From the NCBI RefSeq assembly GCF_011634835.1, contig NZ_SIRP01000001.1, positions 1,026,768 to 1,090,767 of the forward strand: a stretch of DNA of 64,000 nt. The letters are read 5' to 3'. Below the pieces are notes generated by a model, which saw only the letters and a list, made by a program, of their open reading frames with translations, made no database searches and was not told the origin of the DNA. The stretch comes from Isoptericola sp. BMS4. GTDB taxonomy: Bacteria; Actinomycetota; Actinomycetes; Actinomycetales; Cellulomonadaceae. Made by a program: the position numbers and the translations under genes. Below are positions 1 through 64,000 of this stretch, piece after piece (the stretch's first letter is position 1; each line of letters opens with the position of its first letter).

Positions 1-536
1 AGCGGGTCCGTCTCGCGGGCGTCGTAGCCCATGGCGTCCTTCGGGCTCATCGTGACGAGCTTCTGCGCCTTGTTCAGCGGACCGGTCGTCTCCCCGAAGC
101 CGTAGTAGGCGTCGTCGGGGGACGCGGCGCTGGTGTGGATCCGGCGCCCGTTCGGGTCCTGCAGGTAGCCGATCCCGGCCACGTCGGAGTGCAGCAGGCT
201 CCCCTCGTCGTCCCAGACGCGGATCCGGAACGGGTCCTTCTCGACCTCGACGCGCAGCGCGCCGCCGGTGAGGACGGCCCGGTCGCCGTCGTCGACGAGC
301 TCCACCGGCGGGGGCGTGACTCGGCGGCGCTCGGCACCCATGAAGGCGTCGAGCCGGTCCGGCCAGGCCGTGGTGACCAGCGTGTACGACTCCTCGGCGA
401 AGTCGCCGTCGAAGCCCGCGCGGATGCGCAGGACGTGGTCGGTCATGAGCAGCAGCCGGATCTCGACACCGTCGGTGCGGATGCGGACCCACCCGTCGAC
501 CAGCTCTACCGTCTCTGCGCGCGTCGTCGTCAGCAC
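1..536 (-). CDS. GH31 family alpha-glycosidase, N-terminal part (runs off left edge)
   Basis: Start of a family GH31 glycoside hydrolase, most likely an alpha-xylosidase or alpha-glucosidase; only about 178 residues are in the window. The GTG start at 536-534 is preceded by AAGGAGG at good spacing. The visible part is the N-terminal beta-sandwich and includes the GH31 signature YGFGETTGPLNK near residue 145 (family form YGFGEKxGxL). The catalytic aspartates lie beyond the edge, so substrate and activity cannot be judged. It is on the same strand as uxaC and uxuA, about 190 bases downstream of uxuA, and could be read from the same promoter. That would fit removal of alpha-linked residues from uronate-bearing oligosaccharides, but this is inference from position. 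Confidence 0.85.
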   Translation of the reverse strand, partial: MLTTTRAETVELVDGWVRIRTDGVEIRLLLMTDHVLRIRAGFDGDFAEESYTLVTTAWPDRLDAFMGAERRRVTPPPVELVDDGDRAVLTGGALRVEVEKDPFRIRVWDDEGSLLHSDVAGIGYLQDPNGRRIHTSAASPDDAYYGFGETTGPLNKAQKLVTMSPKDAMGYDARETDP

Positions 537-728
537 GTGCGATCGTCCTCCTTCGGGTCGCACCGGGTCGCTCCGTCGTCGGCCTCCGTCTCCGACGGCT
601 GTGCCGGGCGGGGGCTGCGAGCGTCCGTGCTCGTGTCTCTCAGGTCCTGCGGGTGCCGTGCTCGTCGTGGCGCGGGCGTCGCCGGGTCGTGGTCGGTCGG
701 GTCAGGTCGTGCGAGGTGCGGCGGCGGC

Positions 729-1868
729 TCAGCCGCGGCCGGGGGTGGTGCGGCGGAACGCGTCCCAGACGCCGAGCAGGTACTGGGTGCCCAGCGCCCG
801 GTCGTACAGGCCGTAGCCGGGGCGCGGCCGGTTCGTGGTGTTCTCGTCCCACAGGTGGCGGCCGTGGTCGGGGCGTACGTAGCCCGTGTACCCCGCCTCC
901 GCGTAGGCGCGCATGACCTCGACCGTGTCGACGTCGCCCTCCTCGGCGCGGTGACCCACCTCGGTGAAGTCGCCGTTCGGGAGGTGCTTGACGTTGCGCA
1001 CGTGCGTGAAGTGGATGCGGTCCACGAACCTTCGCACGGTGTCGGCGGCCTGCGGGGCCTGCGCGGGGTTCGCGGAGAAGCTCCCGAGGCACAGCGTCAG
1101 CCCGTGGTACGGGCTGGGGTGCAGGTCGAGGACGCGGGCGAGGTCGTCAGCCGTGGACACGACGCGGGGCCAGCCGAAGACGTCGAACGGCGGGTCGTCG
1201 GGGTGGACGCCCAGCTTGACGCCGGCCTCCTCGCAGGCGGGGATCACGGCGTCGAGGAAGTACCGGTAGTTCGCGTACATGTCCTCGTGCGTGACGCCCT
1301 CGTACGCGGCGTTGAGCTCGGTGAAGCCCGCGAGACGCTCGGGCTCCCAACCGGGCAGCGTGAGACCGCCCGACCCGGACTCCATGTCGGCGATGAGGCT
1401 CTCGGGCGTCATCTCGTCGACGACCGCCTTCTCGAAGTAGAGCGCGGTCGAGCCGTCGGGCAGCGGGCGCCACAGGTCGGTGCGCAGCCAGTCGAAGACG
1501 GGCATGAAGTTGTAGCAGACGACCTTGACCCCGGCGCGGCCCAGGCGCCGGATCGTGGTCACGTAGTTCTCGATCGCCTCGTCGCGGCTGCGCCCCAGCA
1601 CCGTGCGGCCCAGCTTGATCGACTCGTGCACGTTGACCGACTCGACGACCTCGGCGTCGAACGTGCGGGTGACGCCGCGGGCGCGCGCCTCGTCGGTCAG
1701 GCCGGTGATCCGCGCGACCTCCGCGTCGATCTCGGCCTGCTCCCACACCTCGCCGGCCTGCTTGTGGTGCAGGCTCCACACGATCGTCTCGACGCCCGGG
1801 ACCTGCCGGACCTGGTCGAGCGTGACCGTGTCGTTCCCCTCGCCGTACCAGCGGAAGCCCATCTTCAT
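729..1868 (-). CDS. uxuA: Mannonate dehydratase
   Basis: UxuA dehydrates D-mannonate to 2-keto-3-deoxy-D-gluconate, the third step of cytoplasmic glucuronate breakdown. The 379-residue protein is a TIM-barrel enzyme of the xylose-isomerase-like superfamily. Family-typical stretches are MGFRWYGEGNDTV at the N-terminus, VCYNFMPVFDWLRTDL, LGVHPDDPP (metal-site region) and RPDHGRH near the C-terminus. Length is near that of the E. coli enzyme (about 390). The ATG at 1868 has GAAGGA upstream; a second ATG two codons in is an alternative. The gene follows uxaC by 31 bases on the same strand and the two are surely cotranscribed from the promoter near 3400-3370. No KDG kinase or KDPG aldolase is in the window, so the product must be processed by genes elsewhere. 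Confidence 0.95.
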   Translation of the reverse strand: MKMGFRWYGEGNDTVTLDQVRQVPGVETIVWSLHHKQAGEVWEQAEIDAEVARITGLTDEARARGVTRTFDAEVVESVNVHESIKLGRTVLGRSRDEAIENYVTTIRRLGRAGVKVVCYNFMPVFDWLRTDLWRPLPDGSTALYFEKAVVDEMTPESLIADMESGSGGLTLPGWEPERLAGFTELNAAYEGVTHEDMYANYRYFLDAVIPACEEAGVKLGVHPDDPPFDVFGWPRVVSTADDLARVLDLHPSPYHGLTLCLGSFSANPAQAPQAADTVRRFVDRIHFTHVRNVKHLPNGDFTEVGHRAEEGDVDTVEVMRAYAEAGYTGYVRPDHGRHLWDENTTNRPRPGYGLYDRALGTQYLLGVWDAFRRTTPGRG

Positions 1869-1899
1869 CGTGAAGTCCTTCGTTCGTTCCGGTGTGGCG

Positions 1900-3318
1900 T
1901 CAGGGGCGGGGGTAGGCCGCCAGGGGGAGGCGGTAGGCCAGGTCGGCGGCGACCTCGTGCGCCTCGTCGAGCTCCAGGCGGTGCTCGAGCACGAGCCGGG
2001 CGAGGTACCCCGCGTCGACGCGGCGCGCGAGGTCGTGACGGGCCGGGATCGAGCAGAACGCGCGGGTGTCGTCGACGAAGCCGCTCAGGTTGCTGAAGCC
2101 GGCCGTCTCGGTCGCACTCTCGCGGAACCTCCGCATGGCGTCGGGGGCGTCGAGGAACCACCAGGGGGCGCCGAGGCGCAGCGCCGGGTACACCCCGGCC
2201 AGCGGGGCGAGCTCGCGCGAGTACACGTCCTCGTCGATGGTGAACGCGATCATCCGGAAGCTCGGGTGGTGGCCGAACGCGTCGAGCAGGGGGCGCAGCG
2301 AGCGGGTGAACTCGGCGGCCACCGGGATGTCGTACCCGCGGTCGGGGCCGAACGCCGCGAACGGGGCGCTCGCGTGGTCGCGCAGGACGCCGGGGTGCAG
2401 CTGCATGACCAGCCCGTCTTCGGCGGACATCGCGGCCATCTGGAACAGCATGTGGCCGCTGAAGGCCTGCGCCTCGGCCGCGGTGACCCGGCCGGCGAGC
2501 GCGGCGTCGAAGACGCGGCGCGCCTCGCCGTCGTCCAGCGGCGTGGTGTCCGCGAGGAGGTGGCCGTGGTCGGTGGCGCGGGCGCCCGCCTCGACGAAGC
2601 GCTGCCGCTGGGTGCGCAGCGCGTCGAGGTAGGCGTCGTAGGTCGTGACGTCGGTCCCGGCGGCCTCCGCGAGGCGGGCGACGTCGTCGCGCCACGTCGG
2701 GCGGTCGAGGTGCAGCAGCGGGTCGGGCCGGAACGTCGGCAGCACCCGCTCGCCGTAGCCGTCCGCGGCGAGCTTGGCGTGCTGGTCCAGGGGCGACCAG
2801 GCCGGGTCGGTGGTCGCGATGACCTCGATGCCGAAGGTGTCCAGCAGCGCGCGGGGGCGGAAGCCCGGCTCGGCGATGCGTGCCGCGACCTGGTCGTAGA
2901 TCGCGTCGGCGGTCTCGGCCGACGGGCGCTGGGTGACCCCGAAGATCTCGACGAGCGCGTGCTCCAGCCAGTAGCGCGTCGGGGTGCCGCGGAAGTGCTT
3001 CCAGCCCGCGCAGAAGCGGCGCCAGATCTCCCGCGGGTCCGTCTCCACGGGCTCGTCGGCGGTGGAGCCGACGCCGAGGCGGGGCAGCGTCTCGGCCTGG
3101 GAGACGAGCATCCGCGTCAGGTAGTGGTCCGGGACGACGAACAGCTGGGCGGGGTCGCCGAACGACGAGTCCTGCGCGAACCACTCGACGGGCACGTGCC
3201 CGTGCATGGACACGATCGGCAGGTCGCGCACCGCCGTGTAGAGCTCCCGGGCCACCTCGCGGGTGCCGGGGTCGGCGGGCAGCGCCCGGTCGGGGTGCAG
3301 GGTCCAGGGCTCGCTCAC
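1900..3318 (-). CDS. uxaC: Glucuronate (uronate) isomerase
   Basis: UxaC isomerises D-glucuronate to D-fructuronate (and galacturonate to tagaturonate), entry point of the isomerase route for pectin and glucuronoxylan uronates. The 472-residue length matches the family (about 470). Recognisable motifs are SMHGHVP near residue 40 (metal-binding histidines), FRGTPTRYWLEHAL, TTDPAWSPLDQH and a C-terminal RHDLARRVDAGYLARLV. I choose the GTG at 3318, which has GAGGAG six bases upstream and gives the canonical N-terminus; an in-frame opening to 3495 has no ribosome site. It heads the operon uxaC-uxuA(-GH31), divergent from a LacI regulator and uxuB. A LacI-type operator lies at 3357-3370, just downstream of the likely -10. 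Confidence 0.95.
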   Translation of the reverse strand: MSEPWTLHPDRALPADPGTREVARELYTAVRDLPIVSMHGHVPVEWFAQDSSFGDPAQLFVVPDHYLTRMLVSQAETLPRLGVGSTADEPVETDPREIWRRFCAGWKHFRGTPTRYWLEHALVEIFGVTQRPSAETADAIYDQVAARIAEPGFRPRALLDTFGIEVIATTDPAWSPLDQHAKLAADGYGERVLPTFRPDPLLHLDRPTWRDDVARLAEAAGTDVTTYDAYLDALRTQRQRFVEAGARATDHGHLLADTTPLDDGEARRVFDAALAGRVTAAEAQAFSGHMLFQMAAMSAEDGLVMQLHPGVLRDHASAPFAAFGPDRGYDIPVAAEFTRSLRPLLDAFGHHPSFRMIAFTIDEDVYSRELAPLAGVYPALRLGAPWWFLDAPDAMRRFRESATETAGFSNLSGFVDDTRAFCSIPARHDLARRVDAGYLARLVLEHRLELDEAHEVAADLAYRLPLAAYPRP

Positions 3319-3356
3319 GTGCTGCTCCTCGTCGTCGAGTGGAAGTCGTCGATGGC

Positions 3357-3400
3357 TGCGAACGTTTGCATCGTAACCCGACGACCCGGGGTGTGGGCAA
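3357..3400 (-). promoter_or_regulatory. uxaC promoter with LacI-type operator
   Basis: Reading the minus strand, TTGCCC (3400-3395) and TACGAT (3375-3370) are plausible -35 and -10 boxes with a rather long 19-base spacer. Overlapping the -10 and extending downstream is the near-palindrome TGCAAACGTTCGCA (3370-3357), centred on CG as LacI-family operators are. A second copy of its core, GCAAACGTTCGC, lies at 3502-3513 before the divergent lacI gene, which supports autoregulation plus repression of uxaC by that regulator. Confidence 0.6.
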
Positions 3401-3489
3401 GGATGGCGGCTCGCCCGCGCAATAACAGGGATCTCTTGGGGTGAACAATCGCGAGACGCTGGTCCGGTCTGTGCTTCGCGCGCCCTGTG

Positions 3490-3514
3490 TGCCACAATGT
3501 GGCAAACGTTCGCG
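3490..3514 (+). promoter_or_regulatory. Operator and palindrome upstream of the uronate LacI gene
   Basis: Two overlapping elements. TGCCACA-A-TGTGGCA (3490-3504) is a perfect 7-bp inverted repeat around one base and contains CACAAT, a possible -10. GGCAAACGTTCGCG (3501-3514) repeats the operator found at 3357-3370. Their position 40 bases before the regulator ATG at 3555 suggests control of the regulator-uxuB transcript by the regulator itself; the first palindrome may bind a different factor. Confidence 0.5.
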
Positions 3515-3554
3515 CGGTCGACGACGCTGCCGAAGCCCGGAGGAGGGTGCCCGC

Positions 3555-4562
3555 ATGGTCACGGTGCACGACGTCGCGCGCGCCGCCGGCGTCTCCATCT
3601 CGACGGTATCGCGAGCCCTCGCCTCGCCCGAACGGGTCGCCGCGCCGACCCGGGAGCGCGTCACCGCGGCCGCGCGCGAGCTCGGCTACCGGCCCAACCG
3701 CGCGGCCTCCGGCCTGCGTGCCGGACGGACCGGCGCGCTCGGCCTCGTGGTTCCCGACCTGGCCAACCCGTACTTCGCCGCCGTGGCCAAGGGTGCGCAG
3801 GCACGCGCCCGGGAGCGCGGTCTCGGCCTCTTCGTCGTCGACACGGAGGAGGACCCGCGGCTCGAGGTGGAGTCCGTCTCGGGGCTCGCCCCGCAGACCG
3901 ACGGTCTCGTGCTGTGCTCTCCCCGCGCCGTCGACCGGTCCGTCGAGGCGCTCGGCCGTCGTCCCGTCGTCCTCGTCAACCACCACGTCGCCGGCCTCAC
4001 CTCCGTCGTCGTCGATCACGCGACCGGGATGCTGCGCGCCCTGGAGCACCTGCGCGCCCTCGGGCACCGGCGCGTCGCATACGTCGGCGGACCGGAGCGG
4101 TCGTGGTCCGACGCGCGTCGCCGCGAGGGACTCGCGGCCGCGGCCGAGCGCCTCGACGACGTGGAGGTCGTGGAGCTCGGCGCTTTCCGCCCCCAGGTGT
4201 CCGGCGGCCGGGCCGCCGCCGACCTCGTCGTCGCGACCGGCGCGACGGCCGTCGTGGCGTTCAACGACCTGGTCGCCGTCGGCCTCGTCGAGCGGCTGCG
4301 CGCCCGCGGGCTCGACGTCCCCGCGGACCTGTCCGTCGTGGGCTGCGACGACGCCTACGTCGCCGAGCTCGTGACGCCTCCGCTGACCACCCTGCGCTCC
4401 GACCTGGCCGACGTCGGCCGGGTCGCCGTCGACCGGCTGTCGGCCCTCGTCGGCGCGCCGCCCGCGGCGGGCGGCCCCGAGACCGAGGAGGCGCGCGCGG
4501 TCGAGCTCGTCGTGCGCTCGTCCACGGCGCCGCCGCGCTCCACCGGCCCGTCGTCCCCCTGA
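3555..4562 (+). CDS. LacI-family repressor of the uronate genes
   Basis: A 335-residue LacI/GalR repressor. The helix-turn-helix MVTVHDVARAAGVSISTVSRAL fills residues 1-22 and is followed by the hinge YRPNRAASGLR and a periplasmic-binding-protein sensor fold (LGLVVPDLANPYFAAVAKGAQ onward, closing with TTLRSDLADVGRVAVDRL). I choose the ATG at 3555, preceded by GGAGGAGGG, because family members start a few residues before the HTH; the longer opening from 3441 encodes an unlikely arginine-rich extension. It lies between divergent uxaC-uxuA and downstream uxuB, so it most likely senses a uronate pathway intermediate and represses both transcripts through the repeated GCAAACGTTCGC operators. The effector is not known from sequence. 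Confidence 0.9.
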   Translation: MVTVHDVARAAGVSISTVSRALASPERVAAPTRERVTAAARELGYRPNRAASGLRAGRTGALGLVVPDLANPYFAAVAKGAQARARERGLGLFVVDTEEDPRLEVESVSGLAPQTDGLVLCSPRAVDRSVEALGRRPVVLVNHHVAGLTSVVVDHATGMLRALEHLRALGHRRVAYVGGPERSWSDARRREGLAAAAERLDDVEVVELGAFRPQVSGGRAAADLVVATGATAVVAFNDLVAVGLVERLRARGLDVPADLSVVGCDDAYVAELVTPPLTTLRSDLADVGRVAVDRLSALVGAPPAAGGPETEEARAVELVVRSSTAPPRSTGPSSP

Positions 4563-4623
4563 CCGTCCCGACCCGTACGACCACCGTCCGGCGTCGACGC
4601 CGGACCGACCGGAGGTTCTCCCC

Positions 4624-6123
4624 GTGACCGACCGACTGCACCGCGACACCCTCCCGCCGCACGTCACCGCCCCGGTGACGCCCGACCAGGTGGGGGTGGT
4701 CCACCTCGGCATCGGTGCCTTCCACCGGGCTCACCAGGCCGTCTTCACCGAGGAGGCCGCGCGGGCCACCGGCGACCTGCGCTGGGGGATCCTCGGCGTG
4801 ACCCAGCGCTCGGCGTCGGTGCGCGACCAGCTCCGCCCGCAGGGCGGCGTGTACGGCGTGCTGACCGCCGGCGTCGACGGCACGTCGCTGGGCCTGGTGG
4901 GGTCGGTGCTCGACGTCGCGTGGCCGGCGGAGGAGACGCCCCGCGTGCTGGACGCCATCGCCGCGCCGTCGACCCACGTGGTCACCCTGACGGTGACCGA
5001 GAAGGGTTACTGCCGCGCCGCCGACGGCGGTCTCGACCTCGACCGCGTGCGGCCCGACCTCGACGCCCTCGCGGCCGAGCAGGCCGGTACGGGCGCGGGC
5101 GGCGCCGGGCAGAGCGCGATCGGCCTGCTGGTGCGGGGCCTTGCCGCACGGCAGCGCGCCGCCGCGGCGGCGGGGGAGGGGCGGCCCGTCACCGTGCTCA
5201 CCTGCGACAACATGGTCGACAACGGGCGGGTGCTGCAGGGCCTCGTGCGCCAGGCCGTGGACGCGGCGCTCCCCGGCGCCGCCGGCGACGCCCTGCGTGC
5301 CTGGCTCGACGACGACGTGGCCTTCCCGTGCTCGATGGTGGACCGCATCGTGCCGGCGACGACGCCCGCGCAGCGCGACGCCGCGCAGGAGGAGCTGGGG
5401 GTGCGGGACGAGGGGCTCGTCGTCGGCGAGCCGTTCCGCCAGTGGGTGATCGAGGACCGGTTCGCCGGCCCGCGCCCGCCCTGGGAGGCCGCGGGGGCCA
5501 CGTTCACGGCCGACGTCGCCCCCTGGGAGCGGGCCAAGCTGCGGATGCTCAACGGCACCCACTCGCTGCTCGCGTACGCGGGCCGGCTCGCGGGGCACGC
5601 GACGCTCGCGGAGGCCGTGTCCGACCCGGAGCTGCGGGCACGTGCCGAGGCGTACATGTTCGGCGACGCGCTGCCGACCCTGACGCCGCCCGACGGCGCG
5701 GACCTGCGGGCCTACGGCGAGTCGCTGCTGGAGCGGTTCGCCAACCCGGCGACGGGCCACACCACGGTGCAGGTGTCGATGGACGGCACCCAGAAGATCC
5801 CGGTGCGCTGGGGCGGCGTGGCGGCGGACCGCCTGGCGGCGGGGGAGGTGCCGGCCGGCGTGGCGTACGGGCTCGCGGCCTGGTCCGAGGTGGTCCGCCG
5901 GGAGGCGGTCGCGGGCCGTGAGGTCGACGACCCCCGGGCGTCCGAGCTGCGCGCCGCCGTGGCCCGGGTGGGCGGCGGGGACGCCGCCGCGGCCGCGCCG
6001 GACCAGGTCGCGCGGGCCCTCGTGGCGCTGCCCGGTCTTCTGCCGGAGCGCATCGCCGGGGACGCGCCGGCCCTCGCCCGCCTCGTGGACACGGTCGTCG
6101 CCGAGGTCGACCGGCTGGCCTGA
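4624..6123 (+). CDS. uxuB: D-mannonate oxidoreductase (fructuronate reductase)
   Basis: UxuB reduces D-fructuronate to D-mannonate with NADH, linking UxaC and UxuA. The 499-residue protein belongs to the mannitol dehydrogenase family, with the nucleotide-binding start VHLGIGAFHRAHQAVF near residue 25 and the family signatures TEKGYCR and CDNM. The C-terminal domain carries the catalytic-lysine segment WERAKLRMLNGTHSLLAY and the QKIPVR element. The start is the GTG at 4624 with GGAGG nine bases upstream. It follows the LacI gene by 61 bases with no terminator, so the two form one transcript. Mannitol dehydrogenase is the main alternative in this family, but the uxaC/uxuA neighbours make the mannonate reaction far more likely. 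Confidence 0.92.
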   Translation: MTDRLHRDTLPPHVTAPVTPDQVGVVHLGIGAFHRAHQAVFTEEAARATGDLRWGILGVTQRSASVRDQLRPQGGVYGVLTAGVDGTSLGLVGSVLDVAWPAEETPRVLDAIAAPSTHVVTLTVTEKGYCRAADGGLDLDRVRPDLDALAAEQAGTGAGGAGQSAIGLLVRGLAARQRAAAAAGEGRPVTVLTCDNMVDNGRVLQGLVRQAVDAALPGAAGDALRAWLDDDVAFPCSMVDRIVPATTPAQRDAAQEELGVRDEGLVVGEPFRQWVIEDRFAGPRPPWEAAGATFTADVAPWERAKLRMLNGTHSLLAYAGRLAGHATLAEAVSDPELRARAEAYMFGDALPTLTPPDGADLRAYGESLLERFANPATGHTTVQVSMDGTQKIPVRWGGVAADRLAAGEVPAGVAYGLAAWSEVVRREAVAGREVDDPRASELRAAVARVGGGDAAAAAPDQVARALVALPGLLPERIAGDAPALARLVDTVVAEVDRLA

Positions 6124-6155
6124 CCCGTGCCCGCCGTCCGGCGTCGCTGTTCGTC

Positions 6156-6176
6156 GGGATCCGAGGCCCGGATCCC
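6156..6176 (+). terminator. Hairpin after uxuB
   Basis: GGGATCCG (6156-6163) pairs perfectly with CGGATCCC (6169-6176) around the loop AGGCC, 33 bases after the uxuB stop. There is no U-run, as is common for actinobacterial terminators. The remainder of the 320-base gap up to 6443 holds only the promoter/operator described next. Confidence 0.5.
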
Positions 6177-6338
6177 CACGGGCAGGGACGGCCGTCGTCC
6201 CGGCCGCTGCGTGACCTGGGGCGTTGGGCTCCGTGACCCGCGTCACGTAGCCTTCCGGGGCGCGCCTTCCGGCGCCCCGTGCTCCCATCGTCTCGGCCTG
6301 CGTTGCGAGATCGTGACCGGCGGATCGGGGCAGGGGGG

Positions 6339-6377
6339 TGGACAGCGCTTCCCGATGGTGCTTATTGTATCGATTCA
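6339..6377 (+). promoter_or_regulatory. Promoter and rhamnose-type operator of the first ABC transporter
   Basis: TGGACA (6339-6344) and TATTGT (6363-6368) are separated by 18 bases and form a plausible promoter. The operator TGTATCGATTCA (6366-6377) overlaps the -10; it matches the TGAAnCGnTTCA motif before rhaI, rhaM and the GH42 gene except for one base. This places the transporter at 6444-9782 in the rhamnose regulator's regulon. Confidence 0.6.
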
Positions 6378-6443
6378 GTCGGTGGCCGTGAGGGTGCTCG
6401 CAGTCGAGCCCAGCACCGACGCCGAACGAGCGAGGAGGCTCCG

Positions 6444-7763
6444 ATGAGGATCACGCGCAAGGCTGCCGGCGCTGTCGCCGCGTCAGCGACCATCGTCCTG
6501 GCCCTGACCGCCTGCGGGCAGGGCGGCGGCACCACGGCGGAGCCGGGCTCCGGCGAGGAGCTCAGCACCGACGAGGACATCACGATCTCCCTGGCCTGGT
6601 GGGGCGAGCCCGACCGGGCCTCGATGTACGAGGAGGCGGTGGACCTCTTCGAGTCCGAGCACCCCAACATCACGGTGCAGACGCAGTTCCAGGACTGGGA
6701 CGCGTACTGGACCGCCCGCGCCACGGAGGCCGCCGGCGGATCGCTGCCGGACGTCATCCAGATGGACCTGTCCTACCTGCGCCAGTACGGCGCCACCGGT
6801 CAGCTCCTCGACCTCGAGGGGCAGGTGGGCGTCAACCTCGACGTCGAGGGTGTCGACGACGCGCTGCTGGAGTCGGGCGCCATCGACGGCGCGCAGTACG
6901 GCGTCCCCACGAGCACCAACACGCTCGCCACGTTCTACAACGCCGACCTGCTGACGAAGGTGGGGGTCGAGCCGCTGGCCGAGGGGTACACCTGGGAGGA
7001 CTACGGCGCGTGGATCCAGGAGGTGTCGAAGGCCGGCGCCGACATGGACCCGCAGCTGTACGGCGGGGCCGACTTCACGGGGACGTTCTGGTTCTTCCTG
7101 GAGTGGCTCATCCAGCAGGGCGTGGAGCCGTTCGCCGAGGACGGCACGCTGAACTTCGACGAGGCCCAGCTGACGGAGTGGCTCTCGATGGGTCAGGAGC
7201 TCCGTGACTCCGGGGCCATCTACCCCATCAAGCAGACCAAGCAGCTCGACCCGCTCGGCGGCTTCCACGTCAACGAGTCCGCGTCCGAGGTCACCTGGGA
7301 CAACTTCCTGGCCGGGTACGTGGCGGAGTCCGGCGAGGACATCCAGATGCTGCCGATCCCGTCGGGCGAGAACGGGCCGCAGCAGTTCTGGAAGCCGTCG
7401 ATGCTGCTGTCGGCGTCCGCGAGCACGTCGCAGCCCGCCGCCTCCGCGGCGCTCATCGACTTCCTCATCAACGAGCCGGAGGTCGGCAAGATCTTCGGCA
7501 CGTCGAAGGGCGTGCCGGCCGTCCAGGCCCAGCGTGACGCGATGGACGTGGAGCCGGGCTCGGTGGACGAGCAGGTCGTGCAGTACGAGGAGGACGTCGC
7601 CGACGTCGTCACCGAGGCCGCACCCGTTCCGGTCGAGGGCTTCGGCGAGATCGAGGCCGAGTTCAAGCGCCTCGGTGAGGAGCTGCAGTACGGCAACGTC
7701 ACCGTCGAGGAGATGGCCAGCCAGTGGTTCACGTTCGCGAACGACACCGTGGTCACGGAGTGA
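6444..7763 (+). CDS. Sugar ABC transporter substrate-binding lipoprotein (copy A)
   Basis: Extracellular lipid-anchored solute-binding protein of the CUT1 carbohydrate family, 439 residues. The N-terminus is a lipoprotein signal peptide with lipobox LTAC at about residues 24-27. The mature part begins ISLAWWGEPDRASMYEEAVDLFESEHP, typical of family 1 binding proteins. The ATG at 6444 has GAGGAGG upstream; longer openings have no such site. It leads an operon with two permeases and carries a rhamnose-type operator in its promoter, so rhamnose or rhamnose-containing oligosaccharides are the likely ligand. It is strikingly similar to the binding protein at 10644, for example sharing IFGTSKGVPA-QAQRDAM and EFKRLGEEL-YGNVTV, which points to a tandem duplication. 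Confidence 0.9.
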   Translation: MRITRKAAGAVAASATIVLALTACGQGGGTTAEPGSGEELSTDEDITISLAWWGEPDRASMYEEAVDLFESEHPNITVQTQFQDWDAYWTARATEAAGGSLPDVIQMDLSYLRQYGATGQLLDLEGQVGVNLDVEGVDDALLESGAIDGAQYGVPTSTNTLATFYNADLLTKVGVEPLAEGYTWEDYGAWIQEVSKAGADMDPQLYGGADFTGTFWFFLEWLIQQGVEPFAEDGTLNFDEAQLTEWLSMGQELRDSGAIYPIKQTKQLDPLGGFHVNESASEVTWDNFLAGYVAESGEDIQMLPIPSGENGPQQFWKPSMLLSASASTSQPAASAALIDFLINEPEVGKIFGTSKGVPAVQAQRDAMDVEPGSVDEQVVQYEEDVADVVTEAAPVPVEGFGEIEAEFKRLGEELQYGNVTVEEMASQWFTFANDTVVTE

Positions 7764-7765
7764 CG

Positions 7766-8808
7766 ATGGCTGTCGAGAGCTCCGCACCGACCGGCGCCTC
7801 GCCCGGGACGCGGTCCGCGTCCCGGGCGGGGGGAGGTGGCGACGCGTCGCAGCGTCGGGTCTCGCGTGCTGGTGACATTCGTGCCGGGTATGCGTTCTTG
7901 GCGACGCGTCGCAGCGTCGGGTCTCGCGTGCTGGTGACATTCGTGCCGGGTATGCGTTCTTGTCGCCGTGGTTGGTGGGTTTCGTGCTGCTGACGGCGTT
8001 CCCGATGGTGGCGTCGTTGTACCTGGCGTTCACGGACTACGACTTGTTCCACGACCCGAGCTGGATCGGGTTGCAGAACTTCCGTGATCTGTTCGCGGAT
8101 TCGCGGTTCTGGACCTCGGCGAGAGTCACGGCGATCTATGTGCTGGTCGGCACGCCGATCAAGCTGGCCGCGGCGTTGGCGGTCGCGATGTTGTTGAACA
8201 TGAAGCATCGGGGGCAGGGCGCGTACCGGTCGATCTTCTATGCCCCGTCGTTGATCGGCGCGAGCGTGTCGATCGCGATCGTGTGGAAGGCGATGTTCAT
8301 CGACGACGGGATCGTGGACCGGATCGCGCAGGTCTTCGGTGCCCCTGCCGGGGGTTGGGTGGGTGATCCGTCCAAGACGATGCCGATGTTCATCCTGCTG
8401 GCGACCTGGACGTTCGGTGCGCCGATGGTGATCTTCCTCGCCGGGCTCAAGCAGGTCCCCGCGGAGCTGTACGAGGCCGCGGCCGTGGACGGCGCCGGGC
8501 CGGCCAGGAAGTTCTGGCGGATCACGATCCCGATGCTGAGCCCGGTGCTGTTCTTCAACCTGCTGCTGGAGACGATCGGCGCGTTCCAGGTCTTCGGGTC
8601 GGCGTTCATCATCTCCGGGGGCACGGGTGGTCCGGCGGACTCGACGCTGTTCTACACCCTGTACCTGTACATCAAGGGCTTCGCGCAGTTCGACATGGGG
8701 TACGCCTCGGCCATGGCCTGGGTCCTGGTGATCGTGGTCGGCGTGATCACCACGATCTTGTTCAAGACCTCGAACGCCTGGGTCCACTACTCCGGAGACA
8801 ACCGATGA
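7766..8808 (+). CDS. Sugar ABC transporter permease 1, frame broken by a 62-bp duplication
   Basis: CUT1-type inner-membrane permease with six predicted transmembrane segments and the ATPase-docking EAA loop ELYEAAAVDGAGPARKFWRITIP. As written, the reading frame from the ATG at 7766 (coupled to the preceding stop, GGAG upstream) fails at 7993. The frame carrying the membrane part is open only from 7876, with TTG at 7960 as its first start codon. The cause is a 62-bp tandem duplication at 7837-7960. Removing one copy joins the N-terminus (MAVESSAPTG...) to AGDIRAGYAFLSPWLVGF and gives an intact 326-residue permease of normal length. I therefore regard the gene as real and functional, and the break as a probable assembly error. 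It overlaps permease 2 by four bases (ATGA). Confidence 0.8.
7837..7960. repeat. Exact 62-bp tandem duplication inside permease 1
   Basis: Bases 7837-7898 are repeated exactly as 7899-7960, and the identity continues two bases further. Because 62 is not a multiple of three, the duplication shifts the permease frame. An exact duplication of the same length occurs at 9721-9844, at the other end of the permease pair. Equal length and perfect identity suggest two uncollapsed k-1 overlaps (k = 63) between assembler contigs. Confidence 0.9.
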
Positions 8809-9782
8809 GCGCGCACACCTCGACTCCGCAGACCCAGTCCCTGTCGAATCAGGCCGCCGCCGCGCTACCCCCGGGCGCCGGAGGAGCCGGCGGGCACGAC
8901 CCGAACGGTGAGGCGGCGAAGGCCGCCCGCCGGGGTGCCGCCCGGCGCCGCAAGGGCCTCAAGGCCCTGGGTTTCCACGCGGTGATGCTCGCCGCCACCG
9001 TGGTGGTGCTCTACCCCGGCGTGTGGATGCTGACCAGCTCGTTCAAGCCCACGAACGAGATCATCGGCAACATCAGCCTGTGGTCGGACAACATGTCCGT
9101 GGACAACTTCGCCACCGCCCTGTCCGGGATCGGCGGGGTCGGGTTCTGGACCTTCTTCACCAACTCGATGATCCTCGCGATCGCGTCAGTGGTCGGGGTG
9201 ACGCTGTCGGCCTCGGTGAGCGCGTACGCGTTCGCCAGGATCAACTTCCCCGGCCGGGGCGTGTTCTTCGCGATCATGATCGGCACGCTGCTGCTGCCGT
9301 TCCACGTCGTGATCATCCCGCAGTACGTCATGTTCAACCAGTTCGGGATGGTCAACACCTTCATCCCGCTGCTCGCGCCGAAGTTCCTCGCCGCCGAGGC
9401 CTTCTTCGTCTTCCTCATGGTCCAGTTCATGCGCAACCTCCCGCGCGAGCTCGACGAGGCCGCCCGCATCGACGGGTGCGGCCACACCCGCATCTTCGCC
9501 TCGATCATGCTGCCCCTGATGCGCCCCGCGATCATCACCTCCAGCATCTTCGCGTTCATCTGGTCCTGGAACGACTTCCTCGGACCCCTGCTCTACCTCA
9601 AGAAGCCCGACCTGTACTCCCTACCCATCGCCCTACGCCTCTACGTCGACCAGACCTCCGTGTCCGACTACGGCGCCCAGATGGCCATGGCCGTCCTCGC
9701 CCTGGTCCCCGTGATGATCTTCTTCATCCTCTTCCAGCGCTACATCGTCGACGGCGTCGCCACCCAAGGACTCAAGGGCTGA
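8805..9782 (+). CDS. Sugar ABC transporter permease 2
   Basis: Second CUT1-type permease (MalG-like), 325 residues. A long hydrophilic N-terminal tail of about 55 residues precedes the first membrane segment (FHAVMLAATVVVLYPGVWML), followed by five more segments. The EAA loop reads ELDEAARIDGCGHTRIFASIMLP, and the C-terminus IVDGVATQGLKG is typical. The ATG at 8805 overlaps the stop of permease 1. Leucine codons in the permease pair, notably TTG early in permease 1, are less uniform than in neighbouring genes. The stop at 9780-9782 falls in the first copy of the 62-bp duplication, so this protein is intact. No ATPase gene follows; a shared MsiK-type ATPase is the usual partner in actinobacteria. 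Confidence 0.9.
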   Translation: MSAHTSTPQTQSLSNQAAAALPPGAGGAGGHDPNGEAAKAARRGAARRRKGLKALGFHAVMLAATVVVLYPGVWMLTSSFKPTNEIIGNISLWSDNMSVDNFATALSGIGGVGFWTFFTNSMILAIASVVGVTLSASVSAYAFARINFPGRGVFFAIMIGTLLLPFHVVIIPQYVMFNQFGMVNTFIPLLAPKFLAAEAFFVFLMVQFMRNLPRELDEAARIDGCGHTRIFASIMLPLMRPAIITSSIFAFIWSWNDFLGPLLYLKKPDLYSLPIALRLYVDQTSVSDYGAQMAMAVLALVPVMIFFILFQRYIVDGVATQGLKG

Positions 9783-9844
9783 TCTTCATCCTCTTCCAGC
9801 GCTACATCGTCGACGGCGTCGCCACCCAAGGACTCAAGGGCTGA
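9721..9844. repeat. Exact 62-bp tandem duplication at the 3' end of permease 2
   Basis: Bases 9721-9782, the last 62 bases of permease 2 including its stop, are repeated exactly at 9783-9844. The second copy is not translated as part of the permease. Length and perfection match the duplication at 7837-7960. Between the two, 7899-9782 would then be one contig of 1,884 bp. Confidence 0.9.
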
Positions 9845-9855
9845 CGGGCCGCACC

Positions 9856-10560
9856 ATGGCGCACTCCTCACGACGCCGGCCCGCGCGGGGCCCCGCCGCC
9901 TCCCGGGCGGCGGGGGCCTCCGGGCCGACCCGCGCCGGCGCCGCGCTCGGGCTGCTGGGTGAGGTGCTCCTCGCCGGGGTCCTGGCCACCGTCGGGAGCC
10001 TGCTCGTCGTGACGGCCGTGCCGTCGGTGGCGGCGGCGGTGGCGCACGTGCGCCGGCATGTCGCGGGCCTCGACACAGGCGTGGGCCGGTTCGCCCGCGA
10101 GTGGTGGGCCGCCGTGCGCGCGCTCTGGATCCTCGGCGCCGGCGGGCTCGCGCTCGCCCTGCTGCTGGTGTTCGACCTGCTGCTCGCGTCGTCCGGCGTG
10201 CTCCCCGGGGCCGACGTCGTCGCCGCCGTGGTGGCCCTGGCCGCCGCGGGCGCCGTCGTCGTCCTGCTGCGCGCCGCGGGGGCCTGGTCCGACGACGAGG
10301 GCACACCGTCCGGTGCCAGGGCGCGGTCCGCGCTCGCCCGCGGCGCCGAGGCCGCCCGTGACGACCTCGTCGGGTCGGTCCTGCTCGTCGTCGCCGTCGG
10401 CCTGTGCGCCACGTTCGTGTGGATGCTGCCGGCGCTGCTGTTCGTCGTCGGCGGCCTGCTGGCGCTGGCCGTGGTCGGCGTCGAGGCGCGGCGCCGCACC
10501 CACGCCGCGGCGGACCCGAGCTCCCGCCCGCCGGGGGGCGCCTCCGGCCCGCGGGGCTGA
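9856..10560 (+). CDS. DUF624-like (YesL-type) membrane protein
   Basis: A 234-residue membrane protein with four to five hydrophobic segments, at about residues 30-60, 90-115, 120-140 and 175-205. The early region LVVTAVPSVAAAVAHVRRHVAG resembles the DUF624/YesL pattern in which a Pro-(T/S)-x-A-A turn follows the first helix. YesL-type proteins commonly sit in operons with sugar ABC transporters, including the Bacillus rhamnogalacturonan locus, but their role is unknown. Here it lies between the first permease pair and the second binding protein, which fits. The ATG at 9856 has only a weak ribosome site. Family assignment is by pattern and context only. Confidence 0.6.
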   Translation: MAHSSRRRPARGPAASRAAGASGPTRAGAALGLLGEVLLAGVLATVGSLLVVTAVPSVAAAVAHVRRHVAGLDTGVGRFAREWWAAVRALWILGAGGLALALLLVFDLLLASSGVLPGADVVAAVVALAAAGAVVVLLRAAGAWSDDEGTPSGARARSALARGAEAARDDLVGSVLLVVAVGLCATFVWMLPALLFVVGGLLALAVVGVEARRRTHAAADPSSRPPGGASGPRG

Positions 10561-10643
10561 CCCCGCACCCCCCTCATCTCCCTCCGGGCACCGCCCGGAG
10601 CCCGGCGGCGCCGCCCCGGGACCCCCACCCGAAGGAGACCACC

Positions 10644-11951
10644 GTGCGTTCCCCTGCCCGCCGTGCGCTCGTCGCCGGCTCGTCGGCACTCGCCGTCGCC
10701 CTGCTCACCGCCGCGTGCTCCGGCGGCACCCCGTCCGGGACGGCGGCGTCGTTCGACCCCGACGAGGAGGTCACCCTCACCGTCGCGTGGTGGGGCGACG
10801 ACGACCGGGCGGCGCGCTACACCGAGGCGCTCGACCTCTTCACCGAGCAGCACCCGAACGTCACCATCCAGCGCTCCTTCGTCGCGTTCGACGACTACTG
10901 GACGGCGCGCGCGACCGAGGCGGCCGGGAGCTCGCTGCCGGACGTCATGCAGTTCGACTCCTCGTTCCTGCGCGAGTACGCGGGCACCGGCCAGCTCCTC
11001 GACGTCTCGCCGTACCTGGGCGACGAGATCGACACCTCCCAGCTCGCCGACGAGCTCATCGACTCCGGCCGGATCGGCGACGCCGTGTACGCCGTGCCGA
11101 CGGCCACCAACACGTTCGCGTCGTTCTACAACCCGGCGGTCGTCGAGGAGCTCGGCATGGAGCCGCCGTCCGAGGCCTACACGTGGGACGAGCTGGCCGA
11201 CTGGGTGGCGAAGGCCAGCACCGCCGGGGCGGACGGCGACCCGGTGCTGTACGGGTCCAACGACTACACGGGCGTCTTCTGGGCGTTCCTGCAGCACCTG
11301 GTGCAGGAGGGCGTCACGCCGTTCACCGACGACGGGCAGCTCGGCTTCACCCGCGAGGACATGGCCGCGTGGCTGCACACCGGCGACGACCTGCGGTCGG
11401 GCGGCAGCTTCTTCCCCGTCCAGCGCCAGCAGCAGCTCGCTCCCGAGGGCGGCTTCACCGTCAACGAGCAGGCGCTCGAGATGAGCTGGGACAACTTCCT
11501 CGCCGGGTACGTCGCGTCGTCGGGCACCGACGACATCACGATGCTGCCGGTGCCGTCCGGCTCCGACGGCGAGAAGCACATGTTCGCCCGCACGTTCCAG
11601 ATGGCGGCCTCCGCGCACACCGAGCACCCGGCCGCCGTCGCCGAGCTGCTGGACTTCCTGGTCAACGAGCCCGAGGTGGGGCGCATCTTCGGCACCTCGA
11701 AGGGCGTGCCGGCCACCCAGGCGCAGCGCGACGCGATGGAGATCGAGCCGGGGTCCGTCGACGAGCGCGTCGTGGCGTACGAGGAGGAGTACGCGGACCA
11801 GATCACCGAGCCGGCGCCCGTCCCCGTCGAGGGATTCGGGGCGCTGGAGGCCGAGTTCAAGCGGCTCGGCGAGGAGCTGGCCTACGGGAACGTCACGGTG
11901 GACGAGTTCGTGGAGCAGTGGTTCTCGCTGGCCGAGGACCAGCTCGGCTGA
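10644..11951 (+). CDS. Sugar ABC transporter substrate-binding lipoprotein (copy B)
   Basis: Second CUT1 solute-binding lipoprotein of this locus, 435 residues, with signal peptide and lipobox LTAAC near residues 21-25. The start is the GTG at 10644 with GAAGGAG upstream. The mature protein closely parallels the protein at 6444: TVAWWGDDDRAARYTEALDLF, YWTARATEAAG-SLPDV, TWDELADW, ATQAQRDAMEIEPGSVDE and the same C-terminal EFKRLGEEL block. It has no permease genes of its own, so it probably delivers a related ligand to the permeases encoded at 7766-9782. Divergence in the central region may give different specificity. Confidence 0.88.
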   Translation: MRSPARRALVAGSSALAVALLTAACSGGTPSGTAASFDPDEEVTLTVAWWGDDDRAARYTEALDLFTEQHPNVTIQRSFVAFDDYWTARATEAAGSSLPDVMQFDSSFLREYAGTGQLLDVSPYLGDEIDTSQLADELIDSGRIGDAVYAVPTATNTFASFYNPAVVEELGMEPPSEAYTWDELADWVAKASTAGADGDPVLYGSNDYTGVFWAFLQHLVQEGVTPFTDDGQLGFTREDMAAWLHTGDDLRSGGSFFPVQRQQQLAPEGGFTVNEQALEMSWDNFLAGYVASSGTDDITMLPVPSGSDGEKHMFARTFQMAASAHTEHPAAVAELLDFLVNEPEVGRIFGTSKGVPATQAQRDAMEIEPGSVDERVVAYEEEYADQITEPAPVPVEGFGALEAEFKRLGEELAYGNVTVDEFVEQWFSLAEDQLG

Positions 11952-11973
11952 GACAGAGGGGAGGAACGGGGCG

Positions 11974-13092
11974 ATGAAGGTCACGATCCTGGGTGCCGGC
12001 GCGATCGCCGGCGCCCATGCGGAGGCGCTGGCGGCCCTGCCCGCCCACGGCGTCGACGGCGTTGAGCTGACGCACGTCGTGGACGTGGACGCGGGCCGCG
12101 CGGCGGAGCTGGCCGCGCGGCACGGCGTGCCCCACCACGGCACCGACCTGCGGGCGCTGCTGGACGCGGGCGAGGTGGACGCCGTGCACGTGTGCACGCC
12201 GCCTGCCGTGCACCTGGAGGCGGCTCTCGCGGCGCTGCGGGCCGGGGTCCACGTCGTCGTGGAGAAGCCGGCGGTGCTGTCGCTGGCCGAGGCGGACGCC
12301 CTCGCGGCGGCCGAGCGCGAGGCGCACGCCGCCGGCCTGACCGGCCGGTTCACCCAGATCGTGCAGCACCGGTTCGGCGCCGGGATCCCGCGCCTGCGCC
12401 GGTTCCTCGACGACGGCACGCTGGGGGCCGCCTACGTGGCGCAGTGCGACACCCTGTGGTTCCGGACGCCGGCCTACTTCGAGGTGCCGTGGCGCGGCCG
12501 CTTCGACACCGAGGGCGGCGGCACCACCATGGGGCACGGCATCCACCAGTTCGACCTGCTGCTGGCCGTCCTCGGCCCGTGGGTCGAGGTGCGGGCGATG
12601 GCCGGCCGGCTCGCCCGGCGCACGGACACGGAGGACGTGTCGACGGCGCTGGTGCGCTTCGCGAACGGCACGATGGCGACGATCACCAACTCCGCGATCT
12701 CGCCGCGCCAGACGTCGCGCCTGCGCTTCGACACCGAGGCCGCAACGGTCGAGCTGGAGCACCTCTACGGTTACGACGACGCCGACTGGACGGTCACGCC
12801 CGTCGAGGGCCGTGAGGACGTCGCCGAGGCGTGGTCCGCCGACGCGGCGCGGTCGGACGACGACGGGGCGAGCGGCCACCTGGCGCAGCTCGTGCCGACC
12901 TACCGTGCCCTGGTCGAGGGCCGGACGCCGCCCGTCACCGTCGCGGACACCCGCGACACCCTCGAGCTGGCCGCGGCGATCTACAAGTCGGCGTTCACGG
13001 ACGCCACCGTGCGGGCCGGCGAGATCGTCGACGGCGACCCGTTCCACGCCTCGATGGCGGGCACCGGCACGCCGTGGCCCCCGGTCACCTGA
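11974..13092 (+). CDS. Gfo/Idh/MocA family oxidoreductase
   Basis: NAD(P)-dependent sugar or sugar-acid dehydrogenase of the glucose-fructose oxidoreductase/inositol dehydrogenase family, 372 residues. The Rossmann fold opens with VTILGAGAIAGAHAEAL, and the family marker VVEKPAVLS sits near residue 95. The C-terminal half carries the substrate-binding segment GGGTTMGHGIHQFDLLL, whose histidines are expected to be catalytic. It starts 22 bases after the second binding-protein gene behind GGGGAGG and closes this operon. Its substrate is unknown; context suggests a sugar imported by the adjacent transporter. Confidence 0.85.
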   Translation: MKVTILGAGAIAGAHAEALAALPAHGVDGVELTHVVDVDAGRAAELAARHGVPHHGTDLRALLDAGEVDAVHVCTPPAVHLEAALAALRAGVHVVVEKPAVLSLAEADALAAAEREAHAAGLTGRFTQIVQHRFGAGIPRLRRFLDDGTLGAAYVAQCDTLWFRTPAYFEVPWRGRFDTEGGGTTMGHGIHQFDLLLAVLGPWVEVRAMAGRLARRTDTEDVSTALVRFANGTMATITNSAISPRQTSRLRFDTEAATVELEHLYGYDDADWTVTPVEGREDVAEAWSADAARSDDDGASGHLAQLVPTYRALVEGRTPPVTVADTRDTLELAAAIYKSAFTDATVRAGEIVDGDPFHASMAGTGTPWPPVT

Positions 13093-13171
13093 CCCGTCGC
13101 GCCCACAACATCCTTCCGGTGGCATCGGCTGACACGCCCGGCGACCTCCCGACCGTCCGGGAGGAAGCCGA

Positions 13172-13185
13172 TGTTAACGTGACCA
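13172..13185 (+). promoter_or_regulatory. Possible LacI-type operator before the second ABC operon
   Basis: TGTTAACGTGACCA is centred on CG and is an imperfect palindrome (five of seven pairs); its left half TGTTAAC matches a common actinobacterial LacI half-site. It lies about 60 bases before the ATG at 13244, in the only AT-richer part of the 151-base gap. Tentative. Confidence 0.3.
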
Positions 13186-13243
13186 CGCTCACAGCCGGTC
13201 GGCGGGGGGGCCCCGGCCGGACGTCACGACGGAGTGGGGACGG

Positions 13244-14584
13244 ATGAGACAGGTCACGAGACGCGAGCTGCTCGGGATGGGGCTCACGGGGGGAGCGGCG
13301 GCGGTGCTCGCCGGCTGCACGACCCCGGGCACGACCTCGGTGAACGCGCAGCCGGTGGTGCCGGCAGCCGCGTCGGGGGAGAAGGTCACGCTCACGTACT
13401 GGGCATGGCTCAAGGACCTCCAGAAGGTCGCCGACATCTGGAACGCGAAGCACCCGGACGTGCAGGTCGAGGTCTCGTGGATCCAGGGTGGCAACGACGG
13501 CGGGTACCAGAAGCTGTACTCGGCCCTGGCCGCGGGTGGCGGGCCCGACCTCGCGCAGGTCGAGATGCGCACGATCCCGGAGTTCATGCTGGTGAACGGG
13601 CTCGTCGACCTGCGCCGGTACGGCATCGACGAGCACGAGGCCCGGTTCGACCCGACCCTGTGGAGCCAGGTGAGCTACGCGGGCGGCGTCTACGGCGTCC
13701 CGCAGGACTCGGGGCCCACCGGCCTGTACCACCGGCCGGACCTGTACGAGCAGGCGGGCGTCCCCGTCCCCACCACGTGGACGCAGTGGGCCGAGGTCGC
13801 GCCCGCGATCCGCGACGTGGGCGCCTACATCGACGCGTTCCCGCTGGACGACACGTCGGTCTTCGCCGGGCACGCGATGCAGGCGGGCGCCACCTGGCTC
13901 CGCGCGACGGAGGACGGCTGGGTCATCGACATGGCGGGCGAGGCAACGCTGGACGTCGCCCGGTTCTTCGACGCCGCGATCGACGACGACCTCGTGACGA
14001 CCTCCACCAACCCGTTCACCCCCGGCTGGTACGCCGCCGCCGCGCACGACAAGATCGCGTCCCTCGTGGGCGCCAGCTGGGGCGACGCACTGCTGCAGAG
14101 CGTCAGCGGTTCCGAGGGCAAGTGGCGGGTCGCTCCCGCACCCCGGTGGGACCACGGGTACGGCTCGTCGTTCATCGGCGGCTCGACGGCGGCAGTGCTG
14201 GCGAACAGCGCGCACCCCCGGGAGGCGATGGAGTTCGCCGTCTGGATGACGACGAGCCGCGAGGGGATCGACGCGATGATCGAGCACTCGGGAATCGGCT
14301 GGTCGCCCGCCCGCGACTACATCGGCGCCTCGCGCGAGGGGCCGAGCGAGTACTTCGGCGGGCAGCGGTACAACACCGAGGTGTTCCAGCCTGCCAGCAA
14401 GGACCAGAACCCCGACTGGCAGTGGTGGCCCATCACGCAGCAGACGTTCAACATCCTCGGCGACGGCTTCCGGCGCAAGGCGACGGGCGGCACGCTCGTC
14501 GACGCCGTCGTCGCCGCCGAGCAGCAGACGATCGACGTGTTCCGGCAGAAGGGCCTGACCATCCGGAAGGCGGAGGGCCGATGA
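13244..14584 (+). CDS. Sugar ABC transporter substrate-binding lipoprotein (Tat-type signal)
   Basis: CUT1 solute-binding protein, 446 residues. The N-terminus MRQVTRRELLGMGLTGGAAAVLAGC has a twin-arginine TRRELLG motif and a lipobox ending in Cys25, so it is probably a Tat-exported lipoprotein, unlike the Sec-type copies at 6444 and 10644. The mature start VTLTYWAWLKDLQKVADIWNAKHPDV is typical of oligosaccharide binders. ATG at 13244. The stop overlaps the next permease start (ATGA at 14581), and the operon continues through two permeases into a GH2 enzyme, suggesting that the ligand is a beta-galactoside or similar oligosaccharide. Confidence 0.88.
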   Translation: MRQVTRRELLGMGLTGGAAAVLAGCTTPGTTSVNAQPVVPAAASGEKVTLTYWAWLKDLQKVADIWNAKHPDVQVEVSWIQGGNDGGYQKLYSALAAGGGPDLAQVEMRTIPEFMLVNGLVDLRRYGIDEHEARFDPTLWSQVSYAGGVYGVPQDSGPTGLYHRPDLYEQAGVPVPTTWTQWAEVAPAIRDVGAYIDAFPLDDTSVFAGHAMQAGATWLRATEDGWVIDMAGEATLDVARFFDAAIDDDLVTTSTNPFTPGWYAAAAHDKIASLVGASWGDALLQSVSGSEGKWRVAPAPRWDHGYGSSFIGGSTAAVLANSAHPREAMEFAVWMTTSREGIDAMIEHSGIGWSPARDYIGASREGPSEYFGGQRYNTEVFQPASKDQNPDWQWWPITQQTFNILGDGFRRKATGGTLVDAVVAAEQQTIDVFRQKGLTIRKAEGR

Positions 14585-15539
14585 CGCAGACGCCGCAGAC
14601 GACACCGACCTCGACCGAGGGCACCGGACGGGCCACGAGCGGGCGGGTGCCGACCCGGCGCGCCGTCGTGAACCGCGCCCCGTGGATCCTGGTCTCCCCG
14701 TTCCTGATCCTGTTCCTCCTCACGTTCGTCCTGCCGATCGTCGTGGCGATCGGGCAGAGCTTCACGACCGTCACCCGCGCCGGCCTCTTCGGCGAGGAGG
14801 GGGTCACCAGCAGGTTCGCCTGGTTCGAGAACTACCGGCTCGTCCTCGCCGACGGAAACTTCGTCGACTCGATCTGGCGCATGCTGCTGTTCGGCATCGT
14901 GCAGGTCCCGGTGATGATCGTCGCCGCGACGCTGCTGGCGCTGCTGCTGGAGTCCGCGTCGGCCCGGTGGCCGGGCGTCTTCCGCGCCACCTACTTCATG
15001 CCCTACGGCATCCCCGGTGTCATCGCCACGATCCTGTGGTCCTTCCTGTACGTCCCCGGGCTGAGCCCGATCATCGACGTCTCCGAGGCGCTGTTCGGCT
15101 ACACGCCGGACTTCCTCGGGGCCGGCACGGTGCTGTGGTCGATCGCCAACATCGTCACCTGGACGTACACGGGCTACAACATGCTCATCATCGTCGCCCA
15201 GCTCAAGGCGATCCCGTCCGAGCTGTACGAGGCCGCACGCGTCGACGGCGCGGGCCCCTGGCGCACGGCGGTGAGCATCCAGCTCCCGCTGATCCGCCCG
15301 GCGCTGGTCCTCACCACCGTCTTCTCGATCATCGGCACCCTGCAGCTGTTCGCCGAGCCGCAGCTGCTGCAGACGGTGTCCCCGGCGATCGACTCGCAGT
15401 ACACGCCCAACCTTTCCGCGTACACGACCGCCTTCGCCTACAACGACTACAACCTCGCGGCGGCGCAGTCCGTGCTCATCGCCCTCGTCGCGTTCGTGCT
15501 GTCGTTCGCTTTCCTCAAGCTGACGAACAGGAGCTCGCG

Positions 15540-15543
<4 letters not shown>
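14581..15543 (+). CDS. Sugar ABC transporter permease (MalF-like)
   Basis: CUT1 permease, 320 residues, with six predicted membrane helices after a 35-residue cytoplasmic tail. The first helix is WILVSPFLILFLLTFVLPIVVAI and the EAA loop is ELYEAARVDGAGPWRTAVSIQLPL. It overlaps the binding-protein gene upstream and the second permease downstream (ATGA at 15540), so translation is coupled. It forms the membrane channel with the next protein; the ATPase is not encoded here. Confidence 0.9.
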
Positions 15544-19522
<3,979 letters not shown>

Positions 19523-19553
19523 TTCCAGGGTCGGCAGGCGTCGGCCAAGACAG

Positions 19554-19622
19554 GTGTGAACTGCCGGGTACGAAGCGTGTGAATTGCCTGATTTCACATG
19601 TGTGGATGGTAGGTTTGCGTCT
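19554..19622 (+). promoter_or_regulatory. Direct repeats and possible leaderless promoter of the DUF4143 ATPase
   Basis: Two 12-base direct repeats of GTGTGAAyTGCC (19554-19565 and 19577-19588) are 23 bases apart, about two helical turns. They are followed by TAGGTT (19611-19616), seven bases before the ATG at 19623. A -10 so close to the start implies a leaderless mRNA. The region is AT-richer than its surroundings. The repeats could be a binding site for an unidentified factor; no convincing -35 is seen. Confidence 0.4.
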
Positions 19623-20906
19623 ATGGTCAGCAGTGACGCCAGGGTGTATCACCGCCGCATCGTCGATGACGAGCTCGACGAGCTCGCCGTGGGACTGCCT
19701 GCCGTCGCTCTCCAGGGCGCCAAGGGGGTGGGAAAAACGGAGACGGCCCGCCGCCGTGCGGATCGCGTCGTGAGGTTCGACGTCGACCAGGAGCGTGCCG
19801 CGTTCGCGGCCAGGCCGTTCGACCTCGTACCGGACGGGACGACGCTTCTCGACGAGTGGCAGCTGTATCCGCGTTCCTGGGACCAGGTCCGGCGGGCGGT
19901 CGATGCCGGGGCTCCGCCCGGTTCGTATCTCTTGGCGGGGTCGACCGCGCCGCCCGGCGCCCGCGTCCATTCCGGCGCCGGGCGGATCGACGCGATCCGG
20001 ATGCGCCCGCTCTCGCTGAACGAGCGTGGTCTCGAGGAGCCGGCCGTGAGTCTCGAGCGGCTCATGGCCGGCGGGTCGCCCCCGCTCGACGGGAAGACGT
20101 CCGTCGGCCTGGAAGAGTACGTCGACGAGATCTTCGCCTCCGGGTTCCCCGGCATCCGCGGGCTGCCCGCACGGTTGCGCGACACCCGGCTGGACGGATA
20201 CGTCACGCACACCATCGAGCGCGAGTTCGTCGAACAGGGGACCTCGGTCCGGCGGCCGGCCTCGCTCGCGACGTGGCTTCGCGGCTATGCCGCGGCCACG
20301 GCCACGACCGCGTCCTACTCCCGCATCCTCGATGCTGCGACCGCCGGTCTGCCCGAGAAGCCGAGCCGTGACGCGACGACCGCGTACCGAGACGTGCTCC
20401 TCCGCACCTTCGTCCTCGATCCGGTCGACGCCTGGATCCCTGTGTACAACCCGCTCAAGCGGCTCGCTCAGGCTCCCAAGCACATGCTCGCCGACCCTGC
20501 GCTCGCCACCCGCCTCCTCGCTCTGGACCGCACCGACGTCATCACAGCGCGGGACGACGTGCGGATCGACGGTCGCGGCGGCTCCATGCTCGGGCCGCTC
20601 TTCGAGCACCTGGTCGTGCAATCCGTCCAGACCTACGCGCAGCGGATCGGGGCCCGTGTCGGGCACCTCCGTGTCCAGGACGGCCGCCACGAGGTCGACG
20701 TCATCGTGGAGCGCGGCCGGAAGGTCGTCGCCCTGGAGGTCAAGCTCGCGACGACCGTCGACGATCGGGACGTGCGACACCTGCACTGGCTCAGGGAACA
20801 GCTCGGGAGCGACCTCGTCGACGCCGCCGTGGTCACGACGGGCCAGATCGCGTACCGCCGCCCCGACGGGATCGCCGTCGTCCCGGCGGCGCTGCTGGGC
20901 CCCTGA
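19623..20906 (+). CDS. AAA ATPase with C-terminal DUF4143 domain
   Basis: A 427-residue P-loop ATPase with Walker A GAKGVGKTET near residue 30, a Walker B-like TLLDEWQLYP near 75, sensor-type GSTAPPG, and a C-terminal DUF4143 region rich in nuclease-like elements (GSMLGPLFEHLVVQSV ... VDVIVERGRKVVALEVKL). The E-V-K segment resembles a PD-(D/E)xK core. Such proteins are widespread, often mobile, and of unknown function; roles in defence or toxin-antitoxin settings have been proposed. The ATG at 19623 is preferred; a TTG at 19584 would add 13 residues. Codon use is slightly less GC-extreme than in neighbouring genes and it is unrelated to the sugar theme, suggesting an insertion between two carbohydrate operons. 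Confidence 0.8.
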   Translation: MVSSDARVYHRRIVDDELDELAVGLPAVALQGAKGVGKTETARRRADRVVRFDVDQERAAFAARPFDLVPDGTTLLDEWQLYPRSWDQVRRAVDAGAPPGSYLLAGSTAPPGARVHSGAGRIDAIRMRPLSLNERGLEEPAVSLERLMAGGSPPLDGKTSVGLEEYVDEIFASGFPGIRGLPARLRDTRLDGYVTHTIEREFVEQGTSVRRPASLATWLRGYAAATATTASYSRILDAATAGLPEKPSRDATTAYRDVLLRTFVLDPVDAWIPVYNPLKRLAQAPKHMLADPALATRLLALDRTDVITARDDVRIDGRGGSMLGPLFEHLVVQSVQTYAQRIGARVGHLRVQDGRHEVDVIVERGRKVVALEVKLATTVDDRDVRHLHWLREQLGSDLVDAAVVTTGQIAYRRPDGIAVVPAALLGP

Positions 20907-20982
20907 ACCCTCGGGCCGGCTGTCGCGATCGCGATTTCGTGGCGGATGTCCCCGACTTCTGACGGTCAATGCGCCACTTCTG

Positions 20983-21011
20983 CTGACAATCGACATCGGC
21001 GACGTTAAGTT
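20983..21011 (+). promoter_or_regulatory. Promoter of the ThuA-domain gene
   Basis: CTGACA (20983-20988) and TAAGTT (21006-21011) are separated by exactly 17 bases, a good housekeeping-type promoter, 40 bases upstream of the ATG at 21052. The surrounding 145-base gap holds nothing else recognisable. Confidence 0.5.
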
Positions 21012-21051
21012 GAACGGACCACGTCAATGGCAGCATGCGCAAAGGAGCGTC

Positions 21052-22203
21052 ATGAGCACCCGTACGCAGGCATCGTTCGCACGCCGGGCCCTCGCGGTCG
21101 CCGCCACCTCCGCCGTCGGGGTGGGGCTGGTCGCCGCGGCCCCCGCCTCCGCCGCCCAGGACGACGAGATCCTCGTCGTCGGCAAGACCCTCGGCTTCCG
21201 CCACTCCCACATCGACGACACCACCCACGCGCTCATCGACCTGGGGGAGGACCACGGGTTCACGGTCGACGTGTGGGACCCGCCCAACGACTCCGCCGGC
21301 TGGTGGGGCGACGGCTCGCCCGGACAGCCCGACCTCACCATGGATTCCACGCCGTTCACCAGCGCCGAGGACCTCGCGCGGTACGACTCGATCGTCTTCG
21401 TCTCGCCGGTGGACAACACCAACAGCCTCGACCCCGAGGTGCCCCGGCTGCTCGACGACGACGAGCTCGCCGCCCTGCAGGGCTACGTGCACGCGGGCGG
21501 CGGCGTCGTCGGCATCCACGCCGCCACCGACACCATGCACACGTCGGGCTGGTTCACGCGGCTCATCGGCGGCGGAGCCCGGTTCGCCGGACACCCGCAG
21601 CAGCAGACTGCCACCATGCGCGTGGAGAGCCCCGCCCACCCGTCCATGCAGGGCGTCCCGCTGGAGTGGGAGCGCTGGGACGAGTGGTACAACTACACGC
21701 TCAACCCTCGCGGCGACGTGCACGTGCTGCAGACCCTCGACGAGTCGACGTACTCCGGCGGCAGCATGGGCGAGGACCACCCGATCGCGTGGTGCCAGAA
21801 CTTCGAGGGCGGCCGCTCCTGGCACCAGGGCGCGGGCCACGTCGACGAGGCCTGGACCGACGACACGTTCCTCACGATGGTGCTGCGGGGCATCGAGTGG
21901 ACGTCCGGCCGCGTCAGCGGCGGCGGCGACTGCGTGACGTTCGGCGAGGTCGACGGTCTCGTCGCCGGGCTGCCGACGGACACCGTTCGGGACCGGGTGG
22001 CCGTGTCGCTGCTGACCGACCGGCTGGACGCCGCCGAGCAGGCCGCCGACGACGGCGACCGGGCCGGCGCGCTGCGTCGCCTGCGGGTGGCGGAGCACCT
22101 CGCCGGGGCGCTCGTCGCCGACGACGACGCCGCCGACGTGCTGGCCGGCAAGGTCGCCGACCTGACCGAGTGGCAGCAGGGGCTCCGCGCCGCCGGCCTC
22201 TGA
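21052..22203 (+). CDS. Secreted ThuA-domain protein
   Basis: A 383-residue exported protein. A Sec-type signal peptide ends near APASA (about residue 34) and leads into a ThuA-like domain of the class I glutamine-amidotransferase fold: EILVVGKTLGFRHSHIDD, YDSIVFVSPVD, GYVHAGGGVVGIHAATD and DHPIAWCQNFEGGRSWHQGAGH. A short helical C-terminal region (about 310-383, DRLDAAEQAADDGDRAGALRRLRVAEHL) resembles the four-helix modules at the ends of secreted carbohydrate-active proteins. ThuA domains have been linked to sugar metabolism (trehalose utilisation) without a proven reaction. ATG at 21052 with AAAGGAG upstream. It is monocistronic, convergent with the GH106-like gene, and may bind or modify extracellular glycans. 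Confidence 0.82.
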   Translation: MSTRTQASFARRALAVAATSAVGVGLVAAAPASAAQDDEILVVGKTLGFRHSHIDDTTHALIDLGEDHGFTVDVWDPPNDSAGWWGDGSPGQPDLTMDSTPFTSAEDLARYDSIVFVSPVDNTNSLDPEVPRLLDDDELAALQGYVHAGGGVVGIHAATDTMHTSGWFTRLIGGGARFAGHPQQQTATMRVESPAHPSMQGVPLEWERWDEWYNYTLNPRGDVHVLQTLDESTYSGGSMGEDHPIAWCQNFEGGRSWHQGAGHVDEAWTDDTFLTMVLRGIEWTSGRVSGGGDCVTFGEVDGLVAGLPTDTVRDRVAVSLLTDRLDAAEQAADDGDRAGALRRLRVAEHLAGALVADDDAADVLAGKVADLTEWQQGLRAAGL

Positions 22204-22237
22204 GCCCACGAGGGCGGCCGGCGCGGCGCTCGGTGCG

Positions 22238-24574
22238 TCAGAGCGTCAGCGTGACCGGGCCGATCAGGCCCGACGGGCACCGGTCGCCCTCGTAGTAGAC
22301 GGCGGCGTTGTTGCTCACCAGCACCTCGACGACGTTCGGGCCGGCCCGCAGCGCGCCGGCCGGGACGTCCACGACGTGCGGGGCGGCGAGGGCGTGCCCC
22401 ACCACGGTCCCGTTCACCGTCACCGTCGCCGCGTCCCCGACGGCGCCGAGGTTCAGGCGCGCGGCACCGGCGCCGTCGGGCAGGTCGGCCGTCGCGACGT
22501 AGCGCACGGACCCCGCGAAGCGGCGCAGCGCGGGGACGGCGGTCCAGTCGCCGAGGCCGAGCGCGTCCGGCACGACGGTGGCCGGGTCGTCCCGGACGTC
22601 GTCGAGGTCGCCCACGACCCGCTCGACGGCGCCGCGCCACCCGGTCACCTCGACCCGCCGACCCGGCGCCGGGGGCGCGGCGGCGACCTTCCGGCCCCCG
22701 GCCGCCACGAGCGCGAGCGTGCGCCGCCGCTCCAGGACCAGCGGCACCCGGCCGTCGGCGTCGCGCTCGACCGGGCGGCACGTGTCGGTGAACGGGTCCC
22801 ACCAGCAGGCGTCGGCGGGCAGCCCCGACAGCCGCAGGGCGGTGCGGACCGTCCGCTCGCCCTCGTGGAAGCACACGTAGCCGGCGCCGTCCGCCAGCAC
22901 CACGACCCGCAGGTCCGGCGCCGGGGGAGCGGCCTCGACCACCGGGGCCCCGGCGGCCCGCAGCCGCTCCTTGAGCGACACGACGTCGGGCACGCCGTCG
23001 GCCGGGTCCACGAGCTCGGCGTGCCCGACGCCGTCCGTCGTGTACCCGAAGTCGACCTGCGCCTCCAGCAGCGCCCGCACCACCGGCCCCGACGTCGCGG
23101 CGTCCGGGCGGCTCAGCACCCCGACCGGCCACACCGGCAGCGCTGCCGCGAGCAGCTCGGCGACCCGCCGCACGTATCCGACGAGCGCCGGCAGGTGCGG
23201 CCACCACGAGTTCCACCGGCCCAGGTCCGGCTCGCTCTCGAACGCCCGCCCGCCGCGCACGGAAGAGAAGAACGCGTGCAGCACCGGCGTCGTCACGCCG
23301 CGGCTCAGGTACCAGTCGAGCAGCCAGCGGGCCTCGTCCAGGGTGAGCCGCCACCCGTACGCGCCGAGCGCCTCCGTGACCGCGGGCGTCCCGCCGCGGG
23401 CCCGGGCGGCGCTCGCCGCCACCTTCGGGGCGGCGCTCTCCGAGCCGTCGAGCGCCGTGCCGTCCCCGCCGGAGGCCGGCGGGAGCACCCAGCGCCACAC
23501 CGTGTCCTGGCCGGGCCAGTGCATCCGGGCGGCGGTCGCGAGGTCGTCCGGCTCGGCCGGGTGCCCCGTCAGGGCGATGCCGTGCCGGGCGCACCACGCC
23601 GCCTGCGCGTCGTAGTAGACGCGGTGCAGCCGTGCGCGGACGGCGTCGTCCCAGGCGCGCGCGAACCCGGTGGACGCCGGGTCGGTGCCGCCGGGGCGTG
23701 CGCCGTCGCCCGCGTCCCACAGCTCGGGCAGACGGCGCAGCACCTCGCCGGTCGCGACGTCGAGGCTCGCCGCGACCTCGGCCTCCAGGCCGGGCGTGTA
23801 CGGGCGCGCGTGCGGCCGGTGCCCGCGGCCCAGCAGGAACGGCTCGTCGGTGAACATCGCGACGACCGTCGTGCCCAGGTGGTCGCCCAGGGCCGCCGCG
23901 TACGCGTCGTGAGTCAGCTCCAGGAACGCCGCCACCGCGCCCGGGTCCAGCAGGTCCGCCGCGGGCGGGGCGAGGGCGTGCCCGTCGTCCTGCTCCGGGT
24001 GCGCCCCGCGGATCGTGCCGCCGCTCGCCGCGTCGAACACCGCGGTGACGCGCCACGCGCCCGCCGGCAGGTCGAGCCGCACCAGGCCCGGCGCGCGCAC
24101 GGGCAGGAGCACGCCGTCGCCGTCGCGCGGGCCCCCCGGCGGCCGCGCGACGACGGCGAGCAGCCGCGCGTCCAGGTCGCGGCCCAGCGCGGGGCGCCAG
24201 TACGCGTCGTCCGCGCCGTCGACGACGACGTCGTGCGCCACCGGGACGAGGCAGCGCGCGGCGAACGCCGGGTCGCGTGCCACCACGGCGCCGTTCGCCG
24301 ACCCCGACGGGTACGACGCCTCGTCGTACAGCATCACCGCCAGGCCGAGGCGCGCGCACTCGTCGACGGCGACCCGCACCAGGCGCAGGAACTCCGGCGT
24401 CAGGTACCCGACCCGCCTGCTCAGCCCAACGCGGGCGCTCAGGGTCACGCCCACGAACCCCGCGCCTGCGATCTCCCGCAGCTGCGCGAGGACCGCGGCG
24501 TCGTCCAGGTCGTCGTTCCAGAAGACGAACGCGTACGGCCCTACGGGTCCGCGGGGCACGGGCCGGTCGGTCAT
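22238..24574 (-). CDS. GH106-like glycoside hydrolase (probable alpha-L-rhamnosidase)
   Basis: A 778-residue cytoplasmic glycoside hydrolase. The N-terminal barrel contains FVFWNDDLDDAAVLAQLREIAGAGFVGVTLS and LGLAVMLYDEASYPSGSANG, the pattern of GH106 and related alpha-L-rhamnosidase-type barrels. The end (YVATADLPDGAGAARLNLGAVGDAATVTVNG) is a galactose-binding-like beta-sandwich. Its ATG overlaps the GH42 stop (ATGA at 24574), so both are in one operon controlled by the TGAATCGGTTCA operator at 26662. Linkage to the rhamnose regulon supports rhamnosidase activity on rhamnogalacturonan fragments. The family call rests on pattern recognition; another retaining/inverting family with the same fold is possible. 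Confidence 0.65.
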   Translation of the reverse strand: MTDRPVPRGPVGPYAFVFWNDDLDDAAVLAQLREIAGAGFVGVTLSARVGLSRRVGYLTPEFLRLVRVAVDECARLGLAVMLYDEASYPSGSANGAVVARDPAFAARCLVPVAHDVVVDGADDAYWRPALGRDLDARLLAVVARPPGGPRDGDGVLLPVRAPGLVRLDLPAGAWRVTAVFDAASGGTIRGAHPEQDDGHALAPPAADLLDPGAVAAFLELTHDAYAAALGDHLGTTVVAMFTDEPFLLGRGHRPHARPYTPGLEAEVAASLDVATGEVLRRLPELWDAGDGARPGGTDPASTGFARAWDDAVRARLHRVYYDAQAAWCARHGIALTGHPAEPDDLATAARMHWPGQDTVWRWVLPPASGGDGTALDGSESAAPKVAASAARARGGTPAVTEALGAYGWRLTLDEARWLLDWYLSRGVTTPVLHAFFSSVRGGRAFESEPDLGRWNSWWPHLPALVGYVRRVAELLAAALPVWPVGVLSRPDAATSGPVVRALLEAQVDFGYTTDGVGHAELVDPADGVPDVVSLKERLRAAGAPVVEAAPPAPDLRVVVLADGAGYVCFHEGERTVRTALRLSGLPADACWWDPFTDTCRPVERDADGRVPLVLERRRTLALVAAGGRKVAAAPPAPGRRVEVTGWRGAVERVVGDLDDVRDDPATVVPDALGLGDWTAVPALRRFAGSVRYVATADLPDGAGAARLNLGAVGDAATVTVNGTVVGHALAAPHVVDVPAGALRAGPNVVEVLVSNNAAVYYEGDRCPSGLIGPVTLTL

Positions 24575-26652
24575 GCGGCGCGGACGACGCGGACCGCCCC
24601 GGACGGGACCGTGAGCCTGCCGCCGACGGGTTCGCCGGTGAGCAGCTCGGTCCCGGCGACGGGGGAGCCGTCGTCGCCGAGCACAGCCTCACGCTCGGTG
24701 TGGTTGATGACGAACAGCCACGACGCCGCGCCGTCCTCGGCCCAGCGGCGCACCACCTCGACGCCGGCGGGGGCGGCGAGGTCCGGGCCGACGCCGGCCT
24801 CGGCGACCAGCCGCCCGACGAGCGCGTCCAGGCCGGGGCGGTCGAGGCGCGTGGCGACGTACCACGCCTGGCCGGCGCCCGCGTCCGCCCGCGTGACGGC
24901 CGGCCATCCCGCCAGCGGGCCGCCGTCGTACGCGGCGACCACCTCGGTGCCGTCCGCCACGTGGGTCTTCTCCGTCCACAGGTCGACCGTCGCGTCGCCG
25001 CCCACGGCCTTGCCCACCACGCGCGCGGTCTCGCCCTCCTGCAGCGGCCAGAACTCCTCGGTGCGCACCCCGAGCAGCTCCCGGAAGGCGCCGGGATACC
25101 CGCCGAGGCGGACGTGGTCGTGCTCGTCGACGATTCCGGAGAAGTACGTGACGACGACGGTCGCGCCGCGCTCGGCGGCCGCCGCGACGTTCGCGGCGTC
25201 GGCGTCCGTCACGAGGTAGGTCGTGGGCAGCACGACGAGGTCGTAGCCCGTGAGGTCGGCGTGCGACGGGACGAGGTCGACCGTGACGCCGTGGCGCCAC
25301 AGCGCCGCGTACCAGGCCTGCACCTGGTCCATGTAGCGCAGGTCGCCGGTGGGGTGCGAGTCGAGCTCGGCGCCCCACCACGACGGCCAGTCCACGACGA
25401 GCGCGGCGCGCGAGCGCACCCGCGACCCGCGCACCTCGCCCAGCGCACGCAGGGCGCGGCCCAGGTGCACGACGTCGCGCCACACGTCCGAGTCGGTGCC
25501 GGCGTGGGGCACCATCGCCGAGTGGTACTTCTCGGCGCCCGCGCGGGACTGGCGCCACTGGAAGAACATCACCGAGTCCGCGCCGCGGGCGACGTGCGCC
25601 AGCGAGTTGCGCAGCAGCTCCCCGGGGAGCTTGGCACGATTGCGCGGCTGCCAGTTCACCGCGGACGTCGAGTGCTCCATGAGGATCCACGGGGCGCCCC
25701 CCGCGAGGCCGCGGGCGAGGTCCGCCGAGAACGCGAGCTCGACCTGCCGCTCGCCGTCCGCGGCGATCGTGTAGTGGTCGTTGGCGACGACGTCGAGCTC
25801 GGGCGCCCAGGAGAAGTAGTCCATCCCCTTGGTGGTGCTGTGGGCCATGAGGTTCGTCGTGACGGGCACGTGCGGGGTGATCTCGCGCAGCGTGTCCCGC
25901 AGGTCGCGGTAGTAGTCGAGCAGCGCGTCGGACGTGAACCGGTCGTAGTCGAGCTGCTGGGTGGGGTTGGCCTGGGCCGGGGTGGTCAGCGGCGGCAGCA
26001 CGTCGTCGAACGACCCGTAGCGCTGCGCCCAGAACGCGGTGCCCCAGGCGGCGTTGAGCCCGTCCACGGTGCCGTACCGCGCGCGGAGCCACTCGCGGAA
26101 CGCGTCGGCGGCGGCCTCGGAGTAGTCCCTGGGCACGTGGCAGCCGATCTCGTTGTCGACGTGCCACAGGGCCAGCGCGGGGTGGTCTCGGTAGCGCTCG
26201 GCGACGCGCGCCGCCATGCGCAGCGCGTAGTCGCGGTGCACGGGGTGCGTGACGGCGTACGACTGCCGGCTGCCCTGGTGCAGCACGGTGCCGTCGGCGA
26301 GCCGCGGCAGGATCTCCGGGTGCTTGCGGGTCAGCCACGGCGGCGGGGACGCGGTGGCGGTGGCGAGCGCGACCTGGACCCCGGCGGCGTGCAGACGGTC
26401 CATCGTGTCGTCCAGCCAGCCCCAGTCCAGCTCGCCCTCGCGCGGCTCGATGGTGGCCCAGGCGAAGATCGCCACGCTGAGCAGGTTGACGCCCGCCTCA
26501 CGCATGAGCCCGACGTCCTCGAGGCGGACGTCGTCGGGCCACTGCTCGGGGTTGTAGTCGCCCCCGAAGCCGAGGCCGTCGAGGCGGTCGTTCCACGGGC
26601 GGACCTGGCGGGGGTCGAAGGACTCCGGTGTCGGGCGTCGTCGCATGGCCAC
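24571..26652 (-). CDS. GH42 beta-galactosidase
   Basis: A 693-residue intracellular family GH42 beta-galactosidase: catalytic TIM barrel (GGDYNPEQWP near 30; acid/base Glu168 in WHVDNEIG; nucleophile Glu326 in ILMEHSTSAVNWQ), trimerisation domain from about 395, and short C-terminal beta-domain. It would cleave terminal beta-galactose from pectic galactan or arabinogalactan-type oligosaccharides. Start is the GTG at 26652 or the ATG at 26646; neither has a clear ribosome site, so a leaderless transcript is possible. The operator TGAATCGGTTCA lies 10 bases upstream, and the gene is translationally coupled to the downstream GH106-like gene. Together they suit debranching of rhamnogalacturonan I side chains. 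Confidence 0.9.
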   Translation of the reverse strand: MAMRRRPTPESFDPRQVRPWNDRLDGLGFGGDYNPEQWPDDVRLEDVGLMREAGVNLLSVAIFAWATIEPREGELDWGWLDDTMDRLHAAGVQVALATATASPPPWLTRKHPEILPRLADGTVLHQGSRQSYAVTHPVHRDYALRMAARVAERYRDHPALALWHVDNEIGCHVPRDYSEAAADAFREWLRARYGTVDGLNAAWGTAFWAQRYGSFDDVLPPLTTPAQANPTQQLDYDRFTSDALLDYYRDLRDTLREITPHVPVTTNLMAHSTTKGMDYFSWAPELDVVANDHYTIAADGERQVELAFSADLARGLAGGAPWILMEHSTSAVNWQPRNRAKLPGELLRNSLAHVARGADSVMFFQWRQSRAGAEKYHSAMVPHAGTDSDVWRDVVHLGRALRALGEVRGSRVRSRAALVVDWPSWWGAELDSHPTGDLRYMDQVQAWYAALWRHGVTVDLVPSHADLTGYDLVVLPTTYLVTDADAANVAAAAERGATVVVTYFSGIVDEHDHVRLGGYPGAFRELLGVRTEEFWPLQEGETARVVGKAVGGDATVDLWTEKTHVADGTEVVAAYDGGPLAGWPAVTRADAGAGQAWYVATRLDRPGLDALVGRLVAEAGVGPDLAAPAGVEVVRRWAEDGAASWLFVINHTEREAVLGDDGSPVAGTELLTGEPVGGRLTVPSGAVRVVRAA

Positions 26653-26661
26653 AGTCTCGCA

Positions 26662-26673
26662 TGAATCGGTTCA
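26662..26673 (-). promoter_or_regulatory. Rhamnose-type LacI operator before GH42
   Basis: TGAATCGGTTCA fits the TGAAnCGnTTCA motif seen before rhaI (29920), rhaM (29468) and the ABC transporter (6366). It is ten bases upstream of the GH42 start, where a bound repressor would block initiation. The rest of the 227-base divergent gap shows no clear promoter boxes. Confidence 0.6.
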
Positions 26674-26879
26674 ACAGCGTGTGTCCCGGAGTCGCAGGGT
26701 GAAATACGGTCACGAAAGGATCACGTCCGGCGAATCCTGACATCTGCTCCGATAGCGTCATCGGCTGGACAGCATGTGCCGCCGACCGGGGGGGCGTCGG
26801 CTTCGGCTGCCGGCCCGAGGCGACCGTGCCCGTGCGAGGGCGTCGCCGCCCGTCGACCCGAGAGCGAGATTTCTCCCTG

Positions 26880-28253
26880 ATGACCGTCACACGCCTGCGA
26901 TCACCGATCGCACTCCTCGTCGGCGCGGCGCTCGCGCTGTTCGGGGCCGCCGCCGCCCCGAGCGCCTCCGCGACCGGCGGCCACGGCGGCCACCACGGCG
27001 GCGAGGAGCAGACCAAGCCCGGGCAGGAGACGTGCCCGGACGGCGGTGGATGGACGAAGACCGACATCGGCGGCGAGCGGACCTCGGTCGAGGTCCAGGC
27101 CACCGAGGGCTTCGTCATCGTCGAGTACTGCGTCAAGGCGTCCACCGAGGTCGAGTTCCACGACGTCGAGCCTGGTCAGGAGACCGTGGTCATCGCCTCC
27201 CCGGCGACCAACGGCAACGGTGAGACCCAGGCGATCAGCCACTACTCGGTCCGCGAGGTTCCCGTCGAGGAGGCCGAGGAGCCGACGTACCCCGCGCCGG
27301 TGTGCGAGGGCGGTGTGACGGTCACGTACCCCGAGGGCTCGCAGGGCCAGGGGTGGAACCACGTCAACGTCACCGTGGAGAACCTCGAGAGCGACGAGGA
27401 AGTCACGCTCAACTTCCACAACGACGCCGACGACTGGTCGGGCGTGGTGTCGTTCGACGCGACCACGCACGCCGACTGGCCGGGCTGGGAGCACTACGCC
27501 TACACCTGGGTCCAGGTGGCCGGCACCGACCTGCACTGGGGCGAGACCGGTGAGGAGCCGGTCGTCTGCGGCGAGAAGCCGGAGGAGCCCGGCACCCCCG
27601 AGGAGCCGGAGGAGCCGACGGAGCCGACCCTCGAGGGCTCGATCGTCTCCACCGACTGCATCGCGGACGCGCCGTGGATCACCTACGACGTCCGCGTCAC
27701 GCCCGCGGACGCCGAGCTCGACGACCGGACGGCCGAGCTCGTCCTCACCGACGGCACGCGGACCGAGACCATCACCCTCGGTGAGCTCGGCGAGGACGGC
27801 ACCCTGGCCGGCCGGACGCTGTGGCCGGGCGCCGAGGTCGCCGAGGACGGCGTCACGCCGATCGCGTGGCCGGGCTGGGAGCGGCTCGACGACGGTACCT
27901 GGGTCGAGACCGACGAGAACTTCGCGTGGACCCGCGAGGGTGTGACCGCGACGCTGGTCGTCAACCCTGACCTCGCCGTGGAGAACTTCGCGTACCCGCC
28001 GCCGACCTCGGCCTGCGCCAACCCGCCGCAGGACACAGAGACCCCGGGGACGCCGGCGCCCACCGAGCCGGTCGACCAGACCGTGACCCCGGCCGAGCCG
28101 GGCGACACGCCGTCCGACGAGGCCCCCGCGCCGGCCGCGGCCGGGGACGACGAGCTGCCGCAGACGGGCAGCGACGTGCTGATCTACGCGCTGGTGGCGT
28201 TCGTGCTGCTCGCGGTGGGCGGCACCGTGCTGGTGGTGCGGCGCCGGGTCTGA
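26880..28253 (+). CDS. LPXTG-anchored surface protein
   Basis: A 457-residue exported, cell-wall-anchored protein. The signal peptide ends near PSASA (about residue 31). A His/Gly-rich stretch (GGHGGHHGG) follows, then two extracellular regions separated by a Pro/Glu linker (PEEPGTPEEPEEPTEPT near 240), then a Pro/Thr-rich wall-spanning region. It ends with the sortase motif LPQTG, a hydrophobic helix and RRRV. The two extracellular parts contain related elements (HADWPGWEHYAYTWVQV and IAWPGWERLDDGTWVET), suggesting repeated beta-domains. Function is unknown; binding of the substrate polysaccharide or cell-surface display are possibilities. The ATG at 26880 has a poor ribosome site. Sortase is not encoded nearby. 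Confidence 0.85.
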   Translation: MTVTRLRSPIALLVGAALALFGAAAAPSASATGGHGGHHGGEEQTKPGQETCPDGGGWTKTDIGGERTSVEVQATEGFVIVEYCVKASTEVEFHDVEPGQETVVIASPATNGNGETQAISHYSVREVPVEEAEEPTYPAPVCEGGVTVTYPEGSQGQGWNHVNVTVENLESDEEVTLNFHNDADDWSGVVSFDATTHADWPGWEHYAYTWVQVAGTDLHWGETGEEPVVCGEKPEEPGTPEEPEEPTEPTLEGSIVSTDCIADAPWITYDVRVTPADAELDDRTAELVLTDGTRTETITLGELGEDGTLAGRTLWPGAEVAEDGVTPIAWPGWERLDDGTWVETDENFAWTREGVTATLVVNPDLAVENFAYPPPTSACANPPQDTETPGTPAPTEPVDQTVTPAEPGDTPSDEAPAPAAAGDDELPQTGSDVLIYALVAFVLLAVGGTVLVVRRRV

Positions 28254-28283
28254 CACGCCCGATCTGACGCGACCGGCGGACGG

Positions 28284-28319
28284 CGACGGCCGCCTCCCTG
28301 GACGGGGAGGCGGCCGTCG
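28284..28319. terminator. Bidirectional terminator hairpin
   Basis: CGACGGCCGCCTCCC (28284-28298) pairs perfectly over 15 bp with 28305-28319 around a six-base loop. It lies between the convergent LPXTG and LacI genes and should terminate both. Confidence 0.75.
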
Positions 28320-28333
28320 TCGTCGTGGTGGGC

Positions 28334-29353
28334 TCAGCTGGTGCCGGTCGTCGACTCGCGGACGACGAGCTCCGGCTGGAACGTCACGTGCACGACGGTC
28401 TCGTCCTCGTCGAGCAGCAGGTCCGCGGCCCGGTAGCCGAGCAGGTGGGTGGGCTGGCGCACCGAGGTCAGCGGGGTGGCGAGCTCCCCGGCGAACGTGA
28501 CGTCGTCGTACCCGACGACGGCCATCCCGGAGGGGACGGGGATGCCGGCGGCGCGCAGGGTGCGCAGCGCCCCCAGCGCGGTGAGGTCGTTGACGCACAT
28601 GACCGCCGTCGGGCGGTCCGCGAGGTCGAGCACCCGCTCGGTGCCCCGCTGCCCGCCCTCGGCGTTGAGGCTGTCGATCGTCACCTCGACGAGCGCGTGC
28701 TCCGGGTCCAGGCCGGCGCTCGCGAGCGCGGCGGCCATGCCCTCGGCGCGGTCGGCGCACTGGCGGATCGTGTGCGGGCCGTTGAGGAACGCGATGCGCT
28801 CGTGCCCGAGCCCGACGAGGTGCTGCGCCGCGGCGCCGGCGCCGGCGCGGTCGTCGACGGCGACCGACGAGAGCGTGTCGGACGGCGACGGGCGGTCGAG
28901 CAGCACGACCCGCAGGCCGCGCGCCCGGATCGCCTCCAGGTGCTCGACGTCGGACGTCGCGGGCACGACCATCAGCCCCTGGACGCCGTGCTCCTCGAAC
29001 AGGCGAAGGTAGCGCGCCTCGCGCTCCGGCTCCTCGTCGGAGCTGGCGAGCATGAGGGTGTGGTCCGCCTCCTCGAGGCGGTCCTCGATGCCCCGCGCGA
29101 CGTCGGTGAAGAACGGGTTGGCGACGTCGAGCACGATGGCACCCGCCGTCGTGATGGTGCCGGCGCGCAGCTGGCGGGCGGACCCGTTGGGCACGAAGTC
29201 GAGCTCGCCGATGGCGGCCTGGACGCGCTCGCGGGTGGTGGGGGAGACGCGGTCGGGCCGGTTCAGCACGTTCGACACCGTGCCGACCGACACCCCGGCC
29301 AGGCGGGCGACGTCGCTGATGGACGCGCGGCGTCTCGGGACGGTGGTGGTCAT
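28334..29353 (-). CDS. LacI-family regulator of rhamnose catabolism (RhaR-type)
   Basis: A 339-residue LacI/GalR repressor. HTH RASISDVARLAGVSVGTVSNVLNRP at about residues 9-33, hinge LDFVPNGSARQLRAG, then a sugar-sensing domain (AGAIVLDVANPFFTDVARGIED; NDLTALGALRTLRAAGIPVPSGMAVVGYDDV). ATG at 29353 with GAGGAG upstream. It is divergent from rhaM, and the TGAAnCGnTTCA palindrome occurs on the rhaM start, before rhaI, before GH42 and before the ABC transporter at 6444. It is thus the obvious candidate to bind that motif and control a rhamnose/rhamnogalacturonan regulon. The effector is probably rhamnose, rhamnulose or a phosphate thereof (inference). Confidence 0.88.
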   Translation of the reverse strand: MTTTVPRRRASISDVARLAGVSVGTVSNVLNRPDRVSPTTRERVQAAIGELDFVPNGSARQLRAGTITTAGAIVLDVANPFFTDVARGIEDRLEEADHTLMLASSDEEPEREARYLRLFEEHGVQGLMVVPATSDVEHLEAIRARGLRVVLLDRPSPSDTLSSVAVDDRAGAGAAAQHLVGLGHERIAFLNGPHTIRQCADRAEGMAAALASAGLDPEHALVEVTIDSLNAEGGQRGTERVLDLADRPTAVMCVNDLTALGALRTLRAAGIPVPSGMAVVGYDDVTFAGELATPLTSVRQPTHLLGYRAADLLLDEDETVVHVTFQPELVVRESTTGTS

Positions 29354-29454
29354 GCTGTGCGGGCTCCTCGGGTCGGGGCGCGCCGTCGCGCCGTGCACCA
29401 GGTTACTGGGCCGTCGCGTCCGGTCCCCTCCTGATCGTGGTCACGACGACCTGC

Positions 29455-29479
29455 TAGGTTCAGTGTATGAACCGTTTCA
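29455..29479 (+). promoter_or_regulatory. rhaM promoter with operator over the start codon
   Basis: TAGGTT (29455-29460) is a likely -10, seven bases before the ATG at 29467, implying a leaderless mRNA. The operator TGAACCGTTTCA (29468-29479) begins at the second base of the start codon, so the bound regulator would cover the transcription start. No good -35 is evident. Confidence 0.5.
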
Positions 29480-29841
29480 TCGATGAGGCGGCCACGACGC
29501 ACGTCTGCTTCGTGTCGCGGGTGCGCCGGGACCGGATCGACGAGTACCGCGCGGCCCACGCCGCCGTCTGGCCCGAGATGCTCGAGGCGCTGGCCGAGAC
29601 CGGATGGCACGACTACCGGCTGTTCCTCGGCGAGGACGGCCTGCTGGTCGGCGTGCTGCGCACCGACGACTACGAGCGCGCGCAGCGGGACATGGCGGCG
29701 CGCGAGGTGAACGAGCGGTGGCAGGCCGCGATGGGCGACTTCTTCGAGCCGTCCGGCGGGCGCCCGGACGAGGGGTTCGTGCGGCTCGAGGAGGTCTTCC
29801 ACCTGGAGGCGCAGCTCGAGGCTGCCCGACGCGAGGGGTGA
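29467..29841 (+). CDS. rhaM: L-rhamnose mutarotase
   Basis: RhaM interconverts alpha- and beta-L-rhamnose, supplying the anomer used by the isomerase. The 124-residue protein is slightly longer than the usual 104, with about 11 extra residues at the N-terminus (the first coding bases double as the LacI operator) and some at the C-terminus. Family motifs: VCFVSRVRRDRIDEYRAAHAAVWPEMLEAL, the catalytic-region WHDYRLFL, and a dimer-forming ending VFHLE. The protein is a ferredoxin-like alpha/beta barrel dimer in this family. It is the first gene after the divergent regulator and 150 bases before rhaI, which has its own promoter. Confidence 0.93.
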   Translation: MNRFIDEAATTHVCFVSRVRRDRIDEYRAAHAAVWPEMLEALAETGWHDYRLFLGEDGLLVGVLRTDDYERAQRDMAAREVNERWQAAMGDFFEPSGGRPDEGFVRLEEVFHLEAQLEAARREG

Positions 29842-29890
29842 GGCGCCGCGTCCGCGGGCGGCCGGATCCGGCCGGCGGCCCAGGGGGCGG

Positions 29891-29931
29891 TTGACGACGG
29901 GTCGCCGCCTGGTAGCATATGAATCGATTCA
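29891..29931 (+). promoter_or_regulatory. rhaI promoter and perfect rhamnose operator
   Basis: TTGACG (29891-29896) and TAGCAT (29913-29918), spaced 16 bases, form a strong promoter. Immediately downstream is the perfect palindrome TGAATCGATTCA (29920-29931), the best example of the regulon motif, positioned to block transcription of rhaI and the genes behind it. Confidence 0.75.
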
Positions 29932-29991
29932 AGATCTGACCACGCGGCCCCGGCCGCACATCGCGCGACGTGGCGCGACCGAGGAGGAGAG

Positions 29992-31173
29992 ATGACGGCG
30001 ACGACGCCCGCGCTGGACGCGCGACTGCGCAAGGCCCTGAGCGAGCAGACCATCGAGCTGCCCTCGTGGGCGTTCGGCAACTCGGGGACCCGGTTCAAGG
30101 TGTTCGGCACCCCCGGCACCCCGCGCGACCCCTACGAGAAGATCGCCGACGCGGCGCAGGTGCACCGCTGGACGGGGATCGCGCCGCGCGTGTCCCTGCA
30201 CATCCCCTGGGACCTGGTCGACGACTTCGCCGACCTGGCCCGGCACGCCAAGGAGCACGGCGTGACCATCGGGATGATCAACTCCAACCTGTTCCAGGAC
30301 GACGACTACAAGCTGGGCTCGCTCACCCACGCCGACCCCGCCGTGCGCCGCAAGGCGGTGGCGCACCACCTGCAGTGCATCGACGTCATGCGCGCCACCG
30401 GCTCGACGGAGCTGAAGGTCTGGCTGCCCGACGGCACCAACTACCCGGGCCAGGACTCGATCCGCGCCCGCCAGGACCGCCTCGCCGAGTCGCTCGCGGA
30501 GATCTACGCCGCCCTCGACGACGACCACCGCATGGTGCTCGAGTACAAGTTCTTCGAGCCGGCATTCTACCACACGGACGTGCCGGACTGGGGCACCTCG
30601 CTGCTGCACTGCCTGGCCCTCGGCGAGAAGGCAAACGTCGTGCTGGACACGGGGCACCACGCGCCCGGGACCAACATCGAGTTCATCGTCGCCCAGCTGC
30701 TGCGCCAGGGCCGCCTGGGCGCGTTCGACTTCAACTCGCGGTTCTACGCCGACGACGACCTCATGGCCGGCGCCGCCGACCCGTTCCAGCTGTTCCGGAT
30801 CATGCACGAGATCGTCCAGGCCGACGCGCTGCGTCCCACCTCGGGCGTCAACTTCATGCTCGACCAGTGCCACAACGTCGAGGAGAAGATCCCCGGTCAG
30901 ATCCGTTCGGTGATGAACGTGCAGGAAGCCACGGCCAAGGCGCTGCTCGTCGACACCGAGGCGCTCGACGCCGCGCAGCGCTCGGGCGACGTGCTCGGGG
31001 CGCACGGCGTGCTCATGGACGCGTACAACACCGACGTGCGCGGGCTGCTCGCCGACCTGCGCACCGAGCAGGGCCTCGACGGCGACCCGATGCGGGCCTT
31101 CGCCGCCTCCGGGTACCTGGAGAAGATCGCGGCGGACCGCGTCGGCGGCCAGCAGGCCGGCTGGGGCGCGTGA
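29992..31173 (+). CDS. rhaI: L-rhamnose isomerase (RhaI type)
   Basis: Converts L-rhamnose to L-rhamnulose. The 393-residue protein belongs to the RhaI branch typified by Pseudomonas stutzeri rather than the E. coli RhaA branch. It is a metal-dependent TIM barrel of the xylose-isomerase superfamily, with characteristic stretches SLHIPWDLVDDF, LKVWLPDGTNYPGQDS, LEYKFFEPAFYHTDVPDWGT (metal Glu region), VLDTGHHAPGTNIE and FDFNSRFYADDDL. The ATG at 29992 has GAGGAGGAGA upstream. Its stop overlaps the GTG of the following esterase (GTGA at 31170), and rhaD and rhaB follow, making a four-gene operon under the perfect operator at 29920. Confidence 0.95.
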   Translation: MTATTPALDARLRKALSEQTIELPSWAFGNSGTRFKVFGTPGTPRDPYEKIADAAQVHRWTGIAPRVSLHIPWDLVDDFADLARHAKEHGVTIGMINSNLFQDDDYKLGSLTHADPAVRRKAVAHHLQCIDVMRATGSTELKVWLPDGTNYPGQDSIRARQDRLAESLAEIYAALDDDHRMVLEYKFFEPAFYHTDVPDWGTSLLHCLALGEKANVVLDTGHHAPGTNIEFIVAQLLRQGRLGAFDFNSRFYADDDLMAGAADPFQLFRIMHEIVQADALRPTSGVNFMLDQCHNVEEKIPGQIRSVMNVQEATAKALLVDTEALDAAQRSGDVLGAHGVLMDAYNTDVRGLLADLRTEQGLDGDPMRAFAASGYLEKIAADRVGGQQAGWGA

Positions 31174-32093
31174 GCGTGAGCACCACGGCGCAGGCGGCCG
31201 AGGTCGCCGTCACCGACCGGGTGCGGGCCGGCCCGCACGGGGACCTGCGGGTCCGCGTGTACACGCCGGCGGCGGCGCCCGTGGCGGGCCTCGTGTGGGC
31301 CCACGGCGGCGCGTTCATGCACGGCGACCTCGACATGGCGGAGGCCGACTGGGTGGCGCGGAGCCTGGCCGCCGCCGGCACGGTCGTCGCGAGCGTGGAC
31401 TACCGGCTGGCGCCGCCGCTGGACTACCGCGCCGACGGCGCGCGGCCGACCGGCGACGGCGTCCGGTTCCCCGTCCCCTCCGAGGAGGTCGCCTTCGCCT
31501 TCACGTGGGCGGCGGGGCCCGACGGCCCGGCCCCGGACCTCCCGGCCGGCCGGTGGTCGCTCGGCGGCGCCAGCGCCGGGGGCGACCTCGCCGCCGGTGC
31601 CGCGCTGCGGCTGCGCGACGGCGCCGTGCCCGGGCACGACGCCCCGCCCACGCCGCGCAGCGTCGTCCTCGCCTACCCGGTCACGCACGCCGAGCTCCCG
31701 CCGTACAGCGCCGAGCTGGCGACCAAGGTCGCCGCGCTGCCCGCGGAGAAGGACTTCCCGCCCGCCGCCGTGCGCGCGATGAACGCCAACTACCTCGGCC
31801 ACGACGGCCCGGCCGGCTCCCCGTACGCCTTCCCCGGCGGGCAGGACCTCCGGGGCCTGCCGCCCACGCTCATCGTCAACTCCGACCACGACGCGCTGCG
31901 CGCCGGCGGTGAGGCGTACGCCGCCGAGCTGGCGGCGGCCGGCGTCGACGTCATGGTCGTCCGCGAGGACGGCACCACCCACGGCCACCTCAACCGTCCG
32001 GACGAGCCCGGCGCGGCGCGCAGCATCGCCCGCGTCGCCGCCTGGCTCACCACCGACGCGCTCGTCGGCACGGCGCACGAGCCGCCGCGCTGA
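31170..32093 (+). CDS. Alpha/beta hydrolase (HSL/esterase family)
   Basis: A 307-residue cytoplasmic hydrolase of the alpha/beta-hydrolase fold-3 (hormone-sensitive-lipase) group: oxyanion motif AHGGAF near residue 45, nucleophile elbow GGASAGGDLA (Ser), acid in NSDHDALR and histidine in THGHLN, giving a complete triad. Start GTG at 31170, overlapping the rhaI stop; a second GTG two codons in is possible. Inside the rhamnose operon, a plausible role is de-esterification, for example removing acetyl groups from imported rhamnogalacturonan fragments, or lactone hydrolysis. Neither is proven. Signal peptide absent. Confidence 0.82.
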   Translation: MSVSTTAQAAEVAVTDRVRAGPHGDLRVRVYTPAAAPVAGLVWAHGGAFMHGDLDMAEADWVARSLAAAGTVVASVDYRLAPPLDYRADGARPTGDGVRFPVPSEEVAFAFTWAAGPDGPAPDLPAGRWSLGGASAGGDLAAGAALRLRDGAVPGHDAPPTPRSVVLAYPVTHAELPPYSAELATKVAALPAEKDFPPAAVRAMNANYLGHDGPAGSPYAFPGGQDLRGLPPTLIVNSDHDALRAGGEAYAAELAAAGVDVMVVREDGTTHGHLNRPDEPGAARSIARVAAWLTTDALVGTAHEPPR

Positions 32094-32138
32094 GCCGCAC
32101 CCGACACCCACCGACTCGTACCGATCACCGGAGCACCG

Positions 32139-34193
32139 ATGACGAACCCGACCGTCGCCTCCCTCGTGGAGCGTTCCCACCGCCTGGGCGCCGACCCGAA
32201 GAACACCAACTACGCCGGCGGCAACACGTCCGCCAAGGGCGTCGAGACCGACCCCGTGACCGGTCAGGACGTCGAGCTGCTGTGGGTCAAGGGCTCCGGC
32301 GGTGACCTCGGCACCCTGACCGAGAACGGCCTGGCCGTGCTGCGCCTCGACCGCATGCGCGCCCTGGTGGACGTCTACCCGGGCGTCGACCGCGAGGACG
32401 AGATGGTCGCGGCGTTCGACTACTGCCTGCACGGCAAGGGCGGTGCCGCCCCCAGCATCGACACCGCCATGCACGGGCTGGTCGACGCCGCGCACGTGGA
32501 CCACCTGCACCCGGACTCCGGCATCGCGATCGCGACCGCCGTCGACGGCCCGGAGCTCACGCAGAAGGTCTTCGGCGGCAAGGTCGTGTGGGTGCCGTGG
32601 CGCCGCCCCGGCTTCCAGCTCGGGCTCGACATCGCCGAGATCAAGAAGGCGAACCCGGACGCCGTCGGCACCGTCCTGGGCGGCCACGGCATCACCGCCT
32701 GGGGCGACACCGCCGAGCAGGCCGAGGCCAACTCCCTGTGGATCATCGACACCGCCGCCGGGTACATCGCCGCCAACGGCAAGGCCGAGCCCTTCGGCCC
32801 GGCCCTCGACGGCTACGGAGCCCTGCCCGAGGCCGAGCGTCGCGCCAAGGCCGCCGCCCTGGCCCCGCACCTGCGCGCCGTCGCCTCGCACGACAAGCCG
32901 CAGGTCGGGCACTTCACCGACTCCGACGTCGTGCTCGACTTCCTCGCGGCCGAACGGCACCCGGCGCTCGCCGCCCTCGGTACCTCGTGCCCCGACCACT
33001 TCCTGCGCACCAAGGTCAAGCCGCTGGTCATCGACCTGCCCGCCACGGCCAGCGTCGAGGAGATCGTCGAGCGACTTCCCGAGCTGCACAAGGTCTACCG
33101 CGCCGACTACACCGCCTACTACGAGCGTGGTGCCGCCGAGGCCCGCGCCAGGGGCGAGGAGCCGCCGGCGATCCGTGGCGCCGACCCGCTGATCGTCCTC
33201 GTGCCCGGCGTCGGCATGTTCTCCTACGGCGGCGACAAGCAGACCGCGCGCGTGGCCGGAGAGTTCTACGTCAACGCCATCAACGTGATGCGCGGCGCCG
33301 AGGCGCTGTCGACCTACGCGCCCATCGACGAGTCCGAGAAGTTCCGCATCGAGTACTGGGCGCTGGAGGAGGCCAAGCTGCAGCGCAAGCCCAAGCCGAA
33401 GCCGCTCGCCACCCGCATCGCGTTCGTCACCGGCGCGGCCTCCGGCATCGGCAAGGCCATCGCCGAGCGGCTCGCCGCCGAGGGCGCCTGCGTCGTCGTG
33501 GCGGACCTCGACCTGGAGAAGGCGCAGGCGGTGGCGAGCGAGATCGGCAGCACCGACGTCGCCGTCGGGCTCGCCGCGAACGTCGCCGACGAGGCCGCGG
33601 TACAGGCCGCGCTGAACGAGGCCGTGCTCGCGTTCGGAGGCATCGACATCGTCGTGAACAACGCCGGCCTGTCGCTGTCCAAGTCGCTGTTCGAGACCAC
33701 CGAGGCCGACTGGGACCTGCAGCACGACGTCATGGCCAAGGGCTCGTTCCTCGTGTCCAAGAACGCCGCGCGGATCCTCGTCGACCAGAAGCTCGGCGGC
33801 GACGTCATCTACATCTCCTCGAAGAACTCGGTGTTCGCCGGCCCGAACAACATCGCCTACTCGGCCACCAAGGCCGACCAGGCCCACCAGGTGCGCCTGC
33901 TGGCCGCCGAGCTCGGCGAGCACGGCATCAAGGTCAACGGCATCAACCCCGACGGCGTGGTGCGCGGGTCCGGCATCTTCGCCTCCGGCTGGGGCGCGAA
34001 CCGGGCCAAGACCTACGGCATCGAGGAGTCCGAGCTCGGGAAGTTCTACGCCCAGCGCACGCTGCTCAAGCGGGAGGTGCTGCCGGAGAACATCGCCAAC
34101 GTCGCATTCTCGCTGTGCACCGCGGACTTCTCTCACACCACCGGCCTGCACGTGCCCGTCGACGCGGGCGTGGCGCAGGCGTTCCTGCGATGA
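32139..34193 (+). CDS. rhaD: Bifunctional rhamnulose-1-phosphate aldolase / lactaldehyde dehydrogenase
   Basis: A 684-residue fusion found in actinobacteria, bacilli and others. The N-terminal class II aldolase/adducin-like domain (about 1-410; NYAGGNTSAKG, DHLHPDSGIA metal histidines, GGHGI) splits L-rhamnulose 1-phosphate into DHAP and L-lactaldehyde. The C-terminal short-chain dehydrogenase domain (about 425-684; TGAASGIGKAIAERLA, NNAGLS, catalytic YSATKADQ) oxidises lactaldehyde to lactate with NAD. ATG at 32139, 45 bases after the esterase gene. Its stop overlaps the rhaB start (ATGA at 34190). This completes the phosphorylative rhamnose pathway to glycolytic intermediates. Confidence 0.95.
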   Translation: MTNPTVASLVERSHRLGADPKNTNYAGGNTSAKGVETDPVTGQDVELLWVKGSGGDLGTLTENGLAVLRLDRMRALVDVYPGVDREDEMVAAFDYCLHGKGGAAPSIDTAMHGLVDAAHVDHLHPDSGIAIATAVDGPELTQKVFGGKVVWVPWRRPGFQLGLDIAEIKKANPDAVGTVLGGHGITAWGDTAEQAEANSLWIIDTAAGYIAANGKAEPFGPALDGYGALPEAERRAKAAALAPHLRAVASHDKPQVGHFTDSDVVLDFLAAERHPALAALGTSCPDHFLRTKVKPLVIDLPATASVEEIVERLPELHKVYRADYTAYYERGAAEARARGEEPPAIRGADPLIVLVPGVGMFSYGGDKQTARVAGEFYVNAINVMRGAEALSTYAPIDESEKFRIEYWALEEAKLQRKPKPKPLATRIAFVTGAASGIGKAIAERLAAEGACVVVADLDLEKAQAVASEIGSTDVAVGLAANVADEAAVQAALNEAVLAFGGIDIVVNNAGLSLSKSLFETTEADWDLQHDVMAKGSFLVSKNAARILVDQKLGGDVIYISSKNSVFAGPNNIAYSATKADQAHQVRLLAAELGEHGIKVNGINPDGVVRGSGIFASGWGANRAKTYGIEESELGKFYAQRTLLKREVLPENIANVAFSLCTADFSHTTGLHVPVDAGVAQAFLR

Positions 34194-35833
34194 GCGGGTC
34201 GGCACCGGGGGACGACGGCGCCGCGCGGACGCCCGCGTTCGTCGCCGTCGACCTCGGAGCCACCAGCGGCCGGGTGATGCTCGGCGTCCTCCACGGCGAG
34301 TTGTCAGGGTGTGCGCGCGGTATTCGCCGCGCAGAGTCTGACAACTCGCGGGTGGAGCTGGTCGAGACGGGGCGGTTCCCGAACGGGCCCGTCTCCGTCC
34401 CCCGCGCGGGAAGCGAGGTGGCCGACCTGCGGTGGGACGTGCTCGGGCTGTGGCGCGGCATCGTCGACGGGCTGCGCGAGGCCGGCCGGGTCGCCGCCGA
34501 CCGTGGGGCGCGCGTGGCCGGGATCGGCGTCGACTCGTGGGCCGTGGACTACGGCCTGCTCGACGACGACGGTGCGCTCGTCGGCGCTCCGCGCAGCTAC
34601 CGCGACCCGCGGATCCTCGGTGCCTCCGACCGGGTGGACGCCCGGATCCCGGCCGCCGAGCGGTACGCCGTCAACGGCCTGCAGCACCTGCCGTTCGAGA
34701 CGCTCCACCAGCTCGTCGCGGGCACGGGCGACGTCTCCTGGGCCCGGGCGCGCGGGCTGCTGCTGATCCCCGACCTCGTCACCTGCTGGCTCACGGGCCG
34801 GCAGGTCGCCGAGGTGACGAACGCGTCCACCACCGGCCTGCTCGACGCCCGGACCCGGCAGTGGTCCCGCGACCTGCTCGCCCGGCTCGGCGACGAGTTC
34901 GACGGGCTGGCCGGGCTCGGCGACCTGCTGTCGGAGCTGGTGGAACCCGGCACCGTCGTCGGGCCGCTCGCCGAGCCGCTGGCGGCGGAGACCGGGCTCG
35001 GGGCGGTGCCGGTGATCGCGGTGGCGTCGCACGACACGGCGTCCGCGGTCGCGGCGATCCCTCTCGGCGTCGACCGTCCCGGTCGTGCGGGAAACGCCCC
35101 GGGGAACCCCGCAGGACCGGGACGTGCGGCGTACGTCTCGTCCGGCACGTGGTCCCTGGTGGGTCTCGAGCTCGACGAGCCTGTGCTGACGGAGGCGAGC
35201 CGCCGCGCGAACGTCACCAACGAGCTCGGCCTCGACGGCACGGTGCGCTACCTGCGCAACGTCATGGGCCTGTGGGTGCTCGACGAGTGCGTGCGCGAGT
35301 GGCGCCGCGGCGGCGACGAGGTGGACCTCGGCGCGCTGCTCGCGGCCGCGGCGGAGGAGCCCGGCGGCCGGTGCGTCGTCGACGTCGACTCCGACGCGTT
35401 CCTCGCCCCCGGCGACATGCCGTCGCGCTTCCGCGACGCCGCCCGCGCCGCGGGGCAGGAGGTGCCGGAGACCCGGCCGGCCCTGGTGCGGGCCGTGCTG
35501 GACTCCCTCGCGGCGGCCTACGCGCGCGTGGTGTCGATCGTGTCCGAGCTGGCGGGCGTCGAGGTGACGGCCGTGCACGTCGCGGGCGGCGGGGTGCGCA
35601 ACGAGCTGCTGTGCCGCCTCACGGCCGAGGCGACCGGGCTCCCGGTCGTCGCCGGCCCCGTCGAGGCGGCGGCGCTGGGCAACGTGCTGGTGCAGGCGCG
35701 GGCCGTGGGGGCGCTGGGCACGGGGCCCGACGGCGGCCCGCCCGGGCTGCCGGCCCTGCGCGCCGTCGTCGTCAGGAGCACGGACCTGGCCACGTACCGC
35801 CCCGCGGGCGAGAGCACGGGCGCGGTGCGCTGA
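34190..35833 (+). CDS. rhaB: Rhamnulokinase
   Basis: FGGY-family sugar kinase phosphorylating L-rhamnulose to rhamnulose 1-phosphate, 547 residues, longer than the usual 470-490. N-terminal AVDLGATSGRVMLG is the first phosphate-binding motif; IGVDSWAVDYGLLD, VASHDTASAVAAIP and VAGGGVRNELLCRLTA are the other hallmarks. Two oddities account for the extra length: a GC-rich glycine/proline insertion near 300 (RPGRAGNAPGNPAGPGR) before YVSSGTWSLVG, and an 18-codon in-frame palindromic element at 34296-34349 near the N-terminus (residues about 36-54). Neither disturbs a catalytic motif. Last gene of the rhamnose operon. Confidence 0.93.
   Translation: MSGSAPGDDGAARTPAFVAVDLGATSGRVMLGVLHGELSGCARGIRRAESDNSRVELVETGRFPNGPVSVPRAGSEVADLRWDVLGLWRGIVDGLREAGRVAADRGARVAGIGVDSWAVDYGLLDDDGALVGAPRSYRDPRILGASDRVDARIPAAERYAVNGLQHLPFETLHQLVAGTGDVSWARARGLLLIPDLVTCWLTGRQVAEVTNASTTGLLDARTRQWSRDLLARLGDEFDGLAGLGDLLSELVEPGTVVGPLAEPLAAETGLGAVPVIAVASHDTASAVAAIPLGVDRPGRAGNAPGNPAGPGRAAYVSSGTWSLVGLELDEPVLTEASRRANVTNELGLDGTVRYLRNVMGLWVLDECVREWRRGGDEVDLGALLAAAAEEPGGRCVVDVDSDAFLAPGDMPSRFRDAARAAGQEVPETRPALVRAVLDSLAAAYARVVSIVSELAGVEVTAVHVAGGGVRNELLCRLTAEATGLPVVAGPVEAAALGNVLVQARAVGALGTGPDGGPPGLPALRAVVVRSTDLATYRPAGESTGAVR
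34296..34349. repeat. 54-bp palindromic element inside rhaB
   Basis: GCGAGTTGTCAG (34296-34307) is the exact reverse complement of CTGACAACTCGC (34338-34349), and the interior is partly self-complementary (TGCGCG / CGCGCA around TATT). The element is 54 bp, 18 codons, so it keeps the rhaB frame. It encodes the sequence falling between LHGE and VELVETGRFPN, where rhamnulokinases normally have only a few residues. Confidence 0.65.
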
Positions 35834-35848
35834 CGTACCCGCGCAGGG

Positions 35849-36358
35849 CTACTTCGCCAGGTCCAGCTCGACCTGCACGGGGGGCGTGCCCGGGACGGCG
35901 GCGGACCCGTCGAAGCGGGCCCACACGTGCTTCTCCCCGGCGGTGCGGTACCAGCGGACGCGGTCGGCGACGGCGGCGGCCAGCCGCAGGCCGTGCCCGC
36001 CCTGGCCGAGGCCGCGGTGGTCCGGGACCACCGGCGGCGCCTCCGGGCACCCGTCGACGACGTCCAGGACGGCGGCCGCGCCGTCCGTGAGCAGCCGGAC
36101 CGTGATCGGCGGGACGGCGTGCTCGAGCCCGTTCGCGACCAGCTCGCTCGTGACGAGGACGATGCGCTGCGACTCGGACAGGACCGCGCCGTCGTCGTCG
36201 CGCCCCCGCGCCTGCGCGCTGGGGCAGTCGGCCCGCAGGCGCGCCTCCAGCGACGCGCGCATCCGGGGCAGGTCGTCGACCGTGCGCAGCGTCCAGCTGC
36301 CGACCGTGCGCAGATGACGAGGGAGGGACTCGACGCCGGGGTTCACGAGCACGGACAC
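35849..36358 (-). CDS. RsbW-like ATP-binding protein (HATPase_c_2 family)
   Basis: A 169-residue protein of the histidine-kinase-like ATPase family used as anti-sigma factors and regulatory kinases. Visible: LSESQRIVLVTSELVANGLEHAV (N box, with Glu and Asn for Mg-ATP), LDVVDGCPEAPP (G1-like D-x-(G)) and GLGQGGHGLRLAAAVADRVRW (G2-like). The start is probably the GTG at 36358 (weak GAAGG); the long upstream opening is Arg-rich noise. No anti-anti-sigma factor or sigma factor is adjacent, so its partner is unknown; in high-GC actinobacteria such orphans are common and are linked to stress or developmental signalling. It is convergent with rhaB. Confidence 0.8.
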   Translation of the reverse strand: MSVLVNPGVESLPRHLRTVGSWTLRTVDDLPRMRASLEARLRADCPSAQARGRDDDGAVLSESQRIVLVTSELVANGLEHAVPPITVRLLTDGAAAVLDVVDGCPEAPPVVPDHRGLGQGGHGLRLAAAVADRVRWYRTAGEKHVWARFDGSAAVPGTPPVQVELDLAK

Positions 36359-36473
36359 ACCTTCATCGCCGGAGCAGCCTCCCCTGATCGAGGCCGCCGC
36401 GCGGCCGTCGTGGACCTCCACGACCTTACTGCGGGTCCGGGCGCCGCGCGCGTCGTCCGCGGAACCGCCCGAC

Positions 36474-36507
36474 CCGTGGTGTTGTGGGCACGCCCACAAC
36501 ACCACGG
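36474..36507. terminator. Perfect 16-bp hairpin downstream of the pectate lyase-pectinesterase gene
   Basis: CCGTGGTGTTGTGGGC (36474-36489) and its exact reverse complement (36492-36507) are separated by two bases. It lies 17 bases beyond the stop of the minus-strand fusion gene and is the likely terminator, though it lacks a U-run. It is about 115 bases upstream of the RsbW-like start. Confidence 0.6.
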
Positions 36508-36524
36508 TGGGCGGCTGGGACCGG

Positions 36525-38591
36525 TCAGCGCCAGGGCGCCCAGCCGTCGTCGCCGGCCAGGTACGCCTCGCGCGTGTGCGCGGACGCCTCGTCGTCGGTG
36601 AGCTGCGGGCGCCCGTCGACAACCTCGCCGGCGGGGGCCGCGCCCGGGCCGGAGTTGCGGTACTCGCGCATGAAGTCCTCACGCCACGACCAACCGCTCA
36701 TGTCCGACCACGCCGGCGTGGCGACGTGGGCGCCGAGCCAGGAGTCCCGCACCACGATCGACGGGTCGACGTCCGGGTTGCTGCTCGGGTGCCACGGGCG
36801 GCCGAGGGAGACGGTCCCGCCGGCGGCCTGGGCCGTGAACCGGGTGCCGGTGAAGAGGAAGCCGTGGGAGCCCGGCACGGTGGCGGGGGCCGCCACGTAC
36901 CCGTTGTTCGAGTCCGACCCGCGGTCGAGGGAGTGGATCTCCGAGTCCTCGACGACGAGGGTGCCGCCGCCGTAGACGAAGTCCACGTCGCCCTCGATGT
37001 AGGAGCCGGTGGCGTAGACGCGGGAGACCTTGTCGTCGCCGGGACCGGCCAGGTAGGTGTCCTGGTTGCCGAGCAGGCGCACGCCGTCGAGCACGACCCG
37101 GTCGCCGACGGTGCGCAGGGCGAGCGCCTGGCTGCCGCCGTTCGTCTCCTCGTCGTAGGCGTTCTCCACGGTGACGTCGCGCAGCGTGACGCCGTCGGCG
37201 AGCACCGACAGGGTCGGCGAGCCGGTGTGGCCGAACGTGTCGTCGCCGTAGAACTTCTTCTGCCCGGCGGCGATGTCGTAGGTGATCACGACGTCCTCCG
37301 CGTCGCCGGTGGCGCCGCGGATCGTCAGGTCGTCGGCGCCGGGCCAGATCCGCACGACCTCGCGGTACGTGCCGGGCTCGACGACGATCTCCACGGGGTG
37401 GTCGGAGCGCCAGGCCGCGCCCACCGCCGCCCCCACCGAGGCGAAGTCGCCGCTGCCGTCGAGGGCGACGGTGACGGAACGCCCGATGTTCTCCGGCGGG
37501 CCGACGGGGCCGACGTTGTCCTTGACGGTCCGCTCGAGACCGTCGACGTCGTCGAGCGTGTAGTCGTAGAAGTCGCTCGCCTCGAACGTCTCGCCGGTGC
37601 CCTGCTTGAGGCCGCGGATGTCCACGAACCGGTTGCCGCGCGAGTGCACCCGCGACCCCGGGTCCTTGGCGACGATCGCGTCCTCGCCGTGCGCGTAGAC
37701 GCTGTTCTCGACGAGGAGTTGCGACGCGCCGCGCGACATCGTGCCGTACTGGCCGATGCCCTCCACATAGTTGTTGTAGAGGTGCCCGTACGCGACGTTG
37801 TCGATGCTGCCGTTGCGCTGGTAGCTGTTCGAGATGAGGTTGTGGTGCATCGTCAGCGTCGTCACGACGTTGTCCGTCCAGCCCACGCCGATCGCCTTGT
37901 TGTGGTCGCGGTAGGAGTTCCACGACAGCGTCAGCGCCGTGGAGTCCTTGCGCAGGTCGGTCATGCCGTCGCCGATTCGCGTGAAGGCGTTGTGGTCGAT
38001 CCACACGTGCGACGACGTGTCCACGCGGATGCCGTCGTTGTCGTTGTGCTTGCCGTCCCAGTCACCCGGCAGGTACGAGTCGCGGAACGTCAGGTTGCGG
38101 ACGATGACGTTCTCGACCTCGTCCAGGTACAGGCCGCCGCCGACGAGCTCGGCCTTGGCGCCGACGCCTGCGATGGTCTTGTCGTCGCCGACGCGGACCA
38201 TCGTGCCGAGGTCCACCTCGACGGTGCCCTTGACGAGGATCGTCAGCGGCTCGTCCGCGGCGGCGTACTCCGCGAGGGCCTCCGCGTCCCGGGCGACGAC
38301 AGTATCGCCGCCCAGCCCGCCGGTGGTCCCGTGCGGGTGCTCGTCGGTGGACGTGGCGGCGAACCCGGTGGCGGTGGGCGACCAGACGGGGCCGTCCGCC
38401 GTCGTCGTGTCCGGGGCGCCGATCCGGTCGAGCAGCGCCTCGCCCGCGGCGACGGGGTCGGCCTCGGCGGGTGCCGGGGCGGCGTGCGCGGCCGCCGGCG
38501 CCAGCAGCGCCAGCGCCAGGACCGGGGCCGCGGCCACCGCCGCGGCGTGGGCCCGCCGCCGGGCGGGGTCTCGTGTCTCTGACGGGGTCAT
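36525..38591 (-). CDS. Secreted pectate lyase (PL1) - pectinesterase (CE8) fusion
   Basis: A 688-residue exported bifunctional pectinase. The signal peptide ends near AAAHAAPA (about residue 38). The PL1 parallel beta-helix spans about 60-350, with VWIDHN at 196-201 and the calcium-binding NDNDGIRVD at 183-191. The CE8 pectin methylesterase domain spans about 372-680, with catalytic-site motifs NQDTY (509-513), DFVYG (537-541) and LGRPW (596-600), all intact. The esterase would demethylate homogalacturonan and the lyase cleave it by beta-elimination, giving unsaturated galacturonides. ATG at 38591 behind GAAAGG. A shorter paralogue lies immediately upstream on the same strand, so the pair arose by tandem duplication and may be cotranscribed from 40363. 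Confidence 0.93.
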   Translation of the reverse strand: MTPSETRDPARRRAHAAAVAAAPVLALALLAPAAAHAAPAPAEADPVAAGEALLDRIGAPDTTTADGPVWSPTATGFAATSTDEHPHGTTGGLGGDTVVARDAEALAEYAAADEPLTILVKGTVEVDLGTMVRVGDDKTIAGVGAKAELVGGGLYLDEVENVIVRNLTFRDSYLPGDWDGKHNDNDGIRVDTSSHVWIDHNAFTRIGDGMTDLRKDSTALTLSWNSYRDHNKAIGVGWTDNVVTTLTMHHNLISNSYQRNGSIDNVAYGHLYNNYVEGIGQYGTMSRGASQLLVENSVYAHGEDAIVAKDPGSRVHSRGNRFVDIRGLKQGTGETFEASDFYDYTLDDVDGLERTVKDNVGPVGPPENIGRSVTVALDGSGDFASVGAAVGAAWRSDHPVEIVVEPGTYREVVRIWPGADDLTIRGATGDAEDVVITYDIAAGQKKFYGDDTFGHTGSPTLSVLADGVTLRDVTVENAYDEETNGGSQALALRTVGDRVVLDGVRLLGNQDTYLAGPGDDKVSRVYATGSYIEGDVDFVYGGGTLVVEDSEIHSLDRGSDSNNGYVAAPATVPGSHGFLFTGTRFTAQAAGGTVSLGRPWHPSSNPDVDPSIVVRDSWLGAHVATPAWSDMSGWSWREDFMREYRNSGPGAAPAGEVVDGRPQLTDDEASAHTREAYLAGDDGWAPWR

Positions 38592-38666
38592 CGTCGACCT
38601 TTCTCGTGGGTCGTGGGCGACCGTCGCCGGCCGCCCACGACGGGGTGTGGGTCCGGGCGTGGCGGT

Positions 38667-40160
38667 TCAGCCGGCGTCGTGGGTACCGCGCAGGACGACG
38701 TCCTCCAGCACGGTGCGCTCGCCGACGGTGCGCAGCGCCGCGGAGTCGGCGTCGCGCGTGTTCTCGAGCGTGAGGTCCGCCAGCGTGACGTCGTCGGCGA
38801 AGACGCTCAGGGTCGGGGGCCACGTGTAGGTGACCACCACGTCGCCGGGGTCGCCGGTGGCGCCGCGGATCGTGAGGCCCTCGGCCCCCGGCCACACGGA
38901 CACGACCTCCTTGTAGGTCCCGGGCTCGACGACGATCTCCACGGCGTGGTCGGCGCGGGACGCGGCGCCCACGGCCGCGTGCACGGACAGGTAGTCGCCG
39001 GTGCCGTCCTGGGCCACGGTGACCTGCCGGGCGATCCGCTCCGTGCTCGGGGTCTTCGTCGTCCCGGCGTGGCGGGTGAGCAGGGCGACCACGCCGTCGA
39101 CGTCGTCGGCGGTGTAGTCGTAGAAGTCCGACGCCTCGAAGGTGGGGCCGGTCTCCGCGGGCTCGGCGCCCCAGACGTCGCGGAACACGTTGTCGCGCTG
39201 GTGCACGGTGGGGTTCTCGCCGCTGAGGACGATCGGGTCCTTGGCGTGCTCGTAGACGCTCGACTCGATGAGCAGCTGTGCCCCGCCGCGCGAGCTGGTG
39301 CCGTAGGAGCTCACGCCGGACAGCCAGTTGTTGTACAGGTGCCCGTACGCGACGTTGTCGGTGCTGCTGTTGCGCTGGTGCACGTTGGAGAAGCGGTTGT
39401 GGTGCAGCGTCAGCGTCGTGACGAGGTTGTCCGTCCAGCCGACGCCGAGCGTCTTGTTGTGGTCGTGGAAGTAGTTCCACGACACGGTGAGGGCGGTCGA
39501 GTCCTTGCGCAGGTCGACCATGCCGTCGCCGAGGCGGGCGAACTCGTTGTGGTCGATCCAGACGTGGTCGGACGTGTCGACGCGGATGCCGTCGTTGTCG
39601 TTGTCGTCGAACTTGCCGTCCCAGTCGCCCGCGACGAACGAGTCGCGGAACGTCAGGTTGCGGACGATGACGTTCTCGACCTCGAGGAGCCGCAGGCCGC
39701 CGTCGACGATCTCGCCGCCCGCGGCGCTGCCGGCGATCGTCTTGTCGCTCGCGACGTCGATCATGTCGCCGTCGCCGACCGTGATCTCGCCCTGGACCAG
39801 GATGGTCAGGGGCTCGTCGCGCGCGGCCTGCTCGGCGAGCGCCTCGGCGTCGCGCACGACGACGGTCTCGCCGCCCGCGCCGCCGGTGGTGCCGTGCGGG
39901 TGCTCGGCGGTGGGCACGGAGGCGAAGCCGGTGGCCACGGGGGACCAGACCGGCCCGTCCGCGGAGGACGCCGCCGGCGCACCGATCCTGTGCAGGAGCC
40001 GGACCCCGGCGTCCCGCGGGTCGCCGCCGGGTGCGTCCGGGGCGCCGTGCGCGGCTGGCGCCAGCAGGGCCAGCGCGAGGACGGGCGCGCCGACGGCGGC
40101 GAGCGTACGGCGGCCGCGCCGCGCCCCGCGGTGGCGGGCTGAGTGGGCCAAGAAGGGCAT
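38667..40160 (-). CDS. Secreted pectate lyase (PL1) with truncated CE8 remnant
   Basis: A 498-residue paralogue of the neighbouring PL1-CE8 protein. Signal peptide to about residue 40 (APAAHGAP); PL1 domain complete, with VWIDHN and DNDNDGIRVD. It is followed by the start of a CE8 domain (QVTVAQDGTGDYLSVHAAVGAASRA ... TLSVFADDVTLADLTLENTRDADSAALRTVGER) that stops at VLRGTHDAG, precisely where the partner has its catalytic NQDTY. The QDT, DFVYG and GRPW motifs are therefore all missing, so it can only be a lyase; the remnant may serve as a packing or binding module. ATG at 40160 with GAGAGG upstream. A strong promoter and LacI-type operator lie at 40363-40318. Confidence 0.9.
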   Translation of the reverse strand: MPFLAHSARHRGARRGRRTLAAVGAPVLALALLAPAAHGAPDAPGGDPRDAGVRLLHRIGAPAASSADGPVWSPVATGFASVPTAEHPHGTTGGAGGETVVVRDAEALAEQAARDEPLTILVQGEITVGDGDMIDVASDKTIAGSAAGGEIVDGGLRLLEVENVIVRNLTFRDSFVAGDWDGKFDDNDNDGIRVDTSDHVWIDHNEFARLGDGMVDLRKDSTALTVSWNYFHDHNKTLGVGWTDNLVTTLTLHHNRFSNVHQRNSSTDNVAYGHLYNNWLSGVSSYGTSSRGGAQLLIESSVYEHAKDPIVLSGENPTVHQRDNVFRDVWGAEPAETGPTFEASDFYDYTADDVDGVVALLTRHAGTTKTPSTERIARQVTVAQDGTGDYLSVHAAVGAASRADHAVEIVVEPGTYKEVVSVWPGAEGLTIRGATGDPGDVVVTYTWPPTLSVFADDVTLADLTLENTRDADSAALRTVGERTVLEDVVLRGTHDAG

Positions 40161-40317
40161 CGTCGCACCTCTCGTGAGACTCGGGCCGAAGCCCTCGAGC
40201 CGGACGTGACCGGGGCGCGTGCGGTCGGGACTCCGCGCGTCGTCGTGCGGTCGGTGCCTCGACGTCGACGTCGAGGCGGTGTCCGGGCCCGTCGCGATCT
40301 GCGACCGGCTCGCCTCT

Positions 40318-40363
40318 GAGAAACCGGTTTCTCGATCGTAGCCGGGCAACCGCTTCCCGTCAA
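40318..40363 (-). promoter_or_regulatory. Pectinase promoter with 16-bp operator
   Basis: On the minus strand TTGACG (40363-40358) and TACGAT (40340-40335) are spaced exactly 17 bases. Directly downstream is the perfect palindrome GAGAAACCGGTTTCTC (40333-40318), and a related half-site AAGCGGTT lies between the boxes. A near copy, GAGAAACCGGTTCCC, precedes the GH43-regulator operon at 44082, so the LacI-PmoA regulator encoded there is the best candidate to bind both. Confidence 0.75.
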
Positions 40364-40396
40364 TCGTTCAGCCGATCGCATCAATCCCTGGGTGCA

Positions 40397-40484
40397 GGTC
40401 GTGCGCCGCGCACGACCGGCCGATGGTTCTGGAAAGGTGCGGAATGAGCGCCATTCCGCAAATTTCCAGAACCATCGGCCGGTC
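40397..40484. terminator. Large nested hairpin between the pectinase and GH43-regulator operons
   Basis: A 22-bp perfect stem (40414-40435 with 40463-40484) encloses a 9-bp stem (TGCGGAATG with CATTCCGCA, 40438-40446/40452-40460). A second 9-bp hairpin, GGTCGTGCG-CCG-CGCACGACC (40397-40417), shares bases with the first, so the two are mutually exclusive. It lies just beyond the stop of the minus-strand regulator gene (40502) and probably terminates that operon. The rest of the 341-base gap holds only the promoter above. Confidence 0.6.
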
Positions 40485-40501
40485 CCGGGGGTGGAAGGAG
40501 G

Positions 40502-42472
40502 TCAGGCGTGGGTCGCGGCGCCGAGGCGCCCGACGGCGAGGTCGGCGACGGCGGCCGCGTCGGCCTCGTCGAGCCGCCGGTCCACGACCGCGGCGGCGAC
40601 CCCGACGTCCAGCGTGGACCCGGCGGGCACGCGCCGGACCCTCTCCCAGGCCAGGGCCGGGCCCAGGCCCACGTAGTCGGCCACGCGCACGAACCACGGG
40701 TCGGGCTCCGGCGTCGTCTGGACCAGCACCAGGGTGGTCCAGGCGTCCCCGGCGCGCCGCGTCACCGCCACCCAGGGGGCCGCCAGCCCGTGCACCGCGG
40801 CCTCGTCGGGCGCCCCGGGGCCGAAGGAGTGCGCCTCGTCGCCGGACGGCAGCCGCCAGAAGTAGCCCCCGTAGCCGGCCAGCGGGCGCCCGTTGGTGGC
40901 CGGGCTGCCGATCGTCAGGTCCCCCGTGCCCGCGCGCAGGGCGCTGTGCCAGTCGAGGGCCCACGCGTCGACCTCCGGCAGCAGCACCGCCGTGAGCCGG
41001 CGCTCCTCGGTGAGCTGCTCGTGCCCGTCCTGGTCGACCCAGCGCACCGCCGCGACGAGGGTGCGGTCGTCGTCCGCCGTGCGGGTTCCCGTGACCTCCT
41101 GCCTCCCGTGGTTGGCCAGGAGCGTCGACCCCTGCCCGCGCACGTAGGTGCGCCCGCCCCAGTAGCTGGTCCCGTCGACGTCCGCGACCGCCATCGACAC
41201 CCCGTAGTGGTGCCGGTGGTCGACCGGGCTCGTGTCGGTCATCGCGACGCCGCTCCACGAGTGCACGGGGTGCAGCGACGGGCGGGGGCTGTGCACCCCC
41301 GGCATCCCGGTGCCTCGCGACAGCCGGGCCAGCGGACGGTCGTCGCCGAGCCCGAGCATCCAGCCGTCCTGCGCGTCGCGCCACGTGGCGTGGAGGTCTT
41401 CCTGCAGCACCTGCGTCCTTCCCGCGAGGCCGGAGGAGGTGACGGCCAGGCGCCGTGCCGGCGGCACGGGGCCGGTGCTGTCGCGCACCACGAGACCGGG
41501 CGTGACGACGTCCGGCTCGGGGTCGGCGCGCCCCGGCGCGCCGGTGACGCGGCGGTGCAGCAGCTCCCACGCCCGCCGTCCGAGGTCCGACTGCGGCACG
41601 GCCGCCGTGGTGAGCGACGGCGTGGCGTACCGGGACAGCTCGATGTCGTCGAAGCCGCCGATCGAGAGGTCGCCCGGCACCGCGACGCCCACCTCGTTCA
41701 GGCGCGCCAGCAGGCCGAAGGCGACCAGGTCGTTGAACGCGACGACGCCGGTCGCACCCGTGGCGAGGACGGCCTCGGCGGACCGGTACCCGGCGTCGAC
41801 GGACGACCCGCACGGCACCGTCGTGATCCGCAGGCCCGGGTGCCGCTGCCGGGCGTCGTCCAGCGCCCGCGCGCGGGCCGCGTTCGACACGCTGGACCGC
41901 GGCCCGGCGGCGTAGACGAGCTCCCGGTGGCCGAGCGCGACCAGGTGGTCAACCATGCCGCGCACCCCGTTCGCGTAGTCGACGACGACGGTCGGGGTGG
42001 GCGTGCCCGAGAGCTGCCGGTTGACGAGGACGACCGGCTCGACGCGGGGGAGCAGCTCGCGCAGGGTGTGCTCCGCGGTGCGCGGCGCCGCCAGGATCAG
42101 CGCGTCGCAGCGCTGCCGTGCCTCGAGGGCCACCTCGGCCTCGTCCGTGGCGTTCTCGGCCGTCTCTGCCACGAGCACGCGGTAGTCGTGCGGCGCCGCG
42201 GCGGCCGTCGCCCCCCGCAGGATCTGCTGGAACATCGGGTTGCCGAGGTCGGGGACCACCAGCGCCACCGTGTTGGTGCGGCCCAGGGACAGGCTGCGGG
42301 CGACGCGGCTGGGCCGGTACTCCAGCGCGTCCGCGGTCGCACGGACCCGCTCGGCGATGTCGGTGGCCACCGTCGGGTGGCCGTTCATCACGCGCGAGAC
42401 CGTCGCGCGCGAGACTCCCGCGGCCTTCGCCACCTGGTCGATGGTGGTGGTCCCGTTCGCCGGGGACGCCAT
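40502..42472 (-). CDS. LacI-type regulator fused to a PmoA/DUF6807 domain
   Basis: A 656-residue two-part protein. Residues 1-345 are a complete LacI repressor: HTH TTTIDQVAKAAGVSRATVSRVMNG, hinge YRPSRVARSLS, sensor domain (TVALVVPDLGNPMFQQILRGA ... TTAAVPQSDLGRRAWELLHRR). After a short linker, about 370-656 form a PmoA-like/DUF6807 domain: RPSLHPVHSWSGVAMTDTSPVDHRHHYGVSMAVADVDGTSYWGG, then a beta-rich body. Despite its family name, this domain has no proven link to methane oxidation; in actinobacteria it occurs in sugar-catabolic loci. The ATG at 42472 overlaps the GH43 stop (TGATG), so enzyme and regulator are coupled. Operators of the GAGAAACCGGTTTCTC type precede this operon and the pectinases. 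Confidence 0.85.
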   Translation of the reverse strand: MASPANGTTTIDQVAKAAGVSRATVSRVMNGHPTVATDIAERVRATADALEYRPSRVARSLSLGRTNTVALVVPDLGNPMFQQILRGATAAAAPHDYRVLVAETAENATDEAEVALEARQRCDALILAAPRTAEHTLRELLPRVEPVVLVNRQLSGTPTPTVVVDYANGVRGMVDHLVALGHRELVYAAGPRSSVSNAARARALDDARQRHPGLRITTVPCGSSVDAGYRSAEAVLATGATGVVAFNDLVAFGLLARLNEVGVAVPGDLSIGGFDDIELSRYATPSLTTAAVPQSDLGRRAWELLHRRVTGAPGRADPEPDVVTPGLVVRDSTGPVPPARRLAVTSSGLAGRTQVLQEDLHATWRDAQDGWMLGLGDDRPLARLSRGTGMPGVHSPRPSLHPVHSWSGVAMTDTSPVDHRHHYGVSMAVADVDGTSYWGGRTYVRGQGSTLLANHGRQEVTGTRTADDDRTLVAAVRWVDQDGHEQLTEERRLTAVLLPEVDAWALDWHSALRAGTGDLTIGSPATNGRPLAGYGGYFWRLPSGDEAHSFGPGAPDEAAVHGLAAPWVAVTRRAGDAWTTLVLVQTTPEPDPWFVRVADYVGLGPALAWERVRRVPAGSTLDVGVAAAVVDRRLDEADAAAVADLAVGRLGAATHA

Positions 42473-44037
42473 CAGGCGTCCTTGCCGGCGACGGTGACGC
42501 GGACGGGACCGAACGTCCCGGCGTCGTCCGCCGTCGTGGCGGCGCCCAGCGGGGCGCTCGCGAACAGGCCGACCTCCGCGCCGATCCAGTGGCCGACCGT
42601 GGCGGGCACCGCGGCGAGGTCCTGCCAGGGCTCGTCGCCGTGGGCCCGCCAGGACCACGTGACCTCGCCGTCCGCGTCGACGGCGGCCCGCAGGTCGACG
42701 TCGGGCCCCGGCGCGGGTGCCTGGGCGACGGACTCCTCCACGGCCGCGCCGCCGCCCGGGGCGCTGCGGCGGCAGACGACGTCCACGCCGGCGGGCGTCC
42801 GCTCCAGGCCGAGCCAGGAGTACTCGCGGCCGAGGACGACCAGGCCGGTCCGCGTCCCCGGCGCCGTGCCGGACAGGGTCGCGCGGGTCGTCCAGGTGCT
42901 GGGCTGCCCGGGCAGCTGCTGGCCCAGGACGGCGCCCTGCGCGCGCAGGTCGCCGCGCGCCGTGGCCTGGGCGCGCAGCCGCAGGGTGCCGTCGCCCGGC
43001 GCGTCGTACCAGCCGGGCTCGGGGTTGGCCTGCCAGTGCCACCGGGGCGCCAGGCCGGGGGTGTCGAAGGCGTCGCCGCGTGCCGGCTCGCCGGGCTCGG
43101 CGCCGGGGACGGGCACGGGGTGCCGCAGGACGGGGGTGCCGCGCCCGACGGCGTCCGCTGTGCTGTCCCGGACGGCGTCGCCGGCCGGCAGCGGGTCGCC
43201 GAGGCGCGGCCAGCCGTCGTCGTCCCAGCGCATCGGCTGCAGGTGCACGACGCGGCCGAAGACGCCGCGGTCCTGGAAGTGCAGGAACCAGTCGCCGCCG
43301 TCCGGGGCGTCGACCCAGGCGCCCTGGTGGGGCCCGTTGACGGGCGAGCCGCCCTGCTCGAGCACGACCCGGTGCTCGTAGGGCCCCCACACCGAGCGGG
43401 ACCGGAAGGCCGTCTGCCAGCCGGTGGCGACGCCGCCCGCCGGGGCGAAGATCCAGTACCAGCCGTCGCGCTGGTACAGCTTGGGTCCCTCGAGCGTGCG
43501 AAAGCCGGGCAGCTCGTCGCCGTCGATCACCGTGCGCGCCTGGCCGACGACCTCGCGCAGCCCCGGGTCGACCTCCACCAAGGTCAGCCGGTTCTTGATC
43601 CCCGCGCGCGACCTCGCCCAGCCGTGCACGAGGTAGGTGCGGCCGTCGTCGTCCCACAGCGGGCACGGGTCGATGAGGCCGCGGCCGGCGATCAGGCACC
43701 ACGGCTCGGACCACGGCCCCCGGGGGTCGGTGGCGGTGAGCACGAAGATGCCGTGGTCGGGGTCGGGGTAGACGATCCAGAAACGGTCGTCGTGGTGGCG
43801 CAGGCTCGGTGCCCAGACGCCCGAGCCGTGCCGCGGCAGCGCGTAGTGCCCGGCCTGGGGGAGCGCCGGCAGCGCGTTCGCCACGTGCTCCCAGGCCACG
43901 AGGTCGCGCGAGTGCAGGACCGGCAGGCCGGGCGCGCGGTTGAAGCTCGACGCGATCATCCAGTAGTCGTCGCCGACCCGGACCGCGTCCGGGTCGGGCC
44001 AGTCCGCATCGAGGACCGGGTTGGAGTAGTGGGCCAT
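42472..44037 (-). CDS. GH43 family glycosidase (beta-xylosidase / arabinofuranosidase type)
   Basis: A 521-residue enzyme without signal peptide. The N-terminal five-bladed beta-propeller (about 1-310) has the GH43 sites: general-base Asp in LDADWPDPDAVRVGDDYW, the pKa-modulating Asp in GLIDPCPLWDDDG and the acid Glu in FRTLEGPKLYQRDGWY. The C-terminal part (from about 340, PGLAPRWHWQANPEPGWY) is the concanavalin-like sandwich found in two-domain GH43 xylosidases. It would release arabinose or xylose from imported oligosaccharides, for example arabinan side chains of pectin. ATG at 44037 with GGAAGG upstream. First gene of an operon with the LacI-PmoA regulator; operator-like sequences lie at 44082-44125. 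Confidence 0.88.
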   Translation of the reverse strand: MAHYSNPVLDADWPDPDAVRVGDDYWMIASSFNRAPGLPVLHSRDLVAWEHVANALPALPQAGHYALPRHGSGVWAPSLRHHDDRFWIVYPDPDHGIFVLTATDPRGPWSEPWCLIAGRGLIDPCPLWDDDGRTYLVHGWARSRAGIKNRLTLVEVDPGLREVVGQARTVIDGDELPGFRTLEGPKLYQRDGWYWIFAPAGGVATGWQTAFRSRSVWGPYEHRVVLEQGGSPVNGPHQGAWVDAPDGGDWFLHFQDRGVFGRVVHLQPMRWDDDGWPRLGDPLPAGDAVRDSTADAVGRGTPVLRHPVPVPGAEPGEPARGDAFDTPGLAPRWHWQANPEPGWYDAPGDGTLRLRAQATARGDLRAQGAVLGQQLPGQPSTWTTRATLSGTAPGTRTGLVVLGREYSWLGLERTPAGVDVVCRRSAPGGGAAVEESVAQAPAPGPDVDLRAAVDADGEVTWSWRAHGDEPWQDLAAVPATVGHWIGAEVGLFASAPLGAATTADDAGTFGPVRVTVAGKDA

Positions 44038-44081
44038 GTCCGCCTTCCGTCGCGTCGCCGGGACAGCTGCGAGAAATAGGT

Positions 44082-44125
44082 GAGAAACCGGTTCCCGCGA
44101 TCGTGTACAGCCTAGCAAGCGGTTT
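44082..44125 (-). promoter_or_regulatory. Operators upstream of the GH43-regulator operon
   Basis: GAGAAACCGGTTCCC (44082-44096) matches the 16-bp operator before the pectinases except at its right edge. CAAGCGGTTT (44116-44125) is a second, weaker site and also recurs at the pectinase promoter (AAGCGGTT). Both lie within 90 bases upstream of the ATG at 44037. The exact -10 and -35 are unclear. Confidence 0.55.
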
Positions 44126-44197
44126 CCGGTCGGGGAATCCGTCGCGGGACGGCACGCCCTCGCCGGAACCGGGAGGCCCGCGGCGCGGGCGCACGAC

Positions 44198-44232
44198 GAC
44201 GCCCCGCCGCCTCGATGAGGCGACGGGGCGTC
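44198..44232. terminator. Terminator hairpin after the TIM-barrel gene
   Basis: A 16-bp stem with one mismatch (44198-44213 with 44217-44232, closing with GACGCCCC/GGGGCGTC) around a three-base loop. It lies 84 bases beyond the minus-strand stop at 44317 and upstream of the next operon, so it probably ends the three-gene module. Confidence 0.65.
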
Positions 44233-44316
44233 GGACGGCAGGCGGCGTCGGCGACCGGCCCGCACCGGGGTGTCAGGAGTCCCGGTGTCCTGCTGCGCCG
44301 TGGTGCCGGCGCGGCG

Positions 44317-45198
44317 TCACAGGTGCGGCAGCACGTGCCGCGCGTAGCGTTCGCCCACGGTGCGGGCGGTCTCGCGCGGGTCGGCCGCCCAGATCTCGGA
44401 GTTGAAGATCTCCGTCTCGACGTCGCCGTCGTAGCCGGCCTCGGCCACCCAGCGGGTGACGGTGGGGAAGTCGACGTAGCCGTCGCCCACGTGCCCGCGC
44501 GAGTTGAGCGGGTCCGCCGCGAGCGGCAGGTTCCAGTCGCACACCTGGTAGCTCGCGATGCGGCTCTCCCGCCCGGCCCGCGCGATCTCGTCCCGCAGCC
44601 GGGGGTCCCACCACACGTGGTAGGTGTCGACGACGACGCCGACGACCTCCGGGGCGAACGGCGCGGCCAGGTCGAGGGCCTGCCCGAGGGTGGAGATCAC
44701 CGCGCGGTCGGCGGCGAACATCGGGTGCAGGGGCTCCAGGACGATCCGCACGCCGTGCTCGGACGCGAAGGGGGCCAGGTCGGCGAGGCGGTCGGCCACG
44801 CGGGAGCGCGCCGCGACCAGGTCGCGGTCGCCCGGCCCGGCGTCGGGCCGCGGCCCCTGCCCGGGCTCGCTCAGCGCCGGCAGCCCGCCGACGACGAACA
44901 CGAGCTCGCGCGTGCCGACGCCCGCGGCCTCCTCGATCGCCCGCCTGTTGTCGTCCAGCGCCGTGGCGATCCCCGCGTCGTCCGCCGTGGTGAGGAACCC
45001 GCCGCGGCACAGCGACGAGACGCGCAGCCCGGCGTCCGACACGATCCGGGCGGCCTTCTCGGCGCCGTGCTCAGCCACCTGGTGGCGCCACAGCCCGACC
45101 GCTCCCATGCCCGCGCCCGCGGCGGCGTCGACGGCCTCCGTGAGCGTCGCGTGCTTGACCGTCGCGGTGTTGAGGGAGCAGCGGCTCAGGTCGCTCAT
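44317..45198 (-). CDS. Sugar phosphate isomerase/epimerase (AP-endonuclease-2-like TIM barrel)
   Basis: A 293-residue xylose-isomerase-like TIM-barrel protein. Metal-ligand positions are visible in IVLEPLHPMFAADRA (Glu), VVDTYHVWWDP (Asp, His), ASYQVCDWNLP and GDVETEIFNSEIW (Glu). Members act as epimerases, isomerases or dehydratases on sugars, inosose and keto-acids. The ATG at 45198 overlaps the stop of the DUF993 gene (ATGA). Together with the upstream Gfo/Idh dehydrogenase it forms a coupled three-gene module: dehydrogenase, aldolase-like protein, isomerase. I infer a linear pathway for an unidentified sugar derivative. Confidence 0.8.
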   Translation of the reverse strand: MSDLSRCSLNTATVKHATLTEAVDAAAGAGMGAVGLWRHQVAEHGAEKAARIVSDAGLRVSSLCRGGFLTTADDAGIATALDDNRRAIEEAAGVGTRELVFVVGGLPALSEPGQGPRPDAGPGDRDLVAARSRVADRLADLAPFASEHGVRIVLEPLHPMFAADRAVISTLGQALDLAAPFAPEVVGVVVDTYHVWWDPRLRDEIARAGRESRIASYQVCDWNLPLAADPLNSRGHVGDGYVDFPTVTRWVAEAGYDGDVETEIFNSEIWAADPRETARTVGERYARHVLPHL

Positions 45199-46469
45199 GA
45201 GTCCACCCCGTTCGTCGTGAGGAACGCCCCGAGGCGGCGGGCGGCGAGGCCCGGATCGAGCAGCATGCCGCAGCCGTCGGCGAGGCGCGCGAGCTCCACC
45301 AGGTGGGCCGCGGAGCGGCCGGAGTGCAGGCCGCCCACGAGCTGGAAGCCGGGCTGGAACCCGTTCAGCCAGGACAGGAACGCCACGCCCGTCTTGTAGT
45401 AGTAGGTCGGCGCGGCGAAGATGTGCCGGCCCAGCCTCTCGGTCGAGGCGAGGATCGCGTGCCCCCGCGCGGCATCGCCGGCGTCGAACGCCTGCAGGGC
45501 GGTGGAGGCCGCCGGGTAGATCGCCGCGAAGATGCCGAGCAGGGCGTCGGAGTGCCCCTGCTCGTCGCCCGCGATCAGCTCCGGGTAGTTGAAGTCGTCG
45601 CCGGTGTACAGGCGTACCGGGGAGCCGTCGAGCGCCGCGAGCGCGCGGCGCAGGCCGATCTCGTGCCCGGCGTCGAGCAGCGAGACCTTCACCCCGTCGA
45701 CCCTGTCCTGGTGGGCCTTGATGAGGTCGAGGAAGGTGGCGGTGGCGCTCTCGACGTCGTCCGACCCCCAGTAGCCTGCCAGGGCGGGGTCGAACATCGT
45801 CCCGAGCCAGTGCAGGACCACGGGCTTCTCGGCCTCGGTGAGGACGGCGTCGTAGACGCGGGCGTAGTCCTCGGGGGAGCGCGCGACCTTCGCCAGCGCG
45901 CGGGAGGCCATGACGATGACCTGGGCGCCCGCGTCCTGGACGACGTGCACCTGCTCCCGGTACGCCTCGATCACGGCGGCCAGGCCGGCCTCGCCCGGCT
46001 CGACGGACGCCGGGTCGAGCTGGTCGGTGCCCGCGCCGCACGCGATGCGGGCGCCGACGGACGCGGCCTCGGCCGACGAGCGGCGCACCAGCTCCTGCGT
46101 GGCCGCCCAGTCCAGGCCCATGCCCCGCTGGGCGGTGTCCATGGCGTCGGCGACGCCGAGGCCGAAGCGCCAGATCTGGTGCCGGTAGGCGAGCGTGGCG
46201 TCCCAGTCGACGACGGCGGGCGCGCCCGGCACGTTCTCGGCGCCGATGCGCGGCACCACGTGCGCGGCGGCGAACGCCACGCGGGAGCCGATCGGCTCGG
46301 CGGGGGCCGTCCACGGCCCGGGGGCGTTGAGCTCGCGCACCTCGGTGCCGACGGCGCGGCCGGCGTCGTCGAAGCGCGGCAGGCGGACGGTGACGCCGCT
46401 GCCGGTGAGCTCGGGCGCGTGCGCGATGCTGGTCCGGGGGCCGGTCCGGGTGCTGGTCGTGGCGGTCAC
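45195..46469 (-). CDS. DUF993 family protein (dihydrodipicolinate-synthase-like aldolase fold)
   Basis: A 424-residue member of DUF993, related to class I lyases of the DHDPS/aldolase superfamily. It includes VVDWDATLAYRHQIWRFGLGVADAMDTAQRGMGLDW, a barrel segment VVLHWLGTMFDPALAGYWGS, and VDGVKVSLLD, whose lysine is a good Schiff-base candidate; GDDFNYPELI follows. The GTG at 46469 overlaps the preceding stop (GTGA). The reaction is unknown. Position between a dehydrogenase and a TIM-barrel isomerase suggests it cleaves or condenses a keto-sugar (acid). The rigid gene order and overlaps imply the three proteins work together. Confidence 0.82.
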   Translation of the reverse strand: MTATTSTRTGPRTSIAHAPELTGSGVTVRLPRFDDAGRAVGTEVRELNAPGPWTAPAEPIGSRVAFAAAHVVPRIGAENVPGAPAVVDWDATLAYRHQIWRFGLGVADAMDTAQRGMGLDWAATQELVRRSSAEAASVGARIACGAGTDQLDPASVEPGEAGLAAVIEAYREQVHVVQDAGAQVIVMASRALAKVARSPEDYARVYDAVLTEAEKPVVLHWLGTMFDPALAGYWGSDDVESATATFLDLIKAHQDRVDGVKVSLLDAGHEIGLRRALAALDGSPVRLYTGDDFNYPELIAGDEQGHSDALLGIFAAIYPAASTALQAFDAGDAARGHAILASTERLGRHIFAAPTYYYKTGVAFLSWLNGFQPGFQLVGGLHSGRSAAHLVELARLADGCGMLLDPGLAARRLGAFLTTNGVDS

Positions 46470-47632
46470 AGCGAGATCTCCGGGACGTCGAGGCGGCGGC
46501 CCTCGGCCGACGAGCGCAGGCCCAGCTCGGCGAGCTGGACGCCGCGGGCGGCGGAGAGCAGGTCGAAGCGGTGGGGGCGCTCGGCGACGACGTCGCGCAG
46601 GAACTCCTCCCACTGCAGCTTGAAGCCGTTGTCGAGGTCGCCGTTGGCGGGCACCTCGAGCCACTGGTCGCGGAACGGCTCGGTGACGGGCAGGTCGGGG
46701 TTCCACACCGGCTTGGGGGTGTGGGCGCGCTGCTGCGCCACGCACTTGCGCAGGCCGGCGACGGCGGAGCCGTGCGTGCCGTCCACCTGGAACTCGACGA
46801 GCTCGTCGCGGTAGACGCGCACCGCCCAGGACGAGTTGATCTGTGCGACGACCGGATCGCCGCCCGGGGTCTCGATGCCGAAGATGCCGTACGCGGCGTC
46901 GTCGGCGGTCGCGGCGTACTCGCGGCCCTGCTCGTCCCAGCGGGTGGGGATGTGGGTGGTCGTCTGGGCGTTCACCGTCTTCACGGAGCCGAGGATGCCC
47001 TCGAGGACGTAGTTCCAGTGGCAGAACATGTCCGTCGTCATGCCGCCGCCGTCCTCCTTGCGGTAGTTCCACGACGGGCGCTGCGCGTCCTGGTGGTCGC
47101 CCTCGAACACCCAGTAGCCGAACTCGCCGCGCAGCGACAGGATGCGGCCGAAGAAGCCCTCGTCCACGAGCCGGCGCAGCTTGACCAGGCCCGGCAGGTA
47201 CAGCTTGTCGTGCACGACGCCGGCGGTGACGCCCGTGGACTCGCGGAGGCGGGCGAGCTCGATCGCCTCGTCGAGGGTCTCCGCCGTCGGCTTCTCGGTG
47301 TAGACGTGCTTGCCGGCCTTCATCGCCTTCGTCAGCGTGGCGGGGCGCAGGTTCGTCATCGCGGCGTCGAACACGATGTCGGTGCCCGGGTCGGTGACGA
47401 CACCGTCGAGGTCGGTCGTGTACTCGGCGACGTCGTGCTGCTTGGCCAGCTCGCGCAGCTTCTCCTCGTTGCGGCCCACGAGCACGGGCTCGACCTGCAC
47501 GCGGGTGCCGTCAGGCAGCTCGACGCCGCCGGCCTCGCGGATCGGCAGGATCGAGCGCACGAGGTGCTGGCGGTAGCCCATGCGGCCGGTCACGCCGTTC
47601 ATCGCGATGCGCAGGGTGCGGGATGTCGTCAT
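46466..47632 (-). CDS. Gfo/Idh/MocA family oxidoreductase
   Basis: A 388-residue NAD(P)-dependent dehydrogenase. The Rossmann motif is atypical, IAMNGVTGRMGYRQHL instead of GxGxxG, a variant seen in a sub-branch of this family. The family lysine-proline marker is in HVYTEKPTAETLDEA (near 118), and the substrate domain carries GGGMTTDMFCHWNYVL. It probably oxidises a sugar, inositol-like or sugar-acid hydroxyl to a ketone for the downstream DUF993 protein. ATG at 47632 with GGAG upstream; first gene of the module, preceded by an operator at 47722-47735. Confidence 0.85.
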   Translation of the reverse strand: MTTSRTLRIAMNGVTGRMGYRQHLVRSILPIREAGGVELPDGTRVQVEPVLVGRNEEKLRELAKQHDVAEYTTDLDGVVTDPGTDIVFDAAMTNLRPATLTKAMKAGKHVYTEKPTAETLDEAIELARLRESTGVTAGVVHDKLYLPGLVKLRRLVDEGFFGRILSLRGEFGYWVFEGDHQDAQRPSWNYRKEDGGGMTTDMFCHWNYVLEGILGSVKTVNAQTTTHIPTRWDEQGREYAATADDAAYGIFGIETPGGDPVVAQINSSWAVRVYRDELVEFQVDGTHGSAVAGLRKCVAQQRAHTPKPVWNPDLPVTEPFRDQWLEVPANGDLDNGFKLQWEEFLRDVVAERPHRFDLLSAARGVQLAELGLRSSAEGRRLDVPEISL

Positions 47633-47713
47633 GTGTCGCTCCGTCGCGTCGGCCCGGCGTCGGCCGGGGATGTGCGGTCACGCCCGGGCTCGGGGGAGCG
47701 GGCGGCTGCGGCC

Positions 47714-47735
47714 AGCATAGCGGCAAGCGCTTACC
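47714..47735 (-). promoter_or_regulatory. Promoter/operator of the Gfo/Idh - DUF993 - TIM module
   Basis: On the minus strand GGTAAGCGCTTGCC (47735-47722), a palindrome with one mismatched pair centred on GCGC, is of LacI-operator type. It is followed by TATGCT (47719-47714), a good -10. The operator would cover the spacer/-35 region. Which of the window's regulators binds is unclear. Confidence 0.55.
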
Positions 47736-47777
47736 GAACGCCACCGGCGGTCCCTCTTGACCGTCTTCGGCCAATCC

Positions 47778-47795
47778 TGTTTCCTATAGGAAACA
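47778..47795 (+). promoter_or_regulatory. Perfect 18-bp palindrome before the sugar-acid operon
   Basis: TGTTTCCTATAGGAAACA is a perfect palindrome, 26 bases before the TTG start at 47821 and containing a TATA-like core. It is the only such site in the divergent gap and is the best candidate operator for the GntR/FCD regulator at the far end of the operon (52882-53589). A half-site GTTTCCT also occurs at 53649-53655 near that regulator's start. Confidence 0.6.
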
Positions 47796-47820
47796 CGATT
47801 CGACGATCGACGGAGATCCC

Positions 47821-48750
47821 TTGCCCACCGCGGACACCTGGCCCGTCGCGGCCAACATGCTGTCGTTCGGCGCCACGGCTGCCGACGGCACCCCCAACCT
47901 CGAGGCGCCCGCCACGTCCTGGCGCGACCAGCTCCGGCAGGTCGCCGACCTCGGGTTCACCGAGGTCGACCCCACCGACGCCTGGCTGTCGGTCGGGGAG
48001 ATGAGCGACGCCCGCTTCGCCGAGCTGCGGGAGGTGCTCGGCGAGGTGGGTCTCAGCGTCCCGTCCGTCTCGACGACGCGGCGCAGCCTCGTGGACGCCG
48101 ACCGGGGCGCGGACTACCTGCGCTTCGCGCACGCGATCGTCGACCGGGCGCCGGCCCTGGGAGCCCAGGTCGTGAGCGTCGGCTTCATGCAGGCGCTCAC
48201 GCCCGCCCAGGAGCGGGCGCTGTGGTTCTGGCTCGCCGAGGGTCATCACGACGACCTGGACGACGCGGGGACCCGGGACCTCGCCGTGCGGCGGGTGCGC
48301 GAGCTCGCCGACCACGCCGCGCAGGTCGGCGTCCAGGTCAGCCTCGAGATGTACGAGGACACCTACATCGGCACCCCGGACCTCGCCGTGCGGTTCCTCG
48401 AGGACGTCGGGCGCGACAACGTCGGCCTCAACCCCGACCTCGGCAACCTCGTGCGCCTGCACCGGCCGATCGAGGACATCCCGACGATGTTCGAGAAGGT
48501 CCTGCCGCACACCAACTTCTGGCACATCAAGAACTACACGCGCGACCACGACCCGGCCACGGGCGCCTACGTCACCCACCCGACGCCGCTGGTCCAGGGC
48601 GTCGTCAACTACCGCGCCGTGATCCGGCGGGCGCTCGACCTCGGCTTCGAGGGCGTCTTCGTCTGCGAGCACTACGGGTCGGACAGCCTCGGCGTGGCCG
48701 CCCTCAACCGCGACTACATCCGCGGCGTGCTGCGCTCCGCCGGCCGCTGA
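47821..48750 (+). CDS. Xylose-isomerase-like TIM-barrel protein, candidate 3-keto-acid decarboxylase or isomerase
   Basis: A 309-residue sugar phosphate isomerase/epimerase-family barrel. Metal-site residues are visible in VSLEMYEDTYIGTP (Glu), VGLNPDLGNLVRLHRP (Asp), FWHIKNYTRDHDP (His) and GFEGVFVCEHYG (Glu). The start is TTG at 47821 with GGAG upstream. It leads an operon with a dihydroxyacetone-kinase-like kinase, RpiB-like and TIM-like isomerases and a 3-hydroxyacid-type dehydrogenase. In the described D-apionate pathway a protein of this fold (OiaC) decarboxylates 3-oxo-isoapionate to erythrulose. By analogy this protein may decarboxylate the product of the dehydrogenase at 51865. That is inference; simple isomerase or epimerase activity is the alternative. 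Confidence 0.75.
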   Translation: MPTADTWPVAANMLSFGATAADGTPNLEAPATSWRDQLRQVADLGFTEVDPTDAWLSVGEMSDARFAELREVLGEVGLSVPSVSTTRRSLVDADRGADYLRFAHAIVDRAPALGAQVVSVGFMQALTPAQERALWFWLAEGHHDDLDDAGTRDLAVRRVRELADHAAQVGVQVSLEMYEDTYIGTPDLAVRFLEDVGRDNVGLNPDLGNLVRLHRPIEDIPTMFEKVLPHTNFWHIKNYTRDHDPATGAYVTHPTPLVQGVVNYRAVIRRALDLGFEGVFVCEHYGSDSLGVAALNRDYIRGVLRSAGR

Positions 48751-48805
48751 CCCCATCCGCACGGCGCGCACCGCGCGCCACCGTCCGAGCGAAGGTGCTT
48801 GAGCC

Positions 48806-50548
48806 ATGACCCACGTGCACAACCGACCCGAGGACTTCGCCCGCGAGGCGCTCGACGGCCTCGTCAAGGCCCACGCCGGCACGCTGCGGCGGGTGCCGGG
48901 CGGGGTGGCGCGCGCCGAGGGCACCCGGGCCGGCAAGGTCGCCGTCGTCGTCGGCGGCGGGTCCGGCCACTACCCGGCCTTCGCGGGGCTCGTGGGCGAC
49001 GGCCTGGCCGACGCCGCCGTGTGCGGCGAGGTGTTCGCCTCCCCGTCCACCCGCCAGGTGCTGGACGTGTGCCACGCGGCCGACGCGGGCGCCGGCATCT
49101 GGCTGTCGTTCGGCAACTACGCCGGGGACGTGCTCAACTTCGGCGCCGCCGCGAGCCGGCTGCGCGCGCAGGGCGTGGACGTCACCGTCCGCCTCGTGAC
49201 CGACGACGTCGCCTCCGCCCCCGCCGACCGCGCCGACGAGCGACGCGGTGTCGCCGGGGACCTGGTCGTCTTCAAGATCGCCGGCGCCGCCGCCGAGGCG
49301 GGCGCCGACCTGGCGGAGGTGGACCGCCTGGCGGGGCGCGCGAACGACCGCACCTGCTCCTTCGGGGTCGCCTTCGACGGCTGCACGCTGCCGGGCGCCG
49401 ACGCGCCGCTGTTCAGCCTGCCCGACGGCACGGCGGGCTGGGGGCTGGGCGTCCACGGCGAGCCGGGGATCGGTGAGGAGCCGCTGCCCCCGGCCGCCGG
49501 GCTCGCGGCCGAGCTCGTGGACCGGGTGCTCGCCGAGCGTCCGCAGGACGCCGACGGGCGCGCCGCCGTCCTGCTCAACGGCCTCGGCGCGGTCAAGTAC
49601 GAGGAGCTCTTCGTGCTGTGGGACAGGGTGCACGACCTGCTCGCCGAGCGCGGCGTGACGCTCGTCGCGCCCCTCGTCGGGGAGTACGTGACCAGCCTCG
49701 ACATGGCCGGCTGCTCGCTCACCGTGACCTGGTTGGACGACGAGCTGGAGCGGCTGTGGCTCGCCCCGGCCGCCACCCCCGCGTTCCGGCACGGCGGCTG
49801 GCGAGCGGCCGCGGCGTCGGCCCCGCCGGAGGCGCGCACCGAGCCCGAGCCCCCTCTCACGGCCGCCGCCACGGAGCCCGGCTCCGAGGCCGCCCGGGTC
49901 GTGGCCCGGGCGCTGCACCGGGCGCGGGACGTGCTGCACGCCGCCGAGGACGAGCTCGGCGCGCTCGACGCCGTCGCCGGCGACGGCGACCACGGGCGCG
50001 GCATGTGCCGCGGGGCCGACGCCGCGGTCGAGGCGGCGGACGCGGCGCTCGCCGCGGGCGGCGACGCCCCGTCGGTGCTGCGCCGTGCCGCGGACGCCTG
50101 GGCCGACCGCGCCGGCGGGACCTCGGGGGCCCTGTGGGGCGTGGGGCTGCTGGCGCTGGCCGACCGGCTCCCCGCCGACGCGGCGCTGACCGGCGGGCAC
50201 GTCGTCGACGGTGTCCGGGCCGCGTGCGACGAGGTGTGCGCCGTCGGGGGCGCGCGCGTCGGCGACAAGACCCTCGTCGACGCCCTCGCCCCCGCCGTCG
50301 AGGCGCTCGACCGGGCGCACCGGGCGGGTGAGCCGCCGACGGACGCCTGGCGCGCCGCGGTCCGGGCCGCCCGCGAGGGCGCGGCCCGCACCCGGGAGAC
50401 CACGGCGCGCCGCGGACGTTCGCGCGTGCTGGGGGACAAGAGCCTCGGGGTCGCCGACCCGGGGGCGACGTCGCTCGCGCTCCTCCTCGCGGAGGTCGGG
50501 GCGGAGCTCGGCGCCGGCACGGACGACGCGGAGGTGGAGGCACGATGA
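48806..50548 (+). CDS. DhaK-DhaL fused ketose kinase (dihydroxyacetone/erythrulose kinase type)
   Basis: A 580-residue ATP-dependent kinase with both domains in one chain. DhaK (about 1-330) has [10 protein letters not shown] for the substrate site and GVHGEPG, the region of the histidine that binds the ketone covalently. DhaL (about 365-575) has [10 protein letters not shown], which holds Mg-nucleotide, and [12 protein letters not shown]-dependent fused kinases of this kind phosphorylate dihydroxyacetone, and close homologues (LerK, DerK) phosphorylate L- or D-erythrulose. The RpiB-like and TIM-like isomerases downstream are the signature partners of erythrulose phosphate metabolism, so an erythrulose is the likely substrate. 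The ATG at 48806 has GAAGG upstream; the stop overlaps the next start (ATGA at 50545). Confidence 0.85.
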
Positions 50549-51063
50549 CGAGCACGAAGACACCGGACGCGCTGCGGGTCGTGGTCGGCTCGGACGACGC
50601 CGGGCTCGACTACAAGGAGGTCCTCCGGGCGGACCTCGAGGCGGACGACCGGGTCGCGTCGGTGACCGACGTCGGCGTGGGCCGCGACGAGCACACCCCC
50701 TACCCGTACGTCGGGGCGGCCGCCGCGCGGCTCGTGGCGGCCGGCGAGGCCGACCGGGCCCTGCTCGTGTGCGGGACGGGGCTCGGCGTGGCCATCTCCG
50801 CCAACAAGGTGCCCGGCGTGCGCGCCGTCACCGCCCACGACTCGTTCTCCGTCGAGCGCGCGGTGCTGTCGAACGACGCCCAGGTCCTCTGCTTCGGCCA
50901 GCGCGTCGTCGGTATCGAGCTCGCCCGGCGCCTGCTGCGCGAGTGGCTCGGCTACCGCTTCGACCCGGCGTCGGCGTCCGCGCCCAAGGTCGCGGCGATC
51001 GGCGAGGTCGAGGCGAGCGCCGGGACCGGAGAGACGCCCGAGGCCGCCGGGTCCTGCGGATGA
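50545..51063 (+). CDS. RpiB-family isomerase (tetrose/pentose phosphate)
   Basis: A 172-residue RpiB/LacAB-type isomerase: [20 protein letters not shown] at the N-terminus, the active-site cysteine in [22 protein letters not shown] and [27 protein letters not shown]. The dipeptide SD-DAG/D-S-F differs from ribose-5-phosphate RpiB (usually D-HAG and CHD/E-Y) and resembles the branch acting on D-erythrulose 4-phosphate / D-erythrose 4-phosphate (EryI/DerI). Coupled at both ends by ATGA overlaps to the kinase and to the TIM-like gene. Predicted to yield erythrose 4-phosphate for the pentose phosphate pathway. An Ala/Glu-rich C-terminal tail of about 20 residues is unusual. Confidence 0.82.
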
Positions 51064-51815
51064 CCCGCCGGCCGCTCGTCGCCGTCTCCCTGAAGGCGTA
51101 CCTCGGCGCCGCCGAGACCGAGCGCTGGCTCGCCCGCGTGCGGGACGCGGCGCCGGGGGAGGACGTCGAGCTCGCCGTCCTGCCGGCGTTCCCCCTGCTG
51201 CCCGCGGCCGCGCGGCTCCTGACGGGCACGTCCGTGGCGTGGGGCGCGCAGGACGTCGCGCCCGGGGCGCACGGCGCCCAGACCGGCGAGGTCACCGCCG
51301 CGCTGCTCGCCGAGCTCGGGTGCACCCTGGCCGTGGTGGGGCACGCCGAGCGGCGCTCGGCGTTCGGCGAGGACGACGCCGTCGTGCGCGCCAAGGTCGC
51401 CCGCCTCGCCGAGGCGGGCGTCACCCCGCTGCTGTGCGTCGGGGAGCGCGAGCAGGTCTCGGCCCACCAGGCCGCGCTCGCGGCGACCGCGCAGCTCGAG
51501 AGCGCGCTGCGGGGGAGCGGGGCGTCGAGCGTCGTCGTCGGGTACGAGCCCGTGTGGGCCATCGGCGCACCGCGGCCCGCCGGGGCCGAGCACGTCGTGA
51601 CCGTGGCGCGGGCCCTGCGCGGGTGGCTCGACGCCCGCGGCATCGACGGTCGCGTGCTCTACGGCGGGGCGGCCGGCCCCGGTACCCTCACGGCCCTCGC
51701 CGGCGGCGTGGACGGCGTGTTCCTCGGCCGGTTCGCCCACGACGTCGACACCCTGCGCGAGGTGCTCGACGAGGCCGCGCCCGCACGGCCCCCCGGCGCG
51801 GCCGCCGGGCCGTGA
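51060..51815 (+). CDS. Triosephosphate-isomerase-like protein (LerI/EryH type)
   Basis: A 251-residue TIM homologue with the catalytic lysine in VSLKAYLG, histidine in [14 protein letters not shown] and glutamate in [13 protein letters not shown]; the phosphate-binding YGGAAGPG and [12 protein letters not shown] are present. VGHAERR instead of the glycolytic VGHSERR, the SLKAY instead of NWKMN start and the operon context point to the branch that interconverts L-erythrulose 1-phosphate and D-erythrulose 4-phosphate rather than glycolytic TpiA. ATG at 51060 overlaps the RpiB-like stop. A true second triosephosphate isomerase cannot be excluded from sequence. Confidence 0.82.
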
Positions 51816-51864
51816 CCGACGCCCGCCCAGGCCCACCCCCAGCATCACCAGAGAGGACACCACG

Positions 51865-52824
51865 ATGGTCACCAGCATCCGCAGCGTCGCCGTGATCGGC
51901 GCCGGCTACATGGGAGGAGGCATCGCGCAGTCCCTCGCGCTCGCCGGCCTGCCCGTCACGATCGCCGACGTCTCCGCCGAGGCGACCGAGGCCGCCCACG
52001 AGCGGCTCCTCGCCGAGGCCCAGGAGTTCGAGGACGCCGGCCTGTACGACGCCGGCGCGACCGCGACGATCCGCGCGAACCTGCGCACCGCCGCGTCGAT
52101 CGAGGACGCCGTCGCCGACGCCGACCTCGTCGAGGAGGTCGTGTTCGAGTCGGTCGAGGTCAAGCACGACGTCCTCGCCCGTATCTCCGCCGCGGCCCGC
52201 CCCGACGCGATCATCGGCTCGAACACGTCGACCATCCCGGCCCGCGTCCTCGCGACGGCCGTGACGCACCCCGAGCGCTTCCTCACGGTGCACTTCTCCA
52301 ACCCGGCGCCCTTCATCCCGGGCGTCGAGCTCGTCCTCGGCGAGCGGACCGACGAGGCCGTCGTCCCCGTCGTCAAGGAGCTCCTGGCGAAGGCGGGCCG
52401 CGAGGCCGCCATCGTGGCCGACGTCCCCGGCTTCGTGCTCAACCGGCTGCAGTACGTGCTGCTCAAGGAGGCCATGTCGATCGCCGAGGAGGGCATCGCC
52501 TCGCCCGAGGACATCGACACCGTGGTCCGCACGACGTTCGGCTTCCGCCTCGGGTTCTTCGGCCCGTTCGCCATCGCGGACCAGGCCGGCCTCGACGTGT
52601 ACGCCGGCGGGTTCCGCACCTTCGAGGAGGCCTTCGGCGAGCGGCTGAGCACGCCCGCCCTCATCGCCGACGCCGTGGCGGGCGACCGTCGCGGCGTGAA
52701 GAACGGCAAGGGGCTGCTGAAGGACTACACGCCCGAGCAGGTCAAGGCGCTCGTCGCGCACCGCAACAAGGCGTACAGCGAGATGGGGCGCCTCGTCCGC
52801 TCGCTCGGCCCCGCCCCGGCCTGA
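51865..52824 (+). CDS. 3-hydroxyacyl-CoA-dehydrogenase-fold dehydrogenase, probably a sugar-acid 3-dehydrogenase
   Basis: A 319-residue NAD-dependent dehydrogenase: VIGAGYMGGGIAQSLALAGLPVTIAD nucleotide fold, VEEVVFESVEVKHDVLARI, SNTSTIPARVLAT, and the catalytic His-Glu pair in VHFSNPAPFIPGVELVLGERT. The C-terminal domain carries GFVLNRLQYVLLKEAMSIAEEG and FGFRLGFFGPF. There is no CoA-metabolism neighbour. The closest functional analogues are the hydroxyacid members such as L-gulonate 3-dehydrogenase, which oxidise C3 of an aldonate to a beta-keto acid prone to decarboxylation. In this operon that would feed the TIM-barrel protein at 47821. ATG at 51865 with AGAGAGGA upstream, 49 bases after the TIM-like gene. 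Substrate is inferred only. Confidence 0.8.
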   Translation: MVTSIRSVAVIGAGYMGGGIAQSLALAGLPVTIADVSAEATEAAHERLLAEAQEFEDAGLYDAGATATIRANLRTAASIEDAVADADLVEEVVFESVEVKHDVLARISAAARPDAIIGSNTSTIPARVLATAVTHPERFLTVHFSNPAPFIPGVELVLGERTDEAVVPVVKELLAKAGREAAIVADVPGFVLNRLQYVLLKEAMSIAEEGIASPEDIDTVVRTTFGFRLGFFGPFAIADQAGLDVYAGGFRTFEEAFGERLSTPALIADAVAGDRRGVKNGKGLLKDYTPEQVKALVAHRNKAYSEMGRLVRSLGPAPA

Positions 52825-52843
52825 CGCCCCGGGCACGCTCCGC

Positions 52844-52862
52844 CGCCCGGGCACCCCGGGCG
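52844..52862. terminator. Hairpin between convergent dehydrogenase and GntR genes
   Basis: CGCCCGGG (52844-52851) pairs with CCCGGGCG (52855-52862) around CAC, in the 57-base gap between the two stop codons. No U-run. Likely a bidirectional terminator. Confidence 0.5.
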
Positions 52863-52881
52863 CGGGCCGTCCGGGCGGTGG

Positions 52882-53589
52882 CTACGCGTCCTGGGGCGAC
52901 GACGGGGCGTCGTGCTCCGCCAGCGACCGCGAGCGCACGCCCTCGATGTGCCGGCGCATGAGCTCCTCCGCGCGCGCCGGCACCCCGGAACGCATGGCCT
53001 CCAGGACCGCCCGGTGCTCGCGGACGGCCACCTCCTTGTCGGTCACGCCCGTCCCGGAGAACTGGCGGAAGCGCTGCGCCAGCCCGCCGAGCGCCGCGAA
53101 GGCGGCCTGCAGGTACGTGTTGTCCGCGGCCTCGGCCACGAGGGCGTGGAACCGCTCGTCGGCCTCCCAGTAGGCGCGGAACTCCGGGTACGTGGGCCCG
53201 TTGGGGGCCGCCTCCAGCGCCGCCACGGCCTGCTCCAGCGCCGCGAGGAACTCGTCGTCGCCGCGCGTGCAGGCGAAGTACGCCGTCGCGGGTTCGACGG
53301 CGAGCCGCGCGTCCATGAGGTCCGCCAGCTCCTTCGGCGTCGGCGCGGGGGTGACGAAGTACCCGCGCAGCGCCACCCGCCGCACCATGCCGGTCGACTC
53401 CAGGCGGGCGAGCGCCTCGCGCACGGGTGTGGGGGAGACGTCGAGCTCGCGCGCGATGCCGTCGATGTTGAGGCTGCTCCCGGCCGACAGGGTGCCGTCC
53501 ATGAGCCGCGAGAGCAGCTCGTCGAACACGTGGTCGGCGAGCACCTGCCGTCGGAGGGGGGCGGCGGGCGGAGCGCTGGTCCTGGGCAC
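52882..53589 (-). CDS. GntR-family regulator with FCD sensor domain
   Basis: A 235-residue FadR/GntR regulator. Winged HTH at about 14-75 (VLADHVFDELLSRLMDGTLSAGSSLNIDGIARELDVSPTPVREALARLESTGMV), then an all-helical FCD effector domain at about 85-220 with metal/acid-binding residues (DMARLAVE-type DARLAVEPATA, DERFHALV, REHRAVLEAM, RRHIEGV). FCD regulators usually sense organic or sugar acids, which suits control of the convergent sugar-acid operon at 47821-52824. GTG at 53589 is the start; ribosome site weak. Candidate operator TGTTTCCTATAGGAAACA lies at 47778. Confidence 0.88.
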   Translation of the reverse strand: MPRTSAPPAAPLRRQVLADHVFDELLSRLMDGTLSAGSSLNIDGIARELDVSPTPVREALARLESTGMVRRVALRGYFVTPAPTPKELADLMDARLAVEPATAYFACTRGDDEFLAALEQAVAALEAAPNGPTYPEFRAYWEADERFHALVAEAADNTYLQAAFAALGGLAQRFRQFSGTGVTDKEVAVREHRAVLEAMRSGVPARAEELMRRHIEGVRSRSLAEHDAPSSPQDA

Positions 53590-53743
53590 GCGCCGATTCT
53601 ATCGGCGCGCGGGTCCGGCGCCCCGGGGGAGCCGTGCACCGGAAGGCGGTTTCCTGGCGCCGGTACGCTGGTGCCCGACGGGCGTGTCCGGAGCGCCGGT
53701 CTCGGGCGGGTTCCGGCCGCCCAGGAACTTGGAGGTGGAGGAC

Positions 53744-54757
53744 GTGGCCCGACCGCGGCTGCAGGACGTCGCCGACCGCGCGGGGGTCTCGCTGGCCACC
53801 GCGTCCCGCGTGCTCAACGGGTCGTCCCGGCAACCCGGGCCCGAGCTCGTGGACCGCGTGCGCAGCGCTGCCGCCGAGCTGGGCTACGTGGTCAACGCCC
53901 AGGCGCAGGCGCTCGCCCGGTCCCGCAGCGGGCTGCTGGGGCTGGTCGTGCACGACATCTCCGACCCGTACTTCTCCTCGATCGCCGCGGGTGCGCAGGC
54001 CGCGGCCCGCGAGCACGGCAGCCTGGTGCTCCTGGCGTCGACCGGGCGCGACCCCGAGGTGGAGCGGGAGGCCGTCGCGGCCTTCGCCGCCCACCGGGTC
54101 GACGCCCTCGTGGTCGCCGGCACCCGGTGGACGCCCGAGGACGACGAGGCGCTCGCGGGCGCGCTGAGCACCTACGAGGCGGCCGGCGGCCGGTCGGTCA
54201 TCGTCGGCCAGCCGGTCGGCGACGGACGGGTGGTGCGGCCGCCGAACTCGACGGGCTCACGGGCCCTGGCCGAGGCCCTGCTCGACCAGGGGTGGCGACG
54301 GTTCGCCGTCGTCGGCGGGTCGGGCCTCGTCGTGACCTCGCGCGAGCGCACCGACGCCTTCGTCGAGGCCGTGCGCGCGGGGGGCGGGGAGGTCGTCGAC
54401 GTCGTCGACACGGAGTTCTCCCGCGACGGCGGCCACGCGGCCGGTGAGGAGGTCGCGGCCCTCGCGAGGGCGCACACCGACCCGCCGCTGTGCGTGTTCG
54501 CGGTCGCCGACGTCATCGCCATCGGGCTCATCGCCCGGCTGCGTGAGCTGGGCCTCGACGTGCCCCGCGACGTGCGTGTCGCCGGGTTCGACGACATCCC
54601 GACCCTGCGTGACCACGTCCCCGCGCTGACCACCGTGCGCATCCCGCTGGAGGAGATGGGCCGGCTCGCGGTCAGCGCGGCGGTGGCCGAGGAGGCGCCC
54701 GACGTGGTCGAGGTCGGCTACGACGTCGTGCTGCGGGAGAGCACCGCCGACGCCTGA
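53744..54757 (+). CDS. LacI-family transcriptional regulator
   Basis: A 337-residue LacI/GalR repressor with HTH RPRLQDVADRAGVSLATASRVLNGS, hinge LGYVVNAQAQALARSRSG and sensor LLGLVVHDISDPYFSSIAAGAQAA ... TTVRIPLEEMGRLAVSAAV. I choose GTG at 53744, directly behind GGAGGTGGAG. It is divergent from the GntR gene and convergent with the glycosyltransferase, so its targets are not clear from position; the sulfatase genes or the sugar-acid operon are nearest. No paired operator could be identified in the 154-base upstream gap. Confidence 0.87.
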   Translation: MARPRLQDVADRAGVSLATASRVLNGSSRQPGPELVDRVRSAAAELGYVVNAQAQALARSRSGLLGLVVHDISDPYFSSIAAGAQAAAREHGSLVLLASTGRDPEVEREAVAAFAAHRVDALVVAGTRWTPEDDEALAGALSTYEAAGGRSVIVGQPVGDGRVVRPPNSTGSRALAEALLDQGWRRFAVVGGSGLVVTSRERTDAFVEAVRAGGGEVVDVVDTEFSRDGGHAAGEEVAALARAHTDPPLCVFAVADVIAIGLIARLRELGLDVPRDVRVAGFDDIPTLRDHVPALTTVRIPLEEMGRLAVSAAVAEEAPDVVEVGYDVVLRESTADA

Positions 54758-54787
54758 CGACCACGACGAGGGCGAGCGCGACCGCGG

Positions 54788-55987
54788 TCACACCGCCACC
54801 GTCAGCCCCGCCCCGCGGCGCGCCCGGTCGATGGTGCTCGCGTACGCCGAGAGCATCCGCACGTGGCTGAACCGTGGCCGGGCCGCGACGAGCGCCGGGG
54901 CGAGCTCCGCGCGGCGCATCGCGGCCTCCGCCCACGCGGCCGCGATCTCGCCCGGGTCGGTGCCCGTGACCAGGCCGATGCCCTCGACCAGGCGGGCGCT
55001 GTCGCCCACGGCCGTCGTCACCGGGACGGCGCCGCACATGGCCCCCTCGATGAGGCACAGCGGCGCCGCCTCGCCGAACGAGGACGTCAGCGCCACGACG
55101 TCGGACACCGCGAGCACGAGCTCCGGGTCCTGCCGGATCCCGAGCAGGTGCACCCGGGCGAGCAGGTCCGGGCGGTCGCCGAACGTCGCGTCCAGGTCGC
55201 GGCGCAGGTCGGCGTTGGCGGCGCTCATCCCCGCGCCGCACATCACCACGTGCCCCGCGCGCGACCCCTCGACGAACCGGCGCGCGGCCGCCAGGAACAG
55301 GCGCGGGTCCTTCATCGGGTCGTAGCGGGCGGCGTACGTGACGACGACCGCGTCGGGCGGCAGCCCGCGGGCCCCGCGCAGCGCGAGCCGCCGGGCGCCC
55401 GTCACCGGGCGGAACCGTGCGAGGTTCACGCCGTTCGGGATCACGCGCAGCAGGTGCGCCGGGACGCCTGCCGCCCGGTACGCGTCGCTGGTGGACTCGG
55501 CGCAGCACACGACTGCCGCGACCCGCCCGGTGCGGGCCGCACGCCGCAGGTGGTCGAGCGCCGGGCCCTGGTGCTCCGGGTCGGAGCGGTGCAGCGCCAC
55601 GACCACCGGCCGGTCCGGGAACGCGGGGTGGTCGACCAGCCCCAGCGGCTGCTCCTTCAGCGACAGCACGACGTGCGCGGCGCTCGCGCGGCGGGCCGCG
55701 GCCTCGGCCTCCGCCTCCGTGACGCCGGCCGAGAGCGGGGTGTCCGCGGGCCGGCCGAGGGAAGCCACGCGGACGCCCGCCGCCAGCAGCGTGCGGTACC
55801 GCTGGTCGTCCGCCATCGACTGCAGCGTCGACTCGCGCCGCACCTCGTGGTGGATGCTCAGCACCGAGTGCCGCTGGCGCCCCTGCGCGTGCAGCCCCGC
55901 CACCACCGTCGAGTGCACCACCCGGGCGCCACCGCTGAAGAACCCCTCGTACAGGGACAGGACGCGCGTCGCGTCACGCTCCGACAT
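54788..55987 (-). CDS. Glycosyltransferase family 4 protein
   Basis: A 399-residue GT-B fold glycosyltransferase. Acceptor-side domain RVLSLYEGFFSGGARVVHSTVVAGL; donor-side domain with NGVNLARFRPV, VTYAARYDPMKDPRLFLAAARRF, VHLLGIRQDPELVLAVSDVVALTSSFGEAAPLCLIEGAMCGAVPVTTAVG (the E-x7-E sugar-nucleotide site) and an HVRMLSAY ending. It transfers a sugar from a nucleotide donor to an unknown acceptor such as a lipid or surface polysaccharide. ATG at 55987 with AGGAGGTGG. It stands alone among catabolic genes, and its contribution to the locus is unclear. Confidence 0.85.
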   Translation of the reverse strand: MSERDATRVLSLYEGFFSGGARVVHSTVVAGLHAQGRQRHSVLSIHHEVRRESTLQSMADDQRYRTLLAAGVRVASLGRPADTPLSAGVTEAEAEAAARRASAAHVVLSLKEQPLGLVDHPAFPDRPVVVALHRSDPEHQGPALDHLRRAARTGRVAAVVCCAESTSDAYRAAGVPAHLLRVIPNGVNLARFRPVTGARRLALRGARGLPPDAVVVTYAARYDPMKDPRLFLAAARRFVEGSRAGHVVMCGAGMSAANADLRRDLDATFGDRPDLLARVHLLGIRQDPELVLAVSDVVALTSSFGEAAPLCLIEGAMCGAVPVTTAVGDSARLVEGIGLVTGTDPGEIAAAWAEAAMRRAELAPALVAARPRFSHVRMLSAYASTIDRARRGAGLTVAV

Positions 55988-56169
55988 CGGACCACCTCCT
56001 GCGGCCAGCGTGCGCGGCCCGGATGTGGTGGCGGTCACCGCCAGGTGACGGTCGTGTGACTTCTGCTCCCGGAGGGCCACGACCCTCCGGATCCCGATCG
56101 GGTGTTGATTCCTCCTCTCGCCCCCGCGTTGACTCGCCTCGACGTACCGCAGCCCCGGAAGGAGGGCCG

Positions 56170-57579
56170 ATGGGAGCCCCGCCGAACCTCGTGATCGTGA
56201 TGGCCGACCAGCTCCGCGCGGCGGCGGTCGGCACGGCGGCCGACCCGGCCGCCACGGACCCCGTCGCGACGCCGCGGCTGGACCGGCTGGCCGCGACCGG
56301 GTGCCGCGTGACCCACGCGGTGAGCAGCTACCCGGTCTGCAGCCCGCACCGCGCGATGTTCCTCACCGGCCGTCCGCCCGCCGAGAACGGGGTCACGCTC
56401 AACGTGAACTCCGAGACGGCGGCGGACGGCGTCGGGCTGCGCGACGGGCTCCCGACGTGGGCGAGCGTGCTGCGCGACCACGGCTATCGCACGGGGTACG
56501 TGGGCAAGTGGCACCTCGAGCCGCCGGTGGCGGCCGACGAGCACCACGGCGAGGGACGCCGCGACGACGGCAAGGTGTGGGACGCGTGGTCGCCGCCGGA
56601 GCGGCGCTTCGGCTTCGACTTCTGGCACGCCTACGGCGCGGCCGACCGGCACCTCGCGCCCCACTACTGGGTCGGGGACGCCGCCCGGTCCGAGCGGCTC
56701 GACGTCGACCGGTGGTCGGCCGAGCACGAGGTGGACGTCGCGATCGACTTCGTGACGCGGGCCGCGGGCGCGGCGGAGCCGTTCGCGCTGATGGTCTCGC
56801 TGAACCCGCCGCACCAGCCGTTCGACCAGGTGCCGGAGCGCTACCGCGCCCGCTACGCCGCACGGGCCGCGGACGAGCTGCTGGCCCGTCCGAACGTGCC
56901 CCGCGGCACGCCCGTGGCCGACGAGGCGGTGGCGATCGCCCGCGACTACTTCGCCGCCGTCACCGGGGTCGACGACCAGGTCGGTCGGCTGGTCGACGCG
57001 CTCGCGGACGCCGGGACCGGCCGGGACACGATCGTCGTGCTCACCTCCGACCACGGCATGCAGCTCGGCAGCCACGGCCTGCTGTACAAGAACGTGCCGT
57101 ACGAGGAGTCGATGCGCGTCCCGCTGGTGCTGCACTGCCCCGGCCGGATCCCCGCCGGCCCGTCCAGCGAGCTCGTCGGCTCCCTCGACGTCGCGCCGAC
57201 CCTCCTCGGTCTCGCCGGGCTCTCCGCGGCGGTCCCCGCCGCCATGCGTGGGGCGGACCGCTCGGCGGCGCTCACCGGCCGCGGTGCCCCCACGGCGGAC
57301 CCGGCCGCCGTCTACTACCGCTACGCCTCGCGCAGCGACCCCACGGCGGCGCGCGGGCTGCGCACCCGGAACCACAAGCTCGTCGCGACCTGGCACCCCG
57401 GCCGCGACCTCGCCGTGGACTTCTACGACCTCGTCGCCGACCCGTACGAGCGGAGCAGCGACCCCGGCCACCCCGCGGTCAGGGTCCTCGCGCGCCGGCT
57501 GCTGACCCGGCTGGCCGACGACGGCGACGACTGGCCAGGTGTCGCCGCGCTCCGCCGCGCCCTCGACGTCGCTGCCTGA
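56170..57579 (+). CDS. Sulfatase (formylglycine-type)
   Basis: A 469-residue arylsulfatase-family hydrolase. The metal-binding start NLVIVMADQLRAAAVGT (Asp13), the modification motif CSPHR at 57-61 (Cys57 converted to formylglycine, CxPxR rule), GYVGKWHLE near 117 and LTSDHGMQLGSHGLLYKNVPYEESMRVPLVL with further metal ligands are all intact. No signal peptide, so it probably acts on imported sulfated saccharides. ATG at 56170 with GGAAGGAGGG upstream. It is convergent with a second sulfatase. A formylglycine-generating enzyme is not in the window. Confidence 0.9.
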   Translation: MGAPPNLVIVMADQLRAAAVGTAADPAATDPVATPRLDRLAATGCRVTHAVSSYPVCSPHRAMFLTGRPPAENGVTLNVNSETAADGVGLRDGLPTWASVLRDHGYRTGYVGKWHLEPPVAADEHHGEGRRDDGKVWDAWSPPERRFGFDFWHAYGAADRHLAPHYWVGDAARSERLDVDRWSAEHEVDVAIDFVTRAAGAAEPFALMVSLNPPHQPFDQVPERYRARYAARAADELLARPNVPRGTPVADEAVAIARDYFAAVTGVDDQVGRLVDALADAGTGRDTIVVLTSDHGMQLGSHGLLYKNVPYEESMRVPLVLHCPGRIPAGPSSELVGSLDVAPTLLGLAGLSAAVPAAMRGADRSAALTGRGAPTADPAAVYYRYASRSDPTAARGLRTRNHKLVATWHPGRDLAVDFYDLVADPYERSSDPGHPAVRVLARRLLTRLADDGDDWPGVAALRRALDVAA

Positions 57580-57601
57580 GTGCCCGCCGGGCGGGCTCTC
57601 A
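57577..57601. terminator. Hairpin shared by the convergent sulfatase genes
   Basis: TGAGTGCCCGCC (57577-57588) pairs, with one mismatch, with GGCGGGCTCTCA (57590-57601); it begins on the stop codon of the first sulfatase and ends six bases before the stop of the second. Likely a bidirectional terminator. Confidence 0.5.
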
Positions 57602-57606
57602 GTCCG

Positions 57607-59049
57607 TCAGGCGGGGTCGCCCACGAACCCGTCCCAGGCGGGCGGGGCGAAGGCGCCCAGCGGGTCGTCGCCGAGCGGGGCGACCTGCCCCGCGCCGAAC
57701 ACCGGCAGCGCCGCGCCGTCCGCCGCGGGGTCGGCATGCTCGGCGAACCAGCGGTGCAGGCGGCGTCGGAGCCCTGCCACCTCCGCCGAACGCCCCGGGT
57801 CGTCCACGAGGTTCACACGTTCCCCCGGGTCGGCGGTGAGGTCGTAGAGCTCGTGCGGCCCGAACGGGTGCCGGTGGACGTACTTGCGGTCGCGGGTACG
57901 GATCATCCGCACCGGCCCGTACTCGTTCTGCACGACGACGTCCCGCGCGGCCGCGGGCGCGGTCCCGCGCAGGAGCCCCGCGACGCTCCGCCCCGGGCCG
58001 CGCTCGAACGGGGCCGCGTCGAGCCCGACCAGGTCCAGCAGCGTGGCCGGCAGGTCGTACGCCGAGACCAGGTCGTCGTGGACCGCGCCGGCGGCGATCC
58101 CCGGCCCGCGGACGAGGAACGGCACCATCACCGACTCGTCGTACATGTTCTGCGGGAAGGTGCCGTTGCCCTTGCCCCAGATGCCGTGGTGCCCGCAGCT
58201 GAACCCGTTGTCGCTCGTGAAGACGACGACCGTGTCGTCCGCCAGGCCGTGGTGGTCGAGGCGCGCGAGGATCCTGCCGATCGCCGCGTCCATCGCGGTC
58301 ACGGCCGCGAAGTAGCCCACGAGGGCCTCTCGGGCGTCCGCCTCGCCGCCGATCGGGACGCCGTCCACGGTCGGCTGCCACGGGTGGGACTCGTCCTGCG
58401 GGCACGACGCGAACGCGCAGTCGCGGTACGGCTCGGTGTACTCGGCGGGGTGCTGTCCGGCGAACGGCTTGTGGGGCGCCGTGAAGTTCACGGCCAGGAA
58501 GAACGGGTCGTCGCGCCCGGCCGCGTCGTCGAGGAAGCCCGCCGCGTCGTCGGCGATCACGTCGGTGAGGTAGCCGTCCACCCGCTCGGGGACGCCGTCG
58601 CGGTGCATCAACGCTCCGCGGTACGGGCTGCCGCCGCCGTCGAGGGCGAACCAGTGCACGAACCCGGCACGGGGCACGTCGCTCGCCCCGAGATGCCACT
58701 TGCCGGACATGCCCAGGCGGTAGCCGGCCTCGGCGAGGGCGTCGGGGAACGTCAGGACGCCGGCGAGGTAGTCGGTGCTCGCCGGGCCGGAGTGCGCGCC
58801 GTCGAGGTAGTCGTGCACCCCGTGCGCGGACGGGATGCGGCCGGAGAGCAGGCTGGCCCGGGCCGGCGAGCACACGGGGGACGCGCAGAAGAAGCGGTCG
58901 AGCCGGGTGCCGCCGTCCGCGAGAGCGTCGAGCACGGGCGTGCGGATCTCCGGGTTGCCCGCGCAGCCCAGCGCCCAGGGCCCCTGGTCGTCGCTCACGA
59001 TCATCAGCAGGTTCGGTCGGGAACCCGGTCCGGTGCGGCTCCCGCTCAT
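57607..59049 (-). CDS. Sulfatase (formylglycine-type)
   Basis: A 480-residue sulfatase distinct from its neighbour. N-terminal metal site LLMIVSDDQGPWALGCAGN (Asp20-Asp21), modification motif CSPAR at 60-64 followed by LLSGRIPSAHGVHDYL, GMSGKWHLG near 112, APHKPFAGQHP and FTSDNGFSCGHHGIWGKGNGTFPQNMYDESVMVPFLVRGPG. No signal peptide. ATG at 59049, overlapping the stop of the upstream oxidoreductase gene (59046-59048), so the two are coupled in an operon headed by the GntR-LacI regulator. HPHG-like FGPHELYDL resembles sulfatases of choline or carbohydrate substrates; exact substrate not readable. Confidence 0.9.
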   Translation of the reverse strand: MSGSRTGPGSRPNLLMIVSDDQGPWALGCAGNPEIRTPVLDALADGGTRLDRFFCASPVCSPARASLLSGRIPSAHGVHDYLDGAHSGPASTDYLAGVLTFPDALAEAGYRLGMSGKWHLGASDVPRAGFVHWFALDGGGSPYRGALMHRDGVPERVDGYLTDVIADDAAGFLDDAAGRDDPFFLAVNFTAPHKPFAGQHPAEYTEPYRDCAFASCPQDESHPWQPTVDGVPIGGEADAREALVGYFAAVTAMDAAIGRILARLDHHGLADDTVVVFTSDNGFSCGHHGIWGKGNGTFPQNMYDESVMVPFLVRGPGIAAGAVHDDLVSAYDLPATLLDLVGLDAAPFERGPGRSVAGLLRGTAPAAARDVVVQNEYGPVRMIRTRDRKYVHRHPFGPHELYDLTADPGERVNLVDDPGRSAEVAGLRRRLHRWFAEHADPAADGAALPVFGAGQVAPLGDDPLGAFAPPAWDGFVGDPA

Positions 59050-60053
59050 CGCGGGGAGCTCCCTACCGGGGAGCGCTCGGGCACGCGCCGCGCGGCGCCC
59101 CCCGCCGCCGACCGGTAGCTCTCCACGACGAGCTCGACCACGTGCCGGGCGTGCGCGAGCGGCACCGAGGGCTCGGCGCCGTCGGCGACCGCCAGGAAGT
59201 CGGCGAGCTGGGCCGTGAACGCCCGCTGGATGTCGCCCTCCTCGGGCTCTCGCACGACCCGTCGCCGCCCGTCGACCTGCACCGCGACGCCCGTCCTCGG
59301 GCCGGCCTCCAGGACCCCGCGCTCGCCCACGACGGCGAGGCGGTCGACCCTGGTCGGGGGGTCGCTCACGACCGCGATCGACGCCCCGACGCCCGAGTCC
59401 AGACGCAGGGAGATCACCCCGTCGGTCTCCACGGCCGAGCCGAAGCGGTGTGCGGTCGAGGCGGAGATCTCGACGGCGCGGCCGCCGCCGAACCACAGCG
59501 TCCGGTCGAGGCAGTGCCCGCCGATGTTCATGAGCGCGCCCCCGCCGGACACCTCGGGCGAGAAGAACCAGTCCGGGCGCGTGCCCGGCCGGTAGTCCGT
59601 GCTCCGGTGGTCGCGGACCATGACGACCCGGCCCAGACCGCCCGAGGCGACGAGGTCGTGGGCGGCGACCTTGTCGGGGAAGAAGTGCTGGATGTGCCCG
59701 ATCGCGAGCGACACGCCGGCGTCCGCGCACCCCGCGAGCATGGTCTCGCAGTCCGCCACCGTCGTGGCCATCGGCTTCTCCACGAGCACGTGCAGACCGC
59801 GGTCGGCGGCGTCGAGCGCCATGGGCAGGTGCAGCGCGTGCGGGGTGTTCACGATCACGCCGTCGACCAGGCCGCTGTCGAGCATGGCGCGGTGGTCGGT
59901 GAACACCGCGGCGCCCGGGGCGAGGGCGGCGGCGCGCCGCGCCGCCGCCTCGTCGAGGTCGCAGACGGCGGTGAGCGCGGTGCCGTCCAGCACCTCCGCG
60001 GCGGTCGCGTGGAACCCGGCGACGGCGCCCGCGCCGATCAGTCCGATACGCAT
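59046..60053 (-). CDS. Gfo/Idh/MocA family oxidoreductase
   Basis: A 335-residue NAD(P)-dependent sugar dehydrogenase: RIGLIGAGAVAGFHATAAEVL at the N-terminus, LHVLVEKPMATTVADCETML near 95 (family Glu-Lys-Pro), and GGGALMNIGGHCLDRTLWFGGG in the substrate domain. ATG at 60053 behind AAGGAGG, overlapping the end of the regulator gene by 16 bases and coupled to the sulfatase downstream. Probably oxidises or isomerises the desulfated sugar; identity unknown. Confidence 0.86.
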   Translation of the reverse strand: MRIGLIGAGAVAGFHATAAEVLDGTALTAVCDLDEAAARRAAALAPGAAVFTDHRAMLDSGLVDGVIVNTPHALHLPMALDAADRGLHVLVEKPMATTVADCETMLAGCADAGVSLAIGHIQHFFPDKVAAHDLVASGGLGRVVMVRDHRSTDYRPGTRPDWFFSPEVSGGGALMNIGGHCLDRTLWFGGGRAVEISASTAHRFGSAVETDGVISLRLDSGVGASIAVVSDPPTRVDRLAVVGERGVLEAGPRTGVAVQVDGRRRVVREPEEGDIQRAFTAQLADFLAVADGAEPSVPLAHARHVVELVVESYRSAAGGAARRVPERSPVGSSPR

Positions 60054-61189
60054 GGTCCTCCTTCGTGCGATGGCGCCCCGCCGGTGCCGCACGAGCGGCG
60101 CACGACGATGCGGGGGCGGAGCCGGATCTGGTGCAGCGGGCAGTCGTCCCGCTCCACGAGCCGCCGCGCGAGCACGTCGGCAGCCATGCGGCCGACCCGG
60201 TACTTGGGCGGCGAGACGGCCGTGAGCGGGACCTCCGCGAGGTCGGCGGTCTCGTCGTCGTAGGAGACCAGCGCCATGTCGTCCGGCACGGAGAGCCCCG
60301 CGCGGCGGATCGCGCCTTGGAGCAGGGTCGCCTCGCGGTCGCCGAAGACGAGAGCCGCCGTCGCCTCGAAGTCGCGCAGCCGCGCCCACGCGGCCTCGGC
60401 GGAGTCGGCCGACCAGGCCTCCTTGACCTGGGCGAACTCGAGGTCGACGGCCAGCCCCAGATCGGCGACGGCGTGCCGGTAGCCGAGCACCACCGCCGGC
60501 GCCGTGGGGCCGTGGTCGCGGGTGAGCAGCGCGACCCGGCGATGGCCGAGGGCGGCCAGGTGGCGGACAGCGTCGTAGGCGCCGCCCTGGTGGTCGGAGC
60601 AGACGTGCTCCGTGCGGTCGCCCGGCCCGGCGTCGATGAGGCTGCGCTCGAGGAGCACGACCGGGACCGGCAGGTCCATGAGCTGCTGCGCCCGCCCGGC
60701 CGGGTCCTCGATGGTCGTCAGGGTCGGCACCAGCAGGAGGCCGTCGACCCCGGCGTCCAGCAGGAACTCGATGCTGCCGTCCTCGAGGGACGGGTCGTAC
60801 CGGTAGGTCGACAGGTGCAGAGAGGCGCCGGCCGCGGACAGGCCCTCCTCGATCCCCTGGAGCACCCGCGGGTAGTACAGCTGCGTGTCCGGCAGGAGGA
60901 CGCCCACGCGCCGGCGCGCCCGCTCCTCGCGCGGACGGCGCGCCGCGACGAAGCTGCCCGCGCCCTGCCTGCGGACGACGAGGTCCTGCGCGACGAGCTC
61001 GTCGAAGGCGCGACGCACGGTCGTGAGCGAGAGCCCGGTCTCGGCGGCGAGGTGCTGCTCGGTCGGGAGCTTCTGTCCCGCGGTCCACGTGCCCGCGATG
61101 ATCCCGCGCTTGAGCTCGTCCGCCAGTGCCTCGAACTTCAGCGCCTTGGTCTCGGTGTCTCGGACCGCGCCCTCTCTCCTGCCCGCCAT
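60038..61189 (-). CDS. GntR-LacI hybrid regulator (AraR-type)
   Basis: A 383-residue regulator combining a GntR winged helix (about 15-85: KFEALADELKRGIIAGTWTAGQKLPTEQHLAAETGLSLTTVRRAFDELVAQDLVVRRQGAGSFV) with a LacI/GalR sugar-sensing domain (about 95-380: RVGVLLPDTQLYYPRVLQGIEEGLSAAG ... ALVSYDDETADLAEVPLTAVSPPKYRVGRMAADVL). This is the architecture of Bacillus AraR, a sugar-responsive repressor. ATG at 61189 with AAAGGGG upstream. It is divergent from an ABC transporter operon and heads the oxidoreductase-sulfatase operon, so it probably controls both via palindromes at 61250 or 61363. Confidence 0.88.
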   Translation of the reverse strand: MAGRREGAVRDTETKALKFEALADELKRGIIAGTWTAGQKLPTEQHLAAETGLSLTTVRRAFDELVAQDLVVRRQGAGSFVAARRPREERARRRVGVLLPDTQLYYPRVLQGIEEGLSAAGASLHLSTYRYDPSLEDGSIEFLLDAGVDGLLLVPTLTTIEDPAGRAQQLMDLPVPVVLLERSLIDAGPGDRTEHVCSDHQGGAYDAVRHLAALGHRRVALLTRDHGPTAPAVVLGYRHAVADLGLAVDLEFAQVKEAWSADSAEAAWARLRDFEATAALVFGDREATLLQGAIRRAGLSVPDDMALVSYDDETADLAEVPLTAVSPPKYRVGRMAADVLARRLVERDDCPLHQIRLRPRIVVRRSCGTGGAPSHEGGPCVSD

Positions 61190-61249
61190 CCGCACCCCTT
61201 TCTCCTGTCTCTCACTGCTGATTCTGTTGCCTGCGAAGAGAGGAATAAA

Positions 61250-61376
61250 GAAGTACTTCCCGGATCGGTGCCCGGGCGCGGGCGATGGGTCCCGCACGTC
61301 AGGGGAATCCGCAGGAAATGGGGTCGGGATTACTCCTTGAATGCTCACTTTCGGCCTTGTGAGAGTGGCGCCACTC
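61250..61376. promoter_or_regulatory. Palindromes in the divergent regulator/ABC-transporter gap
   Basis: Two perfect palindromes stand out: GAAGTACTTC (61250-61259), about 60 bases upstream of the regulator start, and GAGTGGCGCCACTC (61363-61376), 40 bases before the transporter ATG at 61417. Either could be the operator for the GntR-LacI hybrid. CTCAC/GTGAG arms (61344 and 61359 region) add a weaker inverted repeat. No confident -35/-10 pair was found. Confidence 0.45.
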
Positions 61377-61416
61377 GAGGGGCCGAAGGTGCCGCTCTCG
61401 GCAGGAAGGTGAACCG

Positions 61417-62709
61417 ATGGCGAAGATCCGAACGCTCGCCGCGCTCGTCGCGGGCGGTGCGCTCGCCGTCTCGGCGGGCGGGTGCGCGGGCCCGGGCGAG
61501 GGCTCGAACGACTCCCTGACGTACTGGTCGATGTGGAAGGAGGGCGAGGCGCAGCAGAAGGTCCTCGCCCGCGCCATCGCCGACTTCGAGGAGGACACCG
61601 GCATCACGGTGGACGTGCAGTGGCAGGGGCGGGACAACGTCAAGAAGGTCGTGCCCACGCTCAACACGCACACCGTGCCAGACCTCGTCGACGGCTCGTT
61701 CGCGAAGCTCGCCCCCGTCCTCGCGGAGACCGGGCAGGCGAAGGCGCTGACCGAGGCGTACGCGGCCGAGGTCGACGGGACCACGGCCTCCGAGCTGATC
61801 CCGAGCACCTACCTCGACGCCGAGGAGCTGTCCGTCGAGGGCGCCGACGCGCCCTGGATGCTGCCCTACTCGCTCACCAGCAACGCGATCTGGTTCAACG
61901 CCACCGACCATCCCGAGCTCGTGGACGCCCCGCCCACCACCTGGGAGGAGTTCATCGACACCCTCGACGACCTCAGGGCGTCCGGACAGGCGCCGCTCGC
62001 TGTCGACGGCGACGTCGCCGGGTACAACGCGTACTGGTACACGATGGCGATGGTGCGCCTCGGCGGGCCCGGGGCGCTCAAGGAGATCGCCTCCGACGAG
62101 ACGGGCGCGGCGTGGGACGCGCCCGAGGCGCTCGAGGCCGCCGAGCTCGTCCAGCAGCTCGTCGACGGGGACTACTTCGTCGACGGCTACAACGCGAGCA
62201 AGTGGCCGGCGCAGCAGCAGGCCTGGGCCGACAACGAGTCCGCGCTGCTGTTCAACGGCAGCTGGATCCCGACCGAGACCGCCTCGTACGCGGCGGACGG
62301 CTTCGAGTACTCCTCGTTCCCCTTCCCCCGGGTCGGCGACGGGGAGATGGCCCAGCGTGCCGACTTCATCGGGTTCACCGTGCCGGGCAAGGCGGCGAAC
62401 GCGGACGCCGCGCAGCAGCTCGCCGCGTACGTCCTCGGCAAGGAGTACCAGGACGCCCTCGGCACCGAGGCGCGGGTCCTCCCGGTCCGGTCCGACGCCG
62501 CCGTGAGTCCCGACCTGAGCACCGTCAAGGACGCGCTCGACGCCGCCGACGGGTACTACCGGCAGAACGACGGCATCACCTTCCCCGGCTACACCGAGAA
62601 GCTCCTGTGGCCGACCCTCGACAAGCTCGTGCTCGGGGAGATCTCCGCCCAGGAGTTCGTCGACCTCATGAAGGCCGGGCAGGCCGACTACTGGGAGCAG
62701 AGCTCATGA
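61417..62709 (+). CDS. Sugar ABC transporter substrate-binding lipoprotein
   Basis: CUT1-type binding protein, 430 residues, with a lipoprotein signal peptide ending in SAGGC (Cys23). The mature part starts SLTYWSMWKEGEAQQKVLARAIADFEEDTGITVDVQWQGRDN; later elements include NAIWFNATDHPEL, PPTTWEEFIDTLDDL, LLFNGSWIPTE and FPGYTEKLLWPTLDKLV. ATG at 61417 with AGGAAGG upstream; stop overlaps the permease start (ATGA at 62706). Linkage to a sulfatase/oxidoreductase operon across the divergent promoter suggests import of a sulfated or otherwise modified saccharide. Confidence 0.9.
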   Translation: MAKIRTLAALVAGGALAVSAGGCAGPGEGSNDSLTYWSMWKEGEAQQKVLARAIADFEEDTGITVDVQWQGRDNVKKVVPTLNTHTVPDLVDGSFAKLAPVLAETGQAKALTEAYAAEVDGTTASELIPSTYLDAEELSVEGADAPWMLPYSLTSNAIWFNATDHPELVDAPPTTWEEFIDTLDDLRASGQAPLAVDGDVAGYNAYWYTMAMVRLGGPGALKEIASDETGAAWDAPEALEAAELVQQLVDGDYFVDGYNASKWPAQQQAWADNESALLFNGSWIPTETASYAADGFEYSSFPFPRVGDGEMAQRADFIGFTVPGKAANADAAQQLAAYVLGKEYQDALGTEARVLPVRSDAAVSPDLSTVKDALDAADGYYRQNDGITFPGYTEKLLWPTLDKLVLGEISAQEFVDLMKAGQADYWEQSS

Positions 62710-63677
62710 CCCCGACGGCCCTCGCCGCGCGCCCCGCGGCCGAGGACGGCACCGCGGCCCCGGCGCCGCCCGCGCGGCGACACGGCAACGCCGTCGACCG
62801 GGGGCGCCGGCGGCTCCTCGTCCCGTTCGTCGGCCCGGCGTTCCTCCTGTACACGGTGCTCTTCGTCGGGCCCGCCGTGTACGCGGTGTGGATCAGCCTC
62901 CACGAGTGGGCGGGCGCCGGTCCCATGAAGCTCGTCGGCCTCGGGAACTACCGTCGCCTCTTCTCGGACGACCTGTTCCTGAGGTCGTTCGGCAACACGC
63001 TGCTCCTGCTGTTCGTCGTCGGCGCGGCCATCTTCGTGATCGCCTTCGGGCTCACGCTCGTGCTGCGCGACATGGTGGGCCGCAAGGTCGCCCGGTCGGT
63101 CATCTTCTTCCCGCACCTGGTGAACGCGATGATCTTCGGGGTGCTGGCCGGCTTCGTCTTCAACCCGGGCGGGCTCGTCAACACGCTGCTCGGCGGGCTC
63201 GGCGTCGAGGAACCGCCCGCCTGGCTGGCGCAGGACAACCTGTTCCCCCTGATCATGGTGATGATGACCTGGATCACCACCGGGTACTTCACCACGATCC
63301 TCATGGCCGGCGTCGACCGGATCCCGCGGTACTACTACGAGGACTGCGCGCTCGCCGGGGCGAACGCGCTCCAGCGACTCCGCTACCTGATCCTCCCGCT
63401 CACCTGGGACGTGTTCGGCACCTGCGCCGTCCTGTGGACCATCTCGTCGGTGAAGATCTTCGAGATCGTCTGGGTCTTCGGCGGCTCGACCGGCCAGGGC
63501 ATCCCGCCCACGCAGACCTGGACCACCGCCGTCTACACCTTCGTGACCGCGTTCTCCGGCGAGTCGGTGCCCGCCTACGGCGCCGCGACAGCCTCCGCCG
63601 TGCTGTCGCTCGCCGTCGTGTCCGTGCTCGTGCTGCTGCTCCGCCGCGTGATGAAGCGCGACGCGGTCGAGTTCTGA
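62706..63677 (+). CDS. Sugar ABC transporter permease (MalF-like)
   Basis: CUT1 permease, 323 residues, six membrane helices beginning LLVPFVGPAFLLYTVLFVGPAVYAVWISL after a 38-residue tail. The EAA loop is degenerate: YYYEDCALAGANALQRLRYLILPL, where the usual E-A-A-x-(V/I)-D-G reads E-D-C-A-L-A-G. This still fits the ATPase-docking position but differs from the other four permeases in the window. Coupled to the binding protein upstream. Confidence 0.9.
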   Translation: MTPTALAARPAAEDGTAAPAPPARRHGNAVDRGRRRLLVPFVGPAFLLYTVLFVGPAVYAVWISLHEWAGAGPMKLVGLGNYRRLFSDDLFLRSFGNTLLLLFVVGAAIFVIAFGLTLVLRDMVGRKVARSVIFFPHLVNAMIFGVLAGFVFNPGGLVNTLLGGLGVEEPPAWLAQDNLFPLIMVMMTWITTGYFTTILMAGVDRIPRYYYEDCALAGANALQRLRYLILPLTWDVFGTCAVLWTISSVKIFEIVWVFGGSTGQGIPPTQTWTTAVYTFVTAFSGESVPAYGAATASAVLSLAVVSVLVLLLRRVMKRDAVEF

Positions 63678-63686
63678 GGAGGAACG

Positions 63687-64000
63687 TTGACGACCACCGA
63701 CATCGCGCGGCCTGCCGCGCACGCGCCCGTCCCCGCACCGCGACGGGTGCCCCGGCGCCGCCGCGGGGGCGCGGCGATCGGCCGCGAACGTGGCCTGCTG
63801 CGAGGCGCCGGCCTCGTGCTGCTGTGGGCCTTCGTCGCCCTCAACGTCGCCTGGATGGTCTGGATGGTCGTCCAGGCGTTCCGCGACACCCGCTCCATCC
63901 TCGACGACCCGTGGGGGCTGCCGACGTCCCTCGACCCCGTCAACTTCGTGACGGCGTGGACCGTGGGCGACTTCGCGACGGCCACGATGAACAGCGTGGT
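63687..64000 (+). CDS. Sugar ABC transporter permease (MalG-like), N-terminal part (runs off right edge)
   Basis: Start of the partner permease; about 104 residues visible. TTG at 63687 with GAGGAGG five bases upstream and nine bases after the previous stop. An Arg/Pro-rich cytoplasmic tail (RRVPRRRRGG near 20-30) is followed by the first helix GAGLVLLWAFVALNVAWMVWMVVQAF, then PWGLPTSLDPVNFVTAWTVGDFATATMNSV, the usual spacing to the second helix of MalG-type permeases. No stop codon before the edge. Confidence 0.85.
   Translation, partial: MTTTDIARPAAHAPVPAPRRVPRRRRGGAAIGRERGLLRGAGLVLLWAFVALNVAWMVWMVVQAFRDTRSILDDPWGLPTSLDPVNFVTAWTVGDFATATMNSV

Follow-up and report, generated by a model that had tools for sequence, protein, structure and literature searches.

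The five-gene operon and its products

The stretch of DNA analysed here (the window; 64,000 nucleotides of Isoptericola sp. BMS4) contains five collinear genes on the plus strand, encoding a xylose-isomerase-like TIM barrel (TIMB), a DhaK-DhaL fusion kinase (DAK), an RpiB-family isomerase, a TPI-like isomerase and an HCDH-type dehydrogenase (HCDH), accompanied by two regulator genes and a candidate operator (Table 1). The same order and families had been proposed in a preliminary description of this DNA and were confirmed here, as ORFs (called heuristically) occupy these positions and the Pfam domains of all five products exceeded the cut-off in the profile search. The genes had also been described as mostly overlapping, which is true for the DAK/RpiB and RpiB/TPI-like junctions (4 nt each) but not for the other two, where gaps of 55 and 49 nt were observed.

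Table 1. Features of the operon region in window coordinates; roles are putative
Feature	Position	Strand	Domains and remarks	Putative role
TIMB, xylose-isomerase-like TIM barrel	47821..48750	+	PF01261 (AP_endonuc_2); TTG start	3-oxo-acid decarboxylase, giving L-erythrulose
DhaK-DhaL fusion kinase (DAK)	48806..50548	+	PF02733+PF02734 (Dak1+Dak2)	L-erythrulose kinase
RpiB-family isomerase	50545..51063	+	PF02502 (LacAB_rpiB)	D-erythrulose-4-phosphate to D-erythrose-4-phosphate
TPI-like isomerase	51060..51815	+	PF00121 (TIM)	L-erythrulose-1-phosphate isomerase
HCDH-type dehydrogenase	51865..52824	+	PF02737+PF00725 (3HCDH_N+3HCDH)	NAD-dependent oxidation of a sugar acid at C3
GntR/FCD regulator	52882..53589	-	PF00392+PF07729	candidate operon regulator
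LacI-family regulator	53744..54757	+	PF00356+PF13377; ORF from 53732, start 53744 by sequence	
18-bp perfect palindrome TGTTTCCTATAGGAAACA	47778..47795		5' of the operon	candidate operator

HCDH combines the 3HCDH_N and 3HCDH domains with a Ser/His/Glu/Asn catalytic set, as expected for a member of the HCDH superfamily. Residues S122, H143, E155, N193 and R228 were >97% conserved in 81 sequences, and we presume catalytic roles for the first four by analogy with human HAD. R228 was opposite Lys in FHMPC dehydrogenase and opposite Pro, beside a 3-residue gap, in two 3-hydroxybutyryl-CoA dehydrogenases, in an alignment of three reference proteins only. Although the dehydrogenase had previously been considered CRYL1-like, it was closer to FHMPC dehydrogenase (4om8, 190 bits) than to CRYL1 (lambda-crystallin; 3ado, 106 bits). 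Judged by its name, FHMPC dehydrogenase acts on a free carboxylate.

TIMB was not assigned by any NCBIfam model at its cut-off. It matched PDB 5tnv ("AP endonuclease, family protein 2"; presumably from M. smegmatis) with 410 bits over residues 3-307 and belongs to the same subfamily, for which the 5tnv record states no function. Residues W7, E176, Y178, E179, D206, N209, K237, E283 and H284 were >97% conserved (66 sequences). The kinase matched NF011049 (724.6 bits, cut-off 492), and its fused Dak1-Dak2 domains and conserved His identify it as DhaK-DhaL (PRK14479-type); this residue, H217 in the GVHGEPG segment (>97% conserved, 55 sequences), we take to be the covalent substrate-binding His.

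Both isomerases had been matched to the known erythrulose enzymes (LerI/EryH and EryI), but neither could be assigned to LerI or DerI here. RpiB belongs with actinobacterial RpiB proteins (TIGR02133, 188 vs cut-off 168.2) and has a conserved C76-G-T-G motif (43 sequences) with C76 as the presumed active-site Cys, but it scored only 143.2 against the DerI model NF051858 (cut-off 240), which is rhizobial by name. The TPI-like protein had 155 bits to canonical TPI vs 97 bits to LerI; in the tree it fell outside the LerI (PDB 11ef) group, in a sister clade of 17 rows (support 100/100) that includes three TPI-like proteins from operons of ApnO, the oxidiser of the D-apionate pathway. The first TPI tree had long branches flagged by the tool, and the second omitted the long-branch rows L091 and L036. 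The window protein shares 46% identity with the TPI of the same genome, and likewise 46% with its counterparts in the ApnO operons of Erwinia and Pantoea and 54% with that of Puerhibacterium (L164). On the other hand, the Mycolicibacterium TPI-like protein is of the LerI type, as it lies on the 11ef side of the tree and had 234 bits to 11ef (next TPI, 147). Since a canonical TPI and two further RpiB genes are encoded elsewhere in the genome, the operon copies appear to be dedicated.

Conserved coupling and exchange of the oxidising enzyme

Genomic context was compared in 80 HCDH loci, which represent the best 80 of 487 tblastn-confirmed HCDH relatives and are therefore biased to close HCDHs. 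Gene presence was scored by tblastn (1e-10, at least 35% query cover) in flanks of up to 9 kb; 63 loci were longer than 18 kb and 17 were not. TIMB was detected in the genomes behind all 80 loci, in the flank in 65 and elsewhere in the genome in 15. DAK, RpiB and TPI-like genes were present in 54, 42 and 41 loci (missing from 26, 38 and 39 flanks, respectively), with RpiB accompanying DAK in 41 of the 54 DAK loci, and the full five-gene set was found in 32.

Among 98 genomes of relatives (the Isoptericola genome included), HCDH occurred in 19 (E<=1e-60) and TIMB in 27 (E<=1e-50). All 19 were within the 27, and thus the association is not a matter of chance (hypergeometric 3e-14, relatedness ignored). 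In 18 of the 19 the two genes share a contig and are separated by a few kb; in G044 they are on two contigs. In a draw of 396 genomes from the phylum, again with our genome included, TIMB was present in four and HCDH (E<=1e-50) in 16; all four TIMB genomes have HCDH, and the other 12 HCDH genomes have only a 42-45% identical subfamily.

Locus comparison demonstrated an exchange of the oxidoreductase around a fixed TIM barrel, in that the TIMB-kinase set is accompanied by HCDH, PdxA-type or LtnD-type enzymes (LtnD is named for C2 oxidation). Eight relatives have TIMB but not HCDH: three of them carry a PdxA-type and three an LtnD-type enzyme, one (G080) has none of the three oxidiser types adjoining TIMB, and in the last the contig was too short. 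In a congener (L154), TIMB, DAK, RpiB and the TPI-like protein are 81-86% identical to those of the window and hold the same position adjoining MocA-DUF993, while GntR-PdxA-Tct genes replace HCDH. Rhizobial plasmids have the order PdxA-Tct-TIMB-DAK, with no RpiB or TPI-like gene within the stretch read, and Aureimonas (L075) carries the PdxA-type gene, TIMB, DAK and HCDH all together. Of 94 plasmid records with a TIMB match, five (H1, H10, H32, H35, H45) were examined, plus an Arthrobacter record reached via its HCDH match (H51).

A divergent MocA-DUF993-TIM operon was rejected as part of the pathway. Its full set was found in 2 of the 80 flanks (L026, L029) and in L154, and MocA alone also in L027; all four are same-genus or same-family neighbours, so the set is not conserved with the pathway.

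The palindrome was the sole match in the window at <=3 mismatches (0 expected). Its 16-bp core recurs exactly 5' of TIMB in the same four neighbours, and no match at <=3 mismatches was found in six of six Promicromonospora loci. With no other match in the window, it does not reveal its regulator. A GntR-family match was present in 34 of the 80 HCDH loci; the L154 regulators are 41% (GntR) and 82% (LacI, a partial copy at the edge) identical to those of the window. A scan for sigma-70 promoters and terminators found none. Transporters of aldonate/carboxylate type occurred in 54 of the 80 loci (GntP in 35, MFS in 21 and TctA in 8), the 21 MFS proteins being D-galactonate-transporter-like below the model cut-off, and GntP lay <=1.5 kb from HCDH in 33. 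No transporter adjoins the window operon, and the MFS protein of L026 had no match in this genome in a search run without a positive control.

Proposed route and competing readings

Judging from sequence comparison, the five products probably form a single catabolic route that degrades a C5 sugar acid to erythrose 4-phosphate, with a linear L-pentonate as the likeliest substrate. In an NAD-dependent first step, HCDH would turn the C3 hydroxyl of the acid into a keto group, and TIMB would release CO2 from the resulting 3-oxo acid to give L-erythrulose. The kinase would then form L-erythrulose 1-phosphate, the TPI-like isomerase would convert it to D-erythrulose 4-phosphate, and RpiB would yield D-erythrose 4-phosphate. 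The observations behind this scheme are the gene families, conserved residues, HCDH-TIMB coupling, oxidiser exchange, transporter context and occurrence of the same kinase and isomerase types with ApnO; from them we infer each reaction, including decarboxylation by TIMB, as well as the number of carbons in the substrate and its stereochemistry. The comparative evidence supports the earlier proposal of a single route with a sugar-acid substrate and a tetrulose/E4P ending. Points that weigh against the scheme are the low DerI and LerI scores of the two isomerases, the flanks and rhizobial loci that lack some of the later genes, the C2 oxidation for which LtnD is named, the ability of PdxA-type enzymes to decarboxylate, the L-threonate-type genes near HCDH in some loci and the lack of a transporter beside the window operon. 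L-3-hydroxyacyl and L-gulonate specificity both correspond to C3 left in Fischer projections. Such specificity, together with an L-tetrulose product, would select L-arabinonate or L-ribonate from the eight pentonates, and the stereochemistry points to L-arabinonate.

A rather unlikely alternative is that TIMB is an epimerase or isomerase (a ketose 3-epimerase or OtnI-like), and that decarboxylation is spontaneous or carried out by the dehydrogenase. After 5tnv, TIMB had 23 weak and insignificant PDB matches (E 0.005 to 0.7), nine of which are ketose epimerases, and the acidic E176, D206 and E283 appear to be placed as in the metal sites of such enzymes. PdxA-type enzymes can decarboxylate by themselves, which would leave TIMB another job. 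However, HCDH-type enzymes are not known to decarboxylate, yet TIMB accompanies HCDH in every one of the 80 genomes, and its role parallels that of c35, the TIM barrel beside ApnO, where a decarboxylase is expected.

Slightly less credible still is a C4 route, in which HCDH would oxidise C3 of a tetronate (L-threonate or erythronate), the resulting 3-oxotetronate would lose CO2 spontaneously or through TIMB, and the kinase and TPI-like isomerase would take dihydroxyacetone to DHAP and GAP. Dihydroxyacetone is the best-known substrate of the DhaK-type kinase family, and the rhizobial loci, in the stretch read, have neither isomerase. A DUF1537 kinase and LtnD (L-threonate-type) were found near HCDH in 12 of the 80 loci, mostly Brachybacterium, making a C4 acid possible, and a D-erythronate dehydrogenase-type gene was found in six. 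Nevertheless, this route offers no job for RpiB, the frequent companion of DAK; the same isomerase types are found in ApnO operons and LerI-type TPI-like proteins in other clusters, and the genome already has its own TPI.

Apionate, previously put forward as a possible substrate, is very unlikely, with HCDH standing in for ApnO and TIMB acting as OiaC. D-Apionate has a tertiary carbinol at C3, where plain oxidation is impossible. The known apionate enzyme is an oxidoisomerase, EC 1.1.1.421 (PMC11747546). Profile searches found PF16896 (PGDH_C) neither in HCDH nor in any protein of this genome, and it was absent from 14 of the 19 HCDH-positive relatives, our genome included. We take ApnO to bear this domain, an assignment supported by a cluster with annotated OiaX. 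ApnO-like and c35 genes were adjacent in the five actinobacterial loci and both Erwiniaceae plasmids read (two, L164 and L165, of the five ApnO-positive genomes among the 98 relatives were examined), and Puerhibacterium keeps an ApnO operon and an HCDH operon apart. Separate ApnO/c35 modules, the tertiary alcohol and the lack of an ApnO-family protein in the genome together make apionate unlikely, and a linear L-pentonate fits better.

In favour of apionate, the operon plan is shared with ApnO-c35-DAK-TPI operons, and L055 and L069 encode, ahead of TIMB, an ABC permease and a binding protein with 45-48% identity to those of a rhizobial ApnO/OiaX cluster. For the proposed pentonate route, the tetrulose end is supported by the occurrence of the same kinase/isomerase set with ApnO and c35. 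In Puerhibacterium (L164) this set includes RpiB; in Erwinia (L166) and Pantoea (L167) rpiB is close to the ApnO operon, and L167 also has a transketolase gene. The window kinase is 52.5 and 53.6% identical to the DAKs of two ApnO operons and 55.9% to a second DAK of its own genome. TIMB, by comparison, is only 26% identical to c35, which stands for OiaC by context only, and 27% to the Erwinia TIM barrel, so that its identity with OiaC is not established. Among five alphaproteobacterial ApnO loci read, OiaX-type genes were present in four (L128-L131) and none was annotated in L127; no TIMB match was found in L129-L131.

Finally, the suggestion that HCDH is an acyl-CoA beta-oxidation-type enzyme beside an unrelated sugar operon has its fold in its favour but hardly any likelihood, and was rejected on gene context: HCDH was coupled to TIMB in the genomes that were searched, and its annotated recurring neighbours are sugar or sugar-acid genes.

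Relation to known pathways

Carter and colleagues (cited in PMC6302742) reportedly described in 2018 a D-apionate pathway of ApnO and OiaC with an L-erythrulose kinase and isomerases. The proposed pentonate route shares its plan of oxidiser, TIM barrel, DhaK-type kinase, TPI-like isomerase and RpiB, but has an HCDH-type oxidiser in place of a PGDH_C protein. L-Gulonate 3-dehydrogenase of the animal glucuronate-xylulose route is CRYL1, and this route likewise combines HCDH-fold C3 oxidation with decarboxylation to a ketose (putative here), although with another decarboxylase and another substrate size. Its steps are L-gulonate 3-dehydrogenase followed by 3-dehydro-L-gulonate decarboxylase (PMC6353982). 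Tetritol catabolism by LerK-LerI-DerI also ends in E4P through an L-erythrulose kinase and two isomerases (PMC10733421); entry there is by a tetritol dehydrogenase, whereas here a sugar acid would enter via HCDH and TIMB. The L-threonate and D-threonate pathways use LtnD, a DUF1537 kinase and PdxA2; the same dehydrogenase families recur as alternative TIMB partners, but the window operon has a DhaK-type kinase and RpiB instead of a DUF1537 kinase. A literature search, which missed core works on apionate, tetritols and DUF1537, found no HCDH-type enzyme in this pathway position.

If correct, the route would be a bacterial pentonate pathway in which the acid is neither dehydrated nor phosphorylated, and would lead from plant-derived C5 acids to erythrose 4-phosphate, an aromatic precursor. 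It would also provide a role for the TIM-barrel family of 5tnv and for an HCDH subfamily whose family name suggests acyl-CoA enzymes. We tentatively suggest, with less confidence than for the route itself, that linear L-pentonates might enter a widespread and unrecognised C3-oxidise/decarboxylate funnel present in Actinobacteria, Acetobacteraceae and rhizobia. HCDH-type enzymes might serve C3-left acids (L-arabinonate) and PdxA-type enzymes the C3-right epimers L-lyxonate and L-xylonate, with LtnD-type enzymes as a third entry; all would give a shared 3-oxo acid, which one TIM-barrel decarboxylase would convert to L-erythrulose on the way to erythrose 4-phosphate. L-Lyxonate and L-xylonate are ascorbate-derived C5 acids (PMC11066805) and are candidate inputs.

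Of two GH3 proteins adjoining TIMB, one scored 1006.9 with a beta-xylosidase/alpha-L-arabinosidase model, below its cut-off of 1050, and the other 1050.2, above it; a GH51 ArfA is present in L163. These observations are suggestive only.

Layout and distribution of the operon

The five-gene operon is real and conserved, and its best reading from sequence comparison is a predicted route from a C5 sugar acid to L-erythrulose and erythrose 4-phosphate, a variant of the known apionate plan. HCDH would oxidise C3 of a free C5 sugar acid, TIMB would decarboxylate the resulting 3-oxo acid to L-erythrulose, and DAK, the TPI-like protein and RpiB would convert L-erythrulose to erythrose 4-phosphate. The preliminary description had proposed such a single route starting from apionate or a pentonate; comparative evidence supports its sugar acid and its tetrulose/erythrose 4-phosphate end, and speaks against apionate.

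The five ORFs agree with the gene set described before, and the genes, previously called mostly overlapping, overlap by 4 nt at two junctions and are separated by 55 and 49 nt at the other two. They are followed by a GntR/FCD gene on the opposite strand and a LacI gene. Elsewhere, the 4.4-Mb genome encodes a canonical TPI of its own and two more RpiB genes, one of them beside a second DAK. Locus L133 of this genome holds such a second DAK (50%) and RpiB (72%) pair, possibly for another tetrulose route. The 16-bp core of the perfect 18-bp palindrome was exactly present in four loci (L026, L027, L029 and L154), and the palindrome had no match in six Promicromonospora loci. The window also contains a LacI-like palindrome, GGCAAGCGCTTACCG, and genes for MocA, DUF993 and a second TIM barrel, divergent from the operon, that are kept adjoining it in L026, L029 and L154.

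Features of the operon and of related loci (window positions unless a locus is named)
Feature	Position	Strand	Assignment	Basis
Divergent MocA, DUF993 and second TIM-barrel genes	44317-47632	-		
LacI-like palindrome	47722-47736			
Perfect 18-bp palindrome	47778-47795			
TIMB	47821-48750	+	AP_endonuc_2 TIM barrel	domain family
DAK	within 47821-52824	+	fused Dak1-Dak2 kinase	domain family
RpiB	within 47821-52824	+	LacAB_rpiB	domain family
TPI-like	within 47821-52824	+	TIM family	domain family
HCDH	51865-52824	+	3HCDH_N+3HCDH	domain family
Second DAK and RpiB pair	8118-10402 of L133 (C1:2114000-2133000)			
Propionibacterium loci L071 and L074	1-12000 each			

Among 98 genomes (own and relatives), HCDH was detected in 19 at E<=1e-60 and TIMB in 27, including all 19 with HCDH (hypergeometric 3e-14, relatedness ignored). 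TIMB occurred in four of 396 genomes drawn from the phylum, and the four best HCDHs come from these same genomes; a further 12 had only an HCDH subfamily of 42-45% identity (family f34), without TIMB at E<=1e-50. For gene neighbourhoods, we used the best 80 of 487 HCDH loci, all of them named. TIMB was present in the flank of 65, and all 15 remaining genomes, when searched, had it elsewhere (48-84% identity). DAK was found in 54 of these best 80 loci, RpiB in 42 and the TPI-like gene in 41, with the complete five-gene set in 32. Judged by HCDH, the genome is closest, among named relatives, to Isoptericola (95 and 93% identity). Hosts include Isoptericola, Promicromonospora, Brachybacterium, Nesterenkonia, Mycolicibacterium, Kocuria, Rothia, Cellulomonas and other Actinobacteria, as well as Pseudomonadota, chiefly Acetobacteraceae. 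In two Propionibacterium loci (L071 and L074; families tested in L074 only), TIMB-HCDH follow an FGGY kinase and a glycerol-1-phosphate-dehydrogenase-like gene, and DAK, RpiB and TPI-like genes are absent from both flanks.

Exchange of the oxidising enzyme around TIMB

Eight of the 98 genomes had TIMB but lacked HCDH. A PdxA-type dehydrogenase with Tct genes was found in three (L154, L155 and L157) and an LtnD/HIBADH-type enzyme in another three (L156, L158 and L161). The seventh, G080, has two TIMB copies and none of the three oxidiser types adjoining them: one lies about 3 kb from a D-2-hydroxyacid dehydrogenase gene (L159), and the other, of 39% identity, lies beside a zinc alcohol dehydrogenase (L160). 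In the eighth, TIMB lies on a 5-kb contig (L162). The cleanest case is the same-genus locus L154, in which TIMB, DAK, RpiB and TPI-like proteins are 81-86% identical to those of the window and occupy the same position adjoining the MocA-DUF993-TIM operon, while GntR-PdxA-Tct genes replace HCDH. Rhizobial plasmids show the order PdxA-Tct-TIMB-DAK. In Aureimonas leprariae (L075), a single locus carries PdxA-type, Tct transporter, TIMB, DAK and HCDH genes, that is, two oxidisers and one TIM barrel.

PdxA-type and most HIBADH-family enzymes oxidise a beta hydroxyl, as HCDH is predicted to do, and TIMB therefore most likely acts on a 3-oxo acid. One caution for this reading is LtnD, whose name refers to oxidation of L-threonate at C2. 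TIMB retains E176, D206 and E283; these residues would fit a metal site and also an epimerase.

The probable acid substrate

Neighbouring transporter and lactonase genes support a free sugar acid as the substrate. Carriers of the GntP, MFS or TctA type were found in 54 of the best 80 of 487 loci, and in 33 GntP lies no more than 1.5 kb from HCDH; a GntP representative scored 355 against TIGR00791 (cut-off 293), and MFS representatives show a sub-cut-off resemblance to the D-galactonate transporter model. Lactonase-type SGL matches occurred in five of these 80 loci, including L074, where the gene sits between TIMB and HCDH. HCDH itself retains Ser122, His143, Glu155 and Asn193, and its nearly invariant Arg228, replaced by Lys in FHMPC dehydrogenase and by Pro beside a three-residue gap in two 3-hydroxybutyryl-CoA dehydrogenases, probably helps to bind the carboxylate.

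Apionate was considered and is judged unlikely. Its C3 is a tertiary carbinol, and ApnO-like proteins form their own modules with c35, a TIM barrel standing in for OiaC by context. PF16896, which we take to be the ApnO family, as backed by its position in a plasmid cluster with annotated OiaX, matched five of the 98 genomes, all HCDH-positive (the ApnO loci of two of the five were read), and had no match in the other 14 HCDH-positive genomes, including that of the window. The ApnO-like gene adjoins c35 in all five actinobacterial loci read (L045, L059, L076, L164 and L165) and in both Erwiniaceae plasmids read; Puerhibacterium has both an ApnO operon and an HCDH operon, about 55 kb apart. TIMB is 26% identical to c35, the stand-in for OiaC in this comparison. 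On these grounds TIMB was, provisionally, not assigned as OiaC.

Assuming that HCDH shares the C3-left preference of L-3-hydroxyacyl-CoA dehydrogenase and L-gulonate 3-dehydrogenase, and that L-erythrulose is formed, L-arabinonate and L-ribonate would be the sole candidates. PdxA-type enzymes are C3-right and would then use L-lyxonate or L-xylonate, reaching the same 3-oxo acids. GH3 matches occurred in 11 of the best 80 of 487 loci and in L110, L156, L158 and L163; a beta-xylosidase/alpha-L-arabinosidase model scored just under its cut-off in L056 and just over it in L163, which also has GH51. These neighbours are in keeping with arabinose-rich substrates and prove nothing. GH3 genes lie near TIMB in L046, L056, L110, L156, L158 and L163.

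In Acetobacteraceae (L081, L095, L097 and L103-L105), a D-erythronate-dehydrogenase-family gene (365 in L104, cut-off 325) and an FMN-dependent alpha-hydroxyacid dehydrogenase gene lie near TIMB, perhaps as a C2 epimerisation pair.

The proposed tetrulose end

Three observations together point to a tetrulose end. First, the Mycolicibacterium TPI-like protein is of LerI type, scoring 234 bits to 11ef (L-erythrulose-1-phosphate isomerase) and 147 to the best TPI. Second, the window TPI-like protein falls in a clade of 17 rows (100/100, in a tree with long branches) that is distinct from the LerI type and includes the TPI-like proteins encoded in three ApnO operons; it shares the VSLK and YEPxWAIGxPxPA signatures with these, but is 46% identical to two of them, no more than to the canonical TPI of its own genome. 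Third, ApnO operons follow the plan of the window with another oxidiser and another TIM barrel: ApnO-c35-TPI-RpiB-DAK in Puerhibacterium (L164), and DAK-TPI-TIM barrel-ApnO with rpiB nearby in Erwinia (L166) and Pantoea (L167). For LerI/DerI themselves, complementation of an E. coli tktAB deletion strain has served as the test for E4P (PMC10733421).

L055 and L069 have DAK and TPI-like genes, next a zinc alcohol dehydrogenase with DUF2291 and an ABC sugar transporter, and after these TIMB-HCDH (families tested on L055); this arrangement may represent tetritol entry into the same node.
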